Assembly: GCA_025352995.1 (NCBI GenBank) | Contig: JANXRN010000056.1 | Span: 1 to 36,642 of the forward strand | Direction of reading: 5' to 3' | Length of the DNA stretch: 36,642 nt | Source of the DNA: Acetobacteraceae bacterium | GTDB lineage: Bacteria; Pseudomonadota; Alphaproteobacteria; Acetobacterales; Acetobacteraceae | Shown here: positions 1 to 36,642 of the stretch, piece after piece | Layout of the letters: each line of letters begins with the position of its first letter | Position numbering within the stretch: the first letter of the stretch is position 1 | Notes under the pieces: generated by a model | Told to the model about the DNA's origin: nothing | The model's database searches: none | What the model saw: the letters and a program-made list of their open reading frames with translations, nothing else | Position numbers and translations under genes: made by a program

Positions 1-2
1 GT

Positions 3-923
3 GGCAAGCGGGTGCTGGTCAGCCGGGTTAACTGGCTCAGCCTGTCCGACCCCGCCGCCACCGCCGCCGCCCTCCAGCGCGGCGACATCGATTGGTGGCA
101 CGACCCGCTGGTCGAACTGTTGCCAGCGCTGCGGGCGTCCCCCGGGGTGCGGATCAGTGTCGGTGATCCGACCGGGGTGATGCCGATCCTGTGCTTCAAC
201 CATACCCAGCCGCCGTTCAACAATCCGCGCCTGCGTCGGGCGGTTTTGCTCGCGGTCGATCAGGACGAATTCCTCCAAGCCGCGATGGGCAGCGAACCGG
301 AAATGACCCGCGCCGGCATCGGGGTATTCACCCAGGGCCACCCGTACGCCAATGATGCCGGGCTCGACGTTCTGACCTCGGTGCGCGACATCGATCTGGT
401 GCGCAAACTGGTGGTGCAAAGCGGCTATCGCGGGGAGCCGGTGGTGCTGCTCGCCCCCAATGACATCCCGCGCATGCAGGCGCTGGCACAAGTCGCCAAC
501 GACATGTTCGAGCGTATTGGGCTGAAGGTCGAATATGTCAGCATGGAATGGCAAACGCTGCTGCAACGGCGCACCAGCAAGGCCCCGACCAATGCCGGCG
601 GGTGGAGTGCGTTCTGCACCAGCTATCCCGGAACGGCCACGGTATCACCGGCCAATCACCTGCCGCTGCGGGCGACCGGGGAGCAGGCAACGACCGGCTG
701 GCCGACCAGCAGGCGCCTTGAGTCGCTACGCGACGACTGGTTCGATGCCGGCGATCTCGCCAGCCAGCAAACCATCTGCCGCGCCATTCAGCGCGTGGTG
801 TGGGAGGAAGTCCCCTATATCCCGCTCGGCCAATGGTTTACCCCCACCGCGACGCGGACCAATCTGAGCGGGATTGTGCGGGCGCCGTTCCCGGTGTTCT
901 GGGGGGTGGATCGGCTGGGATAG
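3..923 (+). CDS. ABC transporter substrate-binding protein, family 5 (peptide/nickel type), C-terminal part; truncated by window start
   Basis: Open to the left edge in frame 3 (GKRVLVSRVNW...). Typical SBP_bac_5 C-terminal text 'FNHTQPPFNNPRLRRAVLLAVDQDEF' and 'YIPLGQWFTPTATRTNLSGI'. Confidence 0.85.
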   Translation, partial: GKRVLVSRVNWLSLSDPAATAAALQRGDIDWWHDPLVELLPALRASPGVRISVGDPTGVMPILCFNHTQPPFNNPRLRRAVLLAVDQDEFLQAAMGSEPEMTRAGIGVFTQGHPYANDAGLDVLTSVRDIDLVRKLVVQSGYRGEPVVLLAPNDIPRMQALAQVANDMFERIGLKVEYVSMEWQTLLQRRTSKAPTNAGGWSAFCTSYPGTATVSPANHLPLRATGEQATTGWPTSRRLESLRDDWFDAGDLASQQTICRAIQRVVWEEVPYIPLGQWFTPTATRTNLSGIVRAPFPVFWGVDRLG

Positions 924-936
924 TCAGACAACGCGG

Positions 937-1788
937 CTAAATCCACAAGAATGGCAACACAATGCGCAGCGCCTGGCGCATCATCGCCTTGATCCGCTGC
1001 CCGGGTGCAGCATAATTTCGCTGGTGGCGGCCGCTGACCCCCTCGATCATCGGTTGCACCGGAAAGCGCGGCATGACCCGAATTGATTTCCTGGCGGCCA
1101 GGGTGGTCGCATACATCGTCGCCTCATCAAACCGCGTCCTGCCTGCCCAAATCCCACGGTAAACCTTGGCGAACGCGGCGGGCCGGAACGCGAACAGGCG
1201 TAAATCCATGCGCTGATTGCCGCGCCAGCGCCCTGACCCGATCAACGGCACATTGTGCAGGTCGCACGCGATATCCACACCGGCACGCGTCACCGCGCAG
1301 TGCAGTGCCGCCAGATTTAAAATCTTCAGCCGGCCGGTGGTTTTCCAGACAATATCGTCTGCCCGGATCAGGCTGGCATGGGCGATTGCGATATCGATCA
1401 GCTTGAACTCGCCATAGGCCTTGCCTGCCGATACCGGGTGATCATTGCCCGCAAAACTCATAATTTCGACCGCTTTGTCATGCGCGATGCCGGCAACACT
1501 CTCGCGTATCTCGGCGATACCGCTCGCGGAATTATCGGCGAAGACAATCCGGTCCACGACGGTTGCCGGCATCGCCAGATAGAATTTCAGGGCCGCGGCG
1601 TAATCCAACAACCGCGCGGCAGGATCGGCGCGCGCAACCGCTTCGGCGGGTGGACGCAAGGTCGCTGTCATCAGCAGCACCGCGCCACGTGGCGTATCGG
1701 GGCGCCGCAAACTGCCGCGCACAATGTCGTGGGTGAGGTTCAGATCAGGGTTGGTCGCATGTAACATCAGATCCTCAGCGCCCCGCAT
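937..1788 (-). CDS. Glycosyltransferase-like hypothetical protein (start may be the internal ATG at 1767)
   Basis: 283 aa ORF; text such as 'VDRIVFADNSASG...VEIMSFAGNDHPVSAGKAYGEFKLIDIAIAHA' resembles uncharacterised bacterial glycosyltransferase-like proteins. Follows the kinase-like gene on the same strand. Confidence 0.5.
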   Translation of the reverse strand: MRGAEDLMLHATNPDLNLTHDIVRGSLRRPDTPRGAVLLMTATLRPPAEAVARADPAARLLDYAAALKFYLAMPATVVDRIVFADNSASGIAEIRESVAGIAHDKAVEIMSFAGNDHPVSAGKAYGEFKLIDIAIAHASLIRADDIVWKTTGRLKILNLAALHCAVTRAGVDIACDLHNVPLIGSGRWRGNQRMDLRLFAFRPAAFAKVYRGIWAGRTRFDEATMYATTLAARKSIRVMPRFPVQPMIEGVSGRHQRNYAAPGQRIKAMMRQALRIVLPFLWI

Positions 1789-2779
1789 GGTGGGTTTCCA
1801 GCACGATAAGCTGGTGCGACAAATGCCGCACCAGTCGGCGCAGATACCAGCCGGTCACCCAGATTTTCGGCGGTTTTGACCAGACGTGACTGTGAATAAG
1901 GGTTCGCAGCCCATGGTGGAGGCGGGTCCAGGCCAAGGGCAATTCCGGCAGCAGCACGCCGCCTTGCGCACCACCTGCATGGAATGCCGCCTCGACGAAC
2001 CCGATCCAACCTTCCCGCGCCAGGCGCCACGGGCGCTGCAGGGCGGCATGGTTCAGGAATTGCGCCGCATCCACGATGCACGGCGCGGGCGGGCGGTAGT
2101 CGATATCGATGGCCACCACCGTATCGCCGGACAAAATCAAATTGCCCGGCTTGAAGTCGCCGTGCTGGCGGCTCCACGGCATGGCAATGGCGCCAACCAG
2201 TCCAGCCGTGCGACGCAGCACCTCGGCAGCGCCAAGCAGCAGGGGCATCCGCGTGCCGGCCTGTTGGGCCGTCGCGATCACCGCATCGAGTTGGGCGAGC
2301 ACTGGCGGCATGTCCCAGGTTCGGCTGGTCAGGCCGGCGGCAACATGAAAGCGCGCCAGCCACGCGCCTGACAGCGTAATCGCCGCCCGTGCTTCGGCGG
2401 GGGTTCCGCGCTGCACGATATGTTCCACTGTCGGGCCATCAATCCAACTGGCAACCACGATCGCCTGGGCTTGCAGCAGCAGGAGCGGCGTCGAACAGCC
2501 GATCCGGGGGTCCTGGGCCGACAATGCCTGCACCCCCTGCATTGCCGCGAAATACGCCGCCGCATTGGCGCAATCGGGGGCACCGGTGGCCGGATCGATG
2601 CACACCTTGATAACAACCGGCTGGCCATCTTCGGTGTCGTCGCCACGAAACACCCGCGACAGGCTGCCGCGCCGGATCGGGCGCACCACCAGCCGCGACG
2701 GCGCACCATTGGGGCCGGGCATCAGCGGACGCAAAATCTGTTGCAGATGGTCAGCCTCGGCGCGCATCGCTATCTCCAT
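1775..2779 (-). CDS. Phosphotransferase/kinase of the aminoglycoside phosphotransferase (APH)-like fold
   Basis: 334 aa; 'RQHGDFKPGNLILSGDTVVAIDIDYR' matches the HGDxxxxN catalytic loop and downstream metal-binding Asp of APH-like kinases. Confidence 0.7.
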   Translation of the reverse strand: MEIAMRAEADHLQQILRPLMPGPNGAPSRLVVRPIRRGSLSRVFRGDDTEDGQPVVIKVCIDPATGAPDCANAAAYFAAMQGVQALSAQDPRIGCSTPLLLLQAQAIVVASWIDGPTVEHIVQRGTPAEARAAITLSGAWLARFHVAAGLTSRTWDMPPVLAQLDAVIATAQQAGTRMPLLLGAAEVLRRTAGLVGAIAMPWSRQHGDFKPGNLILSGDTVVAIDIDYRPPAPCIVDAAQFLNHAALQRPWRLAREGWIGFVEAAFHAGGAQGGVLLPELPLAWTRLHHGLRTLIHSHVWSKPPKIWVTGWYLRRLVRHLSHQLIVLETHHAGR

Positions 2780-2891
2780 CGCGGCTTTTCAATAGCCTTC
2801 ATTGGCGCGGTGTTCGTCAAGCCGGGGGCGCGCTGGCAGATCGGGCGCTGCTTGTGTAAACATTCCGTGTAACTATCAAGGGACCTGCCGC

Positions 2892-3827
2892 GTGCTCACC
2901 CCGAACCGCCATTTGCTGCAAATCGAGGGCATGCACCCGCCGGAAATCTCGGCGTTGCTCGACCTTGCCGAAAGCTATGTCTTGCTCAACCGGTCCGGCA
3001 CCACCCAGCGCGATCTGCTGCGCGGGCGGACGCTGATCAACCTGTTTTTCGAGGACTCAACCCGCACCCGCACCAGCTTCGAAATCGCCGGCAAGCGCCT
3101 GGGCGCGGATGTCGTCAATATGTCGGTCGCCAATAGTTCGGTGAACAAGGGCGAAACCCTGCTCGATACCGCCGCCACGCTGAACGCAATGAATTGCGAC
3201 CTGCTTGTTGTGCGCCACGGCCAGTCCGGCGCGCCGGCGTTGCTGGCCCAAAAGGTTGAGGCGTCCGTCATCAACGCCGGCGACGGCACCCATGAACACC
3301 CGACCCAGGCGCTGCTCGACGCACTGACCATCCGCCGCCGGCGCGGCCGGCTCGAAGGCCTGGTGGTGGCGATCTGCGGCGATGTGCTGCATTCGCGGGT
3401 GGCACGATCGAACATTCATCTGCTGCTGGCGCTTGGCAGCCGGGTCCATATCGTCGGCCCGGTAACCCTGATCCCGACCGACGCCGCGCGTCTTGGCGTT
3501 ACCGTGTTCCACGACATGAAGGCGGGCCTTGCTGGCGCGGATATCGTGATGATGTTGCGCCTGCAAAAGGAACGCATGACCGGCGGGCTGGTGCCGTCGG
3601 CGCGCGAATTCTTCCGCTTCTGGGGGCTCGATGCCGAAAAGCTGGCTTATGCCAAGCCGGACGCGCTGGTGATGCATCCTGGCCCGATGAACCGCGGGGT
3701 GGAGATCGCCAGCGACGTCGCCGACGATCCGATCCGCAGTCTGATCAAGGAACAGGTCGAAATGGGGGTCGCGGTGCGGATGGCGGTGCTTGACGTGCTG
3801 TCGCGGCGGGCCAAACGCAATGACTGA
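2892..3827 (+). CDS. pyrB: Aspartate carbamoyltransferase catalytic subunit
   Basis: '[25 protein letters not shown]', '[18 protein letters not shown]', '[12 protein letters not shown]'. GTG start at 2892 chosen over the longer ORF start at 2802. Confidence 0.93.
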
Positions 3828-5091
3828 CCTGCTGATCCATAATGTCCGGCTGCTCGATCCCTCAGCCGGTCTCGACAGCCATGGCGCCCTGCTGGTGCGC
3901 GACGGAAAAATCGCCGATTTCGGCGCCAATCTTGGCCGTCCCGACGTGCCGATGCGCGATGGCGATGGCGCGATCCTGTGCCCAGGGCTGGTCGACATGC
4001 GCGCCGAGCTGGGCGAACCAGGCGGCGAATATCGCGAAACCATCGCCTCCGCTGCGGCGGCGGCAGCGTTTGGCGGCATCACCACCCTGGCCGCCCTGCC
4101 CGATACGGTGCCCGCGATCGACGATCCGGCTTTGGTGCGGTTGCTGCGGGTGCGCGGTGACGAAACCGGTAGCCTGACCATCCTGCCGTACGCCGCGGTC
4201 ACCCGCGGCTGCCGGGGCGAGGAAATGGCCGAGCTTGGTTTGCTGGCCGAAGCAGGCGCTGTTGCCTTCACCGATGGCGCGCGCGCGATCGGCTCGGCGC
4301 GGATGATGCGGCTCGCGCTGTCCTATGCGAAAGGCTTCGGCGCCCGGATCATCCAACACCCGGAAGACCCGAGCCTTGCGGCTGGCGGCGCTGCCACCAG
4401 CGGCGAACTGGCAACCCGCCTTGGCTTGCCCGCCATTCCCGCCGCCGCCGAGGCAATCCTGGTGGCGCGCGACATCCGCCTTGCCGAACTGACCGGTGGG
4501 TCGGTGCATTTCGCCCATGTTTCGACCGGGGAGGCACTTGGCCTGATCCGCGACGCCCGCGCGCGCGGCTTGAACGTGACCTGCGACACTGCCCCGCCCT
4601 ATTTTGACCTCAACGAAACCGCGATCGGCAATTTCCGCACCTATGCGAAGTTCTCGCCCCCGTTGCGCGCCGACAGCGACCGGATCGCAGTGGCGGCGGC
4701 GCTCGCCGATGGCACCATCGATGCCATAGCGTCCGACCACCAGCCGCGTGATGCCGATGACAAGCGCCTGCCGTTTGCGCAAGCCTCGGCCGGCGGCACC
4801 GGGTTGGCGACCTTGCTGGCGGTGACTCTGGCACAGGTGCATGGCGGCTTGGTGTCGCTTAGCGCGGCCATCGCGTTGCTGACCTGCCGCCCGGCGACAC
4901 TGCTTGGCAGCCCGGCCGGCACCTTGCGCCGTGGGGCGGCGGCTGATTTGTGCCTGTTCGACCTCGAACGTGCCTGGCAGGTCGAGGCCGGTAAGTTGCC
5001 CGGCAAGGCGCAAAACACCCCCTTCGATGGCCGCGCCCTCGAAGGCCGGGTGGTCGCAACCTTCAAAGCGGGACGAAAGGTGTTCGGATGA
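3820..5091 (+). CDS. pyrC: Dihydroorotase-like protein (PyrC family); HxH metal motif missing, so possibly a non-catalytic ATCase-associated form
   Basis: ATG at 3820 overlaps the pyrB stop. '[42 protein letters not shown]' aligns to the amidohydrolase N-terminal motif; '[10 protein letters not shown]' and 'ASDHQPRD' also fit the family. Confidence 0.85.
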
Positions 5092-5690
5092 TCGACGCAA
5101 CCAGCATGATGATTTTCGCCGGCTTGTTCGTGATGGGCTATCTGTCGGGCAGCGTGCCATACGGGTTGCTGCTGGTGCGCGCGGCGGGATTGGGCGATGT
5201 CCGCAAGTTCGGCTCGGGCAGCACTGGCGCCACCAACGTGCTGCGCGCCGGCAACAAGACAATCGCTGCCGCAACCTTGCTGTTGGATGCCCTGAAAGGC
5301 GCGGTCGCGGTGTGGATTGGCGGCTATATCGACGGCGCTTTCGGCATGGCGTTTGCCGGTTTGGGCGCCGTGATCGGGCATTTGTTTCCGGTCTGGCTCG
5401 GCTTCAAGGGCGGCAAGGGGATTGCGACCGGGGCGGGCGTGGTGCTGACCGCGATGCCGCTGATCGGGCTGATCGGGGCTGCGATCTGGCTGGCATCGGC
5501 GGTGGCGACCCGGTTTTCGTCGCTGTCGTCGCTGCTCGCCTGCGCGGCCATGCCGGTGCTGGCCATTGCCCTGCAACGCCCGTTCCCGTTGCAGGCGATG
5601 ACGGTGCTGATCGCGGTGCTGATTTATGAACGCCATCGCGGCAATATTGCGCGGCTGATCGCCGGGACGGAGCCGCGGATCGGGCGGTGA
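5088..5690 (+). CDS. plsY: Glycerol-3-phosphate acyltransferase PlsY
   Basis: 200 aa membrane protein with 'GYLSGSVPYGLLL', 'GSGSTGATNVLRAGNK', 'GFKGGKGIATGAGV'; ATGA overlap with the upstream gene. Confidence 0.93.
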   Translation: MIDATSMMIFAGLFVMGYLSGSVPYGLLLVRAAGLGDVRKFGSGSTGATNVLRAGNKTIAAATLLLDALKGAVAVWIGGYIDGAFGMAFAGLGAVIGHLFPVWLGFKGGKGIATGAGVVLTAMPLIGLIGAAIWLASAVATRFSSLSSLLACAAMPVLAIALQRPFPLQAMTVLIAVLIYERHRGNIARLIAGTEPRIGR

Positions 5691-5757
5691 ATTTGTTGTG
5701 TCCGATCCCCATTTCCATGCTATGGTGTTGTACCATCGTCCCATTGGAGCCCTCCAA

Positions 5758-5985
5758 ATGGCAAGCGTCGCCCTCCGCGAACGTCCTAACCCAGTCATCC
5801 GCCACTTTGCGGAATTGTCGGTGGTCGCGCTCACCCATGCCGTCGACGTTGACGGTCGCCGACTTGCCAAGGGCAGCCGTGGAACGGTCGTCGCAGCCTA
5901 TCACGATGGCGTGGGGCACGAAGTAGAATTTGAGCACCCGTTCCACGCTGTCTTAACCTTGGAAGCCGGCGACCTGACTGCGTGA
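5758..5985 (+). CDS. Small DUF4926-like protein (putative SH3-like barrel)
   Basis: 'FAELSVVALTHAVDVDGRRLAKGSRGTVVAAYHDGVGHEVEFEHPFHAVLTLEAGDLTA' fits the DUF4926 pattern as recalled. ATG at 5758 preceded by 'ggag'; a longer GTG-start ORF begins at 5698. Confidence 0.6.
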   Translation: MASVALRERPNPVIRHFAELSVVALTHAVDVDGRRLAKGSRGTVVAAYHDGVGHEVEFEHPFHAVLTLEAGDLTA

Positions 5986-6311
5986 CCTTGCTGCCCAACG
6001 GCACCGAAGCGCTGATCAATGACGCAAAAATCCGAGATTACCTGCTCAATCCAGACAATGCACAAAATGGCGGCAAGGCAAGGCGATTTACCCAGTATGG
6101 TTTCGATCAGGCCGATTGGGTGCACCTCGCCAGTGCTTTGAAAAATCATCCGCTCACCAACCAAATTGCGACCACCGCCATGTCGCCGCACGGGACAAAA
6201 TACGTTGTGCGATGCAATATGAGCACGCCCGACCAACGCAATCCCTGCATGGTGTCAATCTGGATCGTTGAAAACGGCCAGATCATCCCCCGCTTTGTGA
6301 CCGCGCATTAA
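5982..6311 (+). CDS. DUF6883-like small protein
   Basis: 109 aa; 'LPNGTEALINDAKIRDYLLNPDNAQNGGKARRFTQYGFDQADW...GTKYVVRCNM...SIWIVENGQIIPRFVTAH' fits the DUF6883 pattern as recalled. GTG start overlaps the stop of the upstream small gene. Confidence 0.6.
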   Translation: MTLLPNGTEALINDAKIRDYLLNPDNAQNGGKARRFTQYGFDQADWVHLASALKNHPLTNQIATTAMSPHGTKYVVRCNMSTPDQRNPCMVSIWIVENGQIIPRFVTAH

Positions 6312-7403
6312 ATGTCAGACAGCGAATGCCTCCGCCTCGCCCGCAGCGAGGGCGTCGGCCCGGTTACCTACCGCAAACTCCTCGCCCGCTTCGGCAGTGC
6401 CGCCGCCGCCCTTGACGCCCTGCCGCAGATCGCCCGTGCCGCCGGCCGCGCCAATCCGCCAACGATCCCCAGCGCCGACGCCACCGCCCGGGAAATCGAG
6501 GCGGTCTGCAAATTCGGCGCGCAGTTCATCTTTATCGACAACCCAGCCTACCCGCCCTTGCTCGCCGAACTGCCCGACGCGCCACCAGTGCTGATGGTGC
6601 ACGGCGACGCGGCCCTGCTATCCGCGCGCGCCATTGCGCTGGTCGGCAGCCGCAACGCATCCGCCAACGGCCAGCGCCTTGCCGGCCAGATCGCCGCCGA
6701 TCTCGCCGCCCATAACATTGTCGTGATCTCCGGCCTCGCCCGCGGCATCGACGCCGCCGCCCATCGCGGCGCGCTCACGCGCGGCACCACCATCGCCTGC
6801 GTCGCCGGCGGCTTGGACGTGCCTTACCCAGATGAAAACGCCGCTCTGCAAGCTGAAATCGCAGGCGCCGGCGCGGTGATCTCCGAAGTCCCGCTTGGCA
6901 CCACCCCGCTTGCCCGCCACTTCCCGCGCCGCAATCGGCTGATCGCCGGCCTCGCCCTCGGCACGCTGGTGGTCGAAGCGGCACTCAAATCCGGCAGCCT
7001 GATTACCGCCCGCATCGCGCTCGACGCCAATCGGGAGGTTTTCGCCATCCCCGGCTCCCCGCTTGACCCGCGCGGGCGTGGCGGCAACGCGCTGATCCGG
7101 GCTGGCGAGGCGCGCCTGGTTGAGTCCGCCCAAGACATCATCGACGATCTACCCTTGATCCCGCGCCTCCGCCTCCCCAGTTCCCCCACCCCGAACCTCG
7201 CCACATTAGCCCCGCTGGACCACGCCGCCGCCACTGCCAGCCTGCTTGCTTTGCTATCCCCCGAACCTACCCCGGTTGACGATCTGATCCGGCGCTGCCA
7301 GTTCTCTGCCGCCGAGGTCGCCACGGTCCTGCTGGATCTGGAGCTCGCCGGTCGGATCGAGACCCTGCCCGGCAATCGCGTGGCATTGCTGACGCCGCCC
7401 TAG
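6312..7403 (+). CDS. dprA: DNA-processing protein DprA (Smf)
   Basis: 'ALVGSRNASANGQRLAGQIAADLAAHNIVVISGLARGIDAAAHRGAL' and 'FPRRNRLIAGLALGTLVVEAALKSGSLITARIALDANREVFAIPGSPLDPRGRGGNALI'. Confidence 0.95.
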   Translation: MSDSECLRLARSEGVGPVTYRKLLARFGSAAAALDALPQIARAAGRANPPTIPSADATAREIEAVCKFGAQFIFIDNPAYPPLLAELPDAPPVLMVHGDAALLSARAIALVGSRNASANGQRLAGQIAADLAAHNIVVISGLARGIDAAAHRGALTRGTTIACVAGGLDVPYPDENAALQAEIAGAGAVISEVPLGTTPLARHFPRRNRLIAGLALGTLVVEAALKSGSLITARIALDANREVFAIPGSPLDPRGRGGNALIRAGEARLVESAQDIIDDLPLIPRLRLPSSPTPNLATLAPLDHAAATASLLALLSPEPTPVDDLIRRCQFSAAEVATVLLDLELAGRIETLPGNRVALLTPP

Positions 7404-7436
7404 TGGGCTAACGCCCACATAATCGCACGAGATCGC

Positions 7437-10082
7437 ATGTCGGATTTATTGGTCGTTGAGTCCCCCGCCAAAGCCAAAACCATCGAGAAATATCTCGGCC
7501 CCGGCTTCACCGTACTCGCAAGCTTCGGCCATGTCCGCGACCTGCCACCGAAAGATGGCAGCGTGCGGCCCGAGGAGGACTTCGCCATGGACTGGGCCGC
7601 CGATGACCGCGGCGCCCGCCAGATGGCCGCAATCGGCAAGGCGCTCAAGGGCGTCAAGACCCTGTATCTGGCAACCGATCCGGATCGCGAAGGCGAGGCG
7701 ATTTCCTGGCATGTCCATGCCATGCTGGCCGAGAAAAACCTGCTGAAAGGCATCGCGGTCAAACGCATCACCTTTAATGAGGTGACCAAGAACGCCGTCC
7801 GTTACGCCATCGACCATCCCCGTGAACTCGACCAGCCGTTGATTGACGCCTATCTCGCCCGCCGCGCGCTGGATTATCTGGTCGGCTTCACGCTGTCCCC
7901 GGTGCTGTGGCGTAAACTCCCTGGCAGCCGGTCCGCCGGCCGGGTGCAATCGGTCGCGCTGCGCCTGATCTGCGAGCGCGAAGCGGAAATCGAAGCCTTC
8001 AAGCCGCGCGAATACTGGACCATTGAAGCCGCCCTGATCACCCAAGCTGGCGCGCCGTTCGCGGCGCGGCTGGTGGCGCTCGACGGCAAAAAACTCGACC
8101 AGTTCGACCTGAATACCGAAGCGAAAGCGCTTGCTGCCAAGGCACAGGTCGAATCGGGAAAATTCAGCGTCGAAAGCGTTGAACGCAAACGGGTGCGCCG
8201 CCATCCGCCGGCGCCGTTCACCACCTCGACCTTGCAGCAGGACGCCAGCCGCAAGCTCGGCTTCACCGCCCAGCACATCATGCGCCTCGCCCAGGGGTTG
8301 TATGAAGGTGTCGCAATCGACGGCGAAACCACCGGGCTGATCACCTACATGCGCACCGATGGCGTGCAGATGGCCCGCGAAGCGATTGACGCCGCCCGCG
8401 CTCACATCAAATCCAGCTTCGGCCCCACTTATCTGCCCGGCCAGGCGCGCGAATACACCAGCCGCGCCAAGAACGCCCAGGAAGCCCACGAAGCCATCCG
8501 CCCGACCGATTTCTCCCGCAGCCCGGATCAGGTGGGGCAATACCTCAACCCCGAACAGCGCCGGCTCTACGAACTGATCTACAAGCGCGCCGTCGCATCC
8601 CAGATGCAGTCCGCCGAGTTTGATCAGGTGGTGGTCGAGATGGCCGAGCCTGGCAAAGCAAAAGGCCCGCAACTGCGTGCCAACGGCTCGATCTTAGCGT
8701 TCGACGGCTTCCTCAAGCTTTACCGCGAAGACGTCGAGGACGGCGAGGACGACGATAACCGCATGCTGCCGCCAATGGCCGAGCGCGACCCGCTGAAGCG
8801 CGACAAGGTGGACGCCAGCCAGCATTTCACCCAGCCGCCGCCGCGCTATTCGGAAGCGTCGTTGGTCAAGAAAATGGAGGAACTCGGCATCGGCCGGCCC
8901 TCGACCTATGCCTCGATCCTGACGGTTTTGCAGGACCGCAACTACGTCAAAATCGACAAGAAGCGCTTTGTGCCGGAAGATCGTGGCCGGTTGGTCACCG
9001 CCTTCCTGACCAGCTTCTTCGAACGCTATGTCGATCCCGGCTTCACCGCCGGGCTGGAAGAACAGCTCGATGATATTTCCGGCGGGCGCGCCGACTGGCG
9101 GGCGGTGATGCGGCAATTCTGGGCAGCGTTCTCGGGCGCTGTTGAGCAAACCCGTGACCTCAAGATCAGCGATGTCATCGACGCGCTCGACCGCGACCTC
9201 GGCGGGCATTTTTTCCCACCCAACGCGGACGGCACCGCCCCCCGCGTCTGCACCGCCTGCGGCACTGGCCGGCTCGGGCTGAAACTCGGCCGCCATGGCA
9301 GCTTCATTGGCTGCTCCAACTACCCGACCTGCCAGTTCACCCGCCGCCTCGCCATCAACGCCGGCGACGAAGGCGGGGATCAGCTCAAGGAAGGTATGCG
9401 CGAACTCGGCTACCACCCGGAGACCGGTGAAGCCGTCACCGTGCGCCGTGGTCCCTACGGGGTTTACGCCCAGCAGGGCGAACAAATTCCCGACAGCAAG
9501 GTCAAACCGCGCCGAACCAGCCTGCCGAAGGGGATGGATGGCGACACCATCGACCTCGAAGCTGCGCTGGCGCTGCTCGCCCTGCCGCGCCTGGTCGGGA
9601 GCCACCCGGAGACCAAAGACGACATTACAGCCGGCCTCGGCCGCTTCGGGCCGTTCGTGAAAATGGGCAGCGTGTTTGCCTCGCTGGACCGCGATGACAA
9701 CGTGCTGGTCATCGGGTTGAACCGCGCCGTCGATCTGCTGGCGGCCAAGCTCGCCTCGATCCGCAGCCTGGGGCCACATCCGAAAGACCAGGCCCCCGTC
9801 GTGGTTAAAAAGGGCCGCTTCGGACCCTATGTGCAACATGGTGACATGATCGCCAATCTGCCGCGCGATGTCGGGATGGATGACATCACGCTCGCCGAAG
9901 CTGCGGCTTTGGTGGCGGAGAAGGGTAAGAAGATGAAGCCGCGCGGGGGGAAGAAACCCACCAAGGCGGCGGCGGCTAAGCCGGCAAAGGCTGAAAAGGC
10001 CGCTACGACAGCTAAGGCAGTGGTGCAGAAGAAAGTGGTCGTCAAGAAGAAGGCGGCAGTGAAGAAGAAAGTGGCTAAGTAA
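7437..10082 (+). CDS. topA: DNA topoisomerase I
   Basis: 881 aa; 'LLVVESPAKAKTIEKYLGPGFTVLASFGHVRDLP', 'TDPDREGEAISWH', 'ITYMRTDGVQMA', Zn-finger 'CTACGTGRLGLKLGRHGSFIGCSNYPTC', Lys/Ala-rich C-terminal tail. Confidence 0.97.
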   Translation: MSDLLVVESPAKAKTIEKYLGPGFTVLASFGHVRDLPPKDGSVRPEEDFAMDWAADDRGARQMAAIGKALKGVKTLYLATDPDREGEAISWHVHAMLAEKNLLKGIAVKRITFNEVTKNAVRYAIDHPRELDQPLIDAYLARRALDYLVGFTLSPVLWRKLPGSRSAGRVQSVALRLICEREAEIEAFKPREYWTIEAALITQAGAPFAARLVALDGKKLDQFDLNTEAKALAAKAQVESGKFSVESVERKRVRRHPPAPFTTSTLQQDASRKLGFTAQHIMRLAQGLYEGVAIDGETTGLITYMRTDGVQMAREAIDAARAHIKSSFGPTYLPGQAREYTSRAKNAQEAHEAIRPTDFSRSPDQVGQYLNPEQRRLYELIYKRAVASQMQSAEFDQVVVEMAEPGKAKGPQLRANGSILAFDGFLKLYREDVEDGEDDDNRMLPPMAERDPLKRDKVDASQHFTQPPPRYSEASLVKKMEELGIGRPSTYASILTVLQDRNYVKIDKKRFVPEDRGRLVTAFLTSFFERYVDPGFTAGLEEQLDDISGGRADWRAVMRQFWAAFSGAVEQTRDLKISDVIDALDRDLGGHFFPPNADGTAPRVCTACGTGRLGLKLGRHGSFIGCSNYPTCQFTRRLAINAGDEGGDQLKEGMRELGYHPETGEAVTVRRGPYGVYAQQGEQIPDSKVKPRRTSLPKGMDGDTIDLEAALALLALPRLVGSHPETKDDITAGLGRFGPFVKMGSVFASLDRDDNVLVIGLNRAVDLLAAKLASIRSLGPHPKDQAPVVVKKGRFGPYVQHGDMIANLPRDVGMDDITLAEAAALVAEKGKKMKPRGGKKPTKAAAAKPAKAEKAATTAKAVVQKKVVVKKKAAVKKKVAK

Positions 10083-10221
10083 GCAGTTCTTTTTGTGAAC
10101 AAAAAGAACCAAAAAAACTTTTTGATAATTTCTTCCCGTTGGGGTGCCACCCTGCGCAGAGCCGAGCCAACGGCCACAGTTTATTGAAGTTTTTTTGCTT
10201 ATTTTTCTTTACACAAAGATA
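10081..10221. repeat. Dispersed palindromic intergenic repeat, copy A (topA-rnr gap)
   Basis: 10081-10123 'aagcagttctttttgtgaacaaaaagaaccaaaaaaacttttt' is identical to 21914-21956. It contains the 11-bp inverted repeat GTTCTTTTTGT-GA-ACAAAAAGAAC. A degenerate inverted right arm 'gaagtttttttgcttatttttctttacacaaag' starts at 10186. Confidence 0.85.
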
Positions 10222-10253
10222 TCTTAAGCCTTTTGAAATAAGGACTTCCCACC

Positions 10254-12470
10254 ATGAAGCGCCGCCCCCCCAACCGCGCCGGCGCGCCCACTGCCCCGGG
10301 CGAAATGCCGAGCCGTGAGGCGATTGCCGCCTTCATCAAATCCAGTCCCGGCCGGGTCGGCAAGCGCGAGATCATTCGCCACTTCAAACTCGGGCCGGAC
10401 CATCGCGCCACCTTGCTCGCCATGCTGCGCGATCTTGCCGGCGGCGGGCATGTCGCACCTGCCGGCCATCGCCGGTTTGCCGCACCAGATCGCACCCATG
10501 AGGCGATTATCGTTGAAATTATCGGGTCGGACCCGGACGGTGATGCGATTGCCCGCCCGATCGAATGGCCCCCTGGCGAACGTCCGCCGCGCATCTTCAT
10601 GGCACCGGAGCCGGCCGGACAGCCCGCGCTCGCCCCTGGCCAGCGCGTGCTGGCGCGCATCCGGCCACGCGGACGGGATATGTATGAAGGCCGCACCTTG
10701 CGCCGGATTGAGGGCACTAGCGGGCGCATCGTCGGGGTGTTTCGCGCCAATGCCAGCCTGGGCGGGCGCATCGAGCCGACCGATCGCCGCGCCAAGGCGG
10801 AATGGACGGTGACCGCCGATGACGCCAACGGTGCCGAGGATGGCGAGGTGGTGCGCGCTGAGCCTTTGCCCGGCAAGCCGCTGGGACTTAAGCCGGCGCG
10901 GGTGGTGGAACGGCTGGGTCAGGTTACCGACGCCCGTGCGGTCAGCCTGATCGTGATCGCGACGCATGATATTCCCACCGAGTTCCTGCCAGCAGCGATT
11001 GCCGAAGCCGAGCACGCGCGGGCCACACCATTAGAAAACCGTACTGATTTGCGCGATGTGCCGCTGATCACCATCGACGGCGCCGATGCCCGTGATTTCG
11101 ATGACGCTGTTTATGCCGAACCGCACGAGGACGGCTTCAAGTTGATCGTCGCGATTGCCGACGTCGCCCATTATGTCCGCCCCGGCAGCGCGCTCGATCG
11201 CGTCGCCCGGTTGCGCGGCAATAGCTGCTACTTCCCCGACCGCGTCGTGCCGATGTTGCCGGAAGCCCTGTCCAACGGCTGGTGCAGCCTGCGCCCGGAC
11301 GAAGATCGCGGCTGCCTGTTTGTCGAAATGTTCATCGGCCCCGACGGCCAGAAGCACCGCCATCGCTTTGGGCGCGGCCTGATGCGCAGTGCCGCCCGGC
11401 TGACCTACGAACAGGTCCAAGAGGTTCGCGACGCCGGCACCGACACCCATCTGCCGATCGCCACGCTCTACATCGCCTACCATGCCCTGATCGCCGCCCG
11501 GCAGCGCCGCGGCACCCTCGATCTCGATCTGCCGGAGCGCCTGGTCAAGCTCGATGCCGATGGCCATGTCGCCTCCATCACCCCGCGCCCGCGCCTCGAC
11601 AGCCATCGCCTGATCGAGGAATTCATGGTGCTGGCCAATGTCTGTGCCGCCGAGGAACTCGAACGGGTGCACCGGCCCTGCGTTTATCGCGTCCATGCGC
11701 CACCGACCGAAGGCAAGCTCGAAGGGCTGCGCGACTTTCTCCGCAGCCTCGATATTAAGTTGCCGCCGGAGGGCGCGTTAACGCCGGGGGATCTTGACCG
11801 GGTGCTGCGCCAGGTCGTCGGTACCCCGGAAGCGCCGCTGGTCAATGAGATGACGTTGCGCAGCCAGTCCCAGGCGGCGTACGACATTGTCAATATCGGT
11901 CATTTCGGCCTGGCATTGTCACGGTACGCCCATTTTACCAGCCCGATCCGCCGCTACGCCGATCTGCTGGTGCATCGGGCGTTGATCGCCGGCCTGCGAC
12001 TCGGGTCTGATGGCTTGGCGGACGGCGCCGTGGCGGGGCTGGAGGATGACTGTGCCCACATCACCGCGACCGAACGCCGGGCGCAACTGGCCGAACGTGA
12101 CGCGATTGATCGTTATTTGGCCGTTTTCATGGCTGACAAGGTCGGAACGCAGTTCCCAGCGCGCATTTCCGGGGTGACCCGGTTCGGATTATTCGTTACC
12201 CTGGCTGAAAGCGGTGCGTCCGGGCTGGTGCCTGTGGGGTCGCTTTTGGATGATTTCTGGATGCACGACGCAATTGCCCAAACCCTGACCGGACGCCACA
12301 GCGGATTAGTGTTCCGCCTTGCGCAGGAGGTCGATGTCCGGCTGTCCGAAGCATCCCCGGTGACTGGCGGCTTGCTGTTTCAAATCCTGCAGGGCGCGCC
12401 TTCCGGCCAGCCGAAATCCCGTCCTGGTTTCGGCCGGACATCTTCGAGGGGCGGAAGCGGCCGGCGTTGA
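10254..12470 (+). CDS. rnr: Ribonuclease R
   Basis: 738 aa; RNB-domain motif 'ITIDGADARDFDDAVYAEPHEDGFKLIVAIADVAHYV', 'SPIRRYADLLVHRAL', C-terminal S1-like domain. Confidence 0.95.
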   Translation: MKRRPPNRAGAPTAPGEMPSREAIAAFIKSSPGRVGKREIIRHFKLGPDHRATLLAMLRDLAGGGHVAPAGHRRFAAPDRTHEAIIVEIIGSDPDGDAIARPIEWPPGERPPRIFMAPEPAGQPALAPGQRVLARIRPRGRDMYEGRTLRRIEGTSGRIVGVFRANASLGGRIEPTDRRAKAEWTVTADDANGAEDGEVVRAEPLPGKPLGLKPARVVERLGQVTDARAVSLIVIATHDIPTEFLPAAIAEAEHARATPLENRTDLRDVPLITIDGADARDFDDAVYAEPHEDGFKLIVAIADVAHYVRPGSALDRVARLRGNSCYFPDRVVPMLPEALSNGWCSLRPDEDRGCLFVEMFIGPDGQKHRHRFGRGLMRSAARLTYEQVQEVRDAGTDTHLPIATLYIAYHALIAARQRRGTLDLDLPERLVKLDADGHVASITPRPRLDSHRLIEEFMVLANVCAAEELERVHRPCVYRVHAPPTEGKLEGLRDFLRSLDIKLPPEGALTPGDLDRVLRQVVGTPEAPLVNEMTLRSQSQAAYDIVNIGHFGLALSRYAHFTSPIRRYADLLVHRALIAGLRLGSDGLADGAVAGLEDDCAHITATERRAQLAERDAIDRYLAVFMADKVGTQFPARISGVTRFGLFVTLAESGASGLVPVGSLLDDFWMHDAIAQTLTGRHSGLVFRLAQEVDVRLSEASPVTGGLLFQILQGAPSGQPKSRPGFGRTSSRGGSGRR

Positions 12471-14176
12471 AACACCTGCGTCCACTGCTGCTGCTCGTGT
12501 TTCTCGGCTGGGGATCGGCGGCGGTTGCAGCCTCGGCCGCGCCCGATGCCTATCACCACGTGCAGTTTGCCCAGATTGCGGCGACCGCGTTGGCATTCAT
12601 CGCACCGCGCAGCCTCGATGCCGTGCCAGTGCGCCAATTGGCGTTGTGGGGCTTGCAAGGGGTCGCGAGCCTGGACCCGCGCCTGACCGTTGAACATCGC
12701 GCACCTGGACGCGGGACCGCCGACAGCAAGGCCGGCAGCCTGGTGTTGTTGCTGTCGAGCGGCAGTGCGGCCGCGCGGGAAATCTTCGCCCGACCAGCCC
12801 CCACCGACGACGATGCGATTAGCTGGGGGAGCGAGGGAGCCGCGTTGGCCCAGGCGGCGTGGGACGCGTCCGACCCCTTGCGGCGGGCCGGACAGATGCG
12901 GATGGTCGCGGCATTCTTCGACGAAATCTTCACCCATTTCGACCCGTATTCGCGTTACGTACCGCCTGCCGAAGCCGCGGCCGACCGCATCAGGCGCAAT
13001 GGCCGCGGCGGCATCGGCGTGACTGTGGAAACCCGGGCCGGCGCCTTCGTGATCGCTGCAGTGCAAACCGGCGGGCCGGCGGCTGAAGCCAAGGTGGTGG
13101 TAGGCGAGCGCATTCTTGCCGTCGATCAGCAAACCATCCAGGGCGCCGACCAGCAGGCGCTGACCGCGCTGCTCGCCGGACCGGACGGCACCCAGGTCAG
13201 CCTGACTTTGCGTGGCCGCGACGGCAAGCCGCGCACTGTAACGATGGAACGCGCCTTGCTGCCGCCCGAAACGGTGTTCGCCCACTCCCAGGATGGCATG
13301 CTGATCATCCGGGTCAGCGCGTTCGTGGCCAATACTGCCGGGCGCATCGCCCAGGAAATCATTCGCGCTTCAAGTGATGGCGTGGGACCGCCAACTGTGC
13401 CGATCGCGGGCATCGTGCTCGATCTGCGTGGCAATCGCGGCGGATTGTTGCGCCAGGCCGTGGCGGCGGCGGCGATGCTGCTGTCGGAGGGCAGTGTCGC
13501 CATCACCATTGGCCGCGATCCGGCCGCCGCCCACGATTACCGCGCCGATGGTCGCGACCTGTCGAGCGGCCTGCCGGTGGTGGTGCTGGTTGATGGCGGC
13601 ACGGCAAGCTCCGCTGAAATTCTCGCCGCAGCACTTGCCGACCAGCGCCGCGCGGTCGTGGTGGGCAGCGCGACCCTCGGCAAGGGGCTGGTGCAAACCC
13701 TGGCGCCGCTTCCCGATGGCGGCGATCTGGTGCTGACCTGGAGCCGGGTGCTGGCGCCGCGCCTGTGGCCGATCCAGGGTCTTGGCGTGCTGCCCCAGCT
13801 CTGCACCAGCATGGGCGCGGCAGCGACGGCCCGACAGATCGAACAGCTCGGCGAAGGGCGCCAGCCTATGCTTGCCGCCCTGATCCGTCACCGGGCCGCC
13901 CGCCCAACCACACCGCCGGCCGAAGTGTTGGATATCCGCGCACCGTGCCCGTCAGGCGAAGGCAATGCGCATGATTTGTCGGCGGCGCGCAGTCTGCTTT
14001 TGTCGCCCAGCCGCTATGCCACTGCCCTGTTGCCGGCGGCGGCGCCACCGTCGCGGCTGGGCATCGCGGCCCCGGTGGCCCGCCCGGTTACCGCCGCGAT
14101 TGTGACCGTGGGCACCGGCAATGCGCGGTCGGCACGATCTCAAGACTTGACGACCCCCACGTCGGTGCGCGATTAG
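12467..14176 (+). CDS. S41 family C-terminal processing peptidase (PDZ + tail-specific protease domain), exported
   Basis: Hydrophobic N-terminus 'MKHLRPLLLLVFLGWGSAAVA'; PDZ text 'GGIGVTVETRAGAFVIAAVQTGGPAAEA'; catalytic blocks 'LVDGGTASSAEILAAAL' and 'GSATLGKGLVQT'. TTG start overlaps the rnr stop. Confidence 0.88.
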   Translation: MKHLRPLLLLVFLGWGSAAVAASAAPDAYHHVQFAQIAATALAFIAPRSLDAVPVRQLALWGLQGVASLDPRLTVEHRAPGRGTADSKAGSLVLLLSSGSAAAREIFARPAPTDDDAISWGSEGAALAQAAWDASDPLRRAGQMRMVAAFFDEIFTHFDPYSRYVPPAEAAADRIRRNGRGGIGVTVETRAGAFVIAAVQTGGPAAEAKVVVGERILAVDQQTIQGADQQALTALLAGPDGTQVSLTLRGRDGKPRTVTMERALLPPETVFAHSQDGMLIIRVSAFVANTAGRIAQEIIRASSDGVGPPTVPIAGIVLDLRGNRGGLLRQAVAAAAMLLSEGSVAITIGRDPAAAHDYRADGRDLSSGLPVVVLVDGGTASSAEILAAALADQRRAVVVGSATLGKGLVQTLAPLPDGGDLVLTWSRVLAPRLWPIQGLGVLPQLCTSMGAAATARQIEQLGEGRQPMLAALIRHRAARPTTPPAEVLDIRAPCPSGEGNAHDLSAARSLLLSPSRYATALLPAAAPPSRLGIAAPVARPVTAAIVTVGTGNARSARSQDLTTPTSVRD

Positions 14177-14227
14177 ACGACCCTTGCGCGCCCGCTCGGC
14201 CGCCCCCACTCGCTTTGGACTCAGATC

Positions 14228-14395
14228 ATGGCCAAGAACAACGTCGTGCAGATCAAACTGGTATCAACCGCCGATACCGGGTATTTTTATGTCACCAAAA
14301 AGAATGCCCGTGCGCAGACCAACAAGCTCGAACTGAAAAAATACGATCCCGTCGCGCGCAAGCACGTCGTGTTCAAGGAAGCCAAGATCAAATAA
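14228..14395 (+). CDS. rpmG: 50S ribosomal protein L33 (Cys-free form); below the length cutoff of the supplied ORF track
   Basis: Manual translation: [55 protein letters not shown]. Confidence 0.95.
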
Positions 14396-15761
14396 TCGCC
14401 TGCGATACCTGGTTGCGCCCGGCGCGCTTGGCGGCATAAAGCGCCGCATCGGCTTGGCGCACCAGCGCATCGGCGCTGATCGGCTGCGCGCCAGTATGGG
14501 CGACACCGATACTGATGGTCAGCGCGACCTTACTGCCATCGGCTGCCCGGAAATCAAGATTTTCAATCGCCGATCGCAGCCGTTCGGCCGCCACCAAAGC
14601 TTCCGGCGGCAGGGTGCCTGGCATCACCACCGCGAATTCTTCGCCGCCGTACCGTGCGATCGCATCGAAGGCGCGCACCCTGGCGCGCAGCGTGTCAGCA
14701 ATCGCGCGCAACGCCAGATCGCCCTCAGGGTGGCCGAAGCGGTCATTGACTGCCTTGAAATGATCGACATCGATCATCAGCAGCGACACCCTGCCGACAT
14801 TGCCCTGGCCCGGGCGTGGGGCCAACAACCCGGCAAGATGGCGGTTGAGGTAGCGTTGATTGTAACATCCGGTCAGCGGATCGGTGAGCGCCATTTCAAG
14901 CGCGCTATCGAGATCGGCGTGCAGCCGGTCCTGGTAGAATTTGCGCCGGATCTGGTTGCGCACCCGGGCGCGCAATTCGTTGGGGTCTAGCGGGCGGACC
15001 AGCCAGTCATTGGCCCCCAAATCGAAGCCACGCAGCAGCTTGTCCTTGGTTTCCTTGTCGGCGATCAGTAACAGCGGCACGGCTTGGGTCGCCTCATTGG
15101 CGCGCAATTCCGATGCCAGGCGCAACGGGTCGCCGGACGCCATCGAGAGCGACAGCACCACCAGATCGAACGGCATCGCGGCCAGCATCATGGTCGTTTC
15201 GGCCACGGTGCGGGCACGGGTGGTGATGATGCCGTCGGCTTGCAGCGCCACAATCGCCGCGTGGGCGGTGGCGTCGTCATCATCCACCACCAGCGCCCGC
15301 GCGCCCGCGACTGACGGCAACACCAGGGCCGCGCCCTGCAGGCCCAACGCCCGCGCGGTCGCCCCACGCATGCGCCATTCATCCAGCAGCCGCTTCAGCC
15401 GAACCAACGGCTTGAGCCGCGCGTAAAGCGTTTCGAAATTGACTGGCTTGACCAGAAAGTCATCGGCCCCGGCTTCAAGGCCGCGCACCCGCTCGTCAGC
15501 TCTGCCAAGGGCTGTGATCATCACCACCGGAATATGCATCGTGGCGTCAGATGTCTTGAGGCGCCGACACGTCTCATAGCCATCCATGCCCGGCATCATC
15601 ACATCGAGCAAAATAATGTCAGGCTGCCAGTCATGCGCACGATCCAGCGCCGCCTGGCCATCATGCACTTCGCTGACCTGATAATACTCGGCCGCAAGTT
15701 TCGCCGCCATCAGGCGGGTGGCGGACGGTGCATCATCAACAATCAGAATGCGGGCGGTCAT
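14388..15761 (-). CDS. pleD: PleD-like diguanylate cyclase response regulator (REC-REC-GGDEF)
   Basis: '[20 protein letters not shown]...[16 protein letters not shown]' (first REC); second REC lacks the phosphoacceptor Asp ('DLVVLSLSM'); '[20 protein letters not shown]' has a GGEEF active site with an upstream RxxD I-site. ATG at 15761. Confidence 0.92.
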
Positions 15762-15844
15762 CCCGCAATCAGGCACAGTCGATTTGCCGGCGCAAGGGGG
15801 GGCGCTTACGATCAGCTCGGGGAAACGCCGCAGGAGCCACCGAT

Positions 15845-17476
15845 ATGACCGCCAGCCCATATGATATGCCCAAGACCGTGGCCAATCACGCCCAGCTTTC
15901 CCCGTTGAGCTTCCTGACCCGCACCGTTGCCGTCTATCCCAAGCGGATCGGGCTGATCCATGGCGACCGTAACTATGCCTGGGGCGAAATCGGTGAACGC
16001 TGCCGCCGGCTGGCGTCCGCCCTCGCCCAGCGCGGCATTGGCCATGGCGACACGGTTGCCATCATGGCGCCCAACGTGCCGGCCTTGTTCGAGGCGCATT
16101 TTGCCCCGGCCATGGTGGGCGCGGTGCTCAACGCGCTCAATTACCGGCTCGATGCCGCAACCATCGCCTTCATCCTCGGCCATGGCGGGGCAAAAATCCT
16201 GATCACCGACCGGGAGTATTCAGCGACGGTTGCAACCGCACTTGCCATGTTGCCCGCAGCTTCACGCCCATTGGTGATCGACATCAACGACGATCTCGCC
16301 CCCTTTGGCGCGTTGCTCGGGGAAATGGACTACGAGGCGTTCCTGGCGGGCGGTGACCCTGATTTCGCCTACGACCTGCCGCAAGACGAATGGGACGCGA
16401 TTGCGCTGTGCTATACGTCTGGCACGACCGGTAACCCCAAGGGCGTGGTGACCCATCATCGCGGCGCATACCTCAACGCCATGGCCAACGTCGCCACCTG
16501 GGGCATGGCGTTGCATCCGGTCTATTTGTGGACCTTGCCAATGTTTCACGCCAATGGCTGGTGCTTCCCCTGGACGATCACCGCGATGGCCGGCACCCAT
16601 GTCTGCCTGCGCCGGGTCGAAGCTGTCGCCATCCTGGCCCAGATCGCCGAACATCGGGTGAGCCACATGTGCGGCGCACCAATCGTTGCCAACATGCTGG
16701 TCAACGCCCCCGACAGCCAATGGCCCGACCTGTCTGGCCGCCCCGGCATCAAGATGATGGTCGCCGGCGCCCCACCACCCGCCGCCGTCATCGAAGGCAT
16801 TGAGCGGCGGGGCTTTGAGGTCACCCATGTTTACGGCCTGACCGAGGTGTACGGCCCGGTCACCGTCTGCGCCTGGCAGGATGACTGGAACGATCTGCCG
16901 CCGGCCGAGCGCGCCCGCATCAAGGCGCGCCAGGGCGTGCCGTACCATTCGCTCGACGGGTTGATGGTCGCGGACGCCCGCACCATGACGCCGATCGCCA
17001 AGGATGGCGTGACGATGGGCGAGGTTTTCATGCGCGGCAATCCGGTGATGAAGGGCTATCTGAAAAACCAGCCCGCAACGGATGAAGCGTTCGCCGGCGG
17101 CTGGTTTCACACCGGCGATCTCGGCGTCTGGCACGCGGACGGCTATATCGAGCTGAAAGACCGCAGCAAGGACATCATCATTTCGGGTGGCGAGAATATT
17201 TCCACCATTGAGGTCGAGGATGTTTTGTACCAGCATCCGGCCATTCTCGAAGCCGCCGTGGTTGGCCGGCCGGATGAAACCTGGGGCGAAACACCGTGCG
17301 CCTTCGTGACCTTGAAGCCGGACGCGGCAGCTACCGACGCTGACATCATCGCATTCTGTCGGGCCAATCTGGCGCGCTTCAAAGTGCCAAAAACGGTGGT
17401 GTTCGGACCGCTGCCAAAAACCTCCACCGGGAAGATGCAGAAATATATCCTGCGGGAACGGGCGGGCAGGCTGTGA
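15845..17476 (+). CDS. Acyl-CoA synthetase (AMP-binding, fatty-acyl-CoA ligase type)
   Basis: 'ALCYTSGTTGNPKGVVTHHRGAYLNA', 'GWFHTGDLGVWHADGYIELKDRSKDIIISGGENIST', 'PKTSTGKMQKYILR'. Confidence 0.92.
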   Translation: MTASPYDMPKTVANHAQLSPLSFLTRTVAVYPKRIGLIHGDRNYAWGEIGERCRRLASALAQRGIGHGDTVAIMAPNVPALFEAHFAPAMVGAVLNALNYRLDAATIAFILGHGGAKILITDREYSATVATALAMLPAASRPLVIDINDDLAPFGALLGEMDYEAFLAGGDPDFAYDLPQDEWDAIALCYTSGTTGNPKGVVTHHRGAYLNAMANVATWGMALHPVYLWTLPMFHANGWCFPWTITAMAGTHVCLRRVEAVAILAQIAEHRVSHMCGAPIVANMLVNAPDSQWPDLSGRPGIKMMVAGAPPPAAVIEGIERRGFEVTHVYGLTEVYGPVTVCAWQDDWNDLPPAERARIKARQGVPYHSLDGLMVADARTMTPIAKDGVTMGEVFMRGNPVMKGYLKNQPATDEAFAGGWFHTGDLGVWHADGYIELKDRSKDIIISGGENISTIEVEDVLYQHPAILEAAVVGRPDETWGETPCAFVTLKPDAAATDADIIAFCRANLARFKVPKTVVFGPLPKTSTGKMQKYILRERAGRL

Positions 17477-17564
17477 CGGGCCAGCCCGCATGCATAAAGT
17501 CCACTTGCATAAATTCGGCCGCCACTCTTAGATTCCTGTCTATACGAGTCCATGGCAGGGCAAT

Positions 17565-17834
17565 ATGAGCAGCCTCAATGCGTTGAAAGCCGTCGAGATC
17601 GACCGGAATTTTGCAGCTTTCCTCAAAATGCTGCCGAATTTGGTCGGAGACTATGCCGGGCAATGGGCGCTATTGCGCCATGGATTTGTCATCGCATTTT
17701 ATCCGTCGGCGTTGGACGCCCAGATCGCAGGGAATATCAACTTTGATGATCAGATATTTTCGATCCAGCCGGTAGAGCAAGCCCCGGACGAATTGGGATA
17801 TTTTTCATATGCCATTAATCCAAGGACGCCATAA
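17565..17834 (+). CDS. Small conserved protein (possibly DUF5678-like) paired with the retropepsin gene
   Basis: 89 aa; 'LVGDYAGQWALLRHGFVIAFYPSALDAQIAGNINFDDQIFSIQPVEQ' resembles the 'GkWVAl..g.Iv...s..eA...g' layout of DUF5678-type proteins (recalled). Overlaps the next gene by 26 nt. Confidence 0.55.
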   Translation: MSSLNALKAVEIDRNFAAFLKMLPNLVGDYAGQWALLRHGFVIAFYPSALDAQIAGNINFDDQIFSIQPVEQAPDELGYFSYAINPRTP

Positions 17835-18258
17835 TGGGCGCGCCGCTGTCGTTCCGATCGCGATTATCGATGTTGCGAAATATCGCGGCCACAAATTTTC
17901 CAACGCGCCCGTGCTTCCCGGCACAAAGCCGTTCAGGGCGCTGATCGACACAGGGGCCACCTCGACAATGATTTCGCCTCGGGTCGTGTCATCACTCGGC
18001 CTGCAACAGGTGAATATGCGTCGATACAATGGCTTGGGCGGTCTATTCGATCGTCCGGCGTATTTGTTTCATGTCGCATTTTATCACGCGGTGCCGACGG
18101 CGCCTGCGGCTATCAACCCAATCAGCATTTGCTTAAAGGAAATCAATGGTGGGGCGTTGTCGGACGAAGACACGTTTGATGTTCTGCTCGGAATGGATGT
18201 CCTGAGAACCGGCAATCTTCGAGTGGATAAAGACGGAACATTCAGTTTCGAGTTTTAG
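17809..18258 (+). CDS. Retropepsin-like aspartyl protease
   Basis: 149 aa; 'FRALIDTGATSTMISPRVVSSLGL' (DTGA active-site loop) and 'DVLLGMDVLRTGNLRVDKDGTFSFEF' (hydrophobic-hydrophobic-Gly element). Confidence 0.78.
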   Translation: MPLIQGRHNGRAAVVPIAIIDVAKYRGHKFSNAPVLPGTKPFRALIDTGATSTMISPRVVSSLGLQQVNMRRYNGLGGLFDRPAYLFHVAFYHAVPTAPAAINPISICLKEINGGALSDEDTFDVLLGMDVLRTGNLRVDKDGTFSFEF

Positions 18259-18299
18259 CAGCTTCTACCGGCCGTTGAGGGGCGACGGTTCTATCCAGC

Positions 18300-20063
18300 C
18301 TACGCCGCGCCTGGCACCGAGGCCAGCAACTCCCGCGTATAATCATGCTGCGGATTGGCAAAAACCTCGTCCGTGCGACCAGCCTCCACCACTTCACCGT
18401 TACGCATCACCATAACCCGCTCACATAAATAGCGCACCACGGCGAGGTCGTGGGAGATCAGCAGCAACGCAAAACCATGTTCGGCACGCAGCCGGGCGAG
18501 CAGCGCCAGCAATTGCGCCTGCACCGACACATCCAGGCCGGAGACAATTTCATCCGCCACCAACAGCTTCGGCACCAGGCATAAAGCGCGCCCGATATTC
18601 ACCCGCTGGCGCTGGCCGCCCGACAATTGCGACGGCGCGCGGTCGGCCAATTCCAGCGGCATGCCCAGATCGGCCAGAATTTCCGCCGCCCGTGCCCGAC
18701 GTTCAGCCAGCCCAACCCCCGCCGCCTCCAACGCCTGGGTAACAATCGCCCCAACCCGGCGGCGCGGGTTGAGCGCCGATTGCGGGTCCTGGAACACCAT
18801 TTGCGCCGTGCGCAGCCGCAAGCGCCGTGCAGCCGCCCCCCAGCCGCCAACATCCTGGCCGGCGAGGCGAATCTCACCGGACGTTTTCTGTTCCAACCCC
18901 ATCAGCAGCCGCGCCAAGGTGGATTTGCCGCTGCCACTTTCGCCAACCACGCCGACGAACTCCCCCGCCGCAATCGAAAAGCTGACATCACGCACTGCAA
19001 TCGTCGGCTTGCGCCCGAAGCGGCCCCGAAACACCTTGCCGAGGCCGGCTACGGACACCAACGTTTCCCCGGTTGCGGCAACCATCGCCGGCGCCAATGC
19101 CGGAACGGTAATTGTATCGATTTCGGCAATATGCGGGCAGGCAATTTTATGGGTATCGCCTGCCAATGCCGGCACGCTCTCCCGGCAAGCATCGCGCGCC
19201 AACGGGCAGCGCGGCGCAAAGCGGCAGCCGGACATCTCGGCCAGCGCCCGCAAGCCCGGCATCTGGTCAGGCAGCGCATAAAGTGCGGTGCGCGGCCCGG
19301 AAATCGCCGGCGCGGCCAGCAGCAGGCACTTGGTATAAGGATGCAGTGGCTGCGCCAGCACCACATCGGCCGGCCCGTGTTCGACCACCCGGCCGGCGTA
19401 CAGCACCGCAATTTCATCGCACACTTGCGCGGCCAACCGCAGATCATGGGTGATGAACAGCACCGCGGTGTTTTGCGCCACCTGCAAGTCCCGCATCAGC
19501 GCCACAATCCGCGCCTGGATTGTCACATCGAGCGCCGTTGTCGGCTCATCGGCCACCACCAAGGCGGGCTTGGAGGCAAACGCCATCGCGATCAGCACCC
19601 GCTGGCACATGCCGCCCGACAGCTGATGCGGAAACCGGTCAAGCAGATCGGGCAGTTGCACGCTTTCCAGCGCCGCGATCGCCGCACTGCGCCAATCGGC
19701 GATGCCAAGCCGGCGCAAATGTTCGGCGAATTGGCTGCCAATGCTGCGCACCGGATTGAGTGCCGAAAGCGGCTCCTGCGGGATGAAGCCAATCTGCCGA
19801 CCCAGCAAATTCTGGCGCTGATCCGGCGCCATCGCCACCAGATCCCGCCCGGCAAATTCCAGCATTCCCGCAGTGACCGCGAAGCCCGGCGGCAATAGTT
19901 GCGCGATCGCCCGGCCGAGCATCGATTTGCCGGCACCCGATTCCCCCACCAATCCCAGCACCTTGCCCGGCGCCAAGGTCAGGGAAAGCCCGTCGAGGGC
20001 GGCAACATCCACCCCATCAATTCGTGCGGTCACGCAAAGATTTTCGGCTCGGAGAACGCTCAT
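18300..20063 (-). CDS. Dipeptide-type ABC transporter, fused dual ATP-binding protein (DppD-DppF-like)
   Basis: Two Walker A motifs (GESGAGKS, GESGSGKS), two signature motifs (LSGGMCQR, LSGGQRQR), and an oligopeptide-permease Cys-rich segment 'MSGCRFAPRCPLARDAC'. Confidence 0.94.
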   Translation of the reverse strand: MSVLRAENLCVTARIDGVDVAALDGLSLTLAPGKVLGLVGESGAGKSMLGRAIAQLLPPGFAVTAGMLEFAGRDLVAMAPDQRQNLLGRQIGFIPQEPLSALNPVRSIGSQFAEHLRRLGIADWRSAAIAALESVQLPDLLDRFPHQLSGGMCQRVLIAMAFASKPALVVADEPTTALDVTIQARIVALMRDLQVAQNTAVLFITHDLRLAAQVCDEIAVLYAGRVVEHGPADVVLAQPLHPYTKCLLLAAPAISGPRTALYALPDQMPGLRALAEMSGCRFAPRCPLARDACRESVPALAGDTHKIACPHIAEIDTITVPALAPAMVAATGETLVSVAGLGKVFRGRFGRKPTIAVRDVSFSIAAGEFVGVVGESGSGKSTLARLLMGLEQKTSGEIRLAGQDVGGWGAAARRLRLRTAQMVFQDPQSALNPRRRVGAIVTQALEAAGVGLAERRARAAEILADLGMPLELADRAPSQLSGGQRQRVNIGRALCLVPKLLVADEIVSGLDVSVQAQLLALLARLRAEHGFALLLISHDLAVVRYLCERVMVMRNGEVVEAGRTDEVFANPQHDYTRELLASVPGAA

Positions 20064-20905
20064 CCGCGTCCTTCCACCAGACGCAAATCCAGGGTCCGCC
20101 GCAGCCCGTCACCAAGCAAATTGAACCCCGCCACGGTGACAAAAATCGCCGCCACCGGCGCCAGCAAATTGATCGGCGCCTGATAAATCGTCGCCCGGCC
20201 ATCGGCGATCATCTGCCCCCAGGCGATTTCGTCCGGCTTCACCCCAAGGCCGACGAAGGCCAGGATCGCCTCCACCACCACTGCGATGCCCATTTCCAAG
20301 GTCAGCAACGTCACCAGCAGCGGCACCACTGCGGGCAGAACTTCCCGCAGCACCACCCGCAGATGGGAAAACCCGACCAGCCGCGCCGCCGTCACGTAAT
20401 CGCGCCGCACCACCACCAGCACTTCGGCGCGCAGCACCCGGCAGAACCGCGTCCAATCCACCAGCACAATCGCCAGGATCACGTTGCGCGACCCGGTGCC
20501 CAACCCCACCATCAGGATCAGCGACAAGATAACCGGCGGAAACGACATCCAGACATCGACCGCCCGCCCGATCACCCAATCCACCCAGCCGCCGAAATAG
20601 CCGGCCAAAAGGGCTGCAATCGTACCCAAAATCATCGCGCCAGGGGCGGCAATCGCGGCGACCGACAATGCCAACCGCGTGCCATAGAGTAGCCGCGCCA
20701 GCACATCGCGCCCGAGACTATCGGTGCCCAGTCTATGCGCGACGTCTCCGCCCTTTGCCCAGGCCGATGGCAGCAAGGTCGACAGCAAATCCTGTTCATC
20801 CGGCGCGCTTTGCACCAGCAGTGGCGCCAGCAGCGCCAGCACCAGAACCGCGAACAAGATCGAAAGCCCAACAATCACCCGTGTATCGCGCAACCAGCGT
20901 GGCAT
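20060..20905 (-). CDS. ABC transporter permease, DppC-like
   Basis: 'HRLGTDSLGRDVLARLLYGTRLALSVA' and 'YVTAARLVGFSHLRVVLREVLPAVV'. Start set at 20905 (MPRWLRDTRV), overlapping the upstream permease stop. Confidence 0.92.
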   Translation of the reverse strand: MPRWLRDTRVIVGLSILFAVLVLALLAPLLVQSAPDEQDLLSTLLPSAWAKGGDVAHRLGTDSLGRDVLARLLYGTRLALSVAAIAAPGAMILGTIAALLAGYFGGWVDWVIGRAVDVWMSFPPVILSLILMVGLGTGSRNVILAIVLVDWTRFCRVLRAEVLVVVRRDYVTAARLVGFSHLRVVLREVLPAVVPLLVTLLTLEMGIAVVVEAILAFVGLGVKPDEIAWGQMIADGRATIYQAPINLLAPVAAIFVTVAGFNLLGDGLRRTLDLRLVEGRG

Positions 20906-21909
20906 CACGTGCCCCTGAGCCGAGGGTTCAGCAGCATCACCAACCCATCCACCCCCGCCGTAATCGCCAGCACCACCACGCAATATGTCAGCCCGACCGC
21001 CTGGATGATCGGCAGATCGGCATTGCGCACCGCATCGACCATCAGATTGCCCATGCCGGGATAAGAATAAATCACCTCCACCAGCAAACTGCCGCCGAAC
21101 AGAAAACCGAACTGCACCCCCATCAGGGTCAAGGTCGGCAAGATCGCGTTCTGCAAGGCATGGCCGAGCAAAATTCGCGTCTCCCCCACCCCGCGCAGGC
21201 GCGCCTGGCGGATATAATCTTCCTGATACGTATCAATCAGCGACGCGCGCAGCACCCGCATGATCGGCGGCGCAAACGCCACGCCCAATGCAAAAGCGGG
21301 CAAAATCATATGGCGCACAGCGCTGAAAAACACATCGACGCGCCCGACCAGCAACGTATCGAGCAGCAAAAACTGCGTCACCACCGGCCGCGTCATCCCG
21401 GGATCAAGCCGGCCAGTAAACGGCAGCGCCGACAGCAGCACCCCAAAAACGAAAATCAACAGCAGTGCCCAAAGGAATTCTGGCAACGACATCATCAAAG
21501 TGGTGACAGTTTCCGCCACCGCCTCCCCCCGCCGATCGCGCAGTGCAAACATCCCCAAACCGCCGCCCAGCCCCAGCAGCCCCGCAATCACCATCGCGGC
21601 CAAACTCAATTCAATCGTCGCCGGCAAGGTTTCCGCCAGCAGCCCTGCGACCGGCCGGCGCATATGGATCGAATTGCCGAAATCGCCGCGCAAAGTCTGC
21701 CCGAGCCAGATGGCGTATTGCACGGTCACCGGCCGATCCAGCCCCATCGCCTGGCGCGCTGCCTCTATTTCCACCTTGGTCGCGGTCGGCGGCATCGACA
21801 TCGCGGCGGGATCGATGGGCAGCAAGCGCAACGCGCCGAACAGCAGTAGGGAGACCAGGGCCAAGATTGGGGCGACGGCCAGTAGACGACGCAGGAAGGC
21901 AGCGAGCAT
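20905..21909 (-). CDS. ABC transporter permease, DppB-like
   Basis: 'LLLFGALRLLPIDPAAM', 'YIRQARLRGVGETRILLGHALQNAILPTLTLMGVQFGFLFGGSLLVE'. Start set at 21909; the longer ORF to 21945 reads into the palindromic repeat. Confidence 0.92.
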   Translation of the reverse strand: MLAAFLRRLLAVAPILALVSLLLFGALRLLPIDPAAMSMPPTATKVEIEAARQAMGLDRPVTVQYAIWLGQTLRGDFGNSIHMRRPVAGLLAETLPATIELSLAAMVIAGLLGLGGGLGMFALRDRRGEAVAETVTTLMMSLPEFLWALLLIFVFGVLLSALPFTGRLDPGMTRPVVTQFLLLDTLLVGRVDVFFSAVRHMILPAFALGVAFAPPIMRVLRASLIDTYQEDYIRQARLRGVGETRILLGHALQNAILPTLTLMGVQFGFLFGGSLLVEVIYSYPGMGNLMVDAVRNADLPIIQAVGLTYCVVVLAITAGVDGLVMLLNPRLRGT

Positions 21910-21913
21910 TAGA

Positions 21914-22037
21914 AAGCAGTTCTTTTTGTGAACAAAAAGAACCAAAAAAACTTTTTATCCATGGCGCACCTCTGCTGGTGCGCACGCGGAAGCAAAGTGG
22001 GAAAGTTTTTTTGCTTCTTTTTGTTCACAAAAAGAAG
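21914..22037. repeat. Dispersed palindromic intergenic repeat, copy B (within the transporter operon)
   Basis: Left arm 21914-21956 identical to copy A. Right arm includes 22014-22037 'cttctttttgttcacaaaaagaag' (perfect 11-bp inverted repeat) and is a near-complete reverse complement of the left arm. Core hairpin gcgcacc-tctgct-ggtgcgc at 21964-21983. Confidence 0.88.
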
Positions 22038-22044
22038 ACCTTCC

Positions 22045-23562
22045 TTAACCCCACCCCATCGTCTGGCCCATCACCCAGCCATTGCCGTACTTGGTGTAGC
22101 CCATCCCATCCTTGCGCACCAACGTCTGCACGCTTTGCAGCAACGGCATGCAGGCGCCGATGGTGACGGCCTCCTTGGAAATCTCCCGCCAGCCTTCAAT
22201 GCGCTTGGTTTCATCGGCGACATTGAACTGGGCGATGACTTTTTCCCCCAGCACCGGGTCTTTCCACGGGCTGAACGGCAGTTTCGGGTTCAGCAAATAG
22301 CCCGAATAAATCTCCGGATCGCCGGTCGCGTTATCGAAGGAATAGAGCGTGGTTTCCGGCAGCTTGCCGGCGCGGTTGAGCTCGAAATACTTGGCGTATT
22401 CGATCACTTCCAATTCCGCTTCGATGCCGACTTTCTTCCACATCGCAACGATGGCGCGCGCCATGTCGTAATCATTCGGGAACTGCCCGTTGGTGCAGGC
22501 CATGCCGATCTTGGCAGGTTTGGCCAGGCTGTAGCCCGATGCGGCCAGCAGTTTGATGGCCATCGCCGGATCATAGGGGAATTTGAACCCGGCAATATCA
22601 CCCGGCGTGCCCGGCGTTGCCGGCAAAGACAGCGGCACCGCAGCGCCGCCGTAAAATGCCTTGCTGAGCGCTGCCTTGTCGATCGCATGATGCGCGGCAA
22701 GGCGGATATTCTGGTCGGAGAAACCCTGGTCATTGCGGACTTGTAGCAGAATCACCCGCTGGATCGGGTTCAGTTCACCCTTCAGCCCGGCAATGGCGCC
22801 CAGCCGTTCAGCCTCCCGCACCGGCACGCCGACCGTGATATCCACCTGGCCGGACTGGATGGCCGCCACCCGCGCCGATGGGTCCTTGATGATTTCGATT
22901 ACCACCCGCTTCAGCTTCGGCTTGGTGCCCCAATAATCATCGTTGCGTTCCAGCACGATGCGCCCGTTCATCTGATATTCCACCAGCTTGTACGGCCCGG
23001 TGCCGACTGGCTTGGCGACGAAGCCGTCGACCCCGACCTTTTCCATATAGGCTTTCGGCACCATGAAACTGCCGAGGAAGGCCAGCCACACCGGCACGGT
23101 CGGCGCCGGGGAATTGAACTTCATCACTGCTTTGGTCGGGCTGATCACGTCAATGCCGGTGAGCTTGCGGAAGCTGTTGGCGATATCGAGCTTCTGGCCG
23201 GCAGCAACCCGGCCGAAGAAGGTCCACTGGAAATCCTCAGCGGTCATCTTGCTGCCATCGTGGAACTTCACATCGTCGCGAAATTCGAGATCGAGGCTCA
23301 TCCCGTCCGGCGCCAGCTTCCACGCCTTGATCAGGCTCGGGATCAATTTCAGGCTCGGGTCCTGATCAAGCGGTTGATCGAACACCATTTTATAGATGCC
23401 CTGGGCATCGGGCGTGAAGCGCTGATTGGGGTCCCAGCCAGTGACATCCGATGGCCAGCCGATGGTCACGCTGTCGCGGCCTTGTGCCCAAGCGGGCAGG
23501 CTGGCCAGAATCGAGGCAAGGCTTGCGCCTGCGGAAAAAACGCGGCGTGATAGCTGAACCAT
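22045..23562 (-). CDS. ABC transporter substrate-binding protein, family 5
   Basis: 505 aa with signal peptide 'MVQLSRRVFSAGASLASILASLPAWAQG'; 'KAWKLAPDGMSLDLEFRDDVKFHDGSKMTAEDF', 'PVGTGPYKLVEY'. Confidence 0.93.
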   Translation of the reverse strand: MVQLSRRVFSAGASLASILASLPAWAQGRDSVTIGWPSDVTGWDPNQRFTPDAQGIYKMVFDQPLDQDPSLKLIPSLIKAWKLAPDGMSLDLEFRDDVKFHDGSKMTAEDFQWTFFGRVAAGQKLDIANSFRKLTGIDVISPTKAVMKFNSPAPTVPVWLAFLGSFMVPKAYMEKVGVDGFVAKPVGTGPYKLVEYQMNGRIVLERNDDYWGTKPKLKRVVIEIIKDPSARVAAIQSGQVDITVGVPVREAERLGAIAGLKGELNPIQRVILLQVRNDQGFSDQNIRLAAHHAIDKAALSKAFYGGAAVPLSLPATPGTPGDIAGFKFPYDPAMAIKLLAASGYSLAKPAKIGMACTNGQFPNDYDMARAIVAMWKKVGIEAELEVIEYAKYFELNRAGKLPETTLYSFDNATGDPEIYSGYLLNPKLPFSPWKDPVLGEKVIAQFNVADETKRIEGWREISKEAVTIGACMPLLQSVQTLVRKDGMGYTKYGNGWVMGQTMGWG

Positions 23563-23661
23563 GAGTGCCCCCGTCGGTGATGGACCCGTCTGGAAAATAG
23601 TTTAGGGTTGAAATATCGACGAGGGAAGCGCGAAATTACCCGCCGTTCTTAGGATGATGCC

Positions 23662-25797
23662 ATGGCCGAACGTTCATTTGCCCGTGAAGTCCAGGACCTC
23701 CGCCTCGGCGCCGGCGACGAATTTCGTGGCGAAGGCATTCTGGCCGTCACCAAGGCGCTGCTGCAATCGGGCGTCGGCTATGTGGCGGGCTATCAGGGTG
23801 CGCCGATTTCACATCTGATGGATGTGCTGTCGGATGCCCAGGACATTCTTGGCGAATTGGGGGTGCATTTTGAAAGCTCCGCCTCCGAAGCCGCCGCCGC
23901 ATCCACCCTCGCCGCATCGGTCAACTACCCGATCCGCGGCGCCGTCACCTGGAAATCCACCGCCGGCACCAATGTCGCATCCGACGCGCTGTCCAACCTG
24001 TCATCATCGGGCGTTACCGGCGGCGCGGTGATTATCATTGGGGAGGATTACGGCGAGGGATCATCTATCATGCAAGAACGCACCCATGCGTTCGCCATGA
24101 AATCGCAAATGTGGCTGCTCGACCCGCGGCCAAATCTGCCGTCGATCGTCAAAGCGGTCGAAGACGCCTTTGAACTCTCCGAAGCGTCCAACACCCCGGT
24201 AATGCTGGAATTGCGCATCCGCGCCTGCCACGTGCATGGCAGTTTCATTGCCAAGGACAATCAGAAGCCGAAATTCACCGTGCGCCAGGCGCTGGAAAAT
24301 CCGGTGCGTGACGTCAATCGCATCGTGCTGCCACCAGCATCGTTCATGCATGAACAGGACAAGATCAACAAACGCTGGCCGGCGGCGGTGAAGTTCATCC
24401 GTGAACGCGGCCTGAATGAAACATTTCCCGGCACCCACACCAACCTTGGCATTATTTTGCAGGGTGGAATGTACAATGGGGTAATCCGCGCCCTACGCGG
24501 TCTCGGGCTGGCCGATGTATGGGGCGAAAGCCAAATTCCGCTGCACGTGCTGAACGTAACCTATCCGCTGGTCGATGAAGACCTTGCTGCCTTCTGCGCC
24601 GGTAAGGACGCAGTGCTGATCGTCGAGGAAGGTGCGCCGGATTATCTTGAACAGGCACTGAACACAATTTTGCGCCGCGCCGACATCCAGACCAAAATCG
24701 CCGGCAAGGATGTGCTGCTGATGGCCGGCGAATATACTGCCGCCGTTCTGGGGCAGGGCGTGCGCAAGTTCATCGAAAAGTACGATGGGCCCCTGCTGCC
24801 GCAACCGTCGCCGACCCGCAATGCGCCGGACCTTGCAGCCCTTGCCGCCACCGTGCCGCCACGGCCGCCGAGCTTTTGCACCGGCTGCCCGGAACGGCCG
24901 ATTTTTTCCGCCATGACCCTGGTGCAGCAAGAACTTGGCCAGCGCCACATCGCCGGCGACATTGGCTGCCATTTATTTGCGTTGAATGAACCGTTCAATA
25001 TCGGGTCGTCCACCATGGGCTACGGCCTCGGCCCGTCCTCGATTTCCGCCATGCAGGAACCCGGTGCGCCGCGCGCCATTGCGGTGATGGGCGATGGCGG
25101 CTTTTGGCATAACGGCTTGCTCAACGGCATCGGCAATGCGGTTTATAACCAGCATGACGGCGTGGTGGTGCTGGTGGATAATTTCTATTCAGCCGCGACC
25201 GGTGGGCAGGATATTCTGTCATCCCGCGCAACGCCTGCCGGCCGATCGACCAATCACCCGATCGAGGACGCGATCAAGGGTGTCGGCGCGCAATGGGTGC
25301 GGCGGGTCGACCGCACCTATGACGTCGGGAAAATGCTGGCAACCTTCCGGGAAGCGCTGACCACACCGGCCAAAGGGCCGAAAATCATCATTGCGTCATC
25401 CGAATGCATGCTGAACCGCCAGCGTCGCGAAAAGCCGCTGGTGGCGGCGTCGATCAAGCGCGGCGAACGCAATGTGCGCCCGCGCTTCGGGGTGGATGAA
25501 GATGTCTGCACCGGCGACCGCGCCTGCATCCGCCTGTCGGGCTGCCCATCCTTGTCCACCAAGCCATCGGGCGATCCGCTGAAACCCGATCCGGTGGTGG
25601 CCATCGACAATAGCTGCGTCGGGTGCGGCAATTGCGGGGAGGTTTCGGAAGCCGCCGTGCTGTGCCCGTCCTTCTACCGCGCCGACATCGTTACCAACCC
25701 ATCGGCCTGGGATCGTTTCATCTCCGGCATCCGCGGCACGGTGATTTCCTGGCTGCAACGCCGGCGTGACGCCAACCGGCTAGCGATCGCGGTATGA
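23662..25797 (+). CDS. Indolepyruvate ferredoxin oxidoreductase alpha subunit-like (TPP-dependent 2-oxoacid oxidoreductase)
   Basis: 711 aa; 'GYVAGYQGAPISHLMDVL', TPP motif 'GDGGFWHNGLLNGIGNAVYNQHDGVVVLVDN', 4Fe-4S motif 'CVGCGNCGEVSEAAVLC'. Confidence 0.9.
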   Translation: MAERSFAREVQDLRLGAGDEFRGEGILAVTKALLQSGVGYVAGYQGAPISHLMDVLSDAQDILGELGVHFESSASEAAAASTLAASVNYPIRGAVTWKSTAGTNVASDALSNLSSSGVTGGAVIIIGEDYGEGSSIMQERTHAFAMKSQMWLLDPRPNLPSIVKAVEDAFELSEASNTPVMLELRIRACHVHGSFIAKDNQKPKFTVRQALENPVRDVNRIVLPPASFMHEQDKINKRWPAAVKFIRERGLNETFPGTHTNLGIILQGGMYNGVIRALRGLGLADVWGESQIPLHVLNVTYPLVDEDLAAFCAGKDAVLIVEEGAPDYLEQALNTILRRADIQTKIAGKDVLLMAGEYTAAVLGQGVRKFIEKYDGPLLPQPSPTRNAPDLAALAATVPPRPPSFCTGCPERPIFSAMTLVQQELGQRHIAGDIGCHLFALNEPFNIGSSTMGYGLGPSSISAMQEPGAPRAIAVMGDGGFWHNGLLNGIGNAVYNQHDGVVVLVDNFYSAATGGQDILSSRATPAGRSTNHPIEDAIKGVGAQWVRRVDRTYDVGKMLATFREALTTPAKGPKIIIASSECMLNRQRREKPLVAASIKRGERNVRPRFGVDEDVCTGDRACIRLSGCPSLSTKPSGDPLKPDPVVAIDNSCVGCGNCGEVSEAAVLCPSFYRADIVTNPSAWDRFISGIRGTVISWLQRRRDANRLAIAV

Positions 25798-27275
25798 GCG
25801 CTGATCGCCCGATTGCGATTGCCATCACTGCCATGGGTGGCCAGGGCGGCGGTGTGCTGTCGGACTGGATTGTCGCACTCGCCGAGGAAAATGGCTGGTT
25901 CGCCCAAGGGACTTCCGTTCCGGGTGTCGCCCAGCGCACCGGGGCGACGATTTATTATGTCGAGCTGATCCGCCCGCAGCCGGGCCGCACCCCGGTGCTG
26001 TCGCTAATGCCGGTGCCGGGCGAGGTCGATATCGTGATCGCGGCGGAGCTGATGGAAGCCGGGCGCGCCATTCAGCGCGGGTTGGTCACGCCTGACCGCA
26101 CCGTGCTGGTTGCGTCCACCCATCGGTCGCTCGCCATGGTGGAAAAAATCGCCTCGGGCGATGGCACCGCCGACAGTGGCCCGGTCCTGGCGGCGGCCGG
26201 GAATGAGGCACGGCAATTTTTTGGCGCCGATTGCCAGGCCATTGCCGAGGCGACCGGCAGCGTCATCTCGGCCGCCTTGTTCGGTGCGCTGGCGGCGTCT
26301 GGCGCCCTGCCCTTTCCGCGCACGGCTTTTGAAGCCACCATTCGCGGTGCCGGGGTCGGGGTGAATGCCAGCCTTGCCGCTTTTGCCGGCGGGTTCGCCG
26401 CGGCCAAGGGTGAGACCGTGGCGCCGGTCGCGCCGGCCAAGCCGTTGTCCATTCCGACCGGCGGCGGGGAGGCGGACCGCGCCAGGCTCTGCGCCCTGCT
26501 AATGCGCGCCAAGGCCGAATTTTCCCCCGAGGCGGCGGAGATGCTGACCCATGGCATTTCCCGGCTGGTGGACTATCAGGACGTAGCCTACGCCGAGGAA
26601 TATTTCGCCCTGGTGACGAAAATTGCCGCCAGGGATGCTGGCCTTGCTGTTGAAGCCGCGCGCCATATCGCCACATCCATGGCCTATGACGATGTTATCC
26701 GCGTCGCCGATCTGAAAACCCGCGCCAGCCGTTTCAACCGGGTGCGCGGCGAAATTCGTGCCGAGGCCGCGCAAATCGTCGATACCACCGAATATATGCA
26801 CCCGCGGCTGGAGGAAATTTGCGCCACCATGCCTGCCGGGATGGGCCGCATGTTCGAGGCCAGTGCCGCGCTGGGCTGGGTGCTGCGGACATTGTTCGAC
26901 CATCCGCGCCGGGTGCGCACCACTGCTTTGTCCGGGTTCGTGCCGCTTTATCTGATCGCCGGCCTCAAGCCGTGGCGCCGTCGCCTGCTGCGCCATCAGC
27001 GGGAAGTTGCGCATCGCGATGCCTGGCTTGGTCTGGTCGCGGACGCGCGGGTTGACGTCGCGCTGGAAGTGTTGAAATGCCGGCGTCTGGTCAAGGGCTA
27101 TAGCGATACGCATAGCCGGGGGGCTGGGAAGTTCGACAAGATCATGGCCGCCCTGCCCCTGGTTGCCGCGCGCGACGATGCGGCCGACTGGGTGCGCCGG
27201 CTGCGCGATGCGGCGTTGGCGGACCCCGATGGCAAAAAGCTTGACGGCGCAATCGCTACCATTCGGAGTTTCTGA
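25794..27275 (+). CDS. Indolepyruvate oxidoreductase beta subunit-like with long C-terminal extension (DUF6537-type, recalled)
   Basis: 493 aa; 'ITAMGGQGGGVLSDWIVALAEENGWFAQGTSVPGVAQRTGATIYYVEL' is a gamma/beta-subunit KGOR/IOR signature; ATGA overlap with the alpha gene. Confidence 0.88.
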   Translation: MSADRPIAIAITAMGGQGGGVLSDWIVALAEENGWFAQGTSVPGVAQRTGATIYYVELIRPQPGRTPVLSLMPVPGEVDIVIAAELMEAGRAIQRGLVTPDRTVLVASTHRSLAMVEKIASGDGTADSGPVLAAAGNEARQFFGADCQAIAEATGSVISAALFGALAASGALPFPRTAFEATIRGAGVGVNASLAAFAGGFAAAKGETVAPVAPAKPLSIPTGGGEADRARLCALLMRAKAEFSPEAAEMLTHGISRLVDYQDVAYAEEYFALVTKIAARDAGLAVEAARHIATSMAYDDVIRVADLKTRASRFNRVRGEIRAEAAQIVDTTEYMHPRLEEICATMPAGMGRMFEASAALGWVLRTLFDHPRRVRTTALSGFVPLYLIAGLKPWRRRLLRHQREVAHRDAWLGLVADARVDVALEVLKCRRLVKGYSDTHSRGAGKFDKIMAALPLVAARDDAADWVRRLRDAALADPDGKKLDGAIATIRSF

Positions 27276-28555
27276 TGCGCGATTTTGCCGCACTGGTGCG
27301 CAATGGCGAAGTGCATCGCGACGTCTATACTTCGTCTGCCGTGTTCGATCACGAAATGACCCATTTGTTCGCCGCGACATGGGTCTTTGTTGGCCATGCC
27401 AGCCAGATACCAAATATTGGTGATTTCACCACCACCACCCTCGGCGTCGCCCCGGTTATCATGGTGCGCCACACCGACAAGACCATCCACGTTCTGCATA
27501 ATCGTTGCCCACACAAAGGTACCCGCGTTGCCAACGATCCATGCGGCAATACCGGGCGCTTCTTCCGTTGTCCGTATCACGCCTGGAGCTTCCGCACCGA
27601 CGGCAGCGTGGCCGCCATTCCGCTGCCCACCGGCTATGCGGAAACCCAATTCAAGCAATCCGAAGCCGCCGGCGGCATGCGACCGGTTGGCGCAGTGCAC
27701 AGCTATCGCGATTTCGTCTTTGCCCGCCTGAACTCGGCCGGCATCGGTTTCGACGATTATTTCGGCGCGTCGCTGTCGAGCATTGACAACATGGTCGATC
27801 GCTCCCCGGAAGGACGCCTCGAAATCGCCGGCGGGGTACTACGCTACATGCACCAGTGCAACTGGAAAATGCTGGTCGAAAACCTCACCGATACTTGCCA
27901 CCCGATGGTCGCGCATGAAAGCTCCGCCGGCACCGCCATCGCGATGGCCAAAGCCTTGCCCGGCAAGCATCCGGCGGTGGAAATCTACGCGCCTTTCATG
28001 TCGCCCTATGCATTTTACGAAAACATGGGCATCCGCGTCTGGCCTAACGGCCATGGCCATACTGGCGTGCATGGCTCGATCCATTCCGACTATTCCGCCG
28101 TCCCTGGCTACTTCGATCAGATGGTGGCGGCCTACGGCGAAGACCGCGCCCGCGCTATCCTGGATGAAAACCGCCACAACACGGTCTATTTCCCCAACAT
28201 GACAATGAAGGGCCCGATCCAGAGCTTGCGGATTTTCAAACCCATTGCCGCCGACCGCACTTTGGTCGAATCCTGGACGTTCCGCCTGGTCGGCGCGCCG
28301 GACCAGTTGCTCGAACGCACCATCCTCTATTCCCGCCTGATCAACGCCCCGACATCGCCGGTGGGTCATGACGATCAGGAAATGTACGAGCGCGCCCAGG
28401 ACAGTTTGCAATCCGACAGCAACCCATGGGTCAACATGCAGCGCCTGCTTGGCGCCGATGAAACCGAGGAAACCGCTGAGGCTAACGGCACCAGCGAACG
28501 CCAGATGCGCAATCAGTTCCACGCCTGGCAGCGTTTCATGACGGTAGCGCCATGA
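27275..28555 (+). CDS. Aromatic-ring-hydroxylating dioxygenase alpha subunit (Rieske non-heme iron)
   Basis: Rieske 'NRCPHKGTRVANDPCGNTGRFFRCPYHAW' (CxH...CxxH) and mononuclear iron 'NLTDTCHPMVAH'. Confidence 0.94.
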   Translation: MRDFAALVRNGEVHRDVYTSSAVFDHEMTHLFAATWVFVGHASQIPNIGDFTTTTLGVAPVIMVRHTDKTIHVLHNRCPHKGTRVANDPCGNTGRFFRCPYHAWSFRTDGSVAAIPLPTGYAETQFKQSEAAGGMRPVGAVHSYRDFVFARLNSAGIGFDDYFGASLSSIDNMVDRSPEGRLEIAGGVLRYMHQCNWKMLVENLTDTCHPMVAHESSAGTAIAMAKALPGKHPAVEIYAPFMSPYAFYENMGIRVWPNGHGHTGVHGSIHSDYSAVPGYFDQMVAAYGEDRARAILDENRHNTVYFPNMTMKGPIQSLRIFKPIAADRTLVESWTFRLVGAPDQLLERTILYSRLINAPTSPVGHDDQEMYERAQDSLQSDSNPWVNMQRLLGADETEETAEANGTSERQMRNQFHAWQRFMTVAP

Positions 28556-29016
28556 CTGATGCTGACATCATCGGCTTCATTCGCCACGAAGCCCGCCTGA
28601 TCGATGAACAGCGCTTTGACGAATGGCTCGACCTGTTCACCGACGATGGCCGCTACTGGATGCCGCTTGACCCTGATCAGACTGACTGGAAGCTGCAACA
28701 ATCGCTTTATAACGAAGACGTCTTCCTGCTGCGCCTGCGCTGCGAGCGGCTGAAAAGTGCCAAGACCTACTCGCAGAAGCCCAAAAGCCGCTGCCACCAT
28801 CTGCTGCAAACGCCGGAGATCACCCGCGACGGCGCCAATTTTTCGACCTGGACGGCGTTCCATTACCTCGAAACAAGGCTTGATGAGCAAACGCTTTATG
28901 CCGGCTGGAGCCGCCATTCCCTGGTCGAAATTGACCGAAAGCCCCGTATCCAACTGAAGCGGATCGATCTGGTGAACCAAGACAGCGCCTTCGCCGGCAT
29001 TCAGTTGTTCATGTGA
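28552..29016 (+). CDS. Aromatic-ring-hydroxylating dioxygenase beta subunit
   Basis: 154 aa; 'EARLIDEQRFDEWLDLFTDDGRYWMPL' is typical of the SnoaL-like beta subunit; ATGA overlap with alpha. Confidence 0.92.
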   Translation: MTDADIIGFIRHEARLIDEQRFDEWLDLFTDDGRYWMPLDPDQTDWKLQQSLYNEDVFLLRLRCERLKSAKTYSQKPKSRCHHLLQTPEITRDGANFSTWTAFHYLETRLDEQTLYAGWSRHSLVEIDRKPRIQLKRIDLVNQDSAFAGIQLFM

Positions 29017-30578
29017 TGCGGACCGTTCACGACGCGTTCCGCGCCACCGTCGCCGCCTATCCGGATCGGCCGTTCATGGCGGTGCTGCCGGAGACCGCTG
29101 CGGTCTATAGCATCGCCGCCGGTGAAATAACTTACGCCAAGGCGGCACGCGGGGTCGATACGTTGATCACCCGTTACGCTGGCTACGGGCGCGGCCACCG
29201 GGTCGGACTGCGGCTCGAAAATCGCCCATCAATGCTGCTGCATTTCTTCGCGCTCAACGCGCTCGGCGTGTCGATCGTGCCGATCAATCCCGATTTGCGC
29301 GCCGCCGAACTCGATTATCTCGTGATCCATTCCGACATGGCGCTCGCCGTCGATGCCGCCAAAGGTCGCGCCGCATTGCCACATGTTCCGGTCATTGGCC
29401 CCGATGACGCGCCGCCACCCGCGCCGAAGCCCGCCGGCACCGTCGGCGATGAAGCGGCATTGCTCTATACCTCCGGCACCACCGGCCTGCCCAAAGGCTG
29501 TGTGCTCAGCAACGAGTATTTCCACACCGCCGGGCGTTGGTATGTCGGCATGGGCGGCTATTGCGCGCTGCGTCCCGGTCAGGACCGCATGCTGACGCCG
29601 CTGCCATTGTTCCATATGAACGCGCTGGCGGCATCGACCATGGCGATGCTGACCACCGGCGGCTGCCTGACCGTGCTGGACCGCTTCCATCCCACGACCT
29701 GGTGGCACAGCGTGGCGAAATCGCACGCTACCATCGTGCATTATCTCGGGGTGATGCCGGCGATCCTGATGGCCGGCCCGCCACACGCGGCCGAACGCGC
29801 CCACCAGGTTCGTTTCGGCTTCGGTGCCGGGGTCGACCGACGGCTGCACGCGCTCGCTGAAGAACGTTTCGGTTTCCCCCTGGTCGAAGGTTGGGCGATG
29901 ACCGAAACCGGCTGTTCGGTCGGCATCAACGCCAATCACGAACCGCGCAATATCGGCCAAAGCTGTTTCGGCAAGCCCGGCCCGCATGTCGCCTGGCGGA
30001 TTGTCGCCGATGATGGCAGCGACGCCCCGATTGATGCGCCTGGCGAATTGCTGGTCCGCCACGCGGGCCCTGATCCGCGCGCGGGGTTTTTCACCGAATA
30101 TCTCAAGGACCCGGACGCCACCGAAGCCGCCTGGGAAGATGGCTGGTTCCATACTGGCGATGTGGTGCGCCGCGACGCGGCCGGGCTGTTCTATTTCGTC
30201 GATCGCAAGAAGAACGTCATCCGCCGCAGCGGTGAAAACATCGCCGCGGTAGAAGTCGAGGGCGTGCTGCAACGCCATCCGCTGGTCCGCATCGCCGGCA
30301 TTGCCCCGGTGCCTGATGACATCAGGGGGGAAGAAGTTTTCGCCCTTCTCGTCCCCCACGACCCCATTGCCGACCCGGAAGCGGCCGCGCGGGAAATTAC
30401 TAGCTGGGCACTCACCCAACTCGCGTACTACAAGCCGCCCGGCTATGTCGCGTTTGTCGAAACGATCCCGGTCACCTCGACCAACAAAATCCAACGTGCC
30501 AATTTGCGCCAGATCGCCCAGGATTTGCACGCATCGGGCGCCGCCATCGACACCCGCGCGCTGAAGCGCCGGACATGA
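29016..30578 (+). CDS. AMP-binding CoA ligase (aryl/acyl-CoA ligase)
   Basis: 'ALLYTSGTTGLPKGCVLSNEYFH', 'GWFHTGDVVRRDAAGLFYFVDRKKNVIRRSGENIAAVEVE', 'PVTSTNKIQRANL'. Confidence 0.92.
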   Translation: MRTVHDAFRATVAAYPDRPFMAVLPETAAVYSIAAGEITYAKAARGVDTLITRYAGYGRGHRVGLRLENRPSMLLHFFALNALGVSIVPINPDLRAAELDYLVIHSDMALAVDAAKGRAALPHVPVIGPDDAPPPAPKPAGTVGDEAALLYTSGTTGLPKGCVLSNEYFHTAGRWYVGMGGYCALRPGQDRMLTPLPLFHMNALAASTMAMLTTGGCLTVLDRFHPTTWWHSVAKSHATIVHYLGVMPAILMAGPPHAAERAHQVRFGFGAGVDRRLHALAEERFGFPLVEGWAMTETGCSVGINANHEPRNIGQSCFGKPGPHVAWRIVADDGSDAPIDAPGELLVRHAGPDPRAGFFTEYLKDPDATEAAWEDGWFHTGDVVRRDAAGLFYFVDRKKNVIRRSGENIAAVEVEGVLQRHPLVRIAGIAPVPDDIRGEEVFALLVPHDPIADPEAAAREITSWALTQLAYYKPPGYVAFVETIPVTSTNKIQRANLRQIAQDLHASGAAIDTRALKRRT

Positions 30579-31735
30579 GGCGCGGCTATGACGGCATCGT
30601 CGTCGCCGCACCTGTTACCGTGCCGTACGAACGTTATTCCGTTCACGGCGCGCATCATTGGCTGGGCCGCGCGCTGCACGGGCTGTTGCAGGCGGCGCAT
30701 TTGACCTCTCAAGACCTCGATGGATTATGTGTCTCAAGCTTCACCCTGGGCAGCGACACCGCCGTCGGGCTTACCCAGCATTTCGGATTGTCGCCGCGCT
30801 GGCTTGATCATATCCCGATGGGCGGTGCTTGCGGCATCGTCGCCCTGCGCCGCGCGGCCCGCGCGGTCCAAGCAGGCGATGCCGATATCGTTGCCTGCGT
30901 GGCAGGCGATACGAATGCGCCCGACAGTTTCCGCGCCACCGTTGCAGGTTTCAGCCGTTTCACCATCGATGCCGCCTTGCCCTACGGCGCTGGCGGGCCG
31001 AACGCGGCGTTCGCCCTGCTGACCGATGCCTATATGCGCGCCACCGGTGCCAGACGGGAAGATTTCGGCCGCATCGCCGTCAGCCAGCGCGCCAACGCAA
31101 GCGGTTTTCCGCATGCCTTGTTACGCGCCCCGCTCAGCCTCGATCAGTATTTGTCCGCCCGCATGGTGGCCGATCCGCTGGCGCTGTTTGATTGCGTGAT
31201 GCCCTGCGCGGGCGCCGAAGGCGTGCTGGTGATGCAGGAGGCAACCGCCAAAAACCTCGGCCTCGCCTACGTCCATTTGCGCAGTGCTATCGAACGCCAC
31301 AACGCCTTCCCAGATGACCCGATCCAGCTCCGCGGCGGTTGGGCGATGGACCGCGACGATTTATACGCGATGGCCGCGACGTCGCCCGACCAAATCGGCC
31401 TGCTGCAAACCTATGATGACTATCCGGTTATCGTGATGCTGCAACTCGAAGGTCTCGGCTTCTGCGGCCAAGGCGAAGCCCCCGATTTCGTCCGCGCCCA
31501 TGATCTGCGCACCACCGGGGACTTTCCCCATAACAGTTCCGGAGGCCAGCTTTCCGGCGGCCAGGCAGGGGCGGCGGGCGGCTATCTCGGCCTGACCGAC
31601 GCCGTCCGCCAACTGACCGGCGCCGCGCTCGGACCGCAAATTCCCGGTTTGCAACGGGCCCTCGTCAGCGGGTTCGGCATGATCAACTATGATCGTGGTC
31701 TGTGCAGCGGTGCGGTTATTTTGGAGGCCGCATGA
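30575..31735 (+). CDS. Thiolase-fold protein (SCP2/Ltp2-like, probably not a canonical thiolase)
   Basis: 386 aa; 'HIPMGGACGIVALRRAARAVQAGDADIVACVAGD', 'NSSGGQLSGGQAGAAGGYLGL', 'GMINYDRGLCSGAVIL'. Confidence 0.85.
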   Translation: MRRGYDGIVVAAPVTVPYERYSVHGAHHWLGRALHGLLQAAHLTSQDLDGLCVSSFTLGSDTAVGLTQHFGLSPRWLDHIPMGGACGIVALRRAARAVQAGDADIVACVAGDTNAPDSFRATVAGFSRFTIDAALPYGAGGPNAAFALLTDAYMRATGARREDFGRIAVSQRANASGFPHALLRAPLSLDQYLSARMVADPLALFDCVMPCAGAEGVLVMQEATAKNLGLAYVHLRSAIERHNAFPDDPIQLRGGWAMDRDDLYAMAATSPDQIGLLQTYDDYPVIVMLQLEGLGFCGQGEAPDFVRAHDLRTTGDFPHNSSGGQLSGGQAGAAGGYLGLTDAVRQLTGAALGPQIPGLQRALVSGFGMINYDRGLCSGAVILEAA

Positions 31736-32907
31736 TCCGCCGCCCCGGCAACCCGACCATCTTGCCAGCAGCCCCGCTGGCGCCGCCCGCCGTGCGCAGC
31801 CGTGCCGCGCGTGGCCTCGCGGTCGCGGCCGCCCAAGGTCGGTTTGCCCTGCAAGTCTGCGCCGCCTGCGGCCGCACCCAGTACCCCCCGCGCGACGCCT
31901 GCGTCGCCTGCCTCGGCGCGCAATTGGACTGGCGTGACGTGCCCAACGGCGGCGTGCTGACCGCGGCAACTATCGTCCGTATCAGCACCGATCCCTATTT
32001 CCGCCAGCACACGCCTTGGCGCATGGGCAGCGTTCGGCTCGATTGCGGGGTGGATGCAATGGCGCATGTGCATGGCAAGTGCCGACCAGGCGCGCGGGTC
32101 CGCATGGCGCTGAAACTGGACAAGGCCGGCCAAGGTGTCATGCTCGCATTGCCCGAAGCGGACGCCAACCCGATGCAATCCGACCCGAAACTGCGCGAAT
32201 TTACCTGCGATCCGGCCGGCCGCCGGGTGCTGGTGACCGATGGGCGTACCGCGTTTGGGCAAGCGGCGGCGCGCGCGCTGATCGCCGCGGGGGCCGAAGT
32301 CTTCCTGGGCATCGCCGCCGCGTGGAACCCGTTCCCTGGCCAGAACGACCTCCCCGGAACCCCGATCGCGCTTGACCTCACCGACGGCATCAGCGTGCAG
32401 AACGCCGCCGCCGCGATCGCCGCCCGGACCGATATCATCGTGAACACAGCGGGCTATTTTCGCCCAGGCGCCGGTGATGCCCGCGCGGCGATGGATGCCA
32501 GCTATTTCGCCGCATCCCGCCTGGCGCAGATGTTCCTGCCCGCCTTGCGTGCCCGCGCCGGCGACGGCACCCACCCAGCCTGCGCCTGGGTCAATATGAT
32601 CGGCATTAACGGGCTGGTCCCCGATCCCGGCGCGCCTTTGGCATCGGCTGTCAATGCCGCCACCCTGGCGCTGGTACGCGCCCTGCGCCCTGAAATGCGG
32701 CCGCTGAAGCTGATCAACGCCTTTGTTGGCCAGCTGGACGATCAATGGCACCAGGCGCTGCCGCCGCCCAAAACATCCCCCACCCAATTCGCCCAGGCCG
32801 TGGTCGCGGCCTTGCGCAACGGGGATGAGGAAATCGCCGTCGGCGACCTTGCCCGCCACACGCTCGCGCAGTGGTACGACAATCACGCTATAACCCTTCA
32901 CGCCTAA
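31732..32907 (+). CDS. Fusion protein: N-terminal DUF35 (Zn-ribbon + OB-fold) and C-terminal degenerate SDR domain
   Basis: Zn ribbon 'QVCAACGRTQYPPRDACVACLG', OB-like region to about residue 140, then SDR-like 'RRVLVTDGRTAFGQAAARALIAAGAEVF...IIVNTAGYF...WVNMIGINGLVPDPGAPLASAVNAATLALVRAL'. Confidence 0.82.
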   Translation: MIRRPGNPTILPAAPLAPPAVRSRAARGLAVAAAQGRFALQVCAACGRTQYPPRDACVACLGAQLDWRDVPNGGVLTAATIVRISTDPYFRQHTPWRMGSVRLDCGVDAMAHVHGKCRPGARVRMALKLDKAGQGVMLALPEADANPMQSDPKLREFTCDPAGRRVLVTDGRTAFGQAAARALIAAGAEVFLGIAAAWNPFPGQNDLPGTPIALDLTDGISVQNAAAAIAARTDIIVNTAGYFRPGAGDARAAMDASYFAASRLAQMFLPALRARAGDGTHPACAWVNMIGINGLVPDPGAPLASAVNAATLALVRALRPEMRPLKLINAFVGQLDDQWHQALPPPKTSPTQFAQAVVAALRNGDEEIAVGDLARHTLAQWYDNHAITLHA

Positions 32908-32926
32908 CCCCAGCCGGAGATATGCC

Positions 32927-33697
32927 ATGTCCAGCCTCGCCGCCTTCGCCGCCGATCTTGCCACGGGTAAACTCAAGATTGTCGATCTGACCCAGACATT
33001 GTCGCCCGATTTCCCCACTATCGTGCTGCCGCCGCAGTTCGGCCAGTGCGCGCCGTTCCGCATGGAAGTCATTTCGCGCTATGATGACGCCGGTCCGGGC
33101 TGGTTCTGGCATAATATTTCGGTGGGCGAACACACCGGCACCCATTTCGACGCCCCGGTGCACTGGGTGACCGGCAAGGACCTGCCGAACAACACCACCG
33201 ATACGCTGGTGGTGCAAAACCTGATCGCACCCGCCTGCGTGGTGGATTGTTCGAAGGACGCGGCCAATAATGGCGATTATTTGCTGACCGTCGCCACCTT
33301 GGAAGCCTGGGAAGCCAAACACGGCAAAATCCCCGCCGGCAACTGGGTTCTGTTCCGCAGCGACTGGTCCAAGCGCCAAGGCGCCGAGTATGCCAACGTG
33401 CTGGAAGATGGCGCCCACACCCCCGGCCCGGACGCGGCTGCGGTGCAATGGCTGGTTGATCGTGGTGTGCTCGGCTTCGGGGTCGAAACTATCGGCACCG
33501 ATGCCGGCCAGGCGCATACTTTCGCCCCGATGTATCCGGCCCACACGCTGATGCACGGCGCCGGGCGCTACGGGCTGCAATGCCTGTGCAACCTTGATCA
33601 GCTTCCTGCCACCGGCGCGATGATTGTGGCCGCACCGCTGAAAATCCTTGGCGGCTCCGGCAGCCCGCTGCGGGTTCTGGCGATCGTGCCGGCCTAG
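32927..33697 (+). CDS. Cyclase-family metal hydrolase, likely isatin hydrolase
   Basis: 'GEHTGTHFDAPVHW' (HxGTHxDxPxH) plus 'LTQTLSPDFPTIVLPPQFGQCAPFRMEVISRYDDAGPGWFWHNISVGEHTG', which resembles isatin hydrolase sequences as recalled rather than generic kynurenine formamidase. Confidence 0.75.
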   Translation: MSSLAAFAADLATGKLKIVDLTQTLSPDFPTIVLPPQFGQCAPFRMEVISRYDDAGPGWFWHNISVGEHTGTHFDAPVHWVTGKDLPNNTTDTLVVQNLIAPACVVDCSKDAANNGDYLLTVATLEAWEAKHGKIPAGNWVLFRSDWSKRQGAEYANVLEDGAHTPGPDAAAVQWLVDRGVLGFGVETIGTDAGQAHTFAPMYPAHTLMHGAGRYGLQCLCNLDQLPATGAMIVAAPLKILGGSGSPLRVLAIVPA

Positions 33698-34410
33698 TGC
33701 GAACGGCGATCGTCACCGGCGGATCATCCGGCATCGGCGCGGCAATTGCCCGCGCCATGCTGGATGGAGGCTACAAAGTCATTTCGCTGGCGCTGGATGC
33801 ACCCAACTGGACGCATCCAATGCTGGAGGCGATCAGGCTTGATCTGTCCGATCCGGCAGCGACACGCGCCATCGCCGGCGAAATTTCCGCCGGGCACGAG
33901 ATCAGCCATCTCGTCCACAGCGCCGGCGCAATCCGCCCTGCGTTGCTGGACAATGTGACCCCGACTGACCTGCACACGCTGACCGATCTGCATCTGGTCG
34001 CACCAACCCTGCTCGCCCAGGCGGCACTCCCTGGCATGCGGGCGCGCCATTTCGGGCGGATCATTCTGATTTCGTCGCGCGCCGTGCAAGGGATGCAATC
34101 GCGAAGCGCCTACGCGGCCACCAAAGCCGGCATGATCGCGCTCGCCCGCACCTGGGCGCTGGAACTTGCATCCGATGGCATCACCGTCAACGCCATCGCC
34201 CCCGGCCCGATCCGCGGCACCGCCTTGTTCCATGATGTGGTGCCCGATGGCAGCGAAGCCGAGGCAAAGCTCGCCGCCGGCGTTCCGGTCAGGCGGCTCG
34301 GTACCTCCGCCGACGTCGCCCGTGCGGCGATGTTTTTTGCAGCACCAGACGCCGATTTCGTCACCGGGCAAACCTTGTTCGTCTGCGGTGGTACCAGTTT
34401 AGGGGGCTGA
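33697..34410 (+). CDS. SDR family oxidoreductase (intact catalytic motifs)
   Basis: 'AIVTGGSSGIGAAIARAML', 'LISSRAVQGMQSRSAYAATKAGM', 'NAIAPGPI'; GTG start overlaps the upstream TAG. Confidence 0.92.
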   Translation: MRTAIVTGGSSGIGAAIARAMLDGGYKVISLALDAPNWTHPMLEAIRLDLSDPAATRAIAGEISAGHEISHLVHSAGAIRPALLDNVTPTDLHTLTDLHLVAPTLLAQAALPGMRARHFGRIILISSRAVQGMQSRSAYAATKAGMIALARTWALELASDGITVNAIAPGPIRGTALFHDVVPDGSEAEAKLAAGVPVRRLGTSADVARAAMFFAAPDADFVTGQTLFVCGGTSLGG

Positions 34411-35169
34411 ATGCCGGATAATATTTTGTTGCTGCTCGGCGCGGGCCTTTTGGCCGGTGGGATGAACGCGGTTGCCGGCGGCGGCACTTTTGTGACCCTG
34501 CCCGCCCTGGTCTTCGCCGGCATCCCGGCGGTTGCCGCCAACGCATCGTCCACCATTGCGCTGTTCCCCGGCACGGTGGCCAGCACCTATGCCTACCGGC
34601 GCGACATTGCAGATATCCCCGGCCTGACCCTGCCGGTAATGCTGGTGATCAGCCTGGCCGGCGGGTTGGTCGGCGCCTTGTTGCTGCTATTCACCCCGTC
34701 AGCGTCGTTCGACCGCATCGTGCCATGGATGTTGCTGTTGGGCACAGTCGTGTTCGCCTTTGGCCGACAGATGGGGGAGGCGCTGCGCCGCCATATTCGC
34801 ATCGGGCGTGCAACAGTTGCCGCAATGCAGTTCCTGCTGGCGATTTATGGCGGCTATTTCGGCGCGGGCGTCGGCATCATGATGCTGGCGACCTGGTCGC
34901 TGTTCGGGTTGACCGACATCAAGGCGCTCAGCGGCATCCGCACCTTGCTGGTCAGCGCCTGCAACGGCGTGGCGGTGATCTGCTTTGCCCTGTCGTCGCT
35001 GGTATGGTGGCCGCAAACCCTGGTGGTGATGGTTGCCGCCATCGTTGGCGGCTGGCTGGGCGCGCAGCTGGTGCGCCGCGTCCCGGCCGCACCGCTGCGG
35101 ACCGGGATCGCTATTTTCAATGCGTTGATGACGGCCGCAGTGTTCTGGAAAAGTTTCGGCGGGCTATAG
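34411..35169 (+). CDS. TauE/SafE (TSUP) family membrane permease
   Basis: 252 aa, multiple TM segments, 'GGMNAVAGGGTFVTLPALVFAGIPAVAANASSTIAL'. Confidence 0.9.
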   Translation: MPDNILLLLGAGLLAGGMNAVAGGGTFVTLPALVFAGIPAVAANASSTIALFPGTVASTYAYRRDIADIPGLTLPVMLVISLAGGLVGALLLLFTPSASFDRIVPWMLLLGTVVFAFGRQMGEALRRHIRIGRATVAAMQFLLAIYGGYFGAGVGIMMLATWSLFGLTDIKALSGIRTLLVSACNGVAVICFALSSLVWWPQTLVVMVAAIVGGWLGAQLVRRVPAAPLRTGIAIFNALMTAAVFWKSFGGL

Positions 35170-35559
35170 AATAGCGATAGCTTCAATTTCGACCAGCGCT
35201 TTTTCTTCGACCAGCGCCGAAACCCCGATCACTGACATGGTGGGAAAATTGCGCCCCATGACCTCGCGCCACACCGGCCCCAACGCGCTCGCGTCCCGGC
35301 GATAGGCGGCGATGTCAGTCACATACCAGGTCAGCCGTGCGATGTTGGTGGCATTGCCACCGGCTTCGGCCAGCACGGTCAGGATATTGCGCAACGCCTG
35401 GCCGGTTTGCGCCACCAGACCGTCAGCAAAATTGCCGTCCTTGTCCCAGCCGATCTGCCCGGCAAGCACCGCCACCCGGCCGGTACCGACCATGCCGTTG
35501 GCGTAACCTTTCGGACGCGGCCAGTCGGCAGGCTGCAAAATGGTCAATGGATCAGACAT
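35164..35559 (-). CDS. RidA (YjgF/YER057c/UK114)-like protein
   Basis: 131 aa; 'VLAGQIGWDKDGNFADGLVAQTGQALRNILTVLAEAGGNATNIARLTWYVTDIAAY' and 'ALVEEKALVEIEAIAIL'. Confidence 0.9.
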   Translation of the reverse strand: MSDPLTILQPADWPRPKGYANGMVGTGRVAVLAGQIGWDKDGNFADGLVAQTGQALRNILTVLAEAGGNATNIARLTWYVTDIAAYRRDASALGPVWREVMGRNFPTMSVIGVSALVEEKALVEIEAIAIL

Positions 35560-36040
35560 CGGCGCGGTCTCCCTGCATGACGGAGCGTTTGAGCCGCCCC
35601 AGCCCGTCCATCAATCGCGCCGTTGCGTCGGCGTCAAGATCGGCGAACAGTTCGGCGACCCAGCCGGCATGGGCGGCGGCCATCGCGGCGAAATTCGCCC
35701 GTCCTGACGTGGTCAGCCGGACATAGGTTGCGCGGCGATCGGCGGGATCGGTGAAGGTCGCCACCAGCCCGTGTTCGCCCAACAGCCGCACCAAGCCGGT
35801 GATGTTGCCGTTCGAGACCATCATGCGCTGCGACAATTCGCCCAAGGTTATGCCATCCGGGCTACGTTCCAGTTGCGCCATCAGATCGAAGCGCGGGAGG
35901 GTGACGTTGAACTGCACCCGCAGCCGCCGGCGGACCTCGCGTTCCACCAATGTCGAACAAGTCAGCAGCCGCAGCCACAGCCGCAATTCGCCCTGATGAT
36001 CCCCGGTGCTGCGGGCTTCAAGGTCGAGCACATCGTTCAA
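35552..36040 (-). CDS. MarR family transcriptional regulator
   Basis: 'LPRFDLMAQLERSPDGITLGELSQRMMVSNGNITGLVRLLGEHGLVATFTDPADRRATYVRLTTSGR'. TTG start at 36040 overlaps the upstream SDR stop; the supplied ORF extends to 36112. Confidence 0.9.
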   Translation of the reverse strand: MNDVLDLEARSTGDHQGELRLWLRLLTCSTLVEREVRRRLRVQFNVTLPRFDLMAQLERSPDGITLGELSQRMMVSNGNITGLVRLLGEHGLVATFTDPADRRATYVRLTTSGRANFAAMAAAHAGWVAELFADLDADATARLMDGLGRLKRSVMQGDRADV

Positions 36041-36642
36041 TGCAGCACTTCCCCGCCGGCGATGGCGATGGCCTGGCCGGTAACGGCGTCGCTGCCCGGC
36101 CGGCACAGCCACAACACCGCGGCGGCCACTTCGTCGGGCTGCACCAGGCGGCCTTGCGGGTTGGATTTGGTGAAGTCCCGTCGCACATCAGCTTCGGTCT
36201 TGCCGGTCTTGGCCATAATCGCGGCGAAACTATCGGTCAGCAGCGCGGTTTCAGTATAGCCGGGGCAAATCGCGTTCACCGTCACCTGGGATTTCGCCGT
36301 TTCCAGCGCCAGCGCCCGGGTTAGGCCCACCACGCCATGCTTGGCTGCCACGTAAGCTGCCACGTAAGGATAGCCGGTCAGGCCGGCAGTGGACGCAACA
36401 TTAATCACCCGCCCCCAGCCACGCGCCACCATGGAAGGCAACAGCGCCTGGGTGGCCTCGAACGTCCCGGTAAGGTTCACCGCCAGCATGCGGTCCCAGA
36501 GCGCCCGGCTGGTGCGGGCGAACGGGGCCGACGAGGCAGCCCCGGCATTGTTGACCAGGATCGCGATCGGCCCGTGTGCAGCTTCAGCACGCGCGACCGC
36601 AGCGCGGATCGACGCGCCATCGGTCACATCGGCCTGCTGATA
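36037..36642 (-). CDS. SDR family oxidoreductase, N-terminus outside the window
   Basis: Open to the right edge (YQQADVTDGASIRAAV...); 'ILVNNAG', 'INVASTAGLTGYPYVAAYVAAKHGVVGLTRALALE', 'NAICPGY'. Confidence 0.92.
   Translation of the reverse strand, partial: YQQADVTDGASIRAAVARAEAAHGPIAILVNNAGAASSAPFARTSRALWDRMLAVNLTGTFEATQALLPSMVARGWGRVINVASTAGLTGYPYVAAYVAAKHGVVGLTRALALETAKSQVTVNAICPGYTETALLTDSFAAIMAKTGKTEADVRRDFTKSNPQGRLVQPDEVAAAVLWLCRPGSDAVTGQAIAIAGGEVLH

Follow-up and report, generated by a model that had tools for sequence, protein, structure and literature searches.

A retropepsin-like protease gene overlapped by a small DUF5678-type partner gene in an Acetobacteraceae genome: a probable protease-regulator pair

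The window, i.e., the whole stretch of 36,642 nucleotides of Acetobacteraceae DNA that was analysed, contains two short overlapping genes, a small upstream one (hereafter the partner) and a downstream one encoding a retropepsin-like aspartic protease (Table 1). Their originally predicted coordinates and overlap were confirmed, and the two genes occupy different reading frames. The length of the overlap varies among other pairs from about 8 to 32 nt; the constant feature is the position of the protease ATG at the partner Ser-His/Tyr-Ala/Val codons (TCx CAT Gxx), which was found in 19 of the 20 relatives shown, the exception being L042. A programmed frameshift fusion within the overlap was considered, and no fusion was seen. 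The pair is present in a single copy in its genome. As read from translations, the upstream neighbour encodes an acyl-CoA ligase, and a peptide ABC transporter operon in convergent orientation lies downstream. The segment is indeed GC-poor, as had been noted at the outset: the partner and protease genes have 49% and 53% G+C, respectively, and a third-position GC of 58-59% versus 74-79% in four flanking genes. Moreover, the partner was found in only one of 200 genomes of the order and was absent from the other 199, which, together with the low GC content, points to horizontal acquisition of the pair. No clear insertion repeats were found in its flanks, and promoter and terminator patterns yielded nothing informative.

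Table 1. Positions of the two genes and their features in the window
Feature	Position	Strand	Basis
Shine-Dalgarno-like AGGG before partner start	17557..17560	+	anti-SD duplex energy
Partner gene, 89 aa, ATG, divergent DUF5678-type	17565..17834	+	homologues in paired loci
Partner N-terminal helix, residues 3-30 (predicted)	17571..17654	+	AlphaFold2 model, pLDDT about 81-93
Partner beta-beta-alpha-beta core, residues 34-69 (predicted), the DUF5678 part	17664..17771	+	model; DUF5678 matches span the core in relatives
Partner conserved C-terminal tail, residues 70-83, VEQAPDELGYFSYA; family consensus VTDEPIDLGFFSHA	17772..17813	+	conservation
26-nt overlap; protease start codon within partner Tyr-Ala codons (TAT GCC)	17809..17834	+	
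Retropepsin-like aspartic protease gene, 149 aa, ATG	17809..18258	+	Asp_protease_2 and gag-asp_proteas profile matches, model, Foldseek
Catalytic motif Asp-Thr-Gly-Ala, residues 47-50	17947..17958	+	D, T and G at least 90% conserved in 23 homologues
LLGMD (hydrophobic-hydrophobic-Gly-x-Asp), residues 126-130, psi-loop signature	18184..18198	+	G128 and D130 invariant in the same 23 homologues

The downstream product is a single-lobe clan AA retropepsin (MEROPS A2-like), as judged by its catalytic motif, psi-loop, profile matches and fold. It carries ALIDTGA at residues 44-50, with one D-[TS]-G-[AS] motif per chain, and matches the Pfam families Asp_protease_2 (E=3.2e-9) and gag-asp_proteas (E=8.1e-9), each above the cut-off; against NCBIfam TIGR02281 and TIGR03698 it scores 20.9 and 23.8 bits, far under their cut-offs (57-58 bits). 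When a profile of the protease family was compared with solved structures, yeast Ddi1 was the best match (E 1.8e-8), followed by retroviral proteases. The single-chain AlphaFold2 model, built from 23 sequences, reached a pLDDT of 86.9 and a pTM of 0.81, and its nearest Foldseek neighbours were Rickettsia APRc, FIV protease and Ddi1. Retropepsins are organised as homodimers, and because each chain has a single DTGA and a single LLG motif, the window protease is, by analogy, probably active as a homodimer too. It is taken to be cytoplasmic because no hydrophobic N-terminal stretch was seen. Altered catalytic motifs also occur beside intact partners: DTRA in L002:1495-1938 (-), DNGA in L051:4215-4664, and DTSA together with a frameshift in L050:4233-4622. 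Given the altered motifs in L002 and L051 and the frameshifted proteases of L036, L043 and L050, protease activity may be dispensable in places.

The partner is less easily classified. Its model shows a long helix, a beta hairpin, a helix and a strand, all at high confidence, followed by an unstructured tail in which pLDDT falls below 50 from residue 74 onward. Taken alone, the window partner matched nothing in Pfam (none at E <= 1), NCBIfam or PHROGs, and it did not reach the 23.2-bit cut-off of DUF5678 (PF18929). Its model had no match among PDB folds (best E 1.2), and a search of PDB sequences returned nothing useful; a Gag-capsid match was weak (E 0.97) and was dismissed. Members of the partner family do match DUF5678, albeit weakly, and two close relatives reach the curated cut-off, namely those of G722 (L046, Sphingobium terrigena; 26.2 bits) and G720 (L041; 23.2 bits, with neighbours included in frame). 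By sequence relationship, the window partner is thus assigned to a divergent branch of DUF5678. Typical DUF5678 members from Binatota, like the window family, also precede a D[TS]G protease; the window protein differs from typical members in its longer N-terminal helix, and its family ends in VTDEPIDLG.FSHA, whereas many typical members end in VPREED..CLL. Two genera of a single family additionally carry the partner domain fused N-terminally to a ParA/MipZ-type ATPase (L013:640-1710, L118:9215-10288 and L119:6204-6686, all on the minus strand); no protease was found on the contig pieces read, and the G124 copy is frame-broken. In a solo partner family with an NW[MI]xCCG[SG] end (L025, L026, L027 and L028 (L121:8085-8342)), a GGDEF-type gene precedes the partner gene by approx. 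20 nt; L025 and L027 also have, opposite to the partner gene, a gene judged by eye to be Ppx/GppA-like.

The original prediction of a stand-alone retropepsin with an obligate small partner depended on the two genes occurring together elsewhere, and it is upheld by surveys conducted from both the protease and the DUF5678 side. In a protease-first survey of 230 genomes of the window's class (Alphaproteobacteria), all 12 strong protease homologues (E 5e-44 to 5e-35) were immediately preceded by the partner in the same orientation. The next match, in G127 (3e-18), was also paired, and one in G065 (2.5e-15, with an interrupted frame) was unpaired; 17 weaker clan AA matches had no partner within about 1.5 kb. 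A partner-anchored scan of GTDB contigs yielded 23 loci (Sphingomonadales, Rhizobium, Parvularculaceae, Binatia and others), in 21 of which a protease gene followed the partner (three of them the frameshifted ones listed above); the remaining two, L040 and L054, are decayed pairs. As the homologues in many genomes are likewise ordered and overlapping, the pair is not a chance arrangement. When Pfam DUF5678 was used as the starting point in genomes of Binatota, the phylum of a Binatia locus, 16 of 21 scorable DUF5678 genes were directly followed by a D[TS]G open reading frame, and those tested matched aspartyl protease families with scores on either side of the cut-off. Pairing in Binatota indicates that the association is old and wider than one class. 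One genome, G084, harbours five tandem diverged pairs (L123:88-5343, G084:C98) that are 37-90% identical to one another. In a Binatia-phylum genome, one pair (L077:1447-2249) was observed whose protease bears a C-terminal SEC-C motif.

The two start sites differ markedly in their predicted ribosome-binding strength. In the window, the anti-SD duplex energy is -6.0 kcal/mol at the partner start versus -4.0 at the protease start; mean values across loci are -8.3 kcal/mol for the partner, -3.4 for the protease and -1.9 for random sites. The partner signal was the stronger one in all 18 loci scored, 17 of which are valid (L043 was scored with a wrong protease coordinate). Since the partner has a good Shine-Dalgarno sequence and there is almost none at the protease start, protease synthesis is probably coupled to, and dependent on, translation of the partner. 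The translational coupling originally suggested by the overlap is therefore backed by two sequence features, i.e., the location of the protease ATG inside the partner's last codons and the weakness of the protease Shine-Dalgarno signal.

The C-terminal tail appears to be the part of the partner most closely linked to the protease. Conservation reaches 2.99 bits at residues 70-81 versus 2.22 for the hairpin and helix, although values for residues 65-74 are inflated because the locus scan was anchored on FS[IV]Q..T[DA] (residues 75-83 are unaffected), and the last Ser-His-Ala codons double as the protease ATG. Tail codons differ synonymously while the residues stay constant, which argues that selection acts on the protein there. 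In relatives without a neighbouring protease, the core is kept and the tail motif is lost or changed; these comprise the ParA/MipZ-type ATPase fusions (G228, G124), a solo protein (G059) and the solo CCG[SG]-ending family (G460, G489, G571, G586), all of which diverge from the paired proteins outside the tail too. A conserved, flexible tail that accompanies the protease has the character expected of a binding peptide.

Sequence work establishes the pair, its order, coupling signals and conservation, its exclusivity in the sampled genomes, and the correlation of the tail with the protease; what we infer is the binding of the two proteins, its site and its effect. For a pair that is obligate, co-translated and partner-first, with a tail that goes with the protease, the best explanation is that the partner serves as a dedicated regulatory subunit, either an inhibitor or an adaptor, and this role is favoured over that of an addictive toxin-antitoxin system. 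That the chromosomal module is a functionally obligate protease-regulator pair is given a probability of roughly 0.6. In the proposed mechanism, the partner would be translated first, from its good ribosome-binding site, and ribosomes ending the partner would reinitiate at the protease ATG within its last codons, so that the protease would be produced only where the partner is already present. The predicted helix-beta-beta-alpha-beta body and, above all, the flexible tail of the partner would then bind the protease, with the tail most likely extended in the substrate cleft or along the dimer edge. Acting in trans as an inhibitor or adaptor, the tail might hold the protease in a latent state, or keep it aimed, until the tail is displaced by a signal or target. 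Inhibition by insertion of the tail into the cleft is the more tentative part of this scheme.

Alternatively, the partner might be a dedicated substrate, cut by the protease within the tail (e.g., at Tyr79-Phe80) and acting as an effector once processed. SpoIIGA and pro-sigma-E, encoded in one operon, provide a precedent for such a relationship. The co-inheritance of the two genes would suit this role, as would the hydrophobic pair (usually Phe-Phe, Phe-Trp or Trp-Phe in the family) that lies beside a conserved Gly in a disordered but conserved tail. However, very little tail remains beyond the putative cut site, most of the conservation is found on its N-side (VTDEPIDLG), and a substrate-only role leaves the translational subordination of the protease gene unexplained; this interpretation is considered unlikely.

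It is similarly improbable that the partner serves as a folding or assembly factor, i.e., a chaperone for retropepsin folding or dimerisation, rather than as a regulator. In favour of this role, the strong protease homologues are never without a partner, and the partner is made first. However, HIV protease needs no such factor. APRc also manages without such assistance (PMC4140852). A chaperone function does not on its own explain why this domain is also found fused to a ParA-type ATPase where there is no protease.

The evolutionary behaviour of the pair bears on a further possibility, namely that the protease is a toxin, or a phage-defence effector, restrained by the partner and freed by stress or phage. 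Partner and protease are both under purifying selection in relatives, with dN/dS (NG86 values) of about 0.12 for each gene in L032/L033 and about 0.15 and 0.14 for the two genes in L038/L042. Their pairwise distances correlate (r = 0.74 for 29 pairs, with none of 2000 permutations as high), as is also expected from shared ancestry, and their trees have the main groups in common; these two observations suggest that the pairs move as units. In Sphingomonadales-type loci, the pair adjoins lolA and xthA: in ten of those scanned it is immediately upstream of them, and in one more (L044) it is inverted. Plasmid searches revealed no pair, and phage matches were distant ones only. A distant retropepsin on a cyanobacterial plasmid (L115:1784-2390, NZ_CP112876.1) overlaps an unrelated 72-aa upstream gene, which suggests that small partners may be exchangeable. 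Unequal decay (the protease broken and the partner intact in L016, L036, L043 and L050, never the reverse) was considered as a sign of toxicity but given little weight because the scan started from the partner, the protease gene is the longer of the two and the assemblies are mostly metagenomic.

Antitoxin-first order with coupling, patchy presence and low GC suggestive of transfer, the tandem pairs of G084 and the different small partner of the cyanobacterial protease are features that a toxin-antitoxin system could share. The protease also shows weak profile similarity to the PADLOC candidates PDC-M08B (4e-6 at best) and PDC-M52B, and a defence role is possible in view of the PDC-M08B similarity; however, there was no convincing PADLOC model match for the partner, and DUF5678-type proteins matched neither the PDC-M08 nor the PDC-M52 models. 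A search for PDC-M08B in 249 genomes of the window's phylum gave no match, and neither did its control. The mobile or plasmid distribution that is typical of, though not strictly required for, type II toxin-antitoxin systems was not observed. Stable Sphingomonadales synteny, purifying selection of both genes and the absence of plasmid and close phage matches argue against a typical addiction module, and the toxin-antitoxin-like role that had initially been envisaged is thus the least supported and quite unlikely.

The regulatory reading can be extended beyond the window family. DUF5678 may represent a broadly distributed and hitherto overlooked class of proteins that regulate retropepsins in trans, in which the short C-terminal tail enters the active-site cleft, like a propeptide in trans, and the core is reusable on other effectors, e.g., ParA-type ATPases; this broader proposal is put forward as speculative. 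Nothing linking DUF5678 to proteases, and no description of the pair, was found in the open-access literature. Obligate co-translated pairing in more than one phylum offers the first functional hypothesis for the uncharacterised DUF5678 family and gives these proteases a likely regulator. Few bacterial retropepsins stand alone, and how such enzymes are controlled is poorly understood; the pair may provide a small and tractable model of the restraint of a one-lobe aspartic protease in the cell.

Among known proteins, Ddi1 has the retroviral-protease-like domain that best matches the window protease by profile; it is eukaryotic and fused to ubiquitin-related domains, and, to our knowledge, it has no trans partner of the DUF5678 kind. 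Neither do we know of a DUF5678 partner for Rickettsia APRc (RC1339), which was the best fold match of the protease model (5c9f, E 1.6e-5, TM 0.56-0.63) at 18% identity and shares its single-lobe architecture with DTGA and LLG motifs. In contrast to the window protease, APRc is predicted to be membrane-anchored and self-processing (PMC4140852). The Pseudomonas proteases RimB and Rlo are also retropepsin-like and encoded with functional partners (PMC11957791, PMC12239564); their partners are RimA/RimK or RloB/RloC in place of the DUF5678 protein found here.
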